Source: Thermophilibacter gallinarum (GTDB taxonomy: Bacteria; Actinomycetota; Coriobacteriia; Coriobacteriales; Atopobiaceae). From it: a DNA stretch of 64,000 bases. The DNA lies in the NCBI RefSeq assembly GCF_014982725.1, contig NZ_JADCJZ010000003.1, positions 310,001 to 374,000 of the forward strand. The letters are read 5' to 3'. Shown here in pieces: positions 1 through 64,000 of the stretch. The notes beneath the pieces are model-generated. The model saw only the letters and a program-made list of their open reading frames with translations. It was not told where the DNA came from and did no database searches. The stretch's first letter is position 1. Each line of letters opens with the position of its first letter. Made by a program: the position numbers and the translations under genes.

Positions 1-351
1 CTCGATGTGCTCGAACGCACCGGCGCCGCCGAACGCTGCCGCTGCATCCTCCACTGGTTCTCCGGCTCCTCCGACGAGCTCTGGCGCGCGGCACGGCTCG
101 GCTGCTGGTTCTCCCTCGGCGAGCGTTCGCTCGCAACGAGGCGCGGGCGGGAGTACGCCCGGGTCCTTCCCCTCGACCGCCTGCTGCTGGAGACGGACCT
201 CCCGGAGGCCGAGCACGCCCGCACCGACGTCCCCGCCCTTGCGGTCTCTCTGGGGCGGGCCCTTGACGCGGCGGCCGCCGCACGCGGCATCGACCCGGAG
301 GAAGTGCGCAGAGTCTCCGTAGACAATGCGACGGCCCTTCTCGACGTTTGA
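1..351 (+). CDS. TatD-family metal-dependent hydrolase, C-terminal part
   Basis: This reading frame is open from the window edge, so only the last 116 residues are visible and the start lies outside. Near the left edge is HWFSGSSDE, matching the TatD-family block with the metal-binding His. Further on LLLETDLPE matches the conserved LLxETD block that carries a catalytic Asp. TatD enzymes are TIM-barrel, divalent-metal-dependent nucleases or related hydrolases in the cytoplasm. The gene ends with TTC-TCG-ACG-TTT codons and a TGA, and the next gene begins about 60 bp later on the same strand. Substrate cannot be told from this fragment. Confidence 0.72.
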   Translation, partial: LDVLERTGAAERCRCILHWFSGSSDELWRAARLGCWFSLGERSLATRRGREYARVLPLDRLLLETDLPEAEHARTDVPALAVSLGRALDAAAAARGIDPEEVRRVSVDNATALLDV

Positions 352-411
352 GGGCCGACGCGGCGCATGGTAGAGTTTATGAGGCCCGGAACGCGCCCGA
401 ACAGAGGTCAC

Positions 412-1536
412 ATGAAGCCGCTGCGCAAGACCACGCACGTGAGAAACCCGCTCTCCTCGACGATGCTCGCCAGCACGTCGGGAGACCTCGACCTGCCCCT
501 TGACGACGTCGTCATCGTCTTCGCGTGCAGCGAGAACTTCGTCCCGTACCTCTCCGTGGCAATCCAGTCCATCGTGGACAACGCCAGCGCCTCGCGTCGC
601 TACGACATCATCGTGCTCACGCGCAACATCTCGCCCGCGAGCATGATCACGCTCACGCGCCAGACCAAGGCCGACAACGTGGGCATCGGCTTCCTCGACG
701 TCGACGCGGCGCTCGGTGACATCGAGCTCCCCCACCACGGGCACTTCCGCCCCGAGACGTACTTCCGCCTGCTCGCCCCGCAGCTCCTGCCCAACGTGGA
801 CAAGGCGATCTACCTCGACTCCGACCTCATCGTGGACGATGATGTCGCCGGGCTCTACGACGTGGACGTCACCGGCTACCCGCTGGCGGCCACGCGCGAC
901 GCCGACACGATCGGCCAGATCGAGGGCTACGACACGACCGTGGGGCCCTACCTCAAGAACGAGCTCGGCATGAGCGACCCGCACGATTACTTCCAGGCGG
1001 GCGTTCTGCTCATGAACCTGGCGGAGCTGCGCCGGACCATAACGCCCGAGGAGTTCCTCGACCTCTCCACGCAGCGCATGTGGCGATGGCTGGACCAAGA
1101 CGTCCTCAACAAGGTGGTCGACGGCAACTACGTGCGCGTGCACATGCGCTGGAACTACCTCATGGACTGGCAGCACCTCCGCCGCACCCACATCATCGCC
1201 AACGCCCCCGCCGACGTGCGCGCCGAGTACGAGGAGGCGGCCGCCGACCCCGCGATCATCCACTTCGCCGGGCCGGACAACCGCCCCTGGCTCTACCCCG
1301 ACGCCGACCGCGCCGACCTCTTCTGGCACTACGCCATGCGCTCGCCCTACCTTGACGAGATCAGGGGCCAGCTCGAGGAGTCGCGTGCCTCTGCCGCCGG
1401 CCTCGCCAAGCGCCTCCAGGTCATCGCGATCTACAAGGGCATCATGCCGGCCTTCGACAAGGTGTGCCCCGCCGGCTCGCGCCGCCGCGACGCCGTCATC
1501 CGCTCCTACATGGCCCTCGGCGGCTCCAACCTCTAA
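412..1536 (+). CDS. Glycosyltransferase family 8 protein
   Basis: A 374-residue protein of the GT8 fold (lipopolysaccharide galactosyl/glucosyltransferase and glycogenin relatives), which moves a sugar from a nucleotide-sugar donor. It opens with a strand VVIVFACSENFVPYLSVAI, typical of GT8. The donor and metal site is YLDSDLIVDDD (DxD motif). A later HFAGPDNRPW corresponds to the conserved H-x-x-G-x-x-K/R-PW block. The acceptor is probably a cell-surface glycan, which is inference. The frame is open from an ATG at 367, but the ATG at 412 is preferred because AGAGGT sits 4 bp upstream. The C-terminal tail is basic. The gene converges on clpX with a shared hairpin between. Confidence 0.83.
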   Translation: MKPLRKTTHVRNPLSSTMLASTSGDLDLPLDDVVIVFACSENFVPYLSVAIQSIVDNASASRRYDIIVLTRNISPASMITLTRQTKADNVGIGFLDVDAALGDIELPHHGHFRPETYFRLLAPQLLPNVDKAIYLDSDLIVDDDVAGLYDVDVTGYPLAATRDADTIGQIEGYDTTVGPYLKNELGMSDPHDYFQAGVLLMNLAELRRTITPEEFLDLSTQRMWRWLDQDVLNKVVDGNYVRVHMRWNYLMDWQHLRRTHIIANAPADVRAEYEEAAADPAIIHFAGPDNRPWLYPDADRADLFWHYAMRSPYLDEIRGQLEESRASAAGLAKRLQVIAIYKGIMPAFDKVCPAGSRRRDAVIRSYMALGGSNL

Positions 1537-1542
1537 CGAGAA

Positions 1543-1568
1543 GGGACGCCGCCCGGAGGCGACGTCCC
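1543..1568. terminator. Hairpin between the GT8 gene and clpX
   Basis: GC-rich stem of 11 pairs with one mismatch (left arm 1543-1553, right arm 1558-1568) and a 4-nt loop. It lies between two convergent gene ends. On the minus strand it is followed by CTTCTCGTTA rather than a U-tract. It probably serves both directions. Confidence 0.6.
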
Positions 1569-1604
1569 CGTCTGGACACGTGCTGGCGAGAAGGGCCCAT
1601 GACC

Positions 1605-2909
<1,305 letters not shown>

Positions 2910-2912
2910 TCG

Positions 2913-3530
2913 CTACTCCTGGGTCTGCTCGGTGCGAGAGGTGATGACGCGGTCCACGAGACCGTACGCGCAGGCCTCGGAGGCGCGCATGTAGTTGTCG
3001 CGCTCGGTGTCCGCGTTGACCTTCTCGATGGGCTGGCCGGTCGCCTCGGAGAGAATCTCGTTCAGGCGCTGGCGAATCCAGCGGGTCTCGTCGGCGACGA
3101 TCTGGATGTCGGTCTGCTGGCCGGAGACGCCCGAGCTCGGCTGGTGGATGAGGACCATCGAGTTGGGGAGCGCCAGGCGCTTGCCCTTGGCGCCGCAGGC
3201 GAGGATGGCGGCGCCCATGGAGGCGGCCATGCCCACGCAGATGGTGGAGACGTCCGGCTTGATGAAGTTCATCGTGTCGATGATGCCGAGGCCGGCGTAG
3301 ACGTCACCGCCCGGCGAGTCGATGTAGAGGGCGATGTCCTTGTCGGGGTCCTGGCTCTCCAGGTGGAGGAGCTGCGCGATCACGAGGTTGGCGGAGTCGC
3401 GCGTCACCTCCTCGCCGAGAAAGACGATGCGGTCGTTGAGCAGGCGCGAGTAGATGTCGTAGCTGCGCTCGCCGCGCGGCGTCTGCTCGACGACGTAGGG
3501 GATGAGGGGGATGTTGGTGGGCTGGTGCAT
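2913..3530 (-). CDS. clpP: ClpP, proteolytic subunit of the ATP-dependent Clp protease
   Basis: A 205-residue serine peptidase that forms the double-heptamer chamber used by ClpX and other Clp ATPases. The catalytic triad is visible as Ser104 in GMAASMGAA, His129 in LIHQPS and Asp178 in DTERDNY. The oxyanion-loop block [11 protein letters not shown] is present. The short N-terminus, [17 protein letters not shown], looks like a typical propeptide. It lies between tig (71 bp upstream, with a hairpin in the gap) and clpX (3 bp downstream). No second clpP copy is in the window. Confidence 0.97.
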
Positions 3531-3553
3531 GTGATCTCCGTTTCTTGTGCGTG

Positions 3554-3579
3554 CGCCCCGGGCAGTGGTGCCCGGGGCG
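3554..3579 (-). terminator. Hairpin between tig and clpP
   Basis: Perfect 11-bp GC-rich stem (3554-3564 with 3569-3579) and a 4-nt GTGG loop. No U-tract follows on the minus strand. It may be a partial terminator or a processing stem that separates tig from clpPX expression. Confidence 0.55.
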
Positions 3580-3601
3580 TCAGGAGACAGGTGTGGCGAG
3601 C

Positions 3602-4948
3602 TTACTCGGCGTCGGCCTTGTCAGCGGCGGCGGCGCGCTCGGCGACCTCGTCGACGATGTTCACCTTGGCGTTCTCGACGAGCCAGTCGAGGGCCTTGGT
3701 GCGACGGATGGAGTCGCGGATGGCGGGCAGACGGCCCTCGGAGCGCCACTGCTCGACGGAGGCGTCGACGTCCTCGACGCCGGCCTTCTCGAACTCGGCG
3801 CGGACGTCGTCCTCGGTGGCCTCGACGCCGAGCTTGGCGGCGAGGGCGTCGAGCGCGAGGGACTGACGCGCGCGCTCCTCGGCCTGGACGCGGAGGTCGG
3901 CCAGGAAGTCGTCGGTCTTCACGCCGCGGGCGCGCAGGTACATGTCGAGGCTGACGTTCTGGCGCTGGAGCTGGGCGAGGAACTCGGAGGCGAGCTCGTT
4001 GAAGATCTCGTTCTGATAGGCCTCGGGAACGGCCTCGAGCTTGAGGGCCTTGCCGAGGGCCTCGACGACGCGGTCCTCCTTGAGGTTGGGGAGCGTCGTC
4101 TTCTTGTCGGCCTCGACCTCCTCCTTGACGGCGGCGCGGAAGGCGGCCACGTCGTCGTAGCCATACTTCTTGGCGATCTCGTCGTCGAGCTCGGGGGTGA
4201 CGGCCTTCTTGATGCCGTTCAGCGTGACCTTGACGGAGAAGGTGTGGGAGTGCTCCTCGCCCTCGTGCTCGTGGGTGCGGGTCCACTCGATGGCCTTCTC
4301 CTCGCCCTTCTTCATCCCGACGATGCCCTCCTGGAGCTGGTCGGGGATCTGCTGGCCGTCAAGCGCGAGCAGGCGGTTCTTGCCGGCGAGGTGACCGGCA
4401 CCCTCGACGTTCTCGACGTCGACGGAGACAATGTCACCGTTCTCGACGGCACGCTCCTCCTCGACGTCCTCGTAGGTCATCTGGTAGCTGAGGAGCTGGT
4501 TGACCTGCCAGTCAATCTCGGCCTCGGTGGCCTCCTCGGGCGGCATGTTGATCTCGGGGGCGTCGTAGCTCTCGAGCTCGCAGGACGGGCGCACGCCGAT
4601 GGTGGCGGTCACGACGTAGTCGGCGCCCTCGACGGCGAGCTCGGGGTCGGCGCCCTCGGCGCCGAAGTCCACGCGGCCGACCGGGGTGACGTCGAGCTCC
4701 TCGAGCATGAGGGGCTCGGCGGCGTTGAGGAGGTCGTTGGTGGCCTGGGCGAGCACGGCCTCGCGGCCCATGATGCCGTCGATCACCGGGCGCGGCGCGT
4801 GGCCGCGACGGAAGCCCTGGAAGTTGTACTTCTTGGCGATGTCCTTGTACGTCCGCTTGACGGCGGCGTCGACCTCGGCGGCGGGGATGGTGAGGGTGGC
4901 AGCCATCTTCTCGTCGGACGGCTTCTCGGCGGTGACGGTGATCTTCAA
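3602..4948 (-). CDS. tig: Trigger factor, ribosome-bound chaperone
   Basis: A 448-residue ribosome-associated chaperone and peptidyl-prolyl isomerase. The N-terminal ribosome-binding signature is seen as [15 protein letters not shown] near residue 45. A central PPIase domain and a long helical C-terminal domain follow, and the tail is acidic and Ala-rich. The frame runs far upstream through the tRNA-Leu gene, so the start was placed at TTG 4948, 3-5 bp after GGAGGA. This gives the expected [10 protein letters not shown]-terminus. The gene leads the tig-clpP-clpX order common in bacteria, linking folding of new chains to degradation. Confidence 0.94.
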
Positions 4949-4999
4949 CGTTCCTCCAGTGTCTTCGATGGCGGGCCTGCCCCGCCAGTTTTCCCAAGC

Positions 5000-5086
5000 T
5001 GGTGCGGGCGAAAGGACTCGAACCTTCATGGGGTCACCCCCACTGGAACCTAAATCCAGCGTGTCTACCAGTTCCACCACGCCCGC
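5000..5086 (-). tRNA. tRNA-Leu, anticodon TAG
   Basis: An 87-nt class II tRNA with encoded CCA. The acceptor stem GCGGGCG/CGCCCGC is intact, the anticodon loop is TTTAGGT, and a long variable arm GTGGGGGTGACCCCA is present. It lies 51 bp upstream of tig on the same strand. Confidence 0.97.
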
Positions 5087-5104
5087 GGATTTCACAGCCT
5101 TATG

Positions 5105-5110
5105 AGTGTA
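5105..5110 (-). promoter_or_regulatory. Likely -10 box for tRNA-Leu
   Basis: TACACT on the minus strand, 18 bp ahead of the mature tRNA 5' end. No good -35 box was seen at the proper distance. Confidence 0.35.
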
Positions 5111-5196
5111 GCAAACTTCTACAGGATACCCTCGTCTCGGCAGATATTTCACGCAGGCGAGAAGGACCGGGCACCGCGGGCCGCCGTCGGCCAACG

Positions 5197-5514
5197 TCAC
5201 GCGCGGCGCAGGCGGACCGCCGTGCCGGAGCAGCAGGTCATGATCATGCCCTCGAAGGTCTCGTAGCCGATGGAGGCACCCACGACGGCGTCCGCCCCGA
5301 GCGCCTCCGCACGCTGCTGCATCTCGGCTAGGACCTCGTTTCTCGCCTGCTGGAGCTCCTCCTCGTAGCCGGCCGAGCGTCCACCGAAGACGTTGCGGAT
5401 CCCCGCGCCGAGGTCGCGGAACATGTTGATGCCGCTTACCGCCTCGCCGGTGACGATGCCGAGGTAGTCGACGATCTGGTGACCCTCGACGGAGTTGGTG
5501 GTTGTGACGATCAT
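5197..5514 (-). CDS. YbjQ/UPF0145-family protein
   Basis: A 105-residue protein covering the whole YbjQ (UPF0145) fold: an N-terminal [14 protein letters not shown] strand, a central [16 protein letters not shown] segment, and a C-terminal block with [15 protein letters not shown] and a Cys pair (MTCCSGTAV). The family forms ring-like oligomers; a metal-related role has been proposed but the function is unknown. It starts 12 bp after the histidine kinase stops, so it may be the last gene of that operon. The stop is followed by GC-rich inverted sequence and a CTTCTCG motif at 5158-5164. Confidence 0.85.
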
Positions 5515-5526
5515 GGATGTCTCCTC

Positions 5527-6543
5527 TCAGACGGTGCTCATGACGAGCGTGATGGTGAGGGTTCCGTCCGCCACGCGCGCGGAGAGCTCCATCCCCTGGG
5601 CGGTGGCGAGCTCGGCGGCGACGGACAGGCCGAGGCCCGAGCCCTGCGTCGCGCGTGAGGCGTCGGCCTGATAGAAGCGCTCGAAGAGGCGATCGGCGTC
5701 GATCGAGCCGGGTTCGGCAACGGGGTTGGCAAAGTCCGCGAGCACGCGGCTCTTCTCGGTCGGGCGGACCGTCACCGAGAGCGTCCCCGACCCGTGTCGC
5801 AGCGCGTTGACCACGAGGTTCTCCACGATGCGCGCGAGCGCCTCGGCGTCAGCCTCGACCATGACGTCCTCGCATTCCAGCGCAGGCTCCCAGCCACGCC
5901 CCTCGAACTCCGGGTAGTGGCCGAGAAGGACCTGCTCCAAGAGCGGTCGCAGGGCGACGGATCCCAGCTCGAAAGGGGTGTCGGGGTCGGCGGCGCGGGC
6001 ATACGAGAAGAGCTCGTCCAGGAGGCCCGCCATCGCGGCGAGCCGTGCGTCGGCGGCTGCGAGCTGGGCGCCCCTGCGCGCCGGGTCCTCTTCCTCTCGC
6101 GCCAGCTGCAGATAGCCGCGCGCACCGGTGAGCGGCGTCCGCACGTCGTGGGAGAGCGCGGAGAGGCCGCGCGAGAACTCGTCCGCGGAGCGCAGGGCCT
6201 CCACGCGCTCCGCGTCGGAGGCGGCGAGCTCAGCGTTCACGGAGTCGACCAGGGAGACCATGCCCGGCAGACGGCTGCTGGTCGTGAGGCGCGCGTTGCT
6301 CGCACGGTCACGGGCAGTCAGAAAGCGCGCCTGGCGACCCAGCTCGGTTGCATAGCAGGCGACGACGAAGACCGCCCCCATGGCCAGGCCCAGCGCCAGC
6401 ATCGCCGTAAGCATGATTGCATCAGCCATGTGAAACCTCTCCACGACGCCGGCCCACCACTCCATCCTAGAGCTTGCGAGCAGCCAGTCTACGAGCGGCT
6501 CCAGCCAGCGGTAGAGCTGCTCGAGGAACGCCTCGCGCATCAT
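5527..6543 (-). CDS. Sensor histidine kinase of a peptide-sensing type
   Basis: A 338-residue membrane kinase with one clear TM segment near residues 37-58, a short linker and no sensor domain. The H-box is SALSHDVRTPLTGARGY, the N-box ENLVVNALRHGSG and the G2 box GSGLGLSVAAE. The usual DxGxG box is replaced by DFANPV, a pattern I associate with kinases beside lantibiotic-type transporters. The frame is open further upstream, but the start is set at ATG 6543 because it forms an ATGA overlap with the permease stop, implying translational coupling. The likely partner is the response regulator at 9441-10127, separated from it by the transporter genes. Confidence 0.85.
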   Translation of the reverse strand: MMREAFLEQLYRWLEPLVDWLLASSRMEWWAGVVERFHMADAIMLTAMLALGLAMGAVFVVACYATELGRQARFLTARDRASNARLTTSSRLPGMVSLVDSVNAELAASDAERVEALRSADEFSRGLSALSHDVRTPLTGARGYLQLAREEEDPARRGAQLAAADARLAAMAGLLDELFSYARAADPDTPFELGSVALRPLLEQVLLGHYPEFEGRGWEPALECEDVMVEADAEALARIVENLVVNALRHGSGTLSVTVRPTEKSRVLADFANPVAEPGSIDADRLFERFYQADASRATQGSGLGLSVAAELATAQGMELSARVADGTLTITLVMSTV

Positions 6544-7361
6544 GCAACATCGCGCCTCGTGCCAGCGAGGATGCCGAGCGTGCCACACGCGAGGCAGAGC
6601 GGGACGCCGACGATGAGCGCGCGGACAGCCGGGGCGAAGCCGGTCGCATCCACGGCGAGCATGTCCGCGGCGCCGTTGCCGACCGCGGCCATGGTGACGT
6701 AGGGCGCCCAGGCGAGGGCGGCCTCGAGCGCAGGGCCCCAGTCCAGGCCAAACGCGTTGCTCACGAGCAGGAGGAAGGAGAAGAAGCCCTGTTCCACGGC
6801 ACCCGAGAGCAGCAGGAACGCGACGATAAATGCAATTGCCCGACTGCGTGTGAGCTGTCCGACCAGCAGCACGACGAGCGCGTAGACGCACGCCGCGAGC
6901 CAGCCCTCCCCTGCCCACGCCGCGACCTGCCAGAACGGCTCGACGTTCTCCACGGAACGCAAGGTCACAAGGACGCCAAGCCCGCTGAACACGAGATAGG
7001 CAAGCAGGAGAGTGCCCGAGAGGGTAACCGTGAGCAGGTACTTTTCGGCAAAGTACGCGACGCGACCGCGCATCGACGAGAGAAGCGTACGGTCAAAGCC
7101 GGAATCGGAGTCCGCGCAGGAGAGATGCGCGGCAACGAAGGGGGCGATCGTCGACACGAGCGCGATCGAGGCTCCCCGCCCGGCGAGGCGCAGGGCGCCC
7201 GCGCGCCCGGTGAGACCGTCGTAGACGACGCCGGGCTCGAGCGGCCACCAGATGGTGAGTACGACGCTGCCCAGGGTGGCAAGCGCGACGAGGGCGAGCA
7301 CAACCCACGACCAGCGGGCGTGCAGGGTGCGGTGGAGGTCGGACTTGAGCAGTGCCATCAT
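6540..7361 (-). CDS. ABC-2 type permease, immunity-transporter style, second copy
   Basis: A 273-residue membrane protein with about six hydrophobic segments. It starts MMALLKSDLHRTLHARWSW, closely resembling the start of the preceding permease, so the two look like a duplicated heterodimeric pair. Such pairs join one ATPase in lantibiotic or bacitracin self-protection exporters (LanFEG-like). The length of about 270 residues fits. ATGA overlaps link it to the permease upstream and the kinase downstream. Substrate is not known; no lantibiotic precursor or modification gene is nearby, so a defensive role against foreign peptides is inference. Confidence 0.75.
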   Translation of the reverse strand: MMALLKSDLHRTLHARWSWVVLALVALATLGSVVLTIWWPLEPGVVYDGLTGRAGALRLAGRGASIALVSTIAPFVAAHLSCADSDSGFDRTLLSSMRGRVAYFAEKYLLTVTLSGTLLLAYLVFSGLGVLVTLRSVENVEPFWQVAAWAGEGWLAACVYALVVLLVGQLTRSRAIAFIVAFLLLSGAVEQGFFSFLLLVSNAFGLDWGPALEAALAWAPYVTMAAVGNGAADMLAVDATGFAPAVRALIVGVPLCLACGTLGILAGTRRDVA

Positions 7362-8158
7362 GCGACATCCCTCCTCGAGACGAGCAGCGCGTCGACGGCG
7401 GTGACGGCAACGGTAAGCGGCAGGCAGACGATGAGCGCGCGAACGGCGCCGGACAGATGCGCGGCATTGTCCGACGAGAGCAGCGTGACGGCACCCTGAC
7501 CGACGATGCCAACGATCTGCGACGGCAGCCAGGGGGCGACGGCCGAGGAGAAGTCAAGGAAGTTGCCGCCGGCAAGGTAGCAGAGGGCGTCGATACCTAT
7601 GACGATGCCGCCCTCGAGCAGGCCTCCGGCAGCGAGAACGGCAAACACCGTGGTCACGCCCTCGTTGCGCGTGAGTTGGGCCACGAGCACCGTGAGCGCG
7701 ACGTAGGGCGCGGCGCAGAGCCATGTGCAGCCGAGCCAGGCCGCCACCTGCCACGCGGGCTCGAGGTCTGCCACCGGGACCCCGGAGACCGGCAGGGCGA
7801 GAAGCCCCACCACAAACACGAACACGATCAGGACGGCAGCGAGCAGCAACGAGAAGACGCACTTCTCAGCAAACCAGACCATGCGGGCGCGCTCACCAAG
7901 AGATGAGAGGATCGAGCGGGAAAACCCTATGTCGGTCCGGTCGCAGCACACAATGCTCGCCATGGCCGCAGCGAGCATCTGAACACCCGTCATGGCGAGC
8001 GCCGAGTTGGTGAGGTCGTCGTAGCGGACGGGTCCCATGCTGGTCCAACGCATCATGAGGGCTGGCGCAAGCAGGAGAAACGCCACGATGGCGACCACGC
8101 CCCAAATCCAGCGCGAGTGCAGGACGCGATAGGCGTCCGAGCGGAGCAGGGCGATCAT
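7358..8158 (-). CDS. ABC-2 type permease, immunity-transporter style, first copy
   Basis: A 266-residue membrane protein with six predicted TM segments and a cytoplasmic N-terminus MIALLRSDAYRVLHSRW. It is related to the next gene in length, N-terminal motif and overall hydropathy, and both end in SRRDVA/TRRDVA. It overlaps the ATPase stop by ATGA. It probably forms the channel together with its paralogue, energised by the ATPase at 8155-9090. Confidence 0.75.
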   Translation of the reverse strand: MIALLRSDAYRVLHSRWIWGVVAIVAFLLLAPALMMRWTSMGPVRYDDLTNSALAMTGVQMLAAAMASIVCCDRTDIGFSRSILSSLGERARMVWFAEKCVFSLLLAAVLIVFVFVVGLLALPVSGVPVADLEPAWQVAAWLGCTWLCAAPYVALTVLVAQLTRNEGVTTVFAVLAAGGLLEGGIVIGIDALCYLAGGNFLDFSSAVAPWLPSQIVGIVGQGAVTLLSSDNAAHLSGAVRALIVCLPLTVAVTAVDALLVSRRDVA

Positions 8159-9090
8159 CGGGCGCCACCGTCCTTCTCGCCGTCTGCGCCGCCCATGAGC
8201 TCGACGAAGTACTCCTCGATGTCGCGCTCCTGCTGGGCGAGCTCACGAACCTCGATGCCAGAGGAGAAGCATGCAGCGCTCACTTCCTCGAGCGCGACGC
8301 CCGTGACCACGAGCGCGCCGTCGGGCTCCACGCGGAAGGTCGCCTGCGGGAGCGCCTGCTCGAGGAGTGCCAGCCCACGCTCTGGCTGCGCCAGACGGAC
8401 GCGCACGGAACTGCCGCAGCGCTCGTGGAGCTCGGCGTCGGTGAACTCTGCCGCGAGATGGCCATCCGCAATCACGCCAAAGCGCGTGGCAACGCGGTCG
8501 AGCTGGTCCAACACATGGCTGGAGATCATGATCGTGACGCCGTGCTCATGGTTGAGGCGAACGAGCGCAAGACGCATGGCACGCGTGGCCTCGGGGTCGA
8601 GGCCGTTGAAGGGCTCGTCCAGGAGCAGCAGGTCGGGGCTGCCCACGAGCGCGAGCGCCAGGCCCAGGCGCTGCTTCATGCCGAGCGAGTAGGCCTTCAC
8701 GCGGCGGTGGTCGGTCGGGTCGAGGCCCACGAGGCCGAGCAGGTCGTCCGCAACCTGCCCCGCATGCGTCAGGCCGAGCGCGAGCGCCTTGGCGACGAGG
8801 TTGTCGCGCGCAGTGAGGCTGGCGAGCACGCCCGGGCTCTCGATGAGGGCGCCGATGCGGGAGAAGCCCTGCGGCGTGGCACCGCCGCGCTCCGGGTCGC
8901 CGAAGAGGACGACCTCACCCGCGGTGGGGCGTGCCAGGCCGCAGACCATCTTCATCGTGGTGGACTTGCCCGATCCGTTCTTGCCCACGAAGCCGTAGAT
9001 GTCGCCGGCGGCGACGGTCATGTCCAGGTTGTCCACGGCCAGCTTGCGACGGTAGCGCTTGGTGAGGCCGTGCGTCTCTATGACGTTCAC
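8155..9090 (-). CDS. ABC transporter ATPase, lantibiotic/bacitracin-immunity type
   Basis: A 311-residue ATPase. Walker A is GKNGSGKST near residues 37-45, the signature is YSLGMKQRLGLALAL, and Walker B is LLLLDEPFNGLDPEATR followed by the switch His in ISSHVL. The C-terminal about 90 residues, ending QERDIEEYFVELMGG, are typical of the BcrA/LanF group rather than of importers. Start is GTG 9090, six bases after AAAGGAG. It heads a four-gene translationally coupled unit (ATPase, two permeases, kinase). A 350-bp spacer holding array X separates it from the response-regulator gene upstream on the same strand. Confidence 0.85.
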   Translation of the reverse strand: MNVIETHGLTKRYRRKLAVDNLDMTVAAGDIYGFVGKNGSGKSTTMKMVCGLARPTAGEVVLFGDPERGGATPQGFSRIGALIESPGVLASLTARDNLVAKALALGLTHAGQVADDLLGLVGLDPTDHRRVKAYSLGMKQRLGLALALVGSPDLLLLDEPFNGLDPEATRAMRLALVRLNHEHGVTIMISSHVLDQLDRVATRFGVIADGHLAAEFTDAELHERCGSSVRVRLAQPERGLALLEQALPQATFRVEPDGALVVTGVALEEVSAACFSSGIEVRELAQQERDIEEYFVELMGGADGEKDGGAR

Positions 9091-9134
9091 GCTCGCTCCT
9101 TTCTAGAGGCTGCGCACCATGATGACGGGAAGAC

Positions 9135-9162
9135 CTTTAGAATCCGTGAGCCAAATCTAAAG
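9135..9162 (-). promoter_or_regulatory. Inverted repeat ahead of the immunity-transporter operon
   Basis: CTTTAG (9135-9140) and CTAAAG (9157-9162) form an inverted repeat with imperfectly matched flanks, 45 bp upstream of the ATPase start. Its position fits an operator, possibly for the response regulator encoded just upstream; that link is inference. Confidence 0.35.
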
Positions 9163-9181
9163 AAAGCTTGAGGAAGCCGTC

Positions 9182-9410
9182 TGCAAAACGGCCGTTCGTG
9201 ATGAATGATTCGACCGAGAGCTGCAAAACAGCCGCTCGTGATGAGAAAAACGTGACGCAATAGAGCCTCGCGCAGTTCTTCGCGGTTCATAATCCCAGTT
9301 GAGAGAAAAATAATTTCATCGAATGTGGTCATGAGACCGAGAAACATTCATCACGAGCGAGAGTTTTGCACGCAAGACGCCGCCTTTTCATCACGAGCAT
9401 GAGTTCTGCA
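9182..9410. repeat. Array X: four copies of a 24-bp motif in a 2+2 inverted layout
   Basis: Copies lie at 9182-9205 and 9222-9245 (plus) and 9347-9370 and 9387-9410 (minus). All share TGCARAAC, a variable 4-base stretch, then GYTCGTGATGA. The two copies on each arm are offset by 40 bp, and the inner copies are separated by 101 bp. A transcript could fold copy 1 on copy 4 and copy 2 on copy 3. The array fills most of the 350-bp spacer between the response regulator and the ATPase; apart from the 9135-9162 inverted repeat nothing else is seen in that spacer. Confidence 0.9.
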
Positions 9411-9440
9411 GCGGTCTGCGCCTCACAGAGCGCCCAGACG

Positions 9441-10127
9441 CTACGCAAGCTTGAAGCCCATGCCCCAGACCGTCTTGAGGTAGCCGTCGGTGCCTGTGGC
9501 ACGCAGCTTGCCGCGAATGTTGGAGACGTGCACGGCCACGGTGGAGTCGTCGCCCGCAAATGGCTCCCCCCACGCCAGCTCGAAGAGCTCGGACTTGGAG
9601 AAGACCTTGTTCGGACGTCGAACAAGCGCCTCGAGGATGTTGAACTCTATCTTGGTGAGCGGGACATCACGAGATCCGTCGACGGTGAGCGTACGGGCCT
9701 CCGTGTCCAGGGCCCACTGACGGTACCGCAGGACCCCCGAGTCCGCGGTCGCACCCGTACCTCGGTGGCGCAGCTGCACGGCGACGCGTGCCGCCAGCTC
9801 GTCGAGGTCGAAGGGCTTTACGAGGTAGTCGTCCGCGCCCAGGTCGAGAAGACCGATCTTGTCGGCAGCCGTCGCACGGGCGGAGATCACCACGACGGGC
9901 GTCGCGGCATCGCGCTCGCGAATGAGCCCCACGAGCTCCTCCCCCGTCACGCCGGGCAGCATGAGGTCGCTGATGACGAGGTCGAACGTCGTGCCCTTCT
10001 CGCCCAGCAGAAGGCGCGCCTCGGAGCCGGAGAACGCCTGCGTCACCGTGTGGCCGTCACGCGAGAGACGCGTCGCCACGACGTCATTGATCGCCGCGTC
10101 GTCCTCGATCACTAGAACCCGCGCCAT
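9441..10127 (-). CDS. OmpR-family response regulator
   Basis: A 228-residue regulator. The receiver domain has acidic residues in VIEDD, the phospho-accepting Asp54 in ISDLMLPG and the conserved Lys in DDYLVKPF. A winged-helix DNA-binding domain occupies residues 130-228 and ends with GYLKTVWGMGFKLA. The frame is open to 10163, but ATG 10127 is preferred because GGGGGAGG lies 4 bp upstream and the product then begins MARVLVIEDD. It is upstream of, and co-directional with, the transporter-kinase unit, and probably controls it once phosphorylated by that kinase. Confidence 0.92.
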   Translation of the reverse strand: MARVLVIEDDAAINDVVATRLSRDGHTVTQAFSGSEARLLLGEKGTTFDLVISDLMLPGVTGEELVGLIRERDAATPVVVISARATAADKIGLLDLGADDYLVKPFDLDELAARVAVQLRHRGTGATADSGVLRYRQWALDTEARTLTVDGSRDVPLTKIEFNILEALVRRPNKVFSKSELFELAWGEPFAGDDSTVAVHVSNIRGKLRATGTDGYLKTVWGMGFKLA

Positions 10128-10166
10128 GCTCCTCCCCCAAACGACACGAAGGACCGCCCCCACGTA

Positions 10167-10985
10167 TCATAGCGGCATGCACTCCCAGCTGCCGTCCGCA
10201 TGCGGGATCTCGACCGAGCGATAGCCGACCTCCCAGGCGCGCGCATAGGCCTCGCGTATCCCGTCGCAGACGTCCGACGGGACGTGCGCGTCGGAGCCCA
10301 CAGTGATGGGCACGCCGGCGGCGAGGAAGCGCCCCAGCAGGCCGCACGAGGGGTAGTAGTCCCCCACCCCTTTGCGCAGGCCGGCCGTGGAGAGCTCCAC
10401 CCGACGGCCGGTGTCATGAGCGCAGGCGGCCATCTCGTCCCAGAGCGGCGCGAGGTCGATCGTGGCGGCAAGGCCGAGCGGTCGCATGCGCTCCGGCAGG
10501 TCGGGATGGGCCATCGTGTCGAAGGCGAGCGGGCTCTCGCAGGCAGCGCACCATGCGGCCACGTAGCGCCGCCACACCTCGTCCGGGCCGAGCTCGTGCC
10601 AGACGTGCAGGTCGGAGGTGTCGTCGATCCACGCGCCGTCGTCCTTCTCGCCCAGCCAGTGCACGCTGCCGAGAAGGACCTGCGCCCCGGACGACCACTG
10701 GCGGACGTCGTCCTCGCAGCCGGGATACCAGTCGGCCTCGAAGCCATAGACCATCTCCAGCTCGGGATGGGCGACTCGCGCGGCCTCGAACGCGGCGCGG
10801 TGCGCGGGCAGCTTCCCTTCGACGACCTGCACCTCGCCGGCCGGGTCCATCGACGCGGGCAGCGTGAGGTGGTCCGTGCACACCAGCGCGGCGCATCCGG
10901 CCGCGTCGGCGGCACGGGCGTTCTCCTCGAACGTGCCCACACCGTCCGAGAAGCTCGTATGCGTGTGGCAGTCGGCCACTACCAT
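10167..10985 (-). CDS. PHP-domain phosphoesterase, histidinol-phosphatase-like
   Basis: A 272-residue PHP-superfamily metalloenzyme. Metal-site blocks visible are DCHTHTSFSDG near the N-terminus, CTDHLT, a later GFEADWYPG, GSVHW and the C-terminal GSDAHVPSDV. This order matches the HisK/HisJ-type histidinol phosphatase family, which dephosphorylates histidinol phosphate in histidine synthesis, but no other his gene is nearby, so the substrate is uncertain. The frame is open to 11048. Start is placed at ATG 10985 behind a run of nine G that acts as the Shine-Dalgarno. It lies downstream of carAB across a hairpin. Confidence 0.8.
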   Translation of the reverse strand: MVVADCHTHTSFSDGVGTFEENARAADAAGCAALVCTDHLTLPASMDPAGEVQVVEGKLPAHRAAFEAARVAHPELEMVYGFEADWYPGCEDDVRQWSSGAQVLLGSVHWLGEKDDGAWIDDTSDLHVWHELGPDEVWRRYVAAWCAACESPLAFDTMAHPDLPERMRPLGLAATIDLAPLWDEMAACAHDTGRRVELSTAGLRKGVGDYYPSCGLLGRFLAAGVPITVGSDAHVPSDVCDGIREAYARAWEVGYRSVEIPHADGSWECMPL

Positions 10986-10989
10986 ACGT

Positions 10990-10998
10990 CCCCCCCCC
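10990..10998 (-). repeat. Nine-G homopolymer acting as ribosome binding site
   Basis: An uninterrupted run of nine G on the minus strand ends 4 bases before the ATG of the PHP-domain gene and contains the only plausible Shine-Dalgarno. Confidence 0.7.
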
Positions 10999-11008
10999 TC
11001 TTCGAGAA

Positions 11009-11037
11009 GGGCCGCCGGGCGAGAGACCCGACGGCCC
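11009..11037 (-). terminator. Terminator-like hairpin after carAB
   Basis: Eleven-bp GC-rich stem with one mismatch (11009-11019 with 11027-11037) and a 7-nt loop. On the minus strand it is followed by CTTCTCGAAG instead of a U-run. Confidence 0.65.
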
Positions 11038-11041
11038 GAAT

Positions 11042-11072
11042 GATTCAAAAGGGGTCTGTCCCCTCTTGAGTC
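11042..11072. repeat. REP-like hairpin with GGGGACAG core after carB
   Basis: Thirteen-bp stem with two mismatches (11042-11054 with 11060-11072) and a 5-nt loop, starting 2 bp after the carB stop. On the minus strand it reads TCAAGAGGGGACAGACCCC, which shares its core with the inverted repeat at 54497-54561. Confidence 0.55.
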
Positions 11073-11074
11073 AC

Positions 11075-14284
<3,210 letters not shown>

Positions 14285-15553
14285 CTAGAAGCGCCTCCCC
14301 TCGCGGACGTCGATGGCGAGGTAGTCGTCCTCGCCGCGCATGAGCTTGGCGAACGCCGCGAAGGCGTACGTGGAGTCGTTGGGGCCGGGCTTGGCCTCGG
14401 GGTGGTACTGCATGGAGAAGGCCGGGACGTCCAGGAACTGGATGCCCTCGGGCGTGCCGTCGTTGAGGTTGACGTGCGTGAGGCGGACGCGCCCGTACTT
14501 CTCGGTCTGGACGACGGGGGCCACGTGGGCGCGGGACCAGAAGCGCAGGTCCTCGTCTGCCGGGTGCTCGGAGACGCCGCCGGAGAGCTCGGGTACGAGC
14601 GGGCCGAAGGACGAGAAGACCGGGCCGTAGTTGTGGTTCTGCGCGGTGATCTCGACCTTGCCGGTGAGCAGGTTCATCACGGGTTCGTTGCCGCCGTGGT
14701 GGCCGTACGGGAGCTTCTCGATCCGGGCACCGGCCGCCATGGAGATGACCTGGTTGCCGAGGCAGATGCCAAAGACGGGAAGCTTGCCGAGGCACGCGCG
14801 CACGGCGTCGACAACGGGCGGCACGGAGACGGGGTCGCCCGGGCCGTTGGAGAAGAACACGCCGTCGGGGTTCGTCTCGAGGACCTTCTCGGCGGGCGTG
14901 TCCCACGGCACGACGGTGACCTCGCAGCCTGCGGCCGAGAGGCGCTTGCCGATGCCCTTCTTCTCGCCGCAGTCGTAGGCGACCACGTGCAGGCGCGGGT
15001 GGCCGTCGGCGTCCTGGCCGGGGACCGTGTAGGCCTCCTTGGTGGAGACGTCGGCGACGTAGTTGTGGTCGGCGATTGAAGGGGACGCCTTGACACGCGC
15101 GATGAGGCTCTCGGGGTCGAGGTCGGTCGTGGAGATCGCCGCCCTCATGGCGCCGCCCTCGCGGATGGCGATGGTGAGGGCGCGCGTGTCCACGTCCTCG
15201 ATCGCGACGACGCCGTTCTGCGCGAGGAAGTTCGGGAAGCTCTCCACGGACTGCCAGTTGCTCGGGGTGTAGCACATGTCGTGCACCACGAGACCAGCCA
15301 GGTGGAGCGGGTCGCCCTGCATGTCCTTCTCGTTGATGCCGTAGTTGCCGATCTGCGGGTAGGTGAGCGTCACGATCTGGCCCGCGTAGGACGGGTCGGA
15401 GACGATCTCCTGATAGCCGACCATCGAGGTGTTGAACACGATCTCGCCGAAGGTCTCGCCCTCGGCGCCGGCACTGCGCCCGAAGAAGAACATCCCGTTC
15501 TCCAGCGCGAGAAGCGCCCTCGGATGCCTGCCGTTGTCCACCAGTAGGTTCAC
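14285..15553 (-). CDS. carA: Carbamoyl-phosphate synthase small (glutaminase) subunit
   Basis: A 422-residue glutaminase subunit that hydrolyses glutamine and channels ammonia to CarB. The N-terminal domain includes GETFGEIVFNTSMVGYQE. The class I amidotransferase domain has its nucleophile Cys in FGICLGNQVISMA (LGN here, where LGH is usual) and the His/Glu pair in MQYHPEAKPGP. The protein is about 40 residues longer than the E. coli subunit. Start is GTG 15553, with AAGGGCGG upstream; the upstream frame extension lacks support. It heads carAB, preceded by a leader with an attenuator-like terminator, which suggests control by pyrimidine level. Confidence 0.95.
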   Translation of the reverse strand: MNLLVDNGRHPRALLALENGMFFFGRSAGAEGETFGEIVFNTSMVGYQEIVSDPSYAGQIVTLTYPQIGNYGINEKDMQGDPLHLAGLVVHDMCYTPSNWQSVESFPNFLAQNGVVAIEDVDTRALTIAIREGGAMRAAISTTDLDPESLIARVKASPSIADHNYVADVSTKEAYTVPGQDADGHPRLHVVAYDCGEKKGIGKRLSAAGCEVTVVPWDTPAEKVLETNPDGVFFSNGPGDPVSVPPVVDAVRACLGKLPVFGICLGNQVISMAAGARIEKLPYGHHGGNEPVMNLLTGKVEITAQNHNYGPVFSSFGPLVPELSGGVSEHPADEDLRFWSRAHVAPVVQTEKYGRVRLTHVNLNDGTPEGIQFLDVPAFSMQYHPEAKPGPNDSTYAFAAFAKLMRGEDDYLAIDVREGRRF

Positions 15554-15601
15554 AGCAACACCGCCCTTTCGTCGCGCGCCCAGGGGCAAAGCCGCAGCTA
15601 C

Positions 15602-15637
15602 AAAAAACGGAGCGACCGCCACGTGGCGGAGACTCCG
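15602..15637 (-). promoter_or_regulatory. Intrinsic terminator inside the carAB leader (attenuator)
   Basis: Stem CGGAG/CTCCG enclosing a second stem CCGCC/GGCGG, followed on the minus strand by six T (15607 to 15602). It lies 49 bp upstream of the carA start, downstream of the apparent promoter, so it would end transcription before the gene. Upstream, GAGAGACC near 15675-15685 could pair with GTCTC of the terminator's first arm, giving an alternative fold, and it recalls the PyrR-binding loop. PyrR control is inference. Confidence 0.6.
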
Positions 15638-15706
15638 AATAAGGCAGCTGCGATTAGGTTGTGGACGCCTTTTCGGTCTCTCGTACCGTCTTAAAGGTCA
15701 TGGGAC

Positions 15707-15712
15707 AGTATA
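15707..15712 (-). promoter_or_regulatory. Likely -10 box of the carAB promoter
   Basis: TATACT on the minus strand. A start near 15700 gives a leader of about 150 nt that includes the attenuator. The -35 region is poor. Confidence 0.45.
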
Positions 15713-15775
15713 GCCGGAAACGCGTTCACCGTGTCGCGGGATAACGCATCAGCACAAAAGTCCGCACGGGAGGGT

Positions 15776-16042
15776 CTAGCGCTGACGGCCTCGCACAATG
15801 GCCATGGCCGAGAAAAACGTCGACCAGGCCAGGAGAAAGACGGCCCCGAAGAGCCAGCCGTTCACCGTGTCTATGAGCGAAGACGTGTCGGCACCGGCGT
15901 TGTACCTGAGCACCGACGTCAGGCAGAGCGAGAGGAAGAAGTAGCTTGCGGCAACAAGGGCCAGCACACGTTCACGCGACCGGGGGCTCACCGCAGCGAC
16001 CACAGGCAGTGCGAGCACAGGCACGCCAAGGACAAAGGGCAT
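15776..16042 (-). CDS. Small membrane protein of unknown function
   Basis: An 88-residue protein made of three hydrophobic helices: FVLGVPVLALPVVAAV near the N-terminus, VLALVAASYFFLSLCLTSV in the middle, and WLFGAVFLLAWSTFFSAMAIV near the end. It ends in the basic tail RGRQR. Start is ATG 16042, with AAAGGAG 6 bp upstream; the frame is open to 16078 but without ribosome site. No family is recognised. It stands alone upstream of the carAB promoter. The 356 bp to its right (16043-16398) hold a 103-bp repeat element and a long hairpin and no gene. Confidence 0.6.
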   Translation of the reverse strand: MPFVLGVPVLALPVVAAVSPRSRERVLALVAASYFFLSLCLTSVLRYNAGADTSSLIDTVNGWLFGAVFLLAWSTFFSAMAIVRGRQR

Positions 16043-16152
16043 GGGGGGCTCCTTTCCGCGTTGGGGCCGAACGTCCACAATCTATCCCATCGAAGGCCGG
16101 AATCGCACGTTCTTCTCGCCAGATGACTCGAAGGGTTATGCGCGCTCTCCGA

Positions 16153-16255
16153 GGTTATGTACACAATTTTACCTTTGATACACAGTCTCGGCCAGAGAAA
16201 CCGCAGCTAGACCGATTGCCGCATTCGTATCAACCTTACAACTTCGTACATATCC
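16153..16255. repeat. Element Z1: 103-bp inverted-repeat element
   Basis: Ends are 29-bp imperfect inverted repeats (16153-16181 and 16227-16255; 21 of 29 positions agree) beginning GGTTATGTAC and GGATATGTAC and both finishing TTGATAC inward. The left end matches the left end of element Z2 (59602-59705) at 21 of 29 positions. It is intergenic and AT-richer than its surroundings. Confidence 0.8.
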
Positions 16256-16303
16256 TCCAGGCTTGCGCACAACCTCAAAACGATGAAGGAGCGACATGTG
16301 AGA

Positions 16304-16376
16304 GGGCGGCCCTCCGGCTTCCTAAGCAGGATCTTCCGCGAAGCGCAGTCCTGCGTGGAAGCCGGAGGGGCCGCCC
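16304..16376 (-). terminator. Long hairpin downstream of gdhA
   Basis: Outer stem of about 19 bp with one bulged G (16304-16322 with 16357-16376), enclosing an inner GCAGGA/TCCTGC stem. It lies 23 bp past the gdhA stop. No U-tract; the tail on the minus strand is CTCTCAC. Confidence 0.6.
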
Positions 16377-16398
16377 CCGCCGCGAACGCGTCAGGCGA

Positions 16399-17766
<1,368 letters not shown>

Positions 17767-17809
17767 TCACGGGCGGCCGCGGCCGCGACGAACCGAAATT
17801 CCGCATGAG

Positions 17810-17839
17810 AGGATACGTTGACGAAACGCTGTGGCACAA
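17810..17839 (-). promoter_or_regulatory. Candidate gdhA promoter
   Basis: TTGTGC (17834-17839) and TATCCT (17810-17815) separated by 18 bp on the minus strand, about 55 bp ahead of the start codon. Confidence 0.4.
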
Positions 17840-17928
17840 ATCCGGACGAGAAGCGTAACGTCACCGAACCTCGCGCGTAATCTCCCGTACACACGAAACA
17901 CAGGCGCAATCCACAGGAGAGCGACACG

Positions 17929-17953
17929 AAAAAAGCCCGGGCGCGCCCGGGCT
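17929..17953 (-). terminator. Intrinsic terminator of the tRNA-Pro/tRNA-Gly unit
   Basis: Self-complementary GCCCGGGC...GCCCGGGC stem (17935-17952) followed on the minus strand by six T (17934 to 17929). It begins about 10 bp after the tRNA-Gly 3' end. Confidence 0.85.
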
Positions 17954-17962
17954 CTGAGTGTC

Positions 17963-18036
<74 letters not shown>

Positions 18037-18042
18037 GTGCGT

Positions 18043-18119
18043 TGGTCGGGGCGACTGGATTCGAACCAGCGACCCTCTGCTCCCAAAGCAGATGCGCTAC
18101 CAAGCTGCGCCACGCCCCG
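18043..18119 (-). tRNA. tRNA-Pro, anticodon TGG
   Basis: A 77-nt tRNA with encoded CCA. Acceptor CGGGGCG pairs with CGCCCCG, anticodon loop TTTGGGA. It is the first gene of a two-tRNA unit. Confidence 0.97.
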
Positions 18120-18132
18120 GTCGCAGGGTCAA

Positions 18133-18161
18133 AGTATAGGTGAGCGTCCCGTGGCGGGCAA
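18133..18161 (-). promoter_or_regulatory. Promoter of the tRNA-Pro/tRNA-Gly unit
   Basis: TTGCCC (18156-18161), a 17-bp spacer and TATACT (18133-18138) on the minus strand, 14 bp ahead of the tRNA-Pro 5' end. Spacing and -10 are close to the sigma-70 type consensus. Confidence 0.65.
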
Positions 18162-18203
18162 GCGTAGAATGGACGCCGAGAAGAACCTCGAGAAAGGCCG
18201 CGC

Positions 18204-19133
18204 ATGGCAGACTCCCCTCTCGGTCGCACGCTCCTCATCGCCAACCCCGCCGCCCACAGCGGCAAGGGCGCCCAGGGGGCCGAGTTCGCCCGACGGTTTC
18301 TGGGTAGCTACTCGTCCGTCACGAGCGGCTACGAGGTCCGTCTCACGTCGGGACCCGGCGAGGCGACCACGATCGCCGAGGGCGCCGAGGGGTTCGACAC
18401 CGTGCTCGTCCTCGGCGGCGACGGCGTGACCCACGAGACCGTCTGCGGGCTCATGCGCCGAGACGCGGAAGACCGGCCCCAGCTCGGGATCATCCCGCTC
18501 GGGTCCGGCAACGACTACGCCCGCACGCTCGGCATGGTCACCAACGACGTGGAGGCCGCCTTCGCGCAGCTCGTGCGCGGAAGCGTTCGCCCCGTCGAGG
18601 TCGGGCGTGTCAACGGGACCCACTTCATGGAGACGCTCTCGTTCGGGCTCGACGCCGCGATCGCGATTGACACCACCGAGCGCCGCGCGGCGGACACCTC
18701 GCAGAAGGGCGAGGCGCTCTACGTCACCTCCGGGCTCAAGATACTCTCGCGCGCGAGGGGCGGTTTCCCCTGCACGGTGCGCCTCGACGACGAGGACCCC
18801 GTCGACCTCTCCACGCTCATCTTCGCGGTTCAGGTCGGCCCCACCTACGGGGGCGGGTTCCGCATCTGCCCGGACGCCGACCCTGCCGACGGGCTTCTCG
18901 ACGTCTGCTACAACGTGCGCAAGCCGGTGCTCCCCCACCTGCTCGCGCTCTTCGGCCTGGCGCGGTCGGGACGTCACGCGCGCTCGCGCGTCGTACGCCT
19001 CCGGAAGATCCGCCGGGCGGTGCTCGACTTCGCGGCGGAGCCTCCCTGCCAGGTCGACGGCGAGGCACTCTCCGGCACCCACTTCGAGGTCGAAGTCGTC
19101 CCCGCCGCCCTGCGCGTGATCTTCCCCGTCTGA
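18204..19133 (+). CDS. Diacylglycerol/lipid kinase family protein
   Basis: A 309-residue kinase of the DAGK catalytic family (YegS/DgkB type) that phosphorylates diacylglycerol or a related lipid at the membrane. Visible blocks are LLIANPAAHSGKG at the start, the nucleotide-binding VLGGDGVTHE near residue 72, and PLGSGNDYARTLGM near residue 100. The C-terminal beta-sandwich ends with CQVDGEALSGTHFEVEVVP. GAGAAAGG lies 7 bp before ATG 18204. It diverges from the tRNA-Pro promoter. Lipid recycling is the likely role; the exact lipid is not decided by sequence. Confidence 0.88.
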   Translation: MADSPLGRTLLIANPAAHSGKGAQGAEFARRFLGSYSSVTSGYEVRLTSGPGEATTIAEGAEGFDTVLVLGGDGVTHETVCGLMRRDAEDRPQLGIIPLGSGNDYARTLGMVTNDVEAAFAQLVRGSVRPVEVGRVNGTHFMETLSFGLDAAIAIDTTERRAADTSQKGEALYVTSGLKILSRARGGFPCTVRLDDEDPVDLSTLIFAVQVGPTYGGGFRICPDADPADGLLDVCYNVRKPVLPHLLALFGLARSGRHARSRVVRLRKIRRAVLDFAAEPPCQVDGEALSGTHFEVEVVPAALRVIFPV

Positions 19134-19218
19134 GTCGGGCCCTCGGCGTTGGACGGCCCATGCCCCCCGCCCCGACACCTCGCGAATCGACCGCCGACGG
19201 GCGATGCCGAACGACGCG

Positions 19219-19453
19219 CTTAGGGTTTGGGGGTCGTTGTAGGCCAGCCTTCTCTTCTCGCTTAAGAATTCGAGGTTGTTGTACCTTCCGGACGCGACTT
19301 CGCGGACGAGAAGTTCCTGCGAAGAGAGACGACCTGCGGGTTTGTCCGAAGCGACACCGAATCCCACGCCGAAAGGCCGGGGTGAGCCTACAACTACCCC
19401 ACATTCGTAAGCGTGATGACCGAGCGGACCTACAACGACCCCCAAATCCTAAG
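19219..19453. repeat. Array Y: four copies of a 25-bp motif in a 2+2 inverted layout
   Basis: Copies lie at 19219-19243 and 19261-19285 (plus) and 19387-19411 and 19429-19453 (minus). They share CTTA at the left, GGT.GTTGTA at the right. The outer pair agrees at 24 of 25 positions, the inner pair at about 18. Copies on each arm are offset by 42 bp; the inner gap is 101 bp. The array occupies the 513-bp stretch 19134-19646 between the convergent ends of the lipid kinase and ptsI; the only other structure there is the hairpin at 19566-19619. Confidence 0.9.
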
Positions 19454-19565
19454 CAACCGCAGCACCCGCGCTCTCCAAGAGGGGGCTCAAGAGGGGTTCG
19501 ACTGAGGGAGAAGCACGTTCACCAGCATCGAGCCTGCGCGCAGGGGCTGCCGCACGCAGCAGAGA

Positions 19566-19619
19566 CCCCGCCTTCCGTCGGAAAGCGTCGTGTTGCGCTT
19601 TCAGCCGCGGAAGACGGGG
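19566..19619 (-). terminator. Long hairpin downstream of ptsI
   Basis: Outer 11-bp stem with one mismatch (19566-19576 with 19609-19619) and inner 7-bp GAAAGCG/CGCTTTC stem with an 8-nt loop. It begins 28 bp after the ptsI stop and is followed on the minus strand by TCTCTGCT. Confidence 0.6.
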
Positions 19620-19646
19620 CCGGAATTGCGATTCTTGCGCTGGAGC

Positions 19647-21350
19647 CTACCGAGCGGCGGCCTGGAGCATGGCCTTGACCTCAGTGGCGGTCTTGAGCTT
19701 CATGACCTTCTCGGTGAGGGCGTCGGCCTCGGCCTTGGTCCACTCGGAGATGATGCGACGGGTGCGCAGGATCGACGGCGCGGACACGGAGAACTCGCCC
19801 AGGCCGAAGGAGATGAGCACCGGGATCAGCAGCGGGTCGGCCGCGGCCTCACCGCACATGCCGACCATGATGCCGGCCTTGTTGCCCTCCTCGATGATGC
19901 GCTTGAGCGAGCGCAGAACCGCGGGCTGATAGACGTCGTAGAGGTAGCCAACGCGGTCGTTGCCGCGGTCGGCGCACATCGTGTAGCCGATCAGGTCGTT
20001 GGTGCCGATGGAGAAGAAGTCGCACTCGGCGGCCAGGTCGTCGGCGATCAGCGACGCGGCGGGCGTCTCGATCATGGTGCCGACCTCGATGTCCTTGTTG
20101 TAGGCCACGCCACGGGCGTCAAGATTGGCCTTGCACTCCTCGACGAGGGCCTTCACCTGGCGAATCTCGTCGATGTTGGTGACCAGCGGAACCATGATCT
20201 TGATGTCGCCGAAGGCGGAGGCGCGCAGCAGGGCCGTGAGCTGGACCTTGTACTGGTCCGGGTTGTTCAGGCAGTAGCGCACCGCGCGGTAGCCCATGAA
20301 GGGGTTCTCCTCCTTGCGGAGGTTGAGGTACGGGATCTCCTTGTCGCCGCCCACGTCGAGCGTGCGGATGATGACCGGCTGGTTCTTCATGCGCAGCGCG
20401 ACCTTCTGGTACGCGGCGAACTGCTCGTCCTCGCTCGGGAGCTCCTTGGCGTCCATGAACAGGAACTCGGAGCGGAAGAGGCCCACGCCCTCGCAGTCAT
20501 GCTCGGCCGCGACGTTGGCATCGTCCGGGTTGCCGATGTTGGCGACGAGAAGGACCTTCTCGCCGTCGCCGGTCACGGTCTCCTTGCCGCGGTAGGCCTC
20601 GAGCGCGAGCTTCTCCTCGGCGTACTGCTTGGCCTTTGCGCGATAGTGGGCGAGGTCGTTGTCGGCGGGGTTGACGAGCACGCGGCCGCGCGTACCGTCC
20701 ACGATGACCATGTCACCGCTCTTGATCACCTTGGTGATGTCGGCGACGGACAGGACCGCCGGGATCTCCAGCGCGCGGGCGATGATGGCGGAGTGAGAGG
20801 TGCGGCCGCCAGTCTCGGTAACGATGGCGGCGACGTTGTCCTTGTCGATGTCCGCAGTCATGGACGGGGTGAGCTCGTGCACCACGACGACGGAGTTCTC
20901 GGGCAGCGTGGAGAGGTCGACGACCTCCTTGCCCAGCAGGTCGGCAAGAAGCCCGGTCTTGACGTCGGCGACGTCGGCCGCGCGCTCGCGGAAGAGCTCG
21001 TCCTCCATGTTGGAGAACATGTTGTAGTACATGTCATAGGCCTCGGAGACGGCCTGCTCGGCGCACATGCCGGCCTCGATGGAGCCGTTGACCATCTCCT
21101 GGATGCCCTCGTCCTCGGCGAACTCGATGTGGGCGCCCATGATGGCGGCGGCCTCCTCGCCCACCGTCTCGGTCATGCGGGCGATCTGGGCGTTGGTCTG
21201 CTCGACGAACTTGGCCACGGCGGCGGCGTAGCGCTGCTTCTCGTCACCGGCGTCCTCCGGGGCGTGCGGCGTGAAGCTCAGGTCCGGCTCGACGGCGACG
21301 CGCGCGACACCAATGCCGATGCCATCGGATGCGTTGACTCCCTCGTACAT
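19647..21350 (-). CDS. ptsI: Phosphoenolpyruvate-protein phosphotransferase (PTS enzyme I)
   Basis: A 567-residue cytoplasmic enzyme that takes phosphate from phosphoenolpyruvate and passes it to HPr, starting PTS sugar uptake. The phosphorylated His186 lies in TETGGRTSHSAIIARAL. PEP-binding blocks are GVGLFRSEFLFMD and the C-terminal MCGEAAAD with the active-site Cys. Start is ATG 21350, seven bases after GGGGGAG; a GTG at 21368 is an alternative. It lies 87 bp downstream of fruK on the same strand with a small GCAA-loop hairpin between. No ptsH or fructose EII gene is adjacent. Confidence 0.95.
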   Translation of the reverse strand: MYEGVNASDGIGIGVARVAVEPDLSFTPHAPEDAGDEKQRYAAAVAKFVEQTNAQIARMTETVGEEAAAIMGAHIEFAEDEGIQEMVNGSIEAGMCAEQAVSEAYDMYYNMFSNMEDELFRERAADVADVKTGLLADLLGKEVVDLSTLPENSVVVVHELTPSMTADIDKDNVAAIVTETGGRTSHSAIIARALEIPAVLSVADITKVIKSGDMVIVDGTRGRVLVNPADNDLAHYRAKAKQYAEEKLALEAYRGKETVTGDGEKVLLVANIGNPDDANVAAEHDCEGVGLFRSEFLFMDAKELPSEDEQFAAYQKVALRMKNQPVIIRTLDVGGDKEIPYLNLRKEENPFMGYRAVRYCLNNPDQYKVQLTALLRASAFGDIKIMVPLVTNIDEIRQVKALVEECKANLDARGVAYNKDIEVGTMIETPAASLIADDLAAECDFFSIGTNDLIGYTMCADRGNDRVGYLYDVYQPAVLRSLKRIIEEGNKAGIMVGMCGEAAADPLLIPVLISFGLGEFSVSAPSILRTRRIISEWTKAEADALTEKVMKLKTATEVKAMLQAAAR

Positions 21351-21437
21351 GTTGCTCTCCCCCTTCACGTGGCCGCTGGGCGGCCAGACCTGCTATTACG
21401 TTCACGCCCTTGCGGGCGGAGCGACCGAAACGCCGGG

Positions 21438-22442
21438 CTACTTGGCCTCCGAGCCCTTCTTCTCGTCCTCCTCGGCGCGCACGCGGTTCTCCTCGATGTC
21501 GCGGGCGATGGTGCCGGGGATGGCGCGACCCATCTTCTTGTACAGGGCGGTGACCACGCGGTCGATCGTCGAGCGCTTGGCGATGCCCTTGCTCGCCGCC
21601 GTGGCGGTGCCGCAGGCGGAGGCGAAGATGAGTGCGGTCTCGTAGTCGACGCCACGCGTGACCTGCGCGAGGAAGCCGCCGACCATGGAGTCGCCGGCGC
21701 CGGTGGCGTTGACGAGGCGGATGCGGGCCGTGGGGACGATATGCTCGGCGCCGTTCTCGTCCAGCAGCAGAGAGCCGTGCCCGCCGCAGGAGATGATGAC
21801 GTTGCGGGCGCCGGCCTCCTGGAGCTTGTGCGCGTAGGGCATGCAGGCCTCGGGCTCCTCGATCTCAACGCCGTAGATGCGCCCGACCTCGTGGTTGTTG
21901 GGCTTGATGAGGAACGGGTGCATCTCGAGCGACTCCATGAGGAGCTGGCCCGGCGCGTCGACGACGAACTGGATGCCGCGGCCGCCGAGGCGCCTCATGA
22001 TCTGCATGTACATGTCCTCGGGAAGCGAGTTGGGGATGGAGCCCGTGAGGACGAGGGTGTCGCCCGCGCCCACGACATCCATGCGGGCGAGGAGCTCGTC
22101 CACCTTCTTCTCGGGAATCTTGGGGCCCATGCCGTTGACCATCGTCATGACGATGCCGTTGAGCTTGATGTTGATGCGCGTGTAGCCGCGGTCGAGGATC
22201 ACGAAGTTGCTCGCGACGCCCTTCTCCTGCAGGCGCTTGAGCAGGTAGTCACCGGTGAAGCCCGCGGCGATGCCCATGGCGATGCTCGGCACGTCGAGCT
22301 CGTTCAGGAGCGTGGAGATGTTGATGCCGTTGCCGCCGCAGTGCAGCTCCTCAGAGGACGAGCGGTTGGTGAAGCCCATGTCGAGGGTCAGGGGGTGCAT
22401 GACGTAGTCGAGAGCAGGGTTCAACGTCATCGTGTAAATCAA
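21438..22442 (-). CDS. fruK: 1-phosphofructokinase (PfkB family)
   Basis: A 334-residue ribokinase-fold enzyme, expected to convert fructose 1-phosphate to fructose 1,6-bisphosphate. The start is TTG 22442 with AAGGAG 7 bp upstream; it yields MIYTMTLNPALDYV, the hallmark N-terminus of FruK/LacC proteins. The second block HCGGNGINIS and the catalytic loop NATGAGDSMVGGF are intact. The pairing with ptsI supports a role after PTS fructose uptake. Tagatose-6-phosphate kinase is a related alternative, less likely here. Confidence 0.88.
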   Translation of the reverse strand: MIYTMTLNPALDYVMHPLTLDMGFTNRSSSEELHCGGNGINISTLLNELDVPSIAMGIAAGFTGDYLLKRLQEKGVASNFVILDRGYTRINIKLNGIVMTMVNGMGPKIPEKKVDELLARMDVVGAGDTLVLTGSIPNSLPEDMYMQIMRRLGGRGIQFVVDAPGQLLMESLEMHPFLIKPNNHEVGRIYGVEIEEPEACMPYAHKLQEAGARNVIISCGGHGSLLLDENGAEHIVPTARIRLVNATGAGDSMVGGFLAQVTRGVDYETALIFASACGTATAASKGIAKRSTIDRVVTALYKKMGRAIPGTIARDIEENRVRAEEDEKKGSEAK

Positions 22443-22570
22443 CGCGTGCTCCTTCCATCGGGCAGTTCGCACGTTACAAGTATGCCGTAAGTCCGCGCGG
22501 TGGGGCGCAGAATTTTGCGAGCGTATTTCGACTCGCCGCAAGAGGCGACCGACGCGGCGGCGTGCGGCGC

Positions 22571-22603
22571 AAAAGGGCCGGGAGCTGCTACGCCCCCGGC
22601 CCG
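22571..22603 (-). terminator. Intrinsic terminator of tRNA-Arg
   Basis: GGGCCGGG/CCCGGCCC-type stem followed on the minus strand by TTTTGC, about 10 bp past the tRNA 3' end. Confidence 0.8.
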
Positions 22604-22612
22604 CTGCGTCCC

Positions 22613-22689
22613 TGGCGCGCCCTGAGGGATTCGAACCCCCGACCTTGGGATTAGAAGTCCCCTGCTCTATCCAGCTGAGCTAAGGGCGC
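22613..22689 (-). tRNA. tRNA-Arg, anticodon TCT
   Basis: A 77-nt tRNA with encoded CCA. Acceptor GCGCCCT pairs with AGGGCGC, anticodon loop CTTCTAA. A TAGAAT box at 22722-22727, overlapping the stop of the NUDIX gene, may be its -10. Confidence 0.97.
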
Positions 22690-22724
22690 GTGCCGCGACC
22701 GGCCCCGCCGGCGCGAGACACATT

Positions 22725-23303
22725 CTAGAGCATCCCGAAGGTGCGCGCGGCGAGAAGCCCCATCACGGTCTTGGCGTCGTCGATGAGGCCCAGGCGGATC
22801 GCCTCGATCACGTCGTCGACCGGTAGCCACAGCACGTTCAGGAACTCGCCCTCGTCGAGGGCGGCCTCGCCCTGGGAAAGACCGTGGGCGAAGTAGACCG
22901 AGGTGTGCTCGTTGGTGAAGCCCGGCGCCCCGTAGGACTCCACGAGCAGCTCGACGCGCTCGGCGACAAGCCCCGTCTCCTCGGTGAGCTCACGGGCGGC
23001 GCAGACGTCGCGCGGCTCCTCCGGGTCCACCTTGCCGGCGGGGATCTCGAGCGTCATGCGGCCGAGCGCGACGCGGTACTGGCGCACCAGGCAGACGCGC
23101 CCGTCACGCACGGCCACCACGCCCGCGCCGCCGTGATGGAGCACGAGGTCGCGCCCGCTGCGCGAGCCATCGGAGAGCTCGACCTCCACCTGCTCGACCG
23201 TGAAGATCCGGCCGGTCCAGGAGAAGTCGGTCCCCGTGACCCGCTCGTGGAGCGCGGGGTCGTCCTCGAGCGCGCGGCGGATGGCGTCAAGTCCCTCGGA
23301 CAT
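22725..23303 (-). CDS. NUDIX hydrolase, ADP-ribose pyrophosphatase-like
   Basis: A 192-residue NUDIX hydrolase. The full motif G-x5-E-x7-REUxEExGU runs from Gly90 to Leu112 (GKVDPEEPRDVCAAREL, then TEETGL). The preceding RQYRVALGRMTLEIPAGK and the downstream GAPGFTNEH resemble ADP-ribose pyrophosphatases, which split ADP-ribose to AMP and ribose 5-phosphate. Start is ATG 23303, one base after the nuclease stop (TGACATG), so the two are probably co-translated; a longer upstream frame overlaps the nuclease and is rejected. Substrate is inferred from family. Confidence 0.88.
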   Translation of the reverse strand: MSEGLDAIRRALEDDPALHERVTGTDFSWTGRIFTVEQVEVELSDGSRSGRDLVLHHGGAGVVAVRDGRVCLVRQYRVALGRMTLEIPAGKVDPEEPRDVCAARELTEETGLVAERVELLVESYGAPGFTNEHTSVYFAHGLSQGEAALDEGEFLNVLWLPVDDVIEAIRLGLIDDAKTVMGLLAARTFGML

Positions 23304-23304
23304 G

Positions 23305-24081
23305 TCAGACCTCCCAGAACTCGCCCGTGGCGTAGTCGATCTCGAACCCCGCGACGGCGTTGAAAACCTCGACCCGCTGGTCGATCTCGCCGTCGGAGGA
23401 GCGCACGTCCACGATGACGCTGCGGGGCACGAGCTCGTTGCCCTCGTAGACGGGCGTGGCGCAGTAGTAGACGGTGCCGTCACGGTGGTCCCACAGCCAG
23501 TCGCGGGCGATGCCCTCGGTGTAGGCCATGCCGCCGTCCTGGCCGTGGTTGTCGCCCACGTTCTGCGTGCGCGTGCCGGTCACCATGTTCTCGGGGACCT
23601 CATCGCCGCCGAGCGACTTGGCGAGCAGATGGCTGCGGTTGAAGAGCGCGCCGTGGTAGGTGTCGCCGTCGGGCATGACGATGTCCACCTGCTCGTTGTG
23701 GCCCCAGCCCGAGGGATGGATCCAGGACATGTCCTCGCGGTTGCGCTCGCTTCCCTCGCGCGCCATCTCGAGCGTCACGTTGGCCGCGACGCGCCCGGTG
23801 CGCCCGAGGCCGTCGAGCCCCTCGTAGCGGATCTCCCCGGGCTGGACCTCGTCGTCGACGACGGCGGCGCCCACGACGCGGTAGTACTCGGGGTACTCGT
23901 CCTCGTCCCATGCGGTGTAGGAGACCTCCTGCCCGGCGACCCCGGCGGACGGCGAGGACCCGGGCAGCGTGACGGCACCCGAGCCCAGGGCGGCCGCGGC
24001 CGCCAGCAGCAGCGCGGCGACGAGCGCGAGCGGCCCCTTGGCGGGCATCCTTCTCGAGGCTGTCTGCGTTCTTCTCGACAC
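23305..24081 (-). CDS. Secreted DNA/RNA non-specific endonuclease
   Basis: A 258-residue protein with an N-terminal signal or anchor (basic start, hydrophobic stretch LALVAALLLAAAAAL at residues 18-32), so it acts outside the membrane. The catalytic block is FNRSHLLAKSLGGDE, where family members of the streptococcal nuclease group have DRSH/DRGH; the His151 is kept but the first residue is Asn. A metal-binding Asn lies in TGTRTQNVGDN. Start GTG 24081 has AAGGGGG 5 bp upstream; ATG at 24048 is possible. It begins 15 bp after the T-run of the tRNA terminator, so its promoter is unclear. Confidence 0.85.
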   Translation of the reverse strand: MSRRTQTASRRMPAKGPLALVAALLLAAAAALGSGAVTLPGSSPSAGVAGQEVSYTAWDEDEYPEYYRVVGAAVVDDEVQPGEIRYEGLDGLGRTGRVAANVTLEMAREGSERNREDMSWIHPSGWGHNEQVDIVMPDGDTYHGALFNRSHLLAKSLGGDEVPENMVTGTRTQNVGDNHGQDGGMAYTEGIARDWLWDHRDGTVYYCATPVYEGNELVPRSVIVDVRSSDGEIDQRVEVFNAVAGFEIDYATGEFWEV

Positions 24082-24095
24082 GCGTCCCCCTTACG

Positions 24096-24120
24096 AAAAA
24101 GGGCCGTCTCTCGACGGCCC
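24096..24120 (-). terminator. Intrinsic terminator of the tRNA-His/Lys/Lys unit
   Basis: Eight-bp stem GGGCCGTC/GACGGCCC with a TCTC loop, followed by five T on the minus strand. Confidence 0.85.
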
Positions 24121-24130
24121 CTGCATGACG

Positions 24131-24206
24131 TGGTGGATCGTCAGGGGTTCGAACCCTGGACCTTGGGATTAAGAGTCCCCTGCTCTACCAGCTGAGCTAA
24201 CGATCC
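24131..24206 (-). tRNA. tRNA-Lys, anticodon CTT, copy 2
   Basis: A 76-nt tRNA with encoded CCA, anticodon loop CTCTTAA. Identical over its full length to the copy 4 bp upstream. Confidence 0.97.
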
Positions 24207-24210
24207 GAAG

Positions 24211-24286
24211 TGGTGGATCGTCAGGGGTTCGAACCCTGGACCTTGGGATTAAGAGTCCCCTGCTCTACCAGCTGAGCTAACGATCC
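24211..24286 (-). tRNA. tRNA-Lys, anticodon CTT, copy 1
   Basis: A 76-nt tRNA, same sequence as the neighbouring copy; a recent tandem duplication with an 80-bp period. Confidence 0.97.
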
Positions 24287-24299
24287 AGATATGCGGTTA

Positions 24300-24376
24300 T
24301 GGGGTGGGCGAAGGGGCTCGAACCCTCGACCTACGGGACCACAACCCGTCGCTCTTCCAACTGAGCTACGCCCACC
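24300..24376 (-). tRNA. tRNA-His, anticodon GTG
   Basis: A 77-nt tRNA including the encoded extra 5' G and CCA. Acceptor GTGGGCG/CGCCCAC, anticodon loop TTGTGGT. It is the first gene of the unit. Confidence 0.96.
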
Positions 24377-24405
24377 ATCTTGCGACCTCTAGAGGCAGCT
24401 CGACT

Positions 24406-24434
24406 ATTATGCAAAACCCCGCGAGCCGATGCAA
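24406..24434 (-). promoter_or_regulatory. Promoter of the tRNA-His/Lys/Lys unit
   Basis: TTGCAT (24429-24434), a 17-bp spacer and CATAAT (24406-24411) on the minus strand, 30 bp before tRNA-His. Confidence 0.65.
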
Positions 24435-24476
24435 GGACTTTTTCTCGCGTCGAGAAGGACGTGTGGAGACGTCGCG

Positions 24477-24713
24477 TCACGCGCCGGGAGAGAACAGGAG
24501 CGCGAGGGCGAGCAGAACGAGAAGACCGACGCTCGCGACGAGCACGACAGAGAGGCAGCCCAGGCATCCGCCGCCGCAGCCCGCCGGGTCGTCCGGCGAG
24601 GCGCCGCCGGGGTCCTCCCCGCGCACGAGCGGGTCGACGCCGTAGTGCGTAAAGGCGCGCTCGGACGTCGACCAGCGGCCGTCCCGGTTGAAGTCGAACG
24701 GGTTGCCGGCCAT
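24477..24713 (-). CDS. Small membrane-anchored protein with an EF-hand-like loop
   Basis: A 78-residue protein. Residues 7-18, DFNRDGRWSTSE, fit the 12-position EF-hand calcium loop exactly (acidic or polar at positions 1, 3, 5 and 9, Gly at 6, Glu at 12). A flexible acidic Gly/Pro stretch with CGGGCLGC follows, then one hydrophobic helix LSVVLVASVGLLVLLALALLF near the C-terminus. No family is recognised. It starts one base after the stop of the 74-residue protein upstream (TGACATG), so the two are probably co-translated. Calcium binding is inference. Confidence 0.6.
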   Translation of the reverse strand: MAGNPFDFNRDGRWSTSERAFTHYGVDPLVRGEDPGGASPDDPAGCGGGCLGCLSVVLVASVGLLVLLALALLFSPGA

Positions 24714-24714
24714 G

Positions 24715-24939
24715 TCAGAGGATCGACTCCATGCCGCGGTCGGTCGAGATTCGCATGTTGCCGAGCTGCTGCTCGACGGCGCTCGAGCCGTCGGGGCGAA
24801 TCACCGTCCGCACGCCGTCGCCGGGGTCGCCGAAGACCAACGACGCCTCGCCCGTGGCGAGGTCCCAGCGCACGAAGTCGGACTCCTGCTCCTGGTGCAT
24901 GCCGTCTGACCCCACGACCGTGCGGATGCCGTCGTCCAT
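24715..24939 (-). CDS. Small soluble protein of unknown function
   Basis: A 74-residue hydrophilic protein starting MDDGIRTVVGSDGMHQEQESDFVRW and later repeating the pattern as DGVRTVIRPDGSSAVEQQ. The two GIRTVVGSDG / GVRTVIRPDG segments suggest an internal duplication of a short beta unit. The frame is open to 25023, but ATG 24939 is preferred because GGGGGTG lies just upstream and the earlier part overlaps the Fic gene. It is tightly coupled to the EF-hand-like membrane protein. No known family. Confidence 0.55.
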   Translation of the reverse strand: MDDGIRTVVGSDGMHQEQESDFVRWDLATGEASLVFGDPGDGVRTVIRPDGSSAVEQQLGNMRISTDRGMESIL

Positions 24940-24949
24940 GGGACACCCC

Positions 24950-25702
24950 CTAGTTCTCGAGCAGGCCCTCCCAGGTGAGCATCGTCTCGGAGCGCAGGAA
25001 GCGCCTGAGCGGGCCGAGGTCACCCTCCAGGTGGAACACGTCGAGCGCGGCGTGGTAGGCGGCGTGGTTCTGCGCGTGGATCACGATCGGCGGCATGCCC
25101 ATCGCGAGCAGGACGCCGTTCATGAGCAGGCGCGCCGTGCGCCCGTTGCCGTCGGCGAAGGGATGGATGTCGAAGAGCTTGGCGTGGAGGTAGGCCGCGA
25201 TGGTGAGCCTGCGCTCGCCCTCCTCGAGGTAGGTGTTCACGTCGTCGGCGAGCAGCCCCACCTCGCGCGGGACCTCGGCAGCCGGGATGCCCACGCTCGC
25301 CGGGCCGCCCACGTAGTTGCCCAGCTTGAAGGTGCCCGGGCGCTCGCCGGCGAGCAGGCGCTTCTCGTCGTAGGTGCCCATCGTCACGAGGCCCTGCGCC
25401 TCCTGGATGAGCTCCTCGGAGAGGCACGGGCTCTCGGCGAGCCTGCGCCGGGCGAGGTCCCAGGAGAGCTTGAGATTATAGGTCTCCACGAGCAGCTGGA
25501 CGTCGCCGGTGTAGCCGATGACGGAGCCCGTCTCCACGATCTGCTTCACGGTTGCGTACGTGAGCTCGGAGTTCTCGATCTTCTCGGAGTTGTAGACGTA
25601 GTCGGGCACGAACTCCGCGAGCAGCTCCTCGCGACGCTCGGGCGAGAGGGCGCTCCACCTGGCGACGAGCTCGTCGTACTGGGGCTTCAGCGAATCTGCC
25701 AT
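24950..25702 (-). CDS. Fic-domain protein with N-terminal autoinhibitory helix
   Basis: A 250-residue Fic protein, an AMP-transferase-type enzyme that modifies target proteins. The active motif is HPFADGNGRTAR with His180. The inhibitory motif S-x-x-x-E-N is present as Ser39 to Asn44 (SEKIEN), N-terminal to the Fic core, which places it in the class II autoinhibited group. The frame runs to 25768, but ATG 25702 is preferred because AGGAGGTG lies 5 bp upstream. It sits between two small genes and the accessory island, and is probably a separate unit. Confidence 0.9.
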   Translation of the reverse strand: MADSLKPQYDELVARWSALSPERREELLAEFVPDYVYNSEKIENSELTYATVKQIVETGSVIGYTGDVQLLVETYNLKLSWDLARRRLAESPCLSEELIQEAQGLVTMGTYDEKRLLAGERPGTFKLGNYVGGPASVGIPAAEVPREVGLLADDVNTYLEEGERRLTIAAYLHAKLFDIHPFADGNGRTARLLMNGVLLAMGMPPIVIHAQNHAAYHAALDVFHLEGDLGPLRRFLRSETMLTWEGLLEN

Positions 25703-25809
25703 GGGACACCTCCTGTCCTCGGCCTGTTGGGGGCATTGTAGCGCCGAGGGATGTCGCGCGCGCCGCACCGTCCGTCAGAGGCGCGGACGCTTCGGCAAGG
25801 GGGCGAGAA

Positions 25810-25821
25810 GGGCCGCGGCCC
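25810..25821 (-). terminator. GC palindrome with CTTCTCG tail after the island
   Basis: GGGCCGCGGCCC palindrome 8 bp after the stop of the 522-residue gene, followed on the minus strand by TTCTCGCC. The stem is short, so termination is only suggested. Confidence 0.3.
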
Positions 25822-25828
25822 CGTTGGT

Positions 25829-27397
25829 CTAGACAACTGGCACGCCAAGCGCGTGCAAGGCGTAGAGCAGCGTCCGCGCGGAGAGAGGAACGACAAATCG
25901 GTAGCGCAGCACTGCAAACGGGATGCCGGCGAGCATGAGCTCAGCCTCAACTTGCGCGCCCTCAACCGTCGCGAAGGGGGTCTCACCCTCGAAGCGCTCG
26001 GCGGAGACGAACTCGTCGAAGCTGACGACGTCAAGACTCATGCCGGACTCACCCATCTGATCCGCGCCGCAGGAAATGATGAGACGCCCCTGCGGGGAAT
26101 ACCTTGACGCATTCTCGTATTGAGCGAAGCGGACGGAGGGGGCCTCGCCAACAGACAGGGGCCAGATGTTTTCGACGGGGATTTTAGTCTCGCGCAACTC
26201 GCTCATGGTTGCCAGGTCATACCCAAGCACACCGTCCCCAAGAAGCTCCCCATGGTTCTCGCCGTCGACGAACGGGGGACCGTCCAGGCTCTCGTACCGC
26301 TCGAGAAGCGCTGGAAGCTCCTGGTTCCTGATGTGGGAAAGTCGGGCGCTCTTCCGCTGCGCCGCAGCCCCACTCTTGGAAAGCCCCAAGATCCCGCGAT
26401 CGAACAGAATCTGCTTGGAAACGATGCCTCGCCTGCGCCCTTGCGAGATGAGCCCCTCGTATTCCGGGAACCGCTCGCACAGGCTCGTCAAAGTGGATGG
26501 TCTCTCATCGACGGGGACGTCTGCGAGCCGCTGTTCCATATCGCCAAGCGCGGCGAGCAACTCCGCAGTCTCGGACTCACGCCGCTCGACACGAGCACCG
26601 CGCGCCGCCTCGGCATCAGAACTCCGAGAGGAACCCCTATCAACGAGCCCTCGGGCCTCGAGCTCTTTGCCCAGCGATCTTCCAAAGAACTTGCGAGCGC
26701 CGCTGTTGAGCGCTTCATAGTGTTCGGCGAGGTCGGGATTCTCCTCGAAGAGGGCCTTGGTTGTCCGCGGCCTGGGCTTCCCCTCGTCCTCATAGCGTCT
26801 CTGGAGTTCTGCGAGAACCGTCTCGAAGTCGCAGGAGCGCGGCCTGCCCCCCTTCTCGCTCGGCATCTCGAAGCCGAACGACTCTATCATTTCACGGCGC
26901 GAGGAATACCCAAGCTCCCTATAGAGCTTCCTCAGCCGCTCGCCCATTTTTTTGTGGTCCGCATCGAGCCGTGCAATCCTGCCATCAGGGTAATAGTTCT
27001 TCAAGTCCGCGACAGCCCGCTCGCGGCGCTCCTCCAAACTCAGTGGCCCCCTAGAAGCCCTGCTCATAATGAGGGGCGCTCGTTGGCCGGCCGGCTCCGT
27101 CGGCTGAGGATCGCGCTTTGCCGCCCCCTTATCGATGAGCCCGCGGGCCACGAGCTCTTTACCGAGCGTCCTCCCAAAGAAGTCGCGAGCCTTGGCGTTG
27201 AGGACGGCATAGTAGCCGCCAAGGTCGGGGTTATCCTCAAAGAGAAGCTTGGCCGTGCGCGGCTTAGGCCTAGAGCCATCCTCGTAGCGCCTCTGGAACT
27301 CTGCCAGCACCACCTCGGGATCGAAGGCACTCGACCCGACCGAAGCGTGCTCGCGGGGGTCTTCCATGTTCAGCGGCTGATCACTCACGGCTATCAT
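25829..27397 (-). CDS. Unknown protein with four ~60-residue repeats
   Basis: A 522-residue protein not assigned to any family. Residues about 26-90 and 190-254 are strongly similar to each other (VLAEFQRRYEDG..PKPRTAK against VLAELQRRYEDEG..PRPRTTK, both with LLFE/ALFE-NPDL, FFGR-LGKEL and ARGL). Residues about 124-176 and 277-338 look like diverged copies. The pattern suggests small helical, possibly nucleic-acid-binding modules. The C-terminal 180 residues show mixed alpha/beta character with no recognised motif. It overlaps the 495-residue gene by ATGA, so the two are coupled. It is the last gene of the island. Confidence 0.7.
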   Translation of the reverse strand: MIAVSDQPLNMEDPREHASVGSSAFDPEVVLAEFQRRYEDGSRPKPRTAKLLFEDNPDLGGYYAVLNAKARDFFGRTLGKELVARGLIDKGAAKRDPQPTEPAGQRAPLIMSRASRGPLSLEERRERAVADLKNYYPDGRIARLDADHKKMGERLRKLYRELGYSSRREMIESFGFEMPSEKGGRPRSCDFETVLAELQRRYEDEGKPRPRTTKALFEENPDLAEHYEALNSGARKFFGRSLGKELEARGLVDRGSSRSSDAEAARGARVERRESETAELLAALGDMEQRLADVPVDERPSTLTSLCERFPEYEGLISQGRRRGIVSKQILFDRGILGLSKSGAAAQRKSARLSHIRNQELPALLERYESLDGPPFVDGENHGELLGDGVLGYDLATMSELRETKIPVENIWPLSVGEAPSVRFAQYENASRYSPQGRLIISCGADQMGESGMSLDVVSFDEFVSAERFEGETPFATVEGAQVEAELMLAGIPFAVLRYRFVVPLSARTLLYALHALGVPVV

Positions 27398-28881
27398 CCC
27401 CTCTTGACCGAAGAGCGGCTATTGCGCTCGCTGCAGCGCCGAGCCAGCAGGGCGAGGGCGTCCTCCTCGATTCGCTCGTATGCCCCGTCGGCAAGCTCGA
27501 TTCGTACAATGAAAATCGAGTGTCTCGCGTGCCCGGACCTGAGGGCGATGGGCATTACCTTGTCCACACGCGCCGAGAGATGAGGCAGCAGGCACGCGAT
27601 CGTGGCGGACGAGTTCACCATCTCCCCGACCGAATCCGTCATCGACCAGAGCTGGCCGTTGCCCAGGCGCCCGTACTCCACGCCATCCGGGGTCGTTATC
27701 GCGAGCTCGACCGGAGCACGAGACCTCGAGTCGTGCCACGTGGACGTAATGACGACCTCGTCACCAGCGAGCGCGGAGGCGATGGCGTCCTGGTTCACCG
27801 CGTGGTTCACATCATCGAGCATCACATGGATGGGGAGCAGCCGCACCATGTGCGCAAGGCATCGGCCAATCTGCGCGAGGTCGCCCTTGCTTGGGGAGAT
27901 CCAGTCGATCCGCTTTGCCTCGATGGAGGAGGCCGACAGCCGTCCGCCCTTCGCCAATAGGTCTATGGAGCCATCCTTGGCTTCACCGGGATAGAGCTTC
28001 TCGTATTCCTCCTCGTAATTAATGTAATCAGGGAAGTTCTCCTCGTACCACCTTTCGAAGTTGCCTTCTTCGCCGTCCTGGCAGTGCTCGTAGTAGTCGT
28101 CCGCACAGTATGAGTGCTGGGCCGACTCGTACTCGGGCCATCGGCACACGGCGACCGCATAGGCGAGCTCCGCGAGATCGTGGATGTCCTCTCGCCTGAC
28201 CTGCACGCACTTCTCGACATCCTTCTGCAGGTCCCGAGCGTCGCGATCCTCGTCCACGCTCGGGGAGGCGATGTCCTTGAGCCCGCACCCGCCGTGATGG
28301 AGGCCGCTGAACGCTGATACCAGCGTGTACGCGTCCCCCTCGTCTGCGTCTAGGAAGGCGACACCATAGTCGCCCGGCTCAAGGAGCGAGAAGAACGCGT
28401 CGATATCTCCCGAGTTCGGCTCCCACGCCGTCGAGTACGTCATCGAAAGAACGAACGTTCCCGCGTACTCATCCAGTCGGACGCTCGCTGAATCGCTCAA
28501 GGGCCGAGCGGTGGGCGCAACCGATACGCTGATCTCAATGTTCGGGTTCCCGACGAGGCTTCCAAAAGAGCTTCCCAACCTGTCAGCACCTCCGTAGAGG
28601 GCTTCCCGGCCAGACTCGTTCACTCCCCAAGTAACCTCACCCGCCCCCGGAGGAGCCGTCGTGCCGGAGGCCCCAGACAGCGCAATCCAGTAGTAGGCAT
28701 CAAGATACCCGTGGAGCTGTCGATAGAGGGCAGCCACGCTCTCATACTGATCGATGTTGCCGAGCGAGAAGCGCGTCTCCTCGACGCATGCCAGAAGGTT
28801 CCGGGCACAGAGCTTGAGAAGCTTCAGCATGTTCTGTTCATCCGCAGCGACAACCAGCAGATTCGTATGGAAATTAGCCAT
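27394..28881 (-). CDS. Unknown acidic protein in the accessory island
   Basis: A 495-residue acidic protein with no signal peptide or membrane segment. The start MANFHTNLLVVAADE is behind GGGGAGGG. A strongly acidic, aromatic-rich segment lies near residues 260-305 (YCADDYYEHCQDGEEGNF, then WYEENFPDYINYEEEYEK). The C-terminal third has alternating strands and ends in a basic tail. I recognise no catalytic motif. It is coupled to the 522-residue gene downstream by an ATGA overlap and follows the 1140-residue gene after 164 bp that contain an interrupted micro-ORF. A partner or regulator of these neighbours is possible but unproven. Confidence 0.65.
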   Translation of the reverse strand: MANFHTNLLVVAADEQNMLKLLKLCARNLLACVEETRFSLGNIDQYESVAALYRQLHGYLDAYYWIALSGASGTTAPPGAGEVTWGVNESGREALYGGADRLGSSFGSLVGNPNIEISVSVAPTARPLSDSASVRLDEYAGTFVLSMTYSTAWEPNSGDIDAFFSLLEPGDYGVAFLDADEGDAYTLVSAFSGLHHGGCGLKDIASPSVDEDRDARDLQKDVEKCVQVRREDIHDLAELAYAVAVCRWPEYESAQHSYCADDYYEHCQDGEEGNFERWYEENFPDYINYEEEYEKLYPGEAKDGSIDLLAKGGRLSASSIEAKRIDWISPSKGDLAQIGRCLAHMVRLLPIHVMLDDVNHAVNQDAIASALAGDEVVITSTWHDSRSRAPVELAITTPDGVEYGRLGNGQLWSMTDSVGEMVNSSATIACLLPHLSARVDKVMPIALRSGHARHSIFIVRIELADGAYERIEEDALALLARRCSERNSRSSVKRG

Positions 28882-28908
28882 CAGTCCCTCCCCTTGATCA
28901 CGACATCG

Positions 28909-29010
28909 TTATGAGTCTTCAAACTCGACACCAGGCAGCCCAAGCTCCTCGACGCTTTAATTGACCTCCGCCTTCTCCGCCTCGTACTTGTCGCGTATGA
29001 GCGTTGCCAT
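28909..29010 (-). pseudogene. Micro-ORF interrupted by an in-frame TAA
   Basis: ATG 29010, with AGGAG 6 bp upstream, encodes MATLIRDKYEAEKAEVN and then TAA at 28957-28959. Without a frame change the reading continues as SVEELGLPGVEFEDS to a second TAA at 28909-28911. It looks like a 33-residue gene broken by one nonsense codon, or a real 17-residue peptide. It sits between the 1140- and 495-residue genes on the same strand. Confidence 0.45.
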
Positions 29011-29045
29011 GGGTTCTCCTGTTACTTGGTCCTTTGCATTCTGTG

Positions 29046-32000
29046 CTACGGGAGGTTGATTTCCGGCTTCTCAACCACACGCATTGGCGCGGGGCAGTCC
29101 TGCGCGCCTTCGACCGGCTTGTCGACTTCGCCCAGATACTCGTCGGCGTCGAAGCTTCTTGTTGCAAGAAACACGATGTCAAAAGGACGGCCCTTAAGCG
29201 CAACCATACATTCGCGCAAATCCCAGAGCGTGCGCGCAACGAGGCTGAAGAACTGCGGGATCCCTCGCGACAGGCGGGTGTCGAAGCACACTTCGTACCT
29301 GTCGTATCCCCCTCCGAAGACAAGACCTTGGCTGCTCTCACAAAGGTTGACCAGGGTGAGCCCCGTAAGGTCGCCCTCAGGAAGGGCCTTCTTCACGCCA
29401 GGGGCGATGCAGCCGCGAGGGACGCGAATGCCCTCATCTTGTTCCACAGATAGGACGAGGCGGAGGAAGTGACTTCTTACGTCGTCAAGACCGTCGAAAT
29501 CAACGTTGACGCCTTCAATATGCTCCTCAATTTGCTCAAGACAGGGCTCGCGCCACGTTATCGCGCGGACGCTGTGATGCATTCCGTCCCACGCGATGTC
29601 CCCCTCATCGAAGAAAAACCAGCTTTTTGACAGGAACGTCAAGAAGAACACCACGAGGTCCATGCCCTCGCCCTGCGCGGGGACTGGATCAGGCCCCTGG
29701 GGCACCGTCGAGCCATCTTGCTCGTCGGCAACGCTTTCGTTTGCCGGCAGGCCCAGCGATGCCCTCAGGCCGTCGATTCGGTCGAGGAGTACCTGCTGTT
29801 TGGGCGTGGGCGTGCAGAGGGGCACGATTTCCCCATAGAACTCCGGATTCGTCCTCTTAATGTCAGCAAACGCATCGGGACGCACTGCAGCGCTCGCCGA
29901 CAGACTTCCGAGCATGTTTCTACAGTATCCCAGTTCCCCTGCATCAAGCGGATGGATCCCGATCCACGTGTCGAGAAGCGTGACGATCCTACCCACAAGC
30001 GGCGCGCACGCATCGCAGTACTGGTTGAACCCGCAGATGCACGCACGGGCGAGCCCCTCGTACACCACAGCCTCCTCTCCGACCCCGCTCGCATAGAAGC
30101 GCAGGGCGGCATCGAGAGCCTGCTGACAAAGTGTTGTCAAGGCAACCAGCACGGGAGATATGACCTCGTCCACCTCCTTAAGCGAACTCGCCTCTGCGGC
30201 GCGCTCCTCAAAACGCTCCAGGAACGCAGGCGTTATGGGGCCATCAATCTCCACAGTCCGAGCAAGGCTGTCCACGAAGGTTCTTGCCTGCTCGAACGTG
30301 ATGTCACCCGGTTCGTAGAAGGTAATGCGAAGGTAATCCTGTCCAATGAGGGAGTAGGGGTAGACATAGAACTCGAAACAGCTCTCATCGGCGGTTGGAA
30401 CCTGCACGACCGCGCAGCGGCAGTTGCGAGCGGTGACTTCGTGCATCTCAGTGGTGAAGTTCGCGCTATAGCTTCTTCCGGCATAGCAGAATGCCCAAAG
30501 AACCGGAGCCATGCCGTATTGCTGCACGTTCGAAGCGTAGTCTTCACCAACGGGCGTCTTGCCGTACAGAATCGCGATGTCTGACTCAAGACCCTCGCCA
30601 GCGTGGTCCCCCGGCACCAGCACGAACGCGCGCCCGCCGGTGTCTTTCTCGCTTGTCCAGCCGTCAGGAATGGCGCAGGAAAAGATGTCGCCTTCGGCGC
30701 GCGGGGCGTCCGCACTCACCGAATACTTCGATGCAGCTTCGAAGACCGGAGCGTCCTCCGCGAGCAGGAACATCATGGTCGAGCCCTCGAACTTCTTGTA
30801 GAACGCCTTTGTCTGCTCGAGAAGATCCGCGTCGGTCTTCGCAGGCATAGGATGCTGCGGCTTCTTCGCGGTCGTCTTGCGCTTCGGCTGCCTTGCGGGT
30901 GCAGGCGCCTCCGCGGGTGTCGCATCGGCCACCACTGGCTCTGCCGAAGCTAACACCTCGGGCTCAATCTCCCTAATGACATCCATGAACGCATCCGGAT
31001 GCGCACGAAACGCCTTTCTAGCTTCGCTGATGGAGGCTAGATTGCTCGCGAGCCGCTGGACCTTAGAGCCGCCGAGCATCGAGACCAGCCACGCACCGTC
31101 TTCGCCCTCGAGCTGCTTGTTCGCAGCCTCCATTGCATAGCCAGCCGCGCGAACCTGCCCGTCGTCAGCAAGGAGCCAGTCAACCGGATCCGCCGCATAC
31201 CGCAGCGCCTCGAGCTGCGTGTCATTCAGCAACTTCAGGCCGGCAAGCGCCTTCTGGGCCCTGTCGTGGAGGCTGCCAAGTTCGAGGTATGCTTGCACGG
31301 TGCGAAGGAGAAGCATGGCAGCGTCAGTCTTGTCATCGGCGGCGAGCTTGAGGCGCCAGCGCTTCCGGATACCCCCGACGATCGGGTTCAGGTACGCCTC
31401 GATAGCGTCAAGAGTCTTAGGGCCCACCCCGGGTAGGTCGCCCTTCTCCGGCGAGCTCATGCGCTCGTAGAGGTCGGCGAGCGTGATAACACCCGCATCC
31501 TGCAGCTTCTTGATCTGTACACCCGTCCTTTGCTTGGCGAGCTCGTCAATGGGGGTCAGCGCAAGCTGCGCGAGGACGTCGCTCTCCCTCATTTCATCTA
31601 TCGCGGAGGAAATCCTGTTCTTGACGTCCTCTTGGGCAGCGGCGATGGGGGCGGGGACATCTGCAATGCCCTGGAAGCGATCGAGCAGCTGCTGCGCCTC
31701 CTCGGACGAGAAGGGCCTGGCGTCGGCACTTTCCATCTTGAAGCCATCAATCTCCTTCTGCAGGCAGCCAAGGATATTGCCCCTGTCTTCCTCGTCATGC
31801 CGGAAGCAATAGACGAGCGCCTCCTTCGAAGAGAAGCGGTCAGCGCTGAACTCCGGCCAGTAATCCATGTGGGTGGCGATGCGTGCCACATCCATTTTCT
31901 GCAGCTTGTCGAGGGCGTCGAACGCAGCCTGCTTGGTCGCGGAGTTCATGAAGAGTCGCGTCAGCCCTCCCTGCAGGGCGGGCTCGGCAGCCTCAATGGC

Positions 32001-32468
32001 CTTAGCGATGACGGGACGCATGGCCTTCCACTCGGCAAGAGGCTTCTCGATGATCTCCCCATGGAGCCACTTCTTATAGCCCGCGAACACAAGGTCCTCG
32101 AAAACGTCGGAGAACTCGTCGATACCGGCAACATCAAGCGCTCGCTCATAGCACGCTCGTGCGTCATACTCTCCGGAACACGTCTGAATCGTCGCGTCAG
32201 CGCCCGACTTTGCCGCAAGGTACAGGTTGGACTTCGTGCCGCTCTTTTTCCCGCCGGCAAGCGTGCGGTATTTGCCCGGGCCTATGCAAATGAGCGAGAT
32301 GCTCCTGGCCAGCCTGTTACCGTTCTGGTTCACGAGCTGGCCATAGAGCTCGGCTATCTCCTTGGCATACCTCTCCTGTTCGTCGATGATTTTGTCGATC
32401 GTCTTCAGAGCAGCCCGCGCGTTAGCGATGATTCCTTGTGCCTCCGCACTCGAGAATGAACTGGACAT
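29046..32468 (-). CDS. Large unknown protein with a helix-hairpin-helix, island component
   Basis: A 1140-residue protein. Residues 1-510 are helical and contain a clear helix-hairpin-helix at about 326-362 (AGVITLADL, then LPGVGPKTLDAIEAYL), suggesting DNA binding. A Pro/Ala/Lys-rich linker near residues 515-555 (PAPARQPKRKTTAKK) joins it to a C-terminal half of mixed alpha/beta character with several Cys residues. No Walker, nuclease or methyltransferase motif is visible. The first half resembles the accessory part of some helicases but without a motor. ATG 32468 follows AAGGAGG. A 105-bp gap separates it from the SIR2 gene upstream; no gene is seen there. Confidence 0.7.
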   Translation of the reverse strand: MSSSFSSAEAQGIIANARAALKTIDKIIDEQERYAKEIAELYGQLVNQNGNRLARSISLICIGPGKYRTLAGGKKSGTKSNLYLAAKSGADATIQTCSGEYDARACYERALDVAGIDEFSDVFEDLVFAGYKKWLHGEIIEKPLAEWKAMRPVIAKAIEAAEPALQGGLTRLFMNSATKQAAFDALDKLQKMDVARIATHMDYWPEFSADRFSSKEALVYCFRHDEEDRGNILGCLQKEIDGFKMESADARPFSSEEAQQLLDRFQGIADVPAPIAAAQEDVKNRISSAIDEMRESDVLAQLALTPIDELAKQRTGVQIKKLQDAGVITLADLYERMSSPEKGDLPGVGPKTLDAIEAYLNPIVGGIRKRWRLKLAADDKTDAAMLLLRTVQAYLELGSLHDRAQKALAGLKLLNDTQLEALRYAADPVDWLLADDGQVRAAGYAMEAANKQLEGEDGAWLVSMLGGSKVQRLASNLASISEARKAFRAHPDAFMDVIREIEPEVLASAEPVVADATPAEAPAPARQPKRKTTAKKPQHPMPAKTDADLLEQTKAFYKKFEGSTMMFLLAEDAPVFEAASKYSVSADAPRAEGDIFSCAIPDGWTSEKDTGGRAFVLVPGDHAGEGLESDIAILYGKTPVGEDYASNVQQYGMAPVLWAFCYAGRSYSANFTTEMHEVTARNCRCAVVQVPTADESCFEFYVYPYSLIGQDYLRITFYEPGDITFEQARTFVDSLARTVEIDGPITPAFLERFEERAAEASSLKEVDEVISPVLVALTTLCQQALDAALRFYASGVGEEAVVYEGLARACICGFNQYCDACAPLVGRIVTLLDTWIGIHPLDAGELGYCRNMLGSLSASAAVRPDAFADIKRTNPEFYGEIVPLCTPTPKQQVLLDRIDGLRASLGLPANESVADEQDGSTVPQGPDPVPAQGEGMDLVVFFLTFLSKSWFFFDEGDIAWDGMHHSVRAITWREPCLEQIEEHIEGVNVDFDGLDDVRSHFLRLVLSVEQDEGIRVPRGCIAPGVKKALPEGDLTGLTLVNLCESSQGLVFGGGYDRYEVCFDTRLSRGIPQFFSLVARTLWDLRECMVALKGRPFDIVFLATRSFDADEYLGEVDKPVEGAQDCPAPMRVVEKPEINLP

Positions 32469-32573
32469 TGGGACCTCCTTAACGGTTCAATCCGACGATC
32501 AGGACGATGGGCTCGCATTGATGGGTAACCATCGAACGCACTTCCTCTCATCGGTGAAAAGAGCGTCTTCGGC

Positions 32574-33536
32574 TTATTCAATATCCGCCCAGTCATCCTT
32601 TGACTTCAACAGGTCAAAGACTTCGGAATAGCCACGTTGGTAGCCTTCACGGACTACCGGAACGTAGGTCACATCCAAGCCATCAAGGGCAATGGCTTTG
32701 GCACATTTCTTCAGGCGCTTTTCCATGGCGTTGCGGTCTTCGTCGTCCTTCGCCTCTTTAACATCAAAGTAAACTATTCTGTTGCGCTTCGTCACACGCT
32801 CGTGGTTTCCAGAGAAGAAAGCTGCTCTGAACGCCAAGAGCCACCACAGGTCAATTTCCGAGAAGGAAAGGCCCAGTCCCACAATTGCGACGTCTGAAGA
32901 AAAGAACAGCGCAGGCCAGGTCCCAATCAAAGACGTTTCTTCGCCAGCCAGAAGCCGGGCAACACCAAGTGGACCATCCGCGGTCTCGTCCTTAGGTTTG
33001 GCTCCAATCAGCAACGACCTCATGTGCTGCACATAGCCCATGTAGTGCTCGTACCCGATGCAAATCGATGTGACGACGTCATATGTGCCATGCGCATGAT
33101 AGAAATCTATCCCCTCAACAGACCCCGTCGATTCCAACATGTACTTCTGTTGGGGATTCCACTTTCGGGCTTTTAACCTGTCCCATCGTGGCGAGCAACT
33201 CTCCAGCGCGTAATCGTAATTTGTTGTAATTATGTTGTTGATTCCCGTACGATATACCTGTTTGTGAAGAGAGCTCGGTTCAGGAAGATTCTCCAATAGC
33301 CTCTCTTTGACTTTCTCCTTTAGAACCAAGTATGGATCGCGCCTTCTCTCGGGCGTGCGAACGCCCTCTTTTGCTCCCATAATCTCGAATTGAATCGGAA
33401 GGGGTACCTGCTCTTCATTCTCATCGTCAGAGGTGATGCGCAGGCTTGCGGGACACAGGTCATCAAGCATCTCGTTCCACGAGATGGCACCCGCGGTAAG
33501 GTTTAGACCGTTTCCGATCAATAAGGTCTTATCCAC
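32574..33536 (-). CDS. SIR2-like domain protein, probable NAD-consuming effector
   Basis: A 320-residue protein with the SIR2_2-type fold. The nucleotide-binding loop is LIGNGLNLTAG at residues 6-16, the core motif ITTNYD is at 103-108, and HAHG at 147-150 holds the likely catalytic His. In defence systems such domains degrade NAD+ after infection is sensed. It begins with GTG at 33536 overlapping the res stop by one base (TAGTG), so it is translated as part of the restriction operon. The gene is clearly AT-richer than its neighbours, which suggests separate acquisition. NADase activity is inference. Confidence 0.82.
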   Translation of the reverse strand: MDKTLLIGNGLNLTAGAISWNEMLDDLCPASLRITSDDENEEQVPLPIQFEIMGAKEGVRTPERRRDPYLVLKEKVKERLLENLPEPSSLHKQVYRTGINNIITTNYDYALESCSPRWDRLKARKWNPQQKYMLESTGSVEGIDFYHAHGTYDVVTSICIGYEHYMGYVQHMRSLLIGAKPKDETADGPLGVARLLAGEETSLIGTWPALFFSSDVAIVGLGLSFSEIDLWWLLAFRAAFFSGNHERVTKRNRIVYFDVKEAKDDEDRNAMEKRLKKCAKAIALDGLDVTYVPVVREGYQRGYSEVFDLLKSKDDWADIE

Positions 33537-36500
33537 TACCCTCTCACTATCCCTATCAGGCTCTCGAAGTCGTCCACCACGTCGTAGAGCACGTCCGCAT
33601 CGCCCATCTCATTGAACAGCTTCCTCGCGCACGCAATCTTCGCCTGCTCGATAGGCCTAAGGTCCAACGTGTTCATCGATCCCTTGGTCTCCGCGACAAA
33701 GAACACGTGATTCACGCTCTCGCGTTTGAACGCAATTGCCCAATCGGGGGCGTAGTTGCCAACCGGCGTCGGTATCTGGAACGAACGCGGCAGCTTGGCG
33801 TAGACGACCACCTCATCAGCCGCGTCCAGATCCTCGGCAAACCGCCGCTCCACAGACTTCACAGCCGTCCCGTCCGGGAACACGTAGTCCTGCACGTTCT
33901 TCTTGGAACGGTAGGCACGCGCCATGCTCTCCGGCATGGTCTCCGTAAAGATGGCGGCGTCGTAGCGCTCCTCGAGCCGGTTGTAGCTGATGTGCTCCAC
34001 GATCATCGTCGCCTTCTCGTCGACGATGGCATCCCCCACCTTGGCGATGAACTCCTCGGGGTTCTCCTTGAAGAGCGCAAACTTCACGGGGCTCATCTCA
34101 GAGAGAATCCTCGCCGCGCTTCGACGGGTGATCTTCGCCCGCCTTGCAACCTCGCCCACCAGGTCGTACTTGACATGAATGGGAGAGACGTCAGAGAGGT
34201 TGTGCGTCTCTGTATGCCTCATCTCGAAGTGACTCTTCGAGTCAAGCTGCTCCGCACTCCCCTCCTCGGCCTGCTCGCCCGTGACGATGCGATACGTCAC
34301 CTTGGAGACCATAAGGTTGCGGTCGATGTTGTCCACCGCCTTGCGGCGCAGCTCGTCATCGTCAAAGTGGACGGTATAGGCCTGCTTGAAGTTGATCTTG
34401 TTCCAGAGCTCCTGGAACTCCCTCTTTCCGAAGTTCTCGTTAAGGGGATTGGAGAGAACCTTCGCCTCGAGACCGTTGCTCACCATGTCATCGAGCGCCG
34501 AGCTGTCAAAGACGCTCGTCAGAGCGGTCTCGATTAGCGGGAGCTTCTGCTCGATAATCGTGCGCGCGGCAACGGGGAGTGCCTCGATTTCCTCGCGCCT
34601 GATGCCCTCGGTCTTGAACTTGTCGGTGACGCCGCCGTCGAGGCCAACATACTCGAGCTTCACCAGCACGTTGTGCACGAGCTCGGCCTGCTCGCCATCC
34701 AGCTCGAGCTTTACGCCGCCCGAGCCAACAAAGTGGAAGTCCCGGAGGAACTCCTTCGTGACCTTCTTCGGTCGATCGCGCAGCTCGGCTCTAATGTCCT
34801 TCTGCAGGTCATTCACGAAGCTCGAGTAGCTCTCGGACGCGATAACCGTAAGCAGGTTTACCTTCTGGACCATGTCCTCGCCGAGCGCTCCAACGTCCTG
34901 ACGGTCGCCCTCCTGGTTCACGCACAGGCGCATGCCGCGCCCGACCTCCTGTCGCTTGCTCGTCTCGGAGCCAGACTCCTTGAGCGTGCAGATCTGGAAG
35001 ACGTTGGGGTTGTCCCATCCCTCGCGCAGCGCAGAGTGGGAGAAGATGAAGCGCGTGGGCTCGTCGAAGGAAAGCAGGCGCTCCTTGTTCTTGAGTATGA
35101 GGTCGTAGGCGTTCTCATCGTCGGAGTATTCCGACCCGCGCTTCGTGGCGCTATCGACCGCATGGCCCTTCTTGTCTATCGAGAAGTATCCCTTGTGCAC
35201 CTGGTTCGGCTCAAACTGCTTGAGATACGAGGCATAGGAGCCAGGCGCGTCGTCCCCAATACGGGGTGAGTCGAGGCGCTCTGCCACAGCGGCAGCGTAC
35301 TCCTCCTCGAATACCTTGCCATAGCCGACCGTCAGCTCCTCCCCGTCATCCGAGTAGGCACGGTACTTCGCCACCTCGTCGATAAAGAAGAGCGAGAGGC
35401 ACTTGATTCCCCGTGAGAAGAGCTGCTCCTCCTTCTGAAGGTGACTCTTTATGGTCTCGCGAATCTGTACGCGACGGATGTCCTCGCCCGCGGAGTCTCC
35501 AACAACCTCACCGCAACGCAGCTCCTCACCATTGCGGAAGCGCACGTAGCCAAGGGTGCCATCCTGATCGGCGCGAATCTCAGAGACGACGAAGTCGTTG
35601 CGATATGCCTCGAGCTCGCCCGAGGCAACGTAGATGTCGTCACCCTCGTTGAACGAACCAATGATCTTCTTAACGCTACCGTTGGCCATAAGCTTCTTGA
35701 ACTCGATCCGCGCGACGGGAGCGGCCTTGCTCACCTTGATCTCCTGCAGGCAGAGGTAGCCGTCCGTACCACGCATGCCGCGCACCTCAAAGCCCTTTAC
35801 CTCGATGCGCTTCACAAGGCGCATGTTGTAGGCGTCGAGCGCGTCAAGCGCGTAGACCTCGTTATGGTGCTCCGTGTGCGTGGCCGAGTAGTTGAGCGAG
35901 AAGAGCGGGTGGAACTGCTGCATCGCCTTGCGCGTGGCGCTGTTCTTCTTCCCCATTTTCTGAGGCTCATCGAGGATGAGGATGGGGTTGGTGGCTGCAA
36001 GAACGTCAATGGGGCGCCGGCTGCCAAAGTCGTCGCGTTCGGAGAACATGATGCGGGCGGTCTTGTCTCCCCCGCGCCCCTCCTTGCTCTTGGACTCGTC
36101 AAAGGCGTTGAACGCTTGCATGTTGATGACCATGACGGAGATGTCGCTCCGGCTGGCAAACGCATCGAGCTCGTTCAGGCGCGAGCTGTTGTAGACGAAC
36201 CACCAGATGCGCTTCCCGTAGCGATCGGCAAAGTGCCGCTCGGTGATAGCGAGCGACTTCGCCACACCCTCGCGAATGGCGACGCTCGGCACCACGATGA
36301 TGAACTTCGACCAGCCGTAGCGCTTGTTAAGCTCGAAGATGGTCTCGGTATAGACGTAGGTCTTACCGGTACCCGTCTCCATCTCGACGTCCAGCTCGCA
36401 GGCGCCAAGCGCGCGGCTGAGCTTGACCGAGCGCTCGATGCCATTACGGTCCTGGACCTTCTTGATATTGTCGAGAAGGACGTCGGGCCCCATCGTCAAC

Positions 36501-36703
36501 GGAGCGTTCTTGTAGCCATCGGAAGCATCGACATCAAGGCCATCGAAGTTGCCAATGAACGCCTGACCCTTCTTGTTGTAGAACCCAGCTCCCAGGTCGC
36601 GGACAAACTGCTGGCCGTCGACTTTGGGCTGGCCCTCGAAGACATCGGCAACCGCGTCTGCAGCCAAAGTCTGGTACTGCTGGACCTTGAACTTGAACTC
36701 CAT
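33536..36703 (-). CDS. res: Type III restriction-modification Res subunit (helicase-nuclease)
   Basis: A 1055-residue superfamily 2 helicase fused to a nuclease. Walker A is EMETGTGKTYVY near residues 108-118, motif II is LILDEPQKM near 240, and the helicase C-terminal half has FIFSHSALREGWDNPNVFQI and VGRGMRL. The PD-(D/E)xK-like nuclease is at the C-terminus: NYAPDWAIAF, then FFVAETKG. With the Mod subunit it cuts DNA after recognising unmodified sites. It starts 3 bp after mod and overlaps the SIR2 start by one base. Length is normal for the family. Confidence 0.92.
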   Translation of the reverse strand: MEFKFKVQQYQTLAADAVADVFEGQPKVDGQQFVRDLGAGFYNKKGQAFIGNFDGLDVDASDGYKNAPLTMGPDVLLDNIKKVQDRNGIERSVKLSRALGACELDVEMETGTGKTYVYTETIFELNKRYGWSKFIIVVPSVAIREGVAKSLAITERHFADRYGKRIWWFVYNSSRLNELDAFASRSDISVMVINMQAFNAFDESKSKEGRGGDKTARIMFSERDDFGSRRPIDVLAATNPILILDEPQKMGKKNSATRKAMQQFHPLFSLNYSATHTEHHNEVYALDALDAYNMRLVKRIEVKGFEVRGMRGTDGYLCLQEIKVSKAAPVARIEFKKLMANGSVKKIIGSFNEGDDIYVASGELEAYRNDFVVSEIRADQDGTLGYVRFRNGEELRCGEVVGDSAGEDIRRVQIRETIKSHLQKEEQLFSRGIKCLSLFFIDEVAKYRAYSDDGEELTVGYGKVFEEEYAAAVAERLDSPRIGDDAPGSYASYLKQFEPNQVHKGYFSIDKKGHAVDSATKRGSEYSDDENAYDLILKNKERLLSFDEPTRFIFSHSALREGWDNPNVFQICTLKESGSETSKRQEVGRGMRLCVNQEGDRQDVGALGEDMVQKVNLLTVIASESYSSFVNDLQKDIRAELRDRPKKVTKEFLRDFHFVGSGGVKLELDGEQAELVHNVLVKLEYVGLDGGVTDKFKTEGIRREEIEALPVAARTIIEQKLPLIETALTSVFDSSALDDMVSNGLEAKVLSNPLNENFGKREFQELWNKINFKQAYTVHFDDDELRRKAVDNIDRNLMVSKVTYRIVTGEQAEEGSAEQLDSKSHFEMRHTETHNLSDVSPIHVKYDLVGEVARRAKITRRSAARILSEMSPVKFALFKENPEEFIAKVGDAIVDEKATMIVEHISYNRLEERYDAAIFTETMPESMARAYRSKKNVQDYVFPDGTAVKSVERRFAEDLDAADEVVVYAKLPRSFQIPTPVGNYAPDWAIAFKRESVNHVFFVAETKGSMNTLDLRPIEQAKIACARKLFNEMGDADVLYDVVDDFESLIGIVRG

Positions 36704-36706
36704 AGC

Positions 36707-38602
36707 CTAGATCACCTCGACCTCGGTAATGGAGCTGTAGTTCTTGAAGATCTCAGCGAAGTTCGAGACGGCGTCGTCACCGGCGAAGGAGGCGTCGCGC
36801 ATGACCGCGTAGTCGGGCTCCATCTTGGCCATTGCCGTCATAACCTCGACGGAGACGTCTCTGTCGAAGCAGGCGATCAGGCGGCCTCCGTCGACCGAGA
36901 AGACCGTGCAGCCGTCAACGTCGAGCTTCTCGATGGACGCTGAGAGCTCGATCTGCTTCTTGAGCATCACCTGGATGATTAGGTCGTCGGGTGTGCGGTC
37001 AAGCTTGAGGTTGTCCGAGAATCGGAGCATCGCGTCCTGGGAGAGCTCGCCCGGCTCCGCGGAGACGTCCTCGAAGTTCGAGGAGTCGATCTTAAGCACG
37101 CGGAAGCCGATGTCGGGAACCTTCTTGGGCTCCTCGCCAAGCTTGAACTGACGGTTGGACTTCTCCACGTCAGAGGCAATCTTCTTGCCCGCCCGACGGA
37201 TGCGCTCCTTGCCTATCTCGCAGATGTTCTTATAGCCCGCTTTAGCAGCCTCCGACTTCTCGTCGCAGACCTCCGGCAGCTGTACCATGATGAACTTGCG
37301 GTTACCTCCGTCCTCGGCGTTGAGCTGCATGACAGCGTGTGCGGTCGTGGCGGAACCAGAGAAAAAGTCGAGAACGATGGAGTCTGTCTCAACCTTTCCA
37401 ATAAGATATTGAAGCAGCGTGACTGGCTTAACGGTATCGAAGCCGATTTCTCCCTCGAGCAGTTCATTCAGTTCTTTCTTTCCCGATTGAGCAGTTCCAA
37501 CTTTTTCCGAAGGTAGATGAGTCCAGAACGGAGTAACTTTCTCCTTGTCCGCCTCATCCTCGGGATATACCGCTTTCTTTACAATGCCGTCAACTATCTC
37601 AAGGCGACCGCGCTTTTCCAAATCACGAGCCGTTTCCTCGCCAATTTGCCAACGCTTTCCTGGACGCGGACCCTGGCCAAGAATATCGAATTTCATCGAC
37701 TCGCGACCATAGGTTCCCGCGTCTGATTTCTCGATAATTTCAAAGCGACATTTACCGAAACGTCCATTGTGCGGATACCGGCTATCGCCTACTTTCACTT
37801 CTTCTATAGGCAACACAAAAGAGCGGCGCCCAAATCTGCTGAAAAGGTAGATGAACTCAGACTTTTGTTGAGCTCCATACTTAGCAGCACCCGCATTTGT
37901 CGGCTGCGTCACAGATTCCCAAGTAAGACAGGCGACCTCATTCGTAGTCCCGAACGTCTCTCTAAGCAGCAATCCGAGAGATTCGAGCTCCGCCCTGCTA
38001 ATGCTTGTAAAGATAACCCCGTCATCACTCAGCAAATCCCTCGCGAGCAGCAGGCGCGGGTACATCATCGAGCACCAGTCGGAGTGGAAGCGGCCGTTGG
38101 ACTCGGGGTTGGCGACGAGGCGGCCGCCCTCCTCGTCGTAGTCGCCGCTCTCGGCGTCGTAGTCGGCCTTCGTCCGCGCGAAGTCGTCGTCGTAGATGAA
38201 GTCGTGGCCCGTGTTGTAAGGCGGGTCGATGTAGATCATCTTGACCTTGCCGGCGTAGGTGTTGCGCAGGAGCTTGAGTGCGTCGAGGTTGTCGCCCTCG
38301 ATGTAGAGGTTCTGGGTCGTGTCCCAGTCGACGCTCTCCTCTGGGCACGGGCGCAGACACTTGTCGATCTGGCGGTACGCCTCCTGCTTGGCCTCCCGCT
38401 TGCCCGGCCAGGTGAACTGGTAGCGCTCCCTCTGGCCCTCGGCGACGTCGCCCACGCGCTCCTTCAGGGCGTCGACGTCGATGGTGTGGCGGAGGCTCCC
38501 GTCGGGCTCGCGGACCTCGGTCACGACCTCAGGAAAGAGCGCGGCGAGCTTCTCGACGTTTTCGTCGAGGATGCTTTCGGTGACGTGGGACAGCTTCTCC
38601 AT
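36707..38602 (-). CDS. mod: Type III-like Mod subunit, site-specific adenine methyltransferase
   Basis: A 631-residue beta-class N6-adenine methyltransferase. Motif IV DPPYNTG is at residues 126-132 and comes before motif I, VLDFFSGSATTAHAV, near residue 405, the order expected of the beta class. The target-recognition region between them, about residues 190-410 (37370-38030), is much more AT-rich than the flanking sequence, a sign of domain exchange. It overlaps the DUF4391-like gene by one base (TGATG) and precedes res by 3 bp. Mod sets the recognition site of the whole restriction system. Confidence 0.93.
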   Translation of the reverse strand: MEKLSHVTESILDENVEKLAALFPEVVTEVREPDGSLRHTIDVDALKERVGDVAEGQRERYQFTWPGKREAKQEAYRQIDKCLRPCPEESVDWDTTQNLYIEGDNLDALKLLRNTYAGKVKMIYIDPPYNTGHDFIYDDDFARTKADYDAESGDYDEEGGRLVANPESNGRFHSDWCSMMYPRLLLARDLLSDDGVIFTSISRAELESLGLLLRETFGTTNEVACLTWESVTQPTNAGAAKYGAQQKSEFIYLFSRFGRRSFVLPIEEVKVGDSRYPHNGRFGKCRFEIIEKSDAGTYGRESMKFDILGQGPRPGKRWQIGEETARDLEKRGRLEIVDGIVKKAVYPEDEADKEKVTPFWTHLPSEKVGTAQSGKKELNELLEGEIGFDTVKPVTLLQYLIGKVETDSIVLDFFSGSATTAHAVMQLNAEDGGNRKFIMVQLPEVCDEKSEAAKAGYKNICEIGKERIRRAGKKIASDVEKSNRQFKLGEEPKKVPDIGFRVLKIDSSNFEDVSAEPGELSQDAMLRFSDNLKLDRTPDDLIIQVMLKKQIELSASIEKLDVDGCTVFSVDGGRLIACFDRDVSVEVMTAMAKMEPDYAVMRDASFAGDDAVSNFAEIFKNYSSITEVEVI

Positions 38603-39216
38603 CAGGACTCCCCCTCCAAACGGGAAAGCTCCTCCTCAATCGCGCGCTTGCGGTCGAAGAGGGCGTTCCTCTTGGCAATTTGCTTTTCTGATTTGCGCTT
38701 CCGTTCAACCTGCTTGAGCTCAAGCCTCAGTGCCTCACTCCGCCTCTTACGCTCAAGGCGCCCGGCAAGGTCAACGGAGTTGGCGTCGCCGAAAATGACC
38801 TGGGATGCCATGGAGTCCCACAGTTCTCCCAAGGTCGATCCCATCAACTCGAGCTTGGTGTCATCAACTGGCATCCATTCCGTCTCATAGAGGCGGTCTC
38901 GCCTGACAAGCAGCTTGCAGGACTCGTCCGTTAGACAAACGAAGAGCAGCTTGTTAGGTATCGAACGGGCAACCAGCTCGATTGCCTCGTAGGGAACGTT
39001 GGCACCCTTGAGGTGGAGCGCGAGAACGTCTATCTCCGCCACGTCCTTGTCGCCAGGGATGTGGATACTGGCCTCCTTGATGGAGGCGACCATCTCGATG
39101 CGCTCGATCTGCTGAACGAACTGTTCCTTGATGGCAGCCGTTGTCTTAAGGTGCTCGTAAAACGCCTTCTTGGGCATCACGCGGTTGACGAGCACCGTGC
39201 TTGGCAGGTTAAGCAC
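38602..39216 (-). CDS. DUF4391-like protein of the restriction operon
   Basis: A 204-residue protein resembling DUF4391, a family I recall next to SNF2-type helicases and type III methyltransferases. It opens MLNLPSTVLVNRVMPKKAFYE, has a central strand-rich core (EIDVLALHLKG, then IPNKLLFVCLTDESCKLL) and ends in a long, highly charged coiled coil from about residue 155 (LERKRRSEALRLELKQVERK). The function is not known; the position suggests an adaptor between the helicase and Mod. It overlaps the helicase stop by 8 bp and mod by 1 bp. Confidence 0.7.
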   Translation of the reverse strand: MLNLPSTVLVNRVMPKKAFYEHLKTTAAIKEQFVQQIERIEMVASIKEASIHIPGDKDVAEIDVLALHLKGANVPYEAIELVARSIPNKLLFVCLTDESCKLLVRRDRLYETEWMPVDDTKLELMGSTLGELWDSMASQVIFGDANSVDLAGRLERKRRSEALRLELKQVERKRKSEKQIAKRNALFDRKRAIEEELSRLEGES

Positions 39217-42200
39217 GAGGTCTCACCACCAGGAAGCAAACGAGCTCGAAGTCGTCGAGGCCGGCGACGTCGTTCTCGAGGAAGCTCGTGGTACCGCCAG
39301 AGAAGAAGCTGTCGAGGTCGGCCTCGGCCTTCTCCTCCACGATCGACTCGATGGCACTGCGCAACAGGCCCGATGCGGCGCGCATGTCTCGCCCGTTCTT
39401 CGTGGCCTTGTTGTAGGCGCGGCAAAGTGCTGCGTCAGGCTCGGACTTTCCCTTGCACAGGCGTCTCATGGCGTCGAGAGACTCCTTGGGATCGAGGTAG
39501 CCATGAACGACCTCGCCCTCGTCGCTCACATACACCAAGTAGAACGGGTGAATCTGGTTGCGCGTCTTGGCGTCGAGCTCCTGGTTCACATTGCGGAGCA
39601 CGAAGATGATGCCTGGCGCGTCACCCTCCACCACGGCATCGATGCCCGTGGGAACGCTGTCGATGTTCGGGTTCTCCTGGTAGTAGGAGACCAGGTCCAT
39701 GCGGAAGTCATTGAGACCGAGGTCGGTGATGGAGACGCCGCCCGAGACGTCCTCGAGGTCCACGACCTCATGCTTCATCTGCTCGAGCTGCTGTTTACGA
39801 TACTCGAGGTCGCCCTTCTCGTCCTCGTTGATGTAGTCGTCATCACCGGTCGAAGTCATAACAAGCGCGTGCATCTTGTTCTCGACGCGCGCCTTGAGGT
39901 TGATGTAGTTGTCCAAATCGTCATCAGGCCAGAAGTTGACGAGCTGAATGACGTCGTTCTTGGAGCCGATGCGATCCACCCGGCCAAAGCGCTGGACGAT
40001 GCGCACCGGGTTCCAGTGAATGTCATAGTTCACGAGATAGTCGCAGTCCTGGAGGTTCTGGCCCTCGGAGATGCAGTCGGTGGCGATGAGGATGTCGATG
40101 TCCTTGCCGCGCAGGCGCGGGTAGACCTTGTCGCGGTCCTTGGAGACGGGCGAGAAGCAGGTGAGGATCTCGGAGAGGTCACCACGAACGCCCTCGACGT
40201 TGGTCTTGCCGCCGCCCGATCCCGTGACCTCAGCAACGCCCAACCCCAGCTCGCGAGATGCGAACTCCGAGATGTGCTCATAGAGGTAGTTCGCGGTGTC
40301 AGCGAAGGCGGTGAAGACGATGACCTTCTTGTTGCCCGGGTTGATGGGACTCTCGACCTTCTCGGCAATGAGACGTTCGAGACGCAGGAGCTTGTCGTCA
40401 TGCTCGGCATCGATGCCGCGAATCATCTCCAGCAGGCCCTCGATGGTCTGGGCGTCGTCCCGGACGTCTTTCTCCCAGCTCTTCCAATCGAGGTCGCGAA
40501 GATCGAACTGCGTCTTGCCGCCTACGGAGAAGTCCATGAAGTCGGCATCCTCATAGTCAAGATCAAAGTCTTTGCCAAAAGAGGAGGTGTCCACTTTAGC
40601 TGTAGTCGCGCCCTCCGCCTTGAACACCTCAATGGTGTTGAGGCACTGATTCATTACTGAGAAGACGCGCTCAAGCGTAAGCCTGAACGACGAAACAGAG
40701 CTCTCGAGACGCTTGAGCAGGTTGGCTGCCATGAGCTTGCGGACACCCGTCTCGCGACCGCTCGTGGTGAGGTTGCCGTTCTTGTCCTCGTACTTGCCTC
40801 GAGCCGTGGCCAACAGATAGTGCGAGGGGATGTAAACCGCAAGCTTAAGCAGATCAAGCGAGTTGGCGATCTCGCTGTATGTAGTGCTGTTGGGTAGCGT
40901 TGAGAGCTTGGGGTAGATCGAAATGGGGTCGTTGCGACGCGGGAACGGACCGATGGCGCTCACGTCGTAGTAGCGCTGAATGTGCTTGCGCGAACGGGCA
41001 ACCGTCACCTGGTCGAGGACCTTGAAGAAGTCGAAGTCGAGCGAGTCGGTAAGCGCCTCGGTGCTGCGCTCCTCGGCGGGGAGCTTGGACCAGACCGTGA
41101 AGGCGCCCTGGGCGCTCTTGAACACGTCCTCAATGTTGGAAGAGAGTCCCAGCTTCTCCGACCACCCAGCCGGATCTCCCTGATAGGCAAGCCTCAGCTG
41201 ATTTCGCAGGTCACGGAAGCGGTTGTTGACGGGAGTCGCGGAGAGCATGAGCACCTTGGTGGGGACTCCGCCGCGAATGACATGGTTGATCAGACGCTGA
41301 TAGCGGTTCTCGGTACCACCTGTCCCATCGTCCTTTGCCGCAGTTGCCGTGTCTTCACCGTTGCGGAAGTTGTGAGACTCATCGATGACAACGAGGTCGT
41401 ATCCGCCCCAGTTGATTGTCTCCAAGTCCATCCCCGTGACGGTCTTGCCCCGCTTGCGCGAGAGGTCAGTGTGATAGAGCACGTCATAGCGGAGACGATC
41501 GCTGGCTATGGGATTGTTGACCTGGTTGTTGCGGTACATCGTCCAGTTGTCCGAAAGCTTCTTGGGACAAAGGACGAGCACGTTTCGATTGAGCGACTCG
41601 TAGTACTTGATGACAGCGAGCGCCGTGAACGTCTTGCCAAGACCTACGCTGTCGGCAAGGATGCAGCCATCGTAGGTCTGGAGCTTGTTGATGATGGCAA
41701 GAACCGCATCCCTCTGGAAGTCATAGAGGAGGTTCCAAATGGCACTTTCACGAAAACCCGCTCCCTCCTTGGGAAGGTTGTCCGCCGATACGTCGTCGAG
41801 AAACTCGTGGAAGATTCGATAGAGCGCCGCATAGTAGATGAGCTCGGGTGCGTTCTCGCGATACATTGCCTGGATGTTGTCCACGACTGTATCCGTGACG
41901 TCTTCCAGCCCTCCGTTTTCCCATGCCTGATCGAACATGGAAAGGAACTGTCGAGACGTCGAGGTGTCGAGACGCGACACGCCCGTCACGGTGGGATGAT
42001 CGCCCACCCCAAGCTCTCCTACCGTAAAGCGCTGGAAGGGCATGTAGGTAGAAGCATCTTCCTTTCCGCTCACAGTCAGAGCGGGCGCCACGGGTGCCTG
42101 ACCGGCTGTTGCGGACCTGAAACGAGCCTTCTCTCTAATCCAACTCGCACATTCAGACGCAACGGCCTTTTGCGTGAGCTCGTTGCGAAGCTTTATCTCG

Positions 42201-42466
42201 AACTCCGTGCCGTAGAGGCCCTGCTCGCGCGAGAGGCGCGGGATATAGAACTCGCGCTGCTCCTTCTTGGCGCGTTCCTTGGCAAAGGTCGGCTCGGTGT
42301 ATATGAAACGGAACTCGTCGAGCGACTCAAGCTGCTCACGGAGCTCGTTGAAGGCGTACATGGAGAACACCGATGCCGCCACGGAGACGGTATCTCCCTC
42401 TCGTATGACCCTGACGAGGTCATCTTTGAGAACGCTGGTCTTGTTGTCGAAAAAGGTGTTATCCAT
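39209..42466 (-). CDS. SNF2-family helicase with a PLD-like N-terminal region
   Basis: A 1085-residue SNF2/HepA-type ATPase, first gene of the restriction operon. Walker A is ADSVGLGKTFTALAV near residue 270, motif II DESHNFRN near 362, and motif VI QRFGRVDRIGS in HWNPVRIVQRF near 835. The first about 200 residues (FSMYAFNELREQLESLDEFRFIY onward) resemble the phospholipase-D-like N-domain found on such helicases, but I do not see a full HxKxxxxD motif. It likely moves along or remodels DNA for the restriction complex. ATG 42466 has only a weak ribosome site, GGGGGTGGCG. A nine-G tract lies 71 bp upstream. Confidence 0.88.
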   Translation of the reverse strand: MDNTFFDNKTSVLKDDLVRVIREGDTVSVAASVFSMYAFNELREQLESLDEFRFIYTEPTFAKERAKKEQREFYIPRLSREQGLYGTEFEIKLRNELTQKAVASECASWIREKARFRSATAGQAPVAPALTVSGKEDASTYMPFQRFTVGELGVGDHPTVTGVSRLDTSTSRQFLSMFDQAWENGGLEDVTDTVVDNIQAMYRENAPELIYYAALYRIFHEFLDDVSADNLPKEGAGFRESAIWNLLYDFQRDAVLAIINKLQTYDGCILADSVGLGKTFTALAVIKYYESLNRNVLVLCPKKLSDNWTMYRNNQVNNPIASDRLRYDVLYHTDLSRKRGKTVTGMDLETINWGGYDLVVIDESHNFRNGEDTATAAKDDGTGGTENRYQRLINHVIRGGVPTKVLMLSATPVNNRFRDLRNQLRLAYQGDPAGWSEKLGLSSNIEDVFKSAQGAFTVWSKLPAEERSTEALTDSLDFDFFKVLDQVTVARSRKHIQRYYDVSAIGPFPRRNDPISIYPKLSTLPNSTTYSEIANSLDLLKLAVYIPSHYLLATARGKYEDKNGNLTTSGRETGVRKLMAANLLKRLESSVSSFRLTLERVFSVMNQCLNTIEVFKAEGATTAKVDTSSFGKDFDLDYEDADFMDFSVGGKTQFDLRDLDWKSWEKDVRDDAQTIEGLLEMIRGIDAEHDDKLLRLERLIAEKVESPINPGNKKVIVFTAFADTANYLYEHISEFASRELGLGVAEVTGSGGGKTNVEGVRGDLSEILTCFSPVSKDRDKVYPRLRGKDIDILIATDCISEGQNLQDCDYLVNYDIHWNPVRIVQRFGRVDRIGSKNDVIQLVNFWPDDDLDNYINLKARVENKMHALVMTSTGDDDYINEDEKGDLEYRKQQLEQMKHEVVDLEDVSGGVSITDLGLNDFRMDLVSYYQENPNIDSVPTGIDAVVEGDAPGIIFVLRNVNQELDAKTRNQIHPFYLVYVSDEGEVVHGYLDPKESLDAMRRLCKGKSEPDAALCRAYNKATKNGRDMRAASGLLRSAIESIVEEKAEADLDSFFSGGTTSFLENDVAGLDDFELVCFLVVRPRA

Positions 42467-42469
42467 TCG

Positions 42470-42577
42470 CTACGCCACCCCCTCGGGATGGCGCGGCAGG
42501 GCATGCGGGACTAGGTGGGCACTCCTACTCGGAGAACCCCCCCCCGCTAGGTTTTTGCAGCTCACAAGCGCGTTCAT
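42470..42577 (-). other. Short leader ORF with a nine-G tract ahead of the helicase gene
   Basis: ATG 42577 behind CGGGAG opens a 35-codon frame ending in TAG at 42470-42472, 3 bp before the helicase ATG. It contains an uninterrupted run of nine G (42537-42545). The frame is the same as the helicase but closed by the TAG. It could be a coupling leader or chance. Nothing else is seen between 42467 and 42695. Confidence 0.35.
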
Positions 42578-42695
42578 GTGCTCGCTCCCGTTACGACCAG
42601 CACCGTCCCCATCGTAGCGAGGGCACCGGACAATAATTCAACACTCCTATGATACCGGGAGTCGCGGACGTTGGCACATGCTCGCGGGCGGACGG

Positions 42696-42902
42696 TCAGT
42701 CCTCGACCTCTATCTCTCCCACGATGCGTTTTAGGTAGCCGGGGAGCGTCTCGTAACGCTGCCCGTAGAGGTCGAGCAGCGCCTCCACGCGGCGACGGTC
42801 CACGGGCGCGCGCCGGCTCTCGCGCAGCAGCGCCTCCGCCTCGCCCGCGAGCTGCTCCTCGGCGAGACTCCCCCACGCGGCCCAGTCGGGCATGCTGTTC
42901 AT
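42696..42902 (-). CDS. Small protein of unknown function
   Basis: A 68-residue soluble, helical protein beginning MNSMPDWAAWGSLAEEQL and ending in the acidic tail GEIEVED. GGGAGGG lies 5 bp before ATG 42902; the frame is open to 42959 but without support. The DLYGQRYETLPGYLKRIVGE segment looks like an amphipathic helical pair. No family is recognised. It lies between the accessory island and the alpha-glucoside operon and probably has its own transcript. Confidence 0.5.
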   Translation of the reverse strand: MNSMPDWAAWGSLAEEQLAGEAEALLRESRRAPVDRRRVEALLDLYGQRYETLPGYLKRIVGEIEVED

Positions 42903-43013
42903 GCGGACCCTCCCGTTTTCTCGGCCCCTGTTCCGCACGTTCCAAACGACGTCGCGCACCCGGACATCGTAACCCAGGTGCGCGACGACGGGAAAGGAGC
43001 TGGTCGTTGGGAC

Positions 43014-44123
43014 CTACGCGTCGAGGCCGTGGCAGATGGCGCGCTCGGTCTCCATGTCGAAGACGTGCAGCGCGGAGAGGTCGGGGACCAGGCGCACGGT
43101 GTCGCCGGCGCGGATGTCCAGGCGCGAGGAGATGCGGGCGATGATCCTGCGCTCGGCGGCCGTGAAGTAGACGTATACCTCGCTGCCCATGAGCTCGGAG
43201 AGGTCGACGGACGCCTCGGTGACCGCGGCCGCGGGCGCGTCGGGGCACTCGGACGCCTCCATGATGTCCTCCGGGCGCACGCCCACGACGACCTGCTTGC
43301 CCACGTAGTCGGCGAGCCGCTCGTTGGCGATCGGGAGCCGCCCGAGCACGCCCACGAGCTCGTAGCCGCCCTCGGCGCGCTCCACGGTCGCGTCGATGAA
43401 GTTCATCTGCGGCGAGCCGATGAAGCCGGCGACGAAGATGTTGTCCGGACGGTCGAAGAGGTTCTGCGGGGTGTCGACCTGGTGGATGACGCCGTCGCGC
43501 ATGACCACGATGCGGTCTCCCATCGTCATGGCCTCGGTCTGGTCGTGCGTGACGTAGACGAAGGTGGTCTCCAGGCGCCGGTGCAGCGCTGAGATCTGCG
43601 CGCGCATCTCGGTGCGCAGCTTGGCGTCCAGGTTGGAGAGCGGCTCGTCCAGCAGGAAGACCGCGGGGTCGCGTACCATGGCGCGGCCCAGGGCGACGCG
43701 CTGGCGCTGGCCGCCGGAGAGCTCCTTGGGCTTGCGGTCGAGGAACTTGGTGAGCTCGAGGACCTTGGCGACCTCCTCGACCTTGGCGCGGATCTCGGCC
43801 TTGGGAACGCGGCGCAGCTCGAGGGCGTAGGCCATGTTGCGGTAGACCGTCATGTGCGGGTAGAGGGCGTAGTTCTGGAACACCATGGCGATGTCGCGGT
43901 CCTTGGGCGCCACGTCGTTCATGCGCTTGTCGCCGATGAAGAGGTCGCCGGCGGTGATGCTCTCCAGGCCCGCGATCATGCGCAGGGTCGTGGACTTGCC
44001 GCAGCCCGACGGGCCGACGAGCACGATGAACTCCTTGTCGGCGATCTCCAGGTTGAGGTCCTTGATGACCGTCACCTTGTTGTCGTAGGTCTTCTCGATG
44101 TTGCGCAGAGAGATGCTGGCCAT
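43014..44123 (-). CDS. Carbohydrate ABC transporter ATPase, MsmX/UgpC type
   Basis: A 369-residue ATPase that powers sugar import. Walker A GPSGCGKST, Q-loop FQNYALYPHMTV, signature LSGGQRQRVALGRAM and Walker B LLDEPLSNLD are all present, with switch VTHDQTEAM. The C-terminal 130 residues form the TOBE/OB regulatory region (GVRPEDIME). Such ATPases often serve several sugar importers. It is the last gene of the alpha-glucoside operon, 13 bp after the fusion enzyme, and most likely energises the MalFG-like permeases at 48917-50688. Confidence 0.93.
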   Translation of the reverse strand: MASISLRNIEKTYDNKVTVIKDLNLEIADKEFIVLVGPSGCGKSTTLRMIAGLESITAGDLFIGDKRMNDVAPKDRDIAMVFQNYALYPHMTVYRNMAYALELRRVPKAEIRAKVEEVAKVLELTKFLDRKPKELSGGQRQRVALGRAMVRDPAVFLLDEPLSNLDAKLRTEMRAQISALHRRLETTFVYVTHDQTEAMTMGDRIVVMRDGVIHQVDTPQNLFDRPDNIFVAGFIGSPQMNFIDATVERAEGGYELVGVLGRLPIANERLADYVGKQVVVGVRPEDIMEASECPDAPAAAVTEASVDLSELMGSEVYVYFTAAERRIIARISSRLDIRAGDTVRLVPDLSALHVFDMETERAICHGLDA

Positions 44124-44136
44124 GATCTCCTCCTTC

Positions 44137-46500
44137 TTAGCAGTCGTCTTCCAGCAGGAGCACGAGGGCCTCGTACCCCCTGAGAGCGCCCGTGGGCGCG
44201 TTGTCCCCGTAGTTCGAAATCAGCCTTCGCGCACGGCCCCAGTCCTCGCCGGGCGAGAAGGGAACGTCGTCGCCGGAGAAGTTGCAGGCCACGAGCGCGC
44301 GGACGCCCCCCAGCTCTCGCTCGTAGGCCCAGACGCGCTCGTCGGTGCCCTCGGTGAGGGCGTAGCGCCCGTAGACGAGCACGTCATGGGCGCGACGGAC
44401 CGCCATGAGCCTGCGGTAGTAGTGCAGCGGCGAGTCCTGGTCGGCGAGCTCCGCCTCCACGTTGATCTCGGCGTAGTTGGGGTTGAGCGCCCTCCAGGGC
44501 GTCCCGGTCGTGAAGCCGCCGTCCTTCTCGGCGTTCCACGGCATGGGGGTGCGCGCGTGCTCGCGGCTGCGGTGGTTGACGATGCGCATCATCTCGTCCG
44601 GGTCCACGCCCAGCTGCCCCACCTGCTCGACGTAGGCGTTGCGCGTCTGGACGTCGTCGACCTCGTCGATGGACGAGAAGCACGCGTTGGTCATGCCCAG
44701 CTCGTCGCCCTGGTAGACGTAGGGCGTGCCCTGCATGAGATAGAGGCAGGTGGCGAGCATCTTGGCCGAGCGGACGCGCCGCTCGGGCGTGGAGTCGTCG
44801 CCGAAACGCGAGACCACGCGCGGCTGGTCGTGGTTGCCCCAGAACAGCGCGTTCCACGCGCGGCCCTCGAGCGTCTCCTGCCAGGCGGTCATGACGCGCT
44901 TCATGTCCGCGAGCGACCAGCCCCAGTCCGCCGTCCACTTGCGCGACTCCCCGCCGTCCACGTCCATGAGCTCGAACTGGAAGACCATGTCCAGCTCGTC
45001 CCGGTCGAAGCCGGCGTAGAGGCAGGCGAGCTCGGGCGTGACGCCGGCGTTCTCCCCCACCGTCATGTCGTCGTGGCGCGAGAGGACGCGCTCGTTCATC
45101 TCGCGCAGGTACTCGTGGACGCGCGGCCCGTTGGCGCACTGCGGCATGTAGTCGCCCCAGAGGCCGTCCTCGCGAACGGGGCCGTCCTCGTAGCCGGCCT
45201 TGGAGATCAGGCTGATGACGTCCATGCGGAAGCCGTCGATGCCCCGCTGGAACCAGAACTCCATCATGTCGAAGACCTCGTCGCGCACGCGCGGGTTCTC
45301 CCAGTTGAGGTCAGGCTGCTCGGGCGTGAAAAGGTGCAGGTAGTACTGACCGCGCTCCTGCGAGTAGGTCCAGGCGGAGCCGCCGAAGCAGCCGCCCCAG
45401 TTGTTGGGGGCGCCCCCGTCGGCCGCCGGCTCGCGCCAGATGTAGAAGTCGCCGTAGGGACCCTGCGCGTCGCGCTCGCTCTCGACGAACCAGGGGTGCT
45501 GGTTCGAGGTGTGGTTGACCACGAGGTCCATCACCAGGCGCATGCCGCGCCCGTGCAGGGCGGCCAGGAGCTCGTCGAAGTCTGCCATCGTGCCAAAGTC
45601 GTCCAGGATGGCGCGATAGTCGCTGATGTCGTAGCCGTTGTCCACGCCCGGCGAGCGATAGATCGGGTTGAGCCAGACGACGTCCACGCCGAGCGCGCTC
45701 AGGTAGTCGAGCCGCTCGATGATGCCCCGCAGGTCGCCCACGCCGTCGCCGTTGGCGTCGTAGAAGCTGCGCGGGTAGACCTGGTAGACCACGGCCTCCT
45801 TCCACCAGGTCCGCCCGCCCGGCACCTCGACCGGCTCGCGGGGCACGCGCTCGAGCAGGGCGGGGAGCTCCGAGACGCTCTCCACGCGGGCGTGCGGGGC
45901 GCAGTCGGCCGGCCAGGCCCCGCGGCCCACGCCCACGCAGGCCATGCCCGCGGCGAGCGCCGCCGCGACGCCCGCCTCGGCGTCCTCCACCACGAGGCAC
46001 TCCTCGGGAGCGAGGCCGAGGAGCTCGGCGGCGAGCAGGAACACCTCGGGGTCGGGCTTGGAGCGCTCGATCATCGAACCGTCGACGACGACGTCGAAGA
46101 GGTCGGTCGCCTCGAGGCGCTCCAGGATGTAGGGCGCGTTCTTGCTGGACGATCCCACGGCGAGAAGAACGCCGGAGTCACGCAGCTCGTGCAGGGTCCG
46201 ACGGACCGCGGGGTCCATGTCGTCGGGCGTCATCTGGGAGAGGAGGGCGCGGTAGCGCTCGTTCTTCTCGGACGCGAGGCGCTCCTTCTGCTCCTGCGTG
46301 TAGGAGTGCGGGCTTCCCTCGAGGATGATCTCCAGGCTCGCCATGCGGCTCACGCCGCGCAGGCGGTCGTTGATCTGCCAGTCGAAGGGGGCGTCCACCT
46401 CGCGGGCGCAGGAGAGCCATGCCTCGTAGTGGAAGCGGTCCGTGCTGCAGAGCACGCCGTCGAGGTCAAAGATGATCCCCTTGGGGGCGAGCTGCCTCAT
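44137..46500 (-). CDS. Fusion enzyme: beta-phosphoglucomutase plus GH13 oligo-1,6-glucosidase-like
   Basis: A 787-residue two-domain protein. Residues 1 to about 218 are a HAD-type beta-phosphoglucomutase (FDLDGVLCSTDRFHYEAW, GSSSKNAPY, SKPDPEVF, EDAEAGV), converting beta-glucose 1-phosphate to glucose 6-phosphate. Residues about 230-787 are a GH13 hydrolase: VVYQVYPRSFYDANGDGVGD, nucleophile Asp in GIDGFRMDVIS, acid Glu in TVGENAGV, and GNHDQPR. The Val after the nucleophile Asp is typical of alpha-1,6 rather than alpha-1,4 specificity in this subfamily. It overlaps the GH65 gene by ATGA. Joining a mutase and a glucosidase in one chain is unusual. Confidence 0.9.
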   Translation of the reverse strand: MRQLAPKGIIFDLDGVLCSTDRFHYEAWLSCAREVDAPFDWQINDRLRGVSRMASLEIILEGSPHSYTQEQKERLASEKNERYRALLSQMTPDDMDPAVRRTLHELRDSGVLLAVGSSSKNAPYILERLEATDLFDVVVDGSMIERSKPDPEVFLLAAELLGLAPEECLVVEDAEAGVAAALAAGMACVGVGRGAWPADCAPHARVESVSELPALLERVPREPVEVPGGRTWWKEAVVYQVYPRSFYDANGDGVGDLRGIIERLDYLSALGVDVVWLNPIYRSPGVDNGYDISDYRAILDDFGTMADFDELLAALHGRGMRLVMDLVVNHTSNQHPWFVESERDAQGPYGDFYIWREPAADGGAPNNWGGCFGGSAWTYSQERGQYYLHLFTPEQPDLNWENPRVRDEVFDMMEFWFQRGIDGFRMDVISLISKAGYEDGPVREDGLWGDYMPQCANGPRVHEYLREMNERVLSRHDDMTVGENAGVTPELACLYAGFDRDELDMVFQFELMDVDGGESRKWTADWGWSLADMKRVMTAWQETLEGRAWNALFWGNHDQPRVVSRFGDDSTPERRVRSAKMLATCLYLMQGTPYVYQGDELGMTNACFSSIDEVDDVQTRNAYVEQVGQLGVDPDEMMRIVNHRSREHARTPMPWNAEKDGGFTTGTPWRALNPNYAEINVEAELADQDSPLHYYRRLMAVRRAHDVLVYGRYALTEGTDERVWAYERELGGVRALVACNFSGDDVPFSPGEDWGRARRLISNYGDNAPTGALRGYEALVLLLEDDC

Positions 46501-48833
46501 GCGCGCTCACCCCCGCCCACACGCGCGCCCGGGGCGACGCTCGCGTGCTCGCCGTCGATCGTGAGCGTGACGGGCGCCCCGGAGAGGTGCGTCACCTCGA
46601 AGCCGGCGTGCGTGAGCGTGACGCGCAGGCGCGCGCCGCGCCAGGCGATCTCGAACGAGAGCTCTTCCCAGGTGGCAGGCAGGTGGTTCTCGAGCGAGAG
46701 CTCCCCGTCGTCCCAGTGCAGCCCCGCGAAGCCGCAGACCGCGCACTGCCAGACGTTGCCCATGTTGGCGCTGTGGATGCCCGCGTCCGAGGAGGTGGGG
46801 TTGTCGCCGAAGTCGATGCGCACGGCGTGACGGTAGAGGTCGAGCGCCATCTCGTCCAGGCCCATCCAGGCGGCGAGGATTCCGTGCTGCGCGTGGCTGA
46901 GCGAGGAGTCGTGCAGACAGCGCCCCTCGTAGAAGACGAAGTTCCTCTCGCGCGTCTCGGGGTCGAAGAGCCGCGGCATGACGCGCAGCAGCATCACGAG
47001 GTCGGCCTGCTTGGAGACCATGATGTCGTTCATCTCGTCCTGGCCGTAGTCCTCGTAGATGCTCGAGACCCCCGCCTCGTCGCGGTACTTGGAGAGGTCC
47101 ACGCGCCTGAGGGAGAGGTACTGGTCGTTCTGGGGCACGAGGCCGTCTTCGCCGGAGACGGGCAGGTAGAGGGCGCTCTGGCGCTCGCGGAAGCGGGCGG
47201 CGAGCTCATGCAGGTTGTAGCGCTCCGAGAGCTGCGCGTGGGCGCGGGGCCAGCGCTCGGCCATTCCGTCGATCACCTCGGCGGCGCGCTCGAGCGTGAA
47301 CGCCGCCATGTAGTTGGTGAAGGCGTTGTTGTCGACGTGCTCCTTGTACTCGTCGGGACCGATGACGTTGCAGATCTCGTAGCGACCGAGCGCTCCCTTC
47401 CACTCCAGGCGACTCGCCCAGAAGCGGGCCGTCTCCAGAAGCAGCGCGCAGCCGCACCGCTCCATGAAGTCGTCGTCGCCCGTGACCAGGTAGTACAGCC
47501 AGGTGCCCCAGGCGACGTCGGCCGTGATGTGATGCTCGAGCATGCCGGTCAGGATCGGGATGCTCTCACCGGTCACGATGTCGGCGCCGCCGTAGAGCGG
47601 CGTGGTCTCCCCGTCGTCGAGCCAGGCGCTCTCCCAGGGGAACATCGCACCCTCGTAGCCGTTCTCGCGCGCCTTGGCGAACGCGCCGGGAAGGGAGCGG
47701 TAGCGATACTCGAGCAGGGCGCGCGCGGCGGCGGGGTCGGTGAGGGCGTAGTGCGGGAGCAGGAAGATCTCCGTGTCCCAGAAGGAGTGGCCCTTGTAGC
47801 CCTCCCCCGTCATGCCCTTGGCGCCGATGCCCGCACGGGAGTCGCCGCGCTCGACCATGATGTTGAGGTGGTAGAGCGCGAGACGCATGCCCAGCTGGTC
47901 GAAGGGGTCGTCGCTCGTTATCCGGACGTCGGCGTGCTCCCAGTAGCGGTCCCAGAGGGCGCGCGAGGCGGCGAGCGTGCCGTCGTAGCTCGCGCCCTCG
48001 AGGCTCGCGATGCAGGAGTCGCCCGCGGCGAGCACGGGGGCGCTCTCCGTGGTGCCACCCGGGTTGTCGGCCGTGACGAAGGAGAGGTCGCGACCCGTGT
48101 GGTAGCAGGACGCCTTCTCGATGACGACGGGCTCGCCGGGCACGGCCTCGAGACGGTAGCGCATGATGACGCGGCGCCGCTCCATGACGGGGATGGCCGA
48201 GATGGGGTCTCGGGAGAAGGCGTGCGCGCAGTGGACAGCGATGGGGATGCGCGACTGGCAGGTGCGCGTGGAGAGCCGCAGGATGCGGCCATCCATCAGG
48301 CGCTTCTCGCCGTCGAAGCAGTGCTGGGATCCGCTGTTGGAGACGCGCGCGTCGATGCCGCTCTCCACGACGAGCGAGACGGGCCCCGAGAGCGCCTCGA
48401 CCTCGAGCGAGGCCACGACCAGGTGCTTGTTGACGAGCGAGACGAAGCGACGCGAGCGCACGGAGACGGTGTCGCCGGCGGGCGAGGTCCACACCACGCG
48501 CCTCTCCACCTCGCCGGTGCGCACGTCGAAGCGCAGCAGATAGTCGCTGTGGGATCCGCGGTCGAGCGAGAAGCGCTCCCCGTTGACGGAGAGGTCGATC
48601 GCCGTCACGTCGGGCAGGTTGGGGAGCTCGGTGACCTCGTCGGGCATCGCCTTGTTGAAGGTGAGGGTGACGAAGGTCCCGCGCGTCTGGCCGACGTAGC
48701 TCTCGTCCTCGGCGTTGCGCACGTTGATGTAGCCGTTGCCCTGGGCGAGGACGGACTCGGTCTTGGCGGTGTGACGGGCGTCGAAGGAGGTGCGCTCCCA
48801 TACCCAGTCGTCGCGGTGCTCGGGGGTGCTCAT
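46497..48833 (-). CDS. GH65 alpha-glucoside phosphorylase
   Basis: A 778-residue glycoside hydrolase family 65 enzyme, expected to split an alpha-linked glucose disaccharide with phosphate to give beta-glucose 1-phosphate. The catalytic Glu lies in VIGPDEYKEHVDNNAFTN, the phosphate-site region near GYKGHSFWDTEIF and later SSLSHAQHGI are present. Which disaccharide (maltose, trehalose, kojibiose or nigerose) cannot be told from motifs. The start is ATG 48833 after AAAGGAG; the longer frame to 48881 is less likely. Its product is the substrate of the mutase domain encoded next. Confidence 0.9.
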   Translation of the reverse strand: MSTPEHRDDWVWERTSFDARHTAKTESVLAQGNGYINVRNAEDESYVGQTRGTFVTLTFNKAMPDEVTELPNLPDVTAIDLSVNGERFSLDRGSHSDYLLRFDVRTGEVERRVVWTSPAGDTVSVRSRRFVSLVNKHLVVASLEVEALSGPVSLVVESGIDARVSNSGSQHCFDGEKRLMDGRILRLSTRTCQSRIPIAVHCAHAFSRDPISAIPVMERRRVIMRYRLEAVPGEPVVIEKASCYHTGRDLSFVTADNPGGTTESAPVLAAGDSCIASLEGASYDGTLAASRALWDRYWEHADVRITSDDPFDQLGMRLALYHLNIMVERGDSRAGIGAKGMTGEGYKGHSFWDTEIFLLPHYALTDPAAARALLEYRYRSLPGAFAKARENGYEGAMFPWESAWLDDGETTPLYGGADIVTGESIPILTGMLEHHITADVAWGTWLYYLVTGDDDFMERCGCALLLETARFWASRLEWKGALGRYEICNVIGPDEYKEHVDNNAFTNYMAAFTLERAAEVIDGMAERWPRAHAQLSERYNLHELAARFRERQSALYLPVSGEDGLVPQNDQYLSLRRVDLSKYRDEAGVSSIYEDYGQDEMNDIMVSKQADLVMLLRVMPRLFDPETRERNFVFYEGRCLHDSSLSHAQHGILAAWMGLDEMALDLYRHAVRIDFGDNPTSSDAGIHSANMGNVWQCAVCGFAGLHWDDGELSLENHLPATWEELSFEIAWRGARLRVTLTHAGFEVTHLSGAPVTLTIDGEHASVAPGARVGGGERA

Positions 48834-48868
48834 CGGGGCTCCTTTTGTGTCCGGAGTCGTTCGGTCGT

Positions 48869-48908
48869 GGCGCGCCGGCACCGGTGTTCGGGGCGGGGCC
48901 GGCGCGCC
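48869..48908 (-). terminator. Intercistronic hairpin between the second permease and GH65 genes
   Basis: Perfect 11-bp stem GGCGCGCCGGC/GCCGGCGCGCC with an 18-nt loop, no U-tract. More likely a message-stabilising or attenuating stem than a full terminator. Confidence 0.5.
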
Positions 48909-48916
48909 GGAGGGCG

Positions 48917-49762
48917 TCAGCCCTTGATGCCAGTCGCGGCGACGCTCGCCTGGACCTTCTCCTGCGCCAGCGCATAGAGGATCACGCCGGGGAGGATGAC
49001 GATGGCCAGGGCGGCGAAGAGCTGCGTGTAGTTGTAGCTGAACTCGCTCGTGAAGAACGCGAGCGCGATGGGCAGCGTGCGCTGCGAGTCGGAGACGGTG
49101 AGCAGCGACGCGAAGTAGTACTCGTTCCAGTTGCCGAGGAACATCAGGATGCCCGCCGTGGTGAGCGCGCTCTTGGCGAGCGGGACGTTGATGGTCCAGA
49201 ACGTGCGGAAGAACCCGGCCCCGTCGATCGTGGCCGCCTCGTCGAGGCTCTTGGGGATGGCCATGAAGCCGGAGCGCAGGATGAAGATGGACATCGCCAT
49301 GCCCACCGACACGTACACGAGCGTCACGCCCCAGATGCTGTCATACAGCCCGAGGTTCATGATCAGGCTGAAGATCGGCTGCGTCTTGGAGTGGGCGGGC
49401 ACGAGGAGCGTGATGGTGAAGAGCACGAAGATGAGGTTTCTCCCCGGGAAGCGGAACTTGGCCAGAACGTAGGCGCTCATCGCGTAGATCAGCAGCGACA
49501 CGGCGGTGGAGACGCCGGCGGCGAGAAGCGAGTTCAGGAAGTACTGCGGGAAGTTGTAGTTCTGGAAGAGGTCGGCGAACACGTCGAACGAGACGCTCGA
49601 GGGCAGCGCGAGCGGCGAGCCCAGGATCTCCCCGTTGGTCTTGAAGGCCGACATGATGACCCAGATGATCGGGTAGGCCGAGATGACGATCACGAACACG
49701 ATCACGAAGTACATGAAGGCGCGCGTGAGGACGCGCTTGACGTCGATTCCCTTGGTGTTCAT
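48917..49762 (-). CDS. Carbohydrate ABC permease, MalG-like
   Basis: A 281-residue inner-membrane protein with six TM segments. The EAA loop that contacts the ATPase is EAATIDGAGFFRTFWTINVPLAK. The C-terminus GVILYALAQEKVQASVAATGIKG is typical of the MalG/UgpE group. It lies 8 bp after the partner permease and imports alpha-glucosides with it, the lipoprotein binding protein and the MsmX-type ATPase. Confidence 0.92.
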   Translation of the reverse strand: MNTKGIDVKRVLTRAFMYFVIVFVIVISAYPIIWVIMSAFKTNGEILGSPLALPSSVSFDVFADLFQNYNFPQYFLNSLLAAGVSTAVSLLIYAMSAYVLAKFRFPGRNLIFVLFTITLLVPAHSKTQPIFSLIMNLGLYDSIWGVTLVYVSVGMAMSIFILRSGFMAIPKSLDEAATIDGAGFFRTFWTINVPLAKSALTTAGILMFLGNWNEYYFASLLTVSDSQRTLPIALAFFTSEFSYNYTQLFAALAIVILPGVILYALAQEKVQASVAATGIKG

Positions 49763-49770
49763 GGCGCCCC

Positions 49771-50688
49771 CTAAAGATCCGACTCGTCCATGCGGAACGC
49801 CCGGTTGATCAGGGCGAGCACCACCAGACCGATGACGAACATCACCACGCCGATCGCGTTGGCGTAGCCGTAGCGGTAGTCCATGATGCCGTTGACCAGC
49901 ATGATCGAGAGGCTCATGGTGTCGTTGCCCGGACCTCCCGCCGTGGTGAGCGCGATCTGCTCGTACATGGCGATGCGCGCCGTGACCGAGACGATGACGC
50001 TCGTTCCGATGGAGCTGCGGCAGAGCGGGAGCTGGATGTCACGGATGAGCCGCCAGCCGCTCGCGCCGTCGATGCGCGCGGCCTCGGCCAGCTCGGCCGG
50101 GATGTTCATCAGGTCGCCGAGCACCACGAGCGTGACGATGACGGCGTAGAACATCCACGTGAAGGCGACGGCCCAGAACGCCCAGGGCGACTCGTAGAAC
50201 CACTGCACCGTGAAGTCCGGGATGACGAAGCGGATGACGGTGTTGAGCACGCCGAAGTCGTTGTTGAAGAAGAACCGGTAGATCATGGCCCACGCGGCGG
50301 CGCTGATGACGTTGGGGATCATGAACACGGCGCGGGCGAGCTTCCACCCATGGGGCTTCTGGAACAGCACGAAGGCGACCAGCACGCCAAAGCCCACGTG
50401 CACGAACGTGGCGAGCAGGCTCCAGTAGAGCAGGTTCTGCATGGCGAGAAGGAACCCGCGGCTGTTGACCAGGTTCACGTAGTTCTGGAGGCCCGAGAAC
50501 ACCGGGTCGGTGAAGCCGTTCCACGTGGTGAACGACGTGAGGAAGACCTGGATGATCGGCGCGGCGTAGAACATCACGAACACGATCAGCGTGGGCAGCA
50601 GGAACAGGTAGACCCACTTGTAGTTGTTGCGCTCGAGCGACGTAGGACGGGAGCGGCGCCCCCTGAGCGACGCTGCGACGGATTTCAT
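49771..50688 (-). CDS. Carbohydrate ABC permease, MalF-like
   Basis: A 305-residue membrane protein with six TM segments and a basic cytoplasmic N-terminus. The EAA loop is ELAEAARIDGASGWRLIRDIQLPL. Start is ATG 50688, preceded by GAGGGGTGA; a longer frame to 50793 runs through the hairpin upstream and is rejected. It pairs with the MalG-like permease 8 bp downstream. Confidence 0.92.
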   Translation of the reverse strand: MKSVAASLRGRRSRPTSLERNNYKWVYLFLLPTLIVFVMFYAAPIIQVFLTSFTTWNGFTDPVFSGLQNYVNLVNSRGFLLAMQNLLYWSLLATFVHVGFGVLVAFVLFQKPHGWKLARAVFMIPNVISAAAWAMIYRFFFNNDFGVLNTVIRFVIPDFTVQWFYESPWAFWAVAFTWMFYAVIVTLVVLGDLMNIPAELAEAARIDGASGWRLIRDIQLPLCRSSIGTSVIVSVTARIAMYEQIALTTAGGPGNDTMSLSIMLVNGIMDYRYGYANAIGVVMFVIGLVVLALINRAFRMDESDL

Positions 50689-50718
50689 TGACTCACCCCT
50701 CTTTCGTTTCCGAGGCGT

Positions 50719-50759
50719 GCGCGTGCGGCGCGGGGCCTTGCGACCCGCGCCGCACGCGC
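50719..50759 (-). terminator. Strong hairpin after the binding-protein gene
   Basis: Perfect 16-bp GC-rich stem with a 9-nt loop in the gap between the binding protein and the first permease. No U-tract. It would raise binding-protein mRNA over permease mRNA, as seen in mal-type operons. Confidence 0.6.
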
Positions 50760-50794
50760 TGGGGAAAGGAGTCCGGCGCCAGCCGGAGCGCACC

Positions 50795-52141
50795 CTAGGC
50801 GAGCGACGCCTCCTGGGCGGCGTCGGTCAGGGCCTGAGCGAACTGCTCGGGCGTGTAGGTGCCGTTGGCGAGCTGCGGGAGCTCACGACCGAAGTCGCTG
50901 TTTGCGACCGATGCCGGGATCATGTCGAGGATGCACGGCACGAACTCGGTCTCGGCCGTGGTGTCCGCGGAGAGGTCGGCGAGGGTCTGCGTCTTGGCCT
51001 GCTCCTCCTTGAAGTTCTCGCTGTAGGTGAGCTTGGGGGCGTCTCCGCCCTCGGCGAGCAGGAAGGCCTCGATCTCCTCGGGGCTGTAGACGAAGGCGAG
51101 GAAGTCCTCGGCGAGCTGCTTCTCCTCGTCGGAGGCGGCGGCGGAGATCCACCACTCGCCCAGGCTCGAGGTGTTGGCGATGCCCATCTGGCCCGGCCAG
51201 AGCGCGGCGTGGACGTTGGCGCCGTCGAAGCCGTTGGACCAGTTGGCGGAGTTGGCCTCATCGAGGCTCGAGGACATCCACGGGCCGTTGGAGATGATCG
51301 CGGCCTGAGAGCTCAGGAAGGCGTTCTCCGCGTCGGCGTAGGTGGCGCCGACGGAGTTGGGGGCGGCGTTGTTCTGCAGGAGCTGCTGGAGCGTGGTGAC
51401 GGCGGAGATGAACGCCGGCTGGTTGAAGTCGACGATCTTCTCCTCGACGCCGCCGCGCAGCCAGTCGGCTCCTCCCTCCTCGGCGGCGACGAGCGCCGTG
51501 AGGAACAGGCTGCAGACCCAGCCGTTCTCGGCGGTGGAGAAAGCGATCTTCTGGTCGCCGATCTCGGCGAGGAGCTCGTCCATGCTGAGCGTGGAGAGGT
51601 CGACCTGCGGGTCCCACATCGCGGTGTTCCAGTAGTAGCCGGTGGGGCGCACGGTGGGCAGCGGCATGCTGTAGACGGTGCCGTCATCGTTGGTGCAGTA
51701 GGCCAGGGCGTCGTCGAGGACGAGGTCCTTGACCTCGGGGTGATCGTTCAGCCAGCCGGAGATGTCGTAGGCGAGGCCCTGCGGGAACGCGATGTCGGTC
51801 TGCCAGTCGATGTCGCCGCCCTGGACGAGGACGGGCAGCTGGTTCTGCTGGGCAAGCTGCTTCAGACGGTCGTTGAAGCCGTCCTGGGGCACAGACTCGA
51901 GCGTGATGTGGTACTTGTCGGCGTACTTCTCGTTGAAGCGCTCGACCTGCGGCTCGAAGAAGACGGCGCCGACGTTCTCGCCGGTCTTGTACGACGGGAT
52001 CGTGATCTCCACGACGCCGCCGGCCTGCTGGGAGCCCTCTCCCTGGCCGCCGCCACCGCCGCAGCCGACGAGGCCGGCCGTGACCGCCGTTCCCGCGGCC
52101 GCGATGGAGGTCTTGACGAAGTTCCTTCTGGTGATGCTCAT
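50795..52141 (-). CDS. Sugar-binding lipoprotein of the alpha-glucoside importer
   Basis: A 448-residue extracytoplasmic solute-binding protein. The N-terminus has a twin-arginine signal (ITRRNFVK with Arg5-Arg6) and a lipobox ending LVGC with Cys27, so it is probably exported folded and lipid-anchored. The mature part is rich in acidic and aromatic residues, with a solute-binding family 1 pattern (NEKYADKYHITLESVP, VLVQGGDIDW). It is the first gene of the operon, downstream of two LacI-type operators. The sugar is inferred from the GH65/GH13 enzymes encoded next. Confidence 0.9.
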   Translation of the reverse strand: MSITRRNFVKTSIAAAGTAVTAGLVGCGGGGGQGEGSQQAGGVVEITIPSYKTGENVGAVFFEPQVERFNEKYADKYHITLESVPQDGFNDRLKQLAQQNQLPVLVQGGDIDWQTDIAFPQGLAYDISGWLNDHPEVKDLVLDDALAYCTNDDGTVYSMPLPTVRPTGYYWNTAMWDPQVDLSTLSMDELLAEIGDQKIAFSTAENGWVCSLFLTALVAAEEGGADWLRGGVEEKIVDFNQPAFISAVTTLQQLLQNNAAPNSVGATYADAENAFLSSQAAIISNGPWMSSSLDEANSANWSNGFDGANVHAALWPGQMGIANTSSLGEWWISAAASDEEKQLAEDFLAFVYSPEEIEAFLLAEGGDAPKLTYSENFKEEQAKTQTLADLSADTTAETEFVPCILDMIPASVANSDFGRELPQLANGTYTPEQFAQALTDAAQEASLA

Positions 52142-52167
52142 GGCTGTTCCTTCCTCCTCTTGTTCCG

Positions 52168-52202
52168 AAAACGTTTTTGTTCCTCAGTGTCAAAAACGTT
52201 TT
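52168..52202 (-). promoter_or_regulatory. Promoter region with two LacI-type operators
   Basis: Two AAAACGTTTT palindromes, at 52168-52177 and 52193-52202, with centres 25 bp apart. A perfect TTGACA (52188-52193, minus strand) lies between and overlaps them; the -10 region falls within the operator nearer the gene and is weak. Binding of the LacI-family product at 52243-53268 would block the operon. Confidence 0.8.
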
Positions 52203-52242
52203 CGTTCCCTACCGAACGAACACGGGACGTCATCCCGTGCGA

Positions 52243-53268
52243 TTACCGAGATATCTTGCGCACGCTCCCGCCCTTGCGCAGGGAGTGCGGGAGCACGACG
52301 CGACAGGCCTCGCGCCTCCCGGAGATCATGTCACAGAGCAGGCGTGCGGCCTCGTAGCCCTTTGTCTGGACGTTCTGGTCGACCGTCGTGATCGCGGGGC
52401 TCACGAAGCCCGCGAGCGAGATGCCGTCGTAGCCGGTCACCGAGAAGTCCTCGGGGACGCTGAGGCCGCGCCTCTGGATCGCCTGGATCGTCCCGAGGGC
52501 GAGCAGGTCGCTCATGCACAGAAACGCGGTGACGCGCGGCTCTGGGTGCGCGTCGAGGTAGGCACCGACCTTCTCGAAGGCCTCCTCGTGGGTGAAGTTG
52601 GTGTAGATGACGTCCTCGTCGCGAAGCTCGATCCCGTGGGAGCGCAGCGAGCGCACGATCCCCTCCATGCGCTCGACGCTGACGACCGCCGTCCTGCTGC
52701 CGTGCACCACAGCGATTCGGCGATGGCCGCAGGAGACGAGGTAGTCGGTCATCTCGGACGCGGCGGCGCAGTCGTCCAGGACGACGCTGCCCACCCGCTC
52801 CCCGGGAACGGGCACGTCGACCGTCACGCAGGGGGTGGTGCTCCGGGAGAGGCTCTCGCAGTACGGGTCGTCGGTCCTGAGGCCGAAGACGATCGCCCCG
52901 GAGACGTTGTGCTCGAAGCAGAGCTGGTCGAGGCTCCTCTCGGCCTGCTCGCGCGAGTTGGTCACGTGCAGGGAGATGGGGACGTCGTGCTCGGTGGCGA
53001 ACTGGAAGGCGCCTCGCGTGAGCATGATGTCGAAGTCGTTGAAGACCTTGTCCTCGAGGAAGCCCGAGATGATGAGCGCGATGCTGGTCAGGCGCTTGGA
53101 CGAGAGGAACTGCGCGCTCTGGTTGGGGACGTAGCCCAGCTCAGCCGCAGCGGCTCGAACGCGCTCGCGCGTGACGGTGCTGACGTCGGGATAGTCGTTG
53201 AGGGCGCGCGAGACGGTGCCGATCGACACGCCGGAGGCGGCCGCTACGTCGCGGATCGTGACGGGCAT
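52243..53268 (-). CDS. LacI-family transcription regulator of the alpha-glucoside operon
   Basis: A 341-residue repressor. The N-terminal helix-turn-helix and hinge read TIRDVAAASGVSIGTVSRALN, and the ligand-binding core follows (VSVERMEGIVRSLRSHGI, then CMSDLLALGTI). Start is ATG 53268 with GGAGGC nearby; the frame to 53334 crosses its own operator. It lies just upstream of the operon on the same strand, and an identical operator half-site pattern precedes both, so it controls itself and the operon. The inducer is probably the imported sugar. Confidence 0.92.
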   Translation of the reverse strand: MPVTIRDVAAASGVSIGTVSRALNDYPDVSTVTRERVRAAAAELGYVPNQSAQFLSSKRLTSIALIISGFLEDKVFNDFDIMLTRGAFQFATEHDVPISLHVTNSREQAERSLDQLCFEHNVSGAIVFGLRTDDPYCESLSRSTTPCVTVDVPVPGERVGSVVLDDCAAASEMTDYLVSCGHRRIAVVHGSRTAVVSVERMEGIVRSLRSHGIELRDEDVIYTNFTHEEAFEKVGAYLDAHPEPRVTAFLCMSDLLALGTIQAIQRRGLSVPEDFSVTGYDGISLAGFVSPAITTVDQNVQTKGYEAARLLCDMISGRREACRVVLPHSLRKGGSVRKISR

Positions 53269-53315
53269 CTCGCCTCCCTCCGTCTTGGCCGGCAGTTCCT
53301 TACGCGCTGCTAACA

Positions 53316-53325
53316 AAAACGTTTT
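53316..53325 (-). promoter_or_regulatory. LacI-type operator ahead of the regulator gene
   Basis: AAAACGTTTT palindrome with the same flanks (CA...CG) as the operator at 52193-52202, 48 bp upstream of the regulator start. It indicates autoregulation. Confidence 0.75.
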
Positions 53326-53383
53326 CGATACCATAGTCCGCGATGGGTGGTATCGCCCGCAAGAACCAGATGGCGAAAGGTAG

Positions 53384-53422
53384 AAAAAGGGCCGCGGACG
53401 GGCGATGCCCGCCGCGCGGCCC
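53384..53422 (-). terminator. Intrinsic terminator of hom-lysC-asd
   Basis: Long GC-rich stem (53389-53403 with 53407-53422) followed on the minus strand by five T and TCT. It starts 24 bp after the asd stop and lies before the regulator promoter. Confidence 0.85.
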
Positions 53423-53445
53423 CAGCGTCAGAGTTCTTCTCGCCC

Positions 53446-54462
53446 CTAGACCAGATGCTCGGCGATCTGGACGGCGTTGGTGGCCGCGCCCTTGCGGATC
53501 TGGTCGCCGCAGCACCAGAACGTGAGCGCGCTGGCGCCCTCGGGCGCGGAGAGGTCGCGGCGGATGCGGCCGACGTAGATGAGGTCCTGGTCGGAGGTCT
53601 CGAGCGGCATGGGGTAGCGGCTCGCGGCGGGGTCGTCCACGACCTTCACGCCCGGCGCCGCCTCGAGCGCGGCGCGCGCCTCCTCCACCGATATCGGCCG
53701 CTCGAACTCGGCCGTGATGGACTCGGAGTGCGAGCGCACCACGGGCACGCGCACGCAGGTGCAGTTCACGCGGAGCTCCGGCAGGTGCATGATCTTGCGG
53801 CCCTCGTTGAGCATCTTCATCTCCTCGGAGGTGTATCCCTCCTCGTTGAAGCCGCCGATCTGCGGGATGAGGTTCTCGGCCAGCTGATACTGGAAGGGCT
53901 TGCTCTCCCCCACCGGCTCGCCGGCCGCCACGCAGCCGATCTCGCGCACGAGCTCGTCGAGACCCGGCTTGCCGGCGCCCGATGCCGCCTGGTAGGTGGA
54001 GACGACGAGGCGCTTCACGCCCGCGAGCTGGTGGAGCGGCCACACGGGCACGAGGCCGATGATCGTGGCGCAGTTGGGGTTGGCGATGATGCCGTGGTGG
54101 GCCGCGATGTCGCCGGCGTTGATCTCCGGAACGACGAGCGGCACGTCGGCGTCCATGCGGAAGGCGTGCGAGTTGTCCACGCAGACGGCGCCGCGGCGCA
54201 CGGCCTCGGGCATGAGCGCGCGGGCGGTGGCGTCGTCAGCCGCGCCGAGGACGATGTCCACGCCCTCGAAGGCGTCCGGCTCCGCCAGGCGCACCGGGAC
54301 GTCCTCGCCGGCAAAGCGCACGGTCTTGCCCGCGTCGACGGAGCGCTGGCTCGCCAGCGGCACGAGCGTGCCCACGGGGAAGCTGCGCTCCTCCAGGCAC
54401 TGGAGCATCTGCTGGCCCACCACGCCGGTGGCTCCGAGGACGGCAACGGTCTTCTCGCTCAT
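53446..54462 (-). CDS. asd: Aspartate-semialdehyde dehydrogenase
   Basis: A 338-residue NADPH-dependent enzyme that reduces aspartyl phosphate to aspartate semialdehyde, the branch point to lysine, methionine and threonine. The N-terminal nucleotide site is VAVLGATGVVGQQML. The active-site Cys lies in IIANPNCATII, and the substrate His segment is LRVNCTCVRVPVVRSHSES. Start is ATG 54462 with GAAGGGA upstream; the frame continues upstream only through an inverted repeat. It is the last gene after lysC. Confidence 0.95.
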   Translation of the reverse strand: MSEKTVAVLGATGVVGQQMLQCLEERSFPVGTLVPLASQRSVDAGKTVRFAGEDVPVRLAEPDAFEGVDIVLGAADDATARALMPEAVRRGAVCVDNSHAFRMDADVPLVVPEINAGDIAAHHGIIANPNCATIIGLVPVWPLHQLAGVKRLVVSTYQAASGAGKPGLDELVREIGCVAAGEPVGESKPFQYQLAENLIPQIGGFNEEGYTSEEMKMLNEGRKIMHLPELRVNCTCVRVPVVRSHSESITAEFERPISVEEARAALEAAPGVKVVDDPAASRYPMPLETSDQDLIYVGRIRRDLSAPEGASALTFWCCGDQIRKGAATNAVQIAEHLV

Positions 54463-54496
54463 GGCGGTTCCCTTCTGCTGAGAGGTCGTACAAGGC

Positions 54497-54561
54497 GTGC
54501 AAAGGGGACAGTCACTTTTGCACGTGTTCGCACCGTGCAAAAGTGACTGTCCCCTTTGCAC
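54497..54561. repeat. Perfect 27-bp inverted repeat with GGGGACAG core
   Basis: Arms 54497-54523 and 54535-54561 are perfectly complementary, with an 11-nt loop. The minus strand begins GTGCAAAGGGGACAGTCAC. It fills the lysC-asd gap and shares its core with the hairpin after carB (11042-11072). Form and core resemble REP-type elements. Confidence 0.85.
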
Positions 54562-54576
54562 GGCCCCAGTTCGCGG

Positions 54577-55908
54577 CTAGCTGGCGGTGACCATCTCGTC
54601 GCGGACGAAGCGGTCGTAGATCACCTGGATGGCACGGTCGAAGTCCTCGTTGTTGACGCCGAGGATGATCGAGATCTCCTGCGAGCTCTGCGTGATCATG
54701 CGGATGTTGACGCCGGCCTCGCCGAGCGCGCCGAAGATCTTGCCCGAGGTGCCGGAGCGCTTGGACATGTTGCGGCCGACGACGGAGATCAGCGCGAGCT
54801 TGTCCACCATCGTGATGTCGTCCGGCTCGAGCTCGCGGCGGATGTCGGCGACGATCGAATAGATCGAGTCGCGCACGTCAGCGCCGTTCACCACCACGGA
54901 GAACGAGTCGACGCCCGTGGGGATGTGCTCGACCGAGACGCCGTAGCGCTCCAGGATGGAGAGGGCGCGGCGCACGAAGCCCACCTCGTTGGACATGTGC
55001 GCCTTCTTGACGTGGACCGAGATGAAGTCCTTCTTGCCGGCGATGCCGGTGATCAGGTGCTCGTCCTCGCCCGCCCGGGCCTTCTCGCGGATGATCGTGC
55101 CCTCGTCCTGCGGGCGGTTGGTGTTCTTGATCTGGATGGGGATGTTGACCTCGCGCACCGGGAAGATGGCCTCCTCCTGCAAGACCGAGGCGCCCATGTA
55201 GGAGAGCTCGCGCATCTCGTCGAAGGTGATGCGTCGGATGGAGCGCGGGTGCTCCACGATGCGCGGGTCGGCGGAGAGGAAGCCGGAGACGTCGGTCCAG
55301 TTCTCGTAGAGGCCGGCGTCGATGCAGCGCGCGAGGATGGCGCCCGTGATGTCGCCGCCGCCGCGCTGGAAGAGCTTGATCTGGCCGTCCACCGTGGCAC
55401 CGTAGAAGCCCGGCAGCACGAACGAGCCCTCGCGCACCATCACGTCCTTGAGGCGCACGGCGGTGCGCTCCATGTCGACCTCGCCGTTGTGGTGGAAGAC
55501 CACGACGTCGGCGGCGTCCACGAACGGCATCTGCAGGTACTCGGCCATGAGGTGGGCGGTGAACCACTCGCCGCGCGCCACGATGTACTCGGGCGAGTGC
55601 TTCTTGATGTTCTTGGCGAAGAGCTCGAACTTCTCGTGCACCGGCCACTTGAGCCCGAGCTCGTCGGCGATGTCGACGAAGCGCTGCTCGATGTCGGCGA
55701 GAAGGGCGGTGCAGTCGACGTGGTACTGGATGTGCGCGTTCACGAGCAGCAGCAGGTCGGTGACCTTGTTGTCCCCCGAGAAGCGCTTGCCGGCGGCGGA
55801 GACCACCACGAAGCGGCGGTCGGGGTCGGACTCGACGATGTCCTTGACCTTGCGGAACTGCGCGGCGGACGCGACGGAGGAGCCGCCGAACTTAGCGATC
55901 TTGATCAT
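54577..55908 (-). CDS. lysC: Aspartate kinase with regulatory ACT domains
   Basis: A 443-residue kinase that phosphorylates aspartate, first step of the aspartate family. The N-terminal signature is KIAKFGGSSVASAAQF. The kinase core has VVVSAAGKRFSGDN and RGGGDITGAI. Two ACT segments follow from about residue 300 (DFISVHVKKAHMS, then LISVVGRNMSKRSGTSGKIFGAL), so feedback by lysine or threonine is likely. It lies between hom (41 bp upstream) and asd (115 bp downstream). Confidence 0.95.
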   Translation of the reverse strand: MIKIAKFGGSSVASAAQFRKVKDIVESDPDRRFVVVSAAGKRFSGDNKVTDLLLLVNAHIQYHVDCTALLADIEQRFVDIADELGLKWPVHEKFELFAKNIKKHSPEYIVARGEWFTAHLMAEYLQMPFVDAADVVVFHHNGEVDMERTAVRLKDVMVREGSFVLPGFYGATVDGQIKLFQRGGGDITGAILARCIDAGLYENWTDVSGFLSADPRIVEHPRSIRRITFDEMRELSYMGASVLQEEAIFPVREVNIPIQIKNTNRPQDEGTIIREKARAGEDEHLITGIAGKKDFISVHVKKAHMSNEVGFVRRALSILERYGVSVEHIPTGVDSFSVVVNGADVRDSIYSIVADIRRELEPDDITMVDKLALISVVGRNMSKRSGTSGKIFGALGEAGVNIRMITQSSQEISIILGVNNEDFDRAIQVIYDRFVRDEMVTAS

Positions 55909-55949
55909 GTGGTGGGTCCAGCCTTCCTGGGTGGTTCAGCGTGTCGGTG

Positions 55950-57083
55950 CTACTCTTCGACGGCCAGCGCGGCCATGAACGTCGTGGGGTCGGTGGCGAG
56001 CGCCTCGTCGAGAAGGGCGCGCGCGCCAGCGGCCGTGAGGTCGCGCACGACCACGGCCCCCGGGCCGTAGGGCTCGGCGTCGCCCAGCTCCGCCGCGGTG
56101 CGGAGCACGTAGTCGGCGCGCAGCAGCGTGGGGTCGTACGCGAGCTGGCTCGTGAAGTCGTAGACGGGGCGGCGCGTGCCGCTCACGCAGTCGAGCACGT
56201 CCTGGACGATGGCGTTGCCGGTGGGCAGGCTCCCCGCTCCCTGCCCGTAGAACTTCAGCTCGCCCACGGTCGCGCCGACCGCGGTGATCAGGTTGAAGTT
56301 GCCGGGCACGTTGGCCTCGAGCGAGTCTGCCGCGACGGCGACCGGCTCGACCGCCGCCGCGTAGCGCCCGCCCTCGGACACGCCGCGGCCGAGCAGCTTC
56401 ACCGTGCGACCGCGTGCGGCGAAGAGGTCCAGGTCGGCCTTCGTGAGGTTGCGGATGCCCGAGGCGGGCAGGTCCCTCTCGCAGGCGACGCCGAAGGCCA
56501 CGGAGGCCGAGATGATCGTCTTGTTGAGGACGTCGATGCCGTCGATGTCGGCGGAGGGGTCGCGCTCCGCGTAGCCCAGGCGCTGGGCCTCGGCGAGCAC
56601 CTCGGCGAAGTCGGCCCCCTGCCTGCGCATGGCGTCGACGATGTAGTTGGTGGTGCCGTTCATGATGCCCGAGAAGGACGAGACGTCGTCGATGCGACGG
56701 ACCTTCTCGACGCTCGCGATCCAGGGGACACCGCCGCCGACGGCCGCCTCCACGAAGAGCCCGGCGCCCGAGGCGACGGACGCCGCCGCGAAGTCGGCGA
56801 AGTGGGCGGCCACCACGGCCTTGTTGGAGGTGACCACGTGACGCCCGGACTCGAGGGCGGCCATGATGTAGGTGCGGGCCGGCTCCACGCCGCCCATGCA
56901 CTCGACGACGAGCTCGACCTCCTCGTCGGCGAGGATCTCGTCGTAGCTCGCGGTCATGCGGGGGTCGCTCAGGCGGTCGGGCAGCTCGAGGATGCGCGTC
57001 ACCTCGACGCCGTCCACGCGCTCGGCGATGATCTGGTCGACACCGCGGCCGACCGTTCCGTAGCCGAGGATGGCGATCTTCAT
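55950..57083 (-). CDS. hom: Homoserine dehydrogenase, short form without ACT domain
   Basis: A 377-residue enzyme reducing aspartate semialdehyde to homoserine. The nucleotide site is IAILGYGTVGRGV, and the catalytic signature is SASVAFGVACERDL near residues 255-270 with the preceding AEAQRLGYAERDPSADIDGID. The usual C-terminal ACT domain of about 80 residues is missing, so direct threonine feedback is probably lost; feedback may fall on LysC. It starts the hom-lysC-asd unit and diverges from thrC across 98 bp that hold both promoters. Confidence 0.93.
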   Translation of the reverse strand: MKIAILGYGTVGRGVDQIIAERVDGVEVTRILELPDRLSDPRMTASYDEILADEEVELVVECMGGVEPARTYIMAALESGRHVVTSNKAVVAAHFADFAAASVASGAGLFVEAAVGGGVPWIASVEKVRRIDDVSSFSGIMNGTTNYIVDAMRRQGADFAEVLAEAQRLGYAERDPSADIDGIDVLNKTIISASVAFGVACERDLPASGIRNLTKADLDLFAARGRTVKLLGRGVSEGGRYAAAVEPVAVAADSLEANVPGNFNLITAVGATVGELKFYGQGAGSLPTGNAIVQDVLDCVSGTRRPVYDFTSQLAYDPTLLRADYVLRTAAELGDAEPYGPGAVVVRDLTAAGARALLDEALATDPTTFMAALAVEE

Positions 57084-57181
57084 GGGCGTCCAATCTTTCG
57101 AGTGTGTGTCCGTCGGGCAGCGTGCCCCGTGCTGCGGCTATGATAGGCAAAGTCGAGCCCGGCCCAGACACGAGGAGCACC

Positions 57182-58663
57182 ATGTCGTTCTATCACAGCA
57201 CGCGATCGAGTGCCGATCCCGTAACAAGCAAGCAAGCTATTCTCGCCGGAATCGCGCCCGACGGCGGGCTCTACGTCTCCGACGAGCTGGGCGGGAGGAG
57301 CCTGTCGCTCGACGAGGTCTGCGCCCAGGACTACCACGACACGGCTCGTCTCGTGCTGGGCACGCTGCTCGACGACTACACGGGCGACGAGATCGCCCGC
57401 TGCGTGGAGGCCGCCTACGGCCCGCAGTGGGACACCACGGAGATCTGCCCGGTGAGCCCGCTCGGCACCGACTGGCTGCTCGAGCTCTACCACGGCCCCA
57501 CCTGCGCCTTCAAGGACGTGGCGCTCCAGATGCTGCCCCAGCTCATGGGCGTGGCACGCGGCGCCGACGGCGAGAGGATCATGATCGTCACCGCCACCTC
57601 CGGCGACACCGGCAAGGCCGCCCTCGACGGCTTCGCGGGCGTGGACGGCATGGGCGTCACCGTGTTCTACCCCGCCGGCAAGGTCTCCGACATCCAACGC
57701 CTCCAGATGGTCACCCAGCTCGGCGGCAACGTCGCCGTCTGCGCCGTCAACGGCACCTTCGACGACTGCCAGGGGCAGGTCAAGCGCGTCTTCGCCGACC
57801 ACGAGCTCGCCGGGCGCCTCGCGGGGCGCGGCGTCGCGCTCTCGAGCGCCAACTCGATCAACGTCGGCCGCCTCGCGCCGCAGGTGACCTACTACTTCGA
57901 CGCCTACGCCCAGCTCGTTCGCCGCGAGGCGATCCGCGTCGGCGACGAGGTCACCTTCTGCGTGCCCACCGGCAACTTCGGCGACGTCCTCGCCGGCTAC
58001 TACGCCAAGCGCATGGGCCTGCCGGTACGCCGCCTCATCGTCGCCTCCAACGCCAACGACGTCCTCACGGACTTCCTCACGACCGGCACCTACGACCGTC
58101 GCCGCGACTTCCACAAGACCATCTCGCCCTCGATGGACATCCTCGTGTCCTCCAACCTCGAGCGCCTGCTCTACTTCGCCTCCGACGGCGACTGCGAGCT
58201 CGTGGCCTCCCTCATGGCGGACCTCGCCGAGAAGGGCGTCTACACCGTGCCCGACCGCGTCATGGACGAGATCCGCTCGGTCTTCTCCTGCGGCCGCGCC
58301 GACGACGAGGCGACGCGCGCGACCATCCGCGACGCCTGGCGCGAGCTCGACGCCCTCATCGACCCGCACACCGCCGTCGCCAAGCACGTGCTCGACGCTA
58401 CGCCGAACGACGGCACCGAGCGCGTCTGCCTCTCCACGGCTAGCCCCTACAAGTTCTGCGCGGACGTCCTCGCCGCCCTGGGCGAGGTCACCGACGGCAT
58501 GAACGGCTTCGCCTGCATGGACGCCCTCGAGCAGCTCACGGGCACCGTCGCGCCTCCGCAGCTCTCCGGGCTGCGCGCCGGCGAGGTCCTGCACGACGAC
58601 GTCTGCGACCCCGACCGCGTGGGCGCCTTCGTCGAGTCCGCCTGCGCCCGGGTGTTCCTGTGA
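57182..58663 (+). CDS. thrC: Threonine synthase
   Basis: A 493-residue PLP enzyme that converts O-phosphohomoserine to threonine. The PLP Lys is Lys111 in YHGPTCAFKDVALQ. The phosphate cradle TATSGDTGKAALDGF and the later VTFCVPTGNFGDVLAGYYAKRMG are intact. The frame is open from 57104, but ATG 57182 is used because GAGGAG lies 4 bp upstream and the family N-terminus MSFYHSTR then appears. A TATGAT box at 57139-57144 may be the -10. It overlaps thrB by GTGA. Confidence 0.96.
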   Translation: MSFYHSTRSSADPVTSKQAILAGIAPDGGLYVSDELGGRSLSLDEVCAQDYHDTARLVLGTLLDDYTGDEIARCVEAAYGPQWDTTEICPVSPLGTDWLLELYHGPTCAFKDVALQMLPQLMGVARGADGERIMIVTATSGDTGKAALDGFAGVDGMGVTVFYPAGKVSDIQRLQMVTQLGGNVAVCAVNGTFDDCQGQVKRVFADHELAGRLAGRGVALSSANSINVGRLAPQVTYYFDAYAQLVRREAIRVGDEVTFCVPTGNFGDVLAGYYAKRMGLPVRRLIVASNANDVLTDFLTTGTYDRRRDFHKTISPSMDILVSSNLERLLYFASDGDCELVASLMADLAEKGVYTVPDRVMDEIRSVFSCGRADDEATRATIRDAWRELDALIDPHTAVAKHVLDATPNDGTERVCLSTASPYKFCADVLAALGEVTDGMNGFACMDALEQLTGTVAPPQLSGLRAGEVLHDDVCDPDRVGAFVESACARVFL

Positions 58664-59568
58664 TCGGCGCGGACGGGCGGGAGCGCCCCGTCGCCATCGT
58701 GCGCGTCCCCGCGACGAGCGCCAACGTCGGCGTCGGCTTCGACTGCCTGGGCATCGCGCTCGACCTCACGGCGACCTTCCTGATGGCCCCGGCGGAACGG
58801 CTGGAGATCGTGGGCTGCGAGGAGCGGTTCCGCGGGGAGGACAACCTCGTCTGGCAGAGCTACCTCGACGCCTGCGGGCGACTCGGCGTGGACCCCACGC
58901 CGCTCCACATCACGATCCTCTCCCCCATCCCGCTCTCGGGCGGCCTGGGGTCGAGCTCGGCCTGCGTGATTGCGGGCATAGCGGGCGCCATGGCCCTCTC
59001 CGCGGGGGGCTTCGACCGCGAGCGCGCCCTCGAGCTCGCCTGCGCCGAGGAGGGTCACCCCGACAACGTCGCCCCCGCGCTTCTCGGCGGGCTCGTGAGC
59101 TCGTTCATCGACGGCGACGTCACCACCTCGACCCGCATGGACGTGGCCGACAACCTGCGCTTCGTTGCCATCGCGCCACCCTACGAGGTGCGCACCGCCG
59201 ACGCGCGCCGGGTGCTGCCCACGGAGGTCTCCCGCGACACGGCGGTCTGGCAGATGGGCCGCCTCGTGGCGACGGTCCGCGCCCTCGAGACCGGGGACGC
59301 CACGTTGCTCGGCTCGGCATGCCAGGACCGCCTGCACGAGCCGTACCGCGCCGAGCTCATCCCCGACTACGACGCCCTCCGCACGGCGGCGCTCGACGCC
59401 GGCGCCTGCGCGTTCATGATCTCCGGCTCGGGCTCCACCATGATTGCGGTCGTGGACGGCGACGAGGCGGCCGCGCGCGTCGCCGAGGCGCTCTCCGCGA
59501 CGTGCCCCGGCTACTGGCTGCGCACGCTCCCGGCCAACACCCTCGGCACCACCGTCGAGGTCCACTAG
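58660..59568 (+). CDS. thrB: Homoserine kinase
   Basis: A 302-residue GHMP kinase that phosphorylates homoserine for threonine synthase. Family blocks are VRVPATSANVGVGFDCLGIAL at the start, the ATP loop PLSGGLGSSSACVIAG and the C-terminal MISGSGSTMIAVV. Start is GTG 58660, overlapping the thrC stop by GTGA, so translation is coupled. No intrinsic terminator follows; the 234 bp downstream contain a CTTCTCG motif, repeat element Z2 and the terminator of the convergent liv operon. Confidence 0.95.
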   Translation: MIGADGRERPVAIVRVPATSANVGVGFDCLGIALDLTATFLMAPAERLEIVGCEERFRGEDNLVWQSYLDACGRLGVDPTPLHITILSPIPLSGGLGSSSACVIAGIAGAMALSAGGFDRERALELACAEEGHPDNVAPALLGGLVSSFIDGDVTTSTRMDVADNLRFVAIAPPYEVRTADARRVLPTEVSRDTAVWQMGRLVATVRALETGDATLLGSACQDRLHEPYRAELIPDYDALRTAALDAGACAFMISGSGSTMIAVVDGDEAAARVAEALSATCPGYWLRTLPANTLGTTVEVH

Positions 59569-59601
59569 GCGCGCGCTTCTCGCCCCTTCGCATCCCTCTC
59601 A

Positions 59602-59705
59602 GGGTATGTACGCAATTCACTGTTTGATGCTCTTCTCGGCAATCCGTCTACCTGCGGAAATATGAGATTGGGCACAATATATCTTTTTGAATAGTGTACA
59701 TACCC
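59602..59705. repeat. Element Z2: 104-bp inverted-repeat element
   Basis: Ends read GGGTATGTACGCAATTCA and, on the other strand, GGGTATGTACACTATTCA (16 of 18 agree). Length and left-end sequence match element Z1 at 16153-16255, and both share TCTCGGC inside. It lies between thrB and the liv operon, in intergenic sequence. Confidence 0.8.
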
Positions 59706-59737
59706 GCAAGAAGGTCGCGAGAAGGGCTGCGGCGCAG

Positions 59738-59776
59738 AAAACGGCGGCGGACCCGGGAGGAGTAGGTCCGCCGCCG
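59738..59776 (-). terminator. Intrinsic terminator of the liv operon
   Basis: Perfect 12-bp stem CGGCGGCGGACC/GGTCCGCCGCCG followed on the minus strand by TTTTCTGC, 26 bp after the livF stop. Confidence 0.85.
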
Positions 59777-59802
59777 CCTGACGCCGAGTTTGCGTCGTCG
59801 CG

Positions 59803-60510
59803 CTACCCGCCGAGATACGCCTTGCGGACGTCGTCGTCCACGAGGAGCTCGGCGCCGGTGCCGGTCTTCTTGATCGTGCCGATCTCGAGCACGTAGGCGC
59901 GGTCGGCGATCGAGAGCGCCATGTTGGCGTTCTGCTCGACCAGCAGGATCGTGGTCCCGGCCTCGTTCAGCTGCTTCACGATGTCGAAGATCTCCTGCAC
60001 CAGGATCGGCGCGAGGCCCATCGACGGCTCGTCGAGCATCAGCAGGCGCGGGCGGCTCATGAGGGCGCGACCCATCGCCAGCATCTGCTGCTCGCCGCCG
60101 GAGAGGGTGCCGGCCACCTGGCCACGGCGCTCCTTGAGGCGCGGGAAGTGGGCGTAGACCTTCTCGAGCGTCTCCTTGTTCTCGGCGTCCGAGCGGGTGT
60201 AGCCGCCCATCTCGAGGTTCTCGGCGACGGTCATCTGCGTGAAGACGCGCCGGCCCTCGGGGCAGAGCGCCATGCCGCGGTTCACGACCTTGTGCGCCGG
60301 CACGCCCACCACGGACGCGCCGTCGAACTCAACGGAGCCGGACTCGGGCTTGATGAGCCCCGCGACCGTGTTCAAGGTCGTGGACTTGCCGGCGCCGTTC
60401 GCGCCGATCAGCGTCACGATCTCGCCCTCGTTGATGTCGAAGGAGATGCCGCGCACCGCCTTGATGGCGCCGTAGGAGACGTGCAGGTCCTTGACGGAGA
60501 GAAGCGCCAT
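59803..60510 (-). CDS. livF: Branched-chain amino acid ABC ATPase LivF
   Basis: A 235-residue ATPase. Walker A GANGAGKSTTL, signature LSGGEQQMLAMGRALM and Walker B MLDEPSMGL are present. It lacks the extra arm of LivG and ends DDVRKAYLGG, the LivF-type C-terminus. It starts one base after the livG stop, inside the same leftward operon, and pairs with LivG to drive leucine/isoleucine/valine uptake. Confidence 0.95.
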   Translation of the reverse strand: MALLSVKDLHVSYGAIKAVRGISFDINEGEIVTLIGANGAGKSTTLNTVAGLIKPESGSVEFDGASVVGVPAHKVVNRGMALCPEGRRVFTQMTVAENLEMGGYTRSDAENKETLEKVYAHFPRLKERRGQVAGTLSGGEQQMLAMGRALMSRPRLLMLDEPSMGLAPILVQEIFDIVKQLNEAGTTILLVEQNANMALSIADRAYVLEIGTIKKTGTGAELLVDDDVRKAYLGG

Positions 60511-60511
60511 G

Positions 60512-61366
60512 CTACTTCACCTCCTGCTTGCCGAGATACGCCTCGATGACGCGCGGGTCGTTCTGGATCTGCTCGGGCGTGCCCTTGGCGATGATCTTGC
60601 CGTAGTCCAGCACGCCCACGACCTCGCACACGCCCATGACGAGCGACATGTCGTGCTCGATGAGCAGGATGGCGATCTGGAACTCGTCGCGGATCTTCTG
60701 GATGTTCTCCATCAGCTCCTCGGTCTCCGCCGGGTTCATGCCGGCGGCGGGCTCGTCGAGCAGCAGCACCTTGGGACCGGTCGCCAGCGCGCGCAGGATC
60801 TCCAGGCGGCGCTGCGCGCCGTACGGCAGGTTGCCCGCCTGCGTGTCGGCGTACTTGCGCATGTCGAAGATGTCGAGCAGCTCAAGCGCCCTGTCGTGGA
60901 ACTCGGCCTCCTGCTTCCAGTGGCCCGGCAGGCGCAGCATGTCGGTGACCAGGTGGGTCTTCATGGTGTTGCCAAAGCCCACGAGCACGTTCTCCTCCAC
61001 CGTCATCTTGTTGAACAGGCGGATGTTCTGGAACGTGCGCGCGACGCCCATGCGGTTGACCTCGGCGACGGACTTGCCGGCCGTGTCGTAGCCGTCCACG
61101 AGCACCGTGCCACGCGTGGGCTTGTAGACGCTCGTGAGCAGGTTGAAGATCGTGGTCTTGCCGGCGCCGTTGGGGCCGATCAGGCCGGAGATCTCCGTGC
61201 GGCCCATGGCGATGTTGAAGTCGTCCACGGCGGTGAGGCCGCCGAAGTCGATGCCCAGGTGCTCTGCCTGCAGCACCGGGATGGAGCCGAGGTCGCGCTC
61301 CGGGATAAGGTTCGGCGTCTCGACCTGGACGAGGACGGGACGGTGCCGCTTCTTATCGCTCGGCAT
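60512..61366 (-). CDS. livG: Branched-chain amino acid ABC ATPase LivG
   Basis: A 284-residue ATPase with Walker A GPNGAGKTTIF, a long insertion region with DMLRLPGHWKQEAEFHDRAL typical of LivG, signature NLPYGAQRRLEILRAL and Walker B LLLDEPAAGMN. The N-terminus carries about 30 extra polar residues. It overlaps the livM end by 14 bp. The C-terminus VIEAYLGKQEVK is characteristic. Confidence 0.95.
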   Translation of the reverse strand: MPSDKKRHRPVLVQVETPNLIPERDLGSIPVLQAEHLGIDFGGLTAVDDFNIAMGRTEISGLIGPNGAGKTTIFNLLTSVYKPTRGTVLVDGYDTAGKSVAEVNRMGVARTFQNIRLFNKMTVEENVLVGFGNTMKTHLVTDMLRLPGHWKQEAEFHDRALELLDIFDMRKYADTQAGNLPYGAQRRLEILRALATGPKVLLLDEPAAGMNPAETEELMENIQKIRDEFQIAILLIEHDMSLVMGVCEVVGVLDYGKIIAKGTPEQIQNDPRVIEAYLGKQEVK

Positions 61367-62519
61367 CGGCGCTCACCTCCTTCCCCTCCGCGGCGTCCGC
61401 GGGCGCGTCGCCCTTCTTCCACGGGAAGTCGCGGTTCATGATGCGCTCGACGATGCGGGAGAGCGAGAAGTCGTAAGAGCCAAGAAGACCCTGGGGGCGG
61501 AAGATCATGACGATAATCAGCACCACGGCGTAGGCGATCATGCGGTACTCGGAGAACGCGCGCAGCGCCTCGGGCAGAATCGTGAGGACCGTGGCGGAGA
61601 TGGCGGAGCCGAGCATGGAGCCCATGCCGCCGAGGACCACCATGACCAGGATCTCGATCGACTTCATGAAGCCGAAGACCGCCGGCTGCAGGACGCCGAC
61701 GCAGCCCGCGTAGAGGCCGCCTGCCACGCCGGCGAAGAACGCGGACACGACGAAGGCGAGCGTCTTGTAGTAGGTGGTGTTGACGCCCGTGGCCTCGGCC
61801 GCGATCTCGTTGTCGCGGATGGCCAGGATGGCACGGCCGTGGCGGGACTTCATCATCGTGTGGATGAGGAAGCACACCACCGCGACGCAGCCGAACACGA
61901 GCAGGAAGCTCGAGAAGCCCGGGATGCCGGTGAGGCCGGCCGCGCCGCCCGTGAGCTCGAAGCCGAGCACGTCGTCGATGTTGAGCATCACGACGCGGAT
62001 AATCTCGGCGAAGGCCAGCGTGATGATGGCGAGGTAGTCGCCCTTGAGGCGAAGCGCAGGGATACCGATGATGACGCCGGCAATCGCGGCGCACAGGCCG
62101 CCGACGACCAGGCCGGAGATCACGAGGAGCAGCGCCATCGGCGTGCCGGTCACGAAGTCGCGCGCGCCGACACCCAGGAACTCGCTCACGCGGATGATGA
62201 AGATCGAGCAGCCGTAGGCGCCCATCGACATGAAGCCGGCGTGACCGAGCGGCAGCTGCCCCAGGTAGCCGGTCGCGATGTTGAGCGACACGGCGAGGAT
62301 GATGTAGATGCCCACCTGCTCGAGGACCGTGGACTGGTAGCGGTTGATGGCGCCGCCGTCGATCATGAGCTCGCCCAGGACGAGAAGGACGAGCACCACG
62401 ATCGCGTTGATCGCGTAGCGCGCGGGCATCGGGAGCGTGCGTCGCGCCCCGCCGGCGGCCGGGCCGCGGCCGCCCGTGGAGATGATCGGGCGCTTCTCAG
62501 ACATGACCTCTTCCTCCAT
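61353..62519 (-). CDS. livM: Branched-chain amino acid ABC permease LivM
   Basis: A 388-residue membrane protein with about nine TM segments and the conserved block GYLGQLPLGHAGFMSMGAYG. The EAA-like loop is IRDNEIAAEATGVNTTYYK, and GGMGSMLGSAI lies in the final third. Start is placed at ATG 62519 (GGGGGTG upstream); ATG 62504 behind GGAGG and GTG 62525 are alternatives. It lies 11 bp after livH and forms the translocation path with LivH. Confidence 0.92.
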   Translation of the reverse strand: MEEEVMSEKRPIISTGGRGPAAGGARRTLPMPARYAINAIVVLVLLVLGELMIDGGAINRYQSTVLEQVGIYIILAVSLNIATGYLGQLPLGHAGFMSMGAYGCSIFIIRVSEFLGVGARDFVTGTPMALLLVISGLVVGGLCAAIAGVIIGIPALRLKGDYLAIITLAFAEIIRVVMLNIDDVLGFELTGGAAGLTGIPGFSSFLLVFGCVAVVCFLIHTMMKSRHGRAILAIRDNEIAAEATGVNTTYYKTLAFVVSAFFAGVAGGLYAGCVGVLQPAVFGFMKSIEILVMVVLGGMGSMLGSAISATVLTILPEALRAFSEYRMIAYAVVLIIVMIFRPQGLLGSYDFSLSRIVERIMNRDFPWKKGDAPADAAEGKEVSADAER

Positions 62520-62530
62520 GCTCACACCCC

Positions 62531-63403
62531 CTAGACCTTCTCGCTCATCGTGCGGCCGAAGATGCCGGTCGGGCGCACCACGAGGACGATGATGAGCAGG
62601 AGAAAGACCACGGCGTCCTTCCAGACGGACAGGCCGATCGCGGTCACGAAGACCTCGGCGAAGCCGACGAGCAGGCCGCCCACGACGGCGCCCGGGATCG
62701 ACCCGATGCCGCCGAGGACCGCGGCGACGAACGCCTTGGTGCCGAGCATCATGCCCATGGTCGGGTTCGCCTGCGTGTAGGCCATCGCGTACAGGACCGC
62801 GCCGATGCCGGCGAGCGCCGAGCCAACGGCGAAGGTGAACGAGATCGTGGAGTTGACGTTGATGCCCATGAGGCGGGCGGCGCCCATGTCCTCCGAGACT
62901 GCGCGCATGGCCTTGCCGAGCTTGGTCTTCTGCACGACGAGCGTGAGCGCGACCGTGGCGGCGATGGTCACGAGGACCGTCAGGACCGACGGGAACGAGA
63001 GCGTGAGGCCGGCGATCTGGACGGTCGTGAGGTCGGTGTAGGCGGGGACGACCTTGGCGTCAGCACCGAAGACGAGCTGCGCACCGTTCTCGAGGAAGTA
63101 CGACACGCCGATGGCGGTGATGAGGATCGAGAGCCTCGGCGCGTTTCTGAGCGGCGCGTAGGCCACCTTGTCGATGAGCACGCCCACGAGCGTGCACGCC
63201 GCGACCGACAGCGCGATCGCGAGCACGGGGGGAAGCCCCAGCTGGGCCATTACCAGCCACGACACGTACGCGCCGACCATGATGATGTCACCGTGGGCGA
63301 AGTTGAGCAGCAGGATGATGCCGTACACCATCGTGTAGCCCAGGGCGACCAGCGCGTAGATGCTGCCGAGCTGCAGGCCGTTGAGCACCTGCGTGATGAA
63401 CAA
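62531..63403 (-). CDS. livH: Branched-chain amino acid ABC permease LivH
   Basis: A 290-residue membrane protein with eight or so TM segments. The N-terminal block LNGLQLGSIYALVALGYTMV and NFAHGDIIMVGAY are hallmarks of LivH; the loop SEDMGAARLMGINVNSTI contacts the ATPases. Start is TTG 63403 with GAGGAG 8 bp upstream. It follows livK after 97 bp containing a terminator, so it is expected at a lower level than the binding protein. Confidence 0.93.
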   Translation of the reverse strand: MFITQVLNGLQLGSIYALVALGYTMVYGIILLLNFAHGDIIMVGAYVSWLVMAQLGLPPVLAIALSVAACTLVGVLIDKVAYAPLRNAPRLSILITAIGVSYFLENGAQLVFGADAKVVPAYTDLTTVQIAGLTLSFPSVLTVLVTIAATVALTLVVQKTKLGKAMRAVSEDMGAARLMGINVNSTISFTFAVGSALAGIGAVLYAMAYTQANPTMGMMLGTKAFVAAVLGGIGSIPGAVVGGLLVGFAEVFVTAIGLSVWKDAVVFLLLIIVLVVRPTGIFGRTMSEKV

Positions 63404-63447
63404 GGAAGAGCTCCTCTCGGGTCTGCGCGGGAGAGACCGCGTCTAGC

Positions 63448-63478
63448 AAAACGGGGCAAGGCGCGAGGCCTTGCCCCG
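63448..63478 (-). terminator. Terminator between livK and livH
   Basis: Perfect 11-bp stem CGGGGCAAGGC/GCCTTGCCCCG with a 5-nt loop, followed on the minus strand by TTTTGC. Its place inside the operon suggests partial read-through. Confidence 0.8.
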
Positions 63479-63500
63479 AGTGGGACGAGAAGGACGGGGC

Positions 63501-64000
63501 CTACGCCTCGAGGACCTCGAAGGTCTCCTCGGCACCGTCCTCGGCGAAGGTGATGATCAGCGAGGACTTGACGGGGTCGCCGGAGCCCTCGTAGGCGATG
63601 GAGCCGGTGACGCCCTCGACGGTGCCGTCAGCGATGCCGTCGATCACGGCCTGCTTGTAGTCCTCGGAGCCGGGCTCGAGGCCGGCCTCCTCGGCGGCGG
63701 CGAGGCCGTTCGCGAGGACCATGGCGGCGTCATAGCCGAGCGCGCAGAAGTTGGTCGGCGTCTCGCCGTACTCGGCCTCGTAGTCGGAGACGAACTTGGT
63801 CGCGATCTCGGACTCGTTGGAGGAGCTGAACGCGCAGCAGTAGTAGCAGTCGTGGAGGTCGGCGGCGTCGGCGTAGTTCTCGGACCCGCCGTAGATGCCC
63901 GACCAGCCGTCGACGCCGAGGAAGACCTTGTCGTAGCCCTGGGCGCGCGCCTGGGTGACGATCATACCGTCGTCCTGGTAGTAGTTGGGGACGAGGATGG
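63501..64000 (-). CDS. livK: Branched-chain amino acid binding protein LivK, C-terminal part
   Basis: The frame is open at the right window edge, so the gene is cut; about 165 C-terminal residues are visible. The pattern NYYQDDGMIVTQARAQGYDKVFLG, then YEAEYGETPTNFCALGYDAAMVLANGL and GVTGSIAYEGSGDPVKSSLII matches periplasmic-binding-protein-like domain 6 (LivK/LivJ). An unusual cluster of three Cys (CYYCC) lies at 63826-63846. The signal peptide is outside the window. It is the first visible gene of livKHMGF. Confidence 0.9.
   Translation of the reverse strand, partial: ILVPNYYQDDGMIVTQARAQGYDKVFLGVDGWSGIYGGSENYADAADLHDCYYCCAFSSSNESEIATKFVSDYEAEYGETPTNFCALGYDAAMVLANGLAAAEEAGLEPGSEDYKQAVIDGIADGTVEGVTGSIAYEGSGDPVKSSLIITFAEDGAEETFEVLEA

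Follow-up and report, generated by a model that had tools for sequence, protein, structure and literature searches.

A dispersed inverted-repeat array in Atopobiaceae genomes and a linked family of putative Vsr/DUF559-like nucleases

Among the systems described to date, the one whose logic is closest to that of the locus presented here is the REPIN–RAYT system. In a REPtron, which consists of TnpA-REP and its cognate REP, a single-copy chromosomal gene lies beside its own repeat, and the cognate non-coding repeats are dispersed through the genome in intergenic positions (PMC8266576, PMC8049555). The sequence of these repeats is lineage-specific, the gene is not found on plasmids, and the RAYT protein is a Y1 HUH (IS200/IS605-type) transposase, which acts on single-stranded hairpins marked GTAG (PMC8266576, PMC8049555). 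The arrays that we describe here resemble this arrangement in that a gene adjoins its cognate repeat and further cognate copies are dispersed, and in that the gene is chromosomal, has a single strong ortholog in each of 26 genomes out of the 31 of the genus and has no match in plasmid or phage records. However, the protein is PD-(D/E)XK-like and not a Y1 HUH transposase, and the repeat is made up of four non-palindromic, asymmetric 23-bp units at an offset of 40 bp, without GTAG, such that membership of the REPIN–RAYT system fails on both the enzyme and the type of repeat.

The array in the window and its copies in related genomes

The array occupies positions 9182–9410 of the window, by which we mean the whole 64,000-nucleotide stretch that was analysed, and consists of two direct and two inverted 23-bp units, with an offset of 40 bp on each arm and a core of 103 bp. 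The pattern of these units, which we term class A, is TGCARAAS-NNN-CGY-TCGTGATGA. The features of the locus are as follows.

8155–9090, minus strand: ABC-transporter ATPase gene, its start 91 bp beyond the array (context)
9182–9204, plus strand: outer unit R1 (TGCAAAACGGCCGTTCGTGATGA), pattern match
9222–9244, plus strand: inner unit R2 (TGCAAAACAGCCGCTCGTGATGA), pattern match
9245–9347, no strand assigned: 103-bp core; the cores of related arrays are diverged and sometimes inverted in place
9294–9301, plus strand: oriented central motif CCCAGTTG, about 2 bp off the exact core centre and common to arrays of other unit classes
9348–9370, minus strand: inner unit R2' (TGCAAAACTCTCGCTCGTGATGA), pattern match
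9388–9410, minus strand: outer unit R1' (TGCAGAACTCATGCTCGTGATGA), pattern match
9441–10163, minus strand: response-regulator gene, its stop 30 bp from the array (context)

A first-pass annotation, made from the letters of the window, had described a 2+2 dyad with matched offsets and had called chance an unlikely origin, and both points were borne out. The units start at 9182, 9222, 9348 and 9388, the start-to-start distance is 40 bp on both arms and, with up to three mismatches allowed, the class A pattern has four matches in the window against 0.14 expected from dinucleotide shuffles. Nor is the region 9182–9410 a degraded gene.

The repeat is genome-wide. In the genome to which the window belongs (G000; 1.85 Mb, Atopobiaceae/Olsenella-like), a search with the pattern at no more than two mismatches returned 31 units, all of which lie within eight arrays of the 2+2 design, with no scattered single copies; one further unit, the 32nd, which is degenerate, fills the remaining place in the array at C2:70334, and a reversed-pattern control found no match in this genome. 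Across G000, its sister species G004 and two further species (G024 and G006), all 31 arrays are 2+2 with an offset of 40 or 41 bp. Most of the genomes that we compared are draft MAGs. Of the 23 positions of the unit 14 are nearly invariant and three, in its middle, are free, and the lengths of the 31 cores in these four species cluster at 92–95, 102–106 and 112 bp, in steps of approximately one helical turn. In a scan of GTDB species genomes, every record with the paired unit bore the name Atopobiaceae, Atopobium or Olsenella. A further class of unit, A' (TGCAAAACNNNCKCTCGTGTGATGA), fills the genomes G003, G007 and G015, whereas the class A genomes have essentially none of it. The viral contigs that we searched held no class A arrays; with no partner protein in phage records either, a viral origin was rejected.

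The arrays adjoin unrelated genes, called with a simple codon-usage script, and these neighbours have no evident common pathway; many arrays lie near the starts or ends of genes. The unrelated neighbours do not support a regulon of the adjacent two-component system, so that the suggestion of an operator serving the response regulator and transporter on either side could not be upheld, and the response-regulator gene is probably not part of the array system. Another early suggestion was that the array forms the stem of an interrupted hairpin RNA. Its arms are indeed inverted, and R2 and R2' show more agreement at their variable positions than do shuffled ones, but the direct repeats R1 and R2, which are unable to pair with each other, agree just as strongly (0.735 compared with 0.710), and there was no match in Rfam. 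As the variable positions of a unit thus fit the adjacent direct copy no less well than the inverted one, we ascribe the agreement to local homogenization and regard a hairpin RNA as scarcely credible.

Change and constancy of the arrays in place

Most of the arrays of G000, G004 and G024 occupy orthologous intergenic sites, and some positions are lineage-specific, with only two of the seven G006 sites being common to G004. When G000 was compared with G004, none of 392 conserved unit positions differed, against 10.9% of positions in the spacers, 10.7% of the free unit positions, about 9% in the cores and 5.8% in the flanks. Because the conserved unit positions are identical beside diverged spacers and cores, these data indicate that the units are held by selection, or renewed, while the cores drift. 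At two loci (L011/L050 and L013,L045/L055) the core has been inverted in place with its flanks unchanged, the inverted-core identity being 0.87 compared with 0.41 at one locus and 0.79 compared with 0.39 at the other. This recalls invertible promoters, in which inverted repeats also flank a segment seen in both orientations, but here inversion was seen at only two array loci and each end carries two units. In addition, the heptamer CCAGTTG lies no more than 3 bp from the exact centre in 12 of the 31 cores, counting orthologs separately, compared with a mean of 0.83 in shuffled sequences. A related heptamer is present in one more, and other cores carry variants of CAGGTA, as judged by eye. The same core centre is found in arrays with quite different units.

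The variation in position between species favours another proposal of the first-pass annotation, that of a small mobile element, but we found neither a clean empty site nor a classical transposase that goes with such ends. Orthologous sites without an array do exist; however, their junctions are too diverged for them to serve as clean empty sites, and no clean insertion with a target duplication was found among the sites compared. One form of this proposal is a miniature inverted-repeat element (MITE) of a classical DDE transposon, for example one with IS21, Mu or Tn7-like ends bearing two binding sites each. The ends of the array do read TG...CA, with two sites per end, and the differences in array position between species would also suit such an element. 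Nevertheless, all 31 class A arrays are short and without an autonomous copy, the units are conserved in place and show no decay, and none of the 30 rve loci examined, in a search that covered rve-type transposases, carries these ends. Moreover, G003, which holds A' arrays, has no rve-domain match, and G000 has only one, which is IS481-like in appearance. We therefore rejected a MITE of the IS21/Mu/Tn7 type as very improbable, the rve transposases being rare and unlinked. As a separate observation, an IS481-like element is situated at L151:838–2230 in G001, inside a CTTAAG sequence of a multi-unit array with a 41-bp offset, where its presence looks incidental.

A nuclease-like gene family with a dyad directly downstream

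The component that the earlier annotation did not foresee is a nuclease-like partner protein. In G004, a gene for a 351-amino-acid protein adjoins a class A array; a relative of this protein is beside such an array in G006, and another is beside an A' array in G007. The ortholog group of this partner comprises proteins of about 340 amino acids with a Vsr/DUF559-like PD-(D/E)XK domain, and each genome of the genus also holds several distant paralogs. All 26 of the strong orthologs have a 2+2 array directly 3' of the gene, with its start at a point between 8 bp ahead of the stop codon and 38 bp beyond it. The sequence of this gene-side unit is private to each species or species pair among the 26, and in the nine genomes checked it recurs in dispersed arrays: as class A in G004 and G006, as class A' in G003, G007 and G015, and as units of their own in G046, G018, G005 and G000.

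The paralogs follow the same arrangement. Nearly all of about 20 that were inspected by eye have an inverted-repeat element directly 3', which is private to the ortholog group; the class F unit lies behind one of them and a class E unit behind another, which is cut by a contig end. Dyads of paralogs that are not of the 2+2 type were judged by eye and by an inverted-repeat score, and among 74 family genes a score of at least 16 was reached downstream in 68% and upstream in 14%, compared with 7% downstream of control genes. Outside the genus, a strong downstream inverted repeat was present in only nine of 24 family genes. Of 150 Coriobacteriia genomes sampled, 67 have the family, and almost all of these belong to the order of the window. 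The more alike the proteins are, the more alike are their units (Mantel r 0.54, P≤0.0005), but the correlation for the N-terminal part of the protein is nearly as strong (r 0.47), so that much of it may be due to common descent. One paralog, in four species (L251, L259, L262 and L269), is followed by two near-identical palindromes built on ATCGAGTCTGTAC...GTACAGACTCGAT.

The residues that are invariant in the partner protein (SPxE, D247, E257-Y and H264) fit the active site of a Vsr/DUF559-type PD-(D/E)XK enzyme. Some members weakly match the Pfam families DUF559 and MTES_1575, the best with an E value of 1.4e-5, and an AlphaFold model with a pLDDT of 86 resembles viral homing, Vsr and DUF559 endonucleases with probabilities of up to about 0.99. 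A fold search of the PDB with this predicted structure returned nothing below an E value of 0.1, and its weak matches included TnsA and I-Bth0305I. Taken together, the residues, the profile matches and the predicted fold would place the protein in the Vsr/DUF559 branch of PD-(D/E)XK proteins as a putative nuclease. It shares a C-terminal fold and catalytic-type residues with Vsr/DUF559/MTES_1575 proteins and with Vsr-fold homing endonucleases such as I-Bth0305I, but differs from the former in that the members tabulated lie below the curated Pfam cut-offs or have no match. In the open-access literature we found nothing relevant on DUF559 together with inverted repeats or on repeats of Olsenella, Collinsella or Coriobacteriales, no description of Vsr/DUF559/MTES_1575 proteins that includes a link to a downstream dyad, and no assigned role for multi-copy Vsr/DUF559-like proteins of this kind.

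Such a protein might now act simply as a DNA-binding regulator or nucleoid organiser, which holds the four units together and influences the genes nearby with neither cutting nor copying, and it is in this wider form, detached from the adjacent two-component genes, that the operator array first suggested for the window survives. The strong constraint on the units in place, the stepping of core lengths by helical turns and the many arrays near gene starts or ends would all suit this explanation; the invariance of catalytic-type residues, the lack of an evident common pathway among neighbouring genes, the changes of array position between species and the inversion of cores argue against it, and we consider it unlikely.

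A divergent allele block and a proposed two-part system

The partner ortholog lies at the same locus in G004 and G000, between FprA-like and CNNM-like genes. Between the two genomes, identity stands at about 97% as far as codon 78, falls to about 55% over the remainder of the gene and its array, and is back at about 97% where the array ends on its outer side. Given these boundaries, the divergent block, a 1.06-kb cassette, comprises the C-terminal three quarters of the gene with its array and hardly anything more. The allele of G004 has class A units, whereas that of G000 has class G. A parallel is the hsdS-style exchange of specificity in Type I restriction, where close relatives likewise differ both in the DNA target and in the part of the protein that sets specificity, a part which in the present family is only likely to have that role; in the array system, however, the target array itself sits beside the gene and lies within the one divergent block.

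The class A units of the window are matched by the present alleles of G004 and G006, whereas G000 holds a class G allele at the same locus. Dispersed arrays of class G number about six or seven in G000 and also occur in G024; they are fewer in G004 and absent in G006, from which it follows that classes A and G coexist in G000 and G004. Mismatches in class A units amount to 9/336 in G024, which has a G-type allele, 3/560 in G004, 2/392 in G006 and 2/448 in G000; the G-type allele therefore goes with more mismatches in G024 but not in G000. As G000 has no class A allele and its class A units are nonetheless intact, one has to suppose that exchange of alleles, either recent or repeated, has kept them up.

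The linkage of gene and array, the matching dispersed arrays and the block difference make it likely, on sequence comparison, that the protein family recognises the arrays. Our preferred explanation, which we hold at a probability of roughly 0.6, is that the window array is a dispersed target of a two-part system, made up of a Vsr/DUF559-like PD-(D/E)XK protein and the multi-unit dyad that it recognises. One copy of the dyad would stand directly behind the stop codon of the gene and further copies, including the window array, in intergenic sites. Several protomers would bind the four bipartite units, for which 40 bp is about four helical turns, and would draw the core, with its length increments of about one turn, into a loop. 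A cut might then be made at or near the core, and its repair or rejoining could occasionally invert the core and rarely place a new copy at another site, much as has been proposed for RAYT proteins and REPINs. The helical phasing, the shared centre, the core inversion and the slow spread to new sites would all be accounted for by a nuclease at work on a looped complex of four sites, and we infer that the protein may bind, cleave and mobilise the arrays.

Beyond this, we see about even odds that the system represents an undescribed class of nuclease and repeat, in which the members of a Coriobacteriales PD-(D/E)XK multigene family would each have a private, fixed dyad that is copied or rearranged genome-wide, with specificity and dyad exchanged as one cassette, as an independently evolved analogue of REPIN–RAYT. 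If each protein does have a private multi-unit target, both beside its gene and scattered, the function of these proteins is directly testable, and the swapped allele pair of the sister species offers a ready test of specificity. It would in that case also be clear that a population of non-coding repeats can be maintained by an enzyme fold unrelated to RAYT.

The block difference between sister genomes would also suit genome conflict, in which the nuclease attacks incoming DNA or rival alleles, resident arrays serve as decoys, address labels or protection marks, and turnover occurs by exchange. The species-specific units and the presence of two array classes in one genome point the same way, but a search of a defence-system library with the protein gave only weak matches and no homolog was found in phage or plasmid records, and we regard this alternative as quite improbable.

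Further classes of array have their own units. A de novo search for 2+2 dyads in 374 kb of G000 gave ten strong arrays, whose units fall into four classes or more (A, E, F and G), compared with none to one marginal match in Markov-shuffled controls. Class E, of which there are 41 matching units across the G000 genome, provides the second array in the window.

19218–19454, no strand assigned: class E 2+2 array, unit GCTTANGNANTNNGGGTNGTTGYA, 42-bp offset
19218–19241 and 19260–19283, plus strand: class E units
19389–19412 and 19431–19454, minus strand: class E units

Other species hold arrays of other classes in the same place, both at the window locus and at metH. In the intergenic site before metH (L105, L112, L115, L119 and L120), the dyads of different species belong to unrelated classes, which gives the impression of a fixed position with a changing class of element, and the counterparts of the window locus elsewhere (L081, L088, L091 and L095) have different REP-like dyads behind the response-regulator gene, for example GTGACAATTAGGACAGG and AAAGGGGTCTGTCCCC. 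The sequence CGAGAAG/CTTCTCG recurs inside or beside many dyads of a second superclass (L250, L253, L257, L264, L265 and L266, and the core of the G000 array at C3:54439). In a genome from another family of the order, L021:2600–3023 is a tandem array with a 41-bp period (GCTTATTTGGGANTCC...AGTCAC) and inverted copies. Finally, the class F array at C3:119760 of G000 appears cut down to its last unit in G004 (L270), which suggests that the array was lost there by internal deletion.
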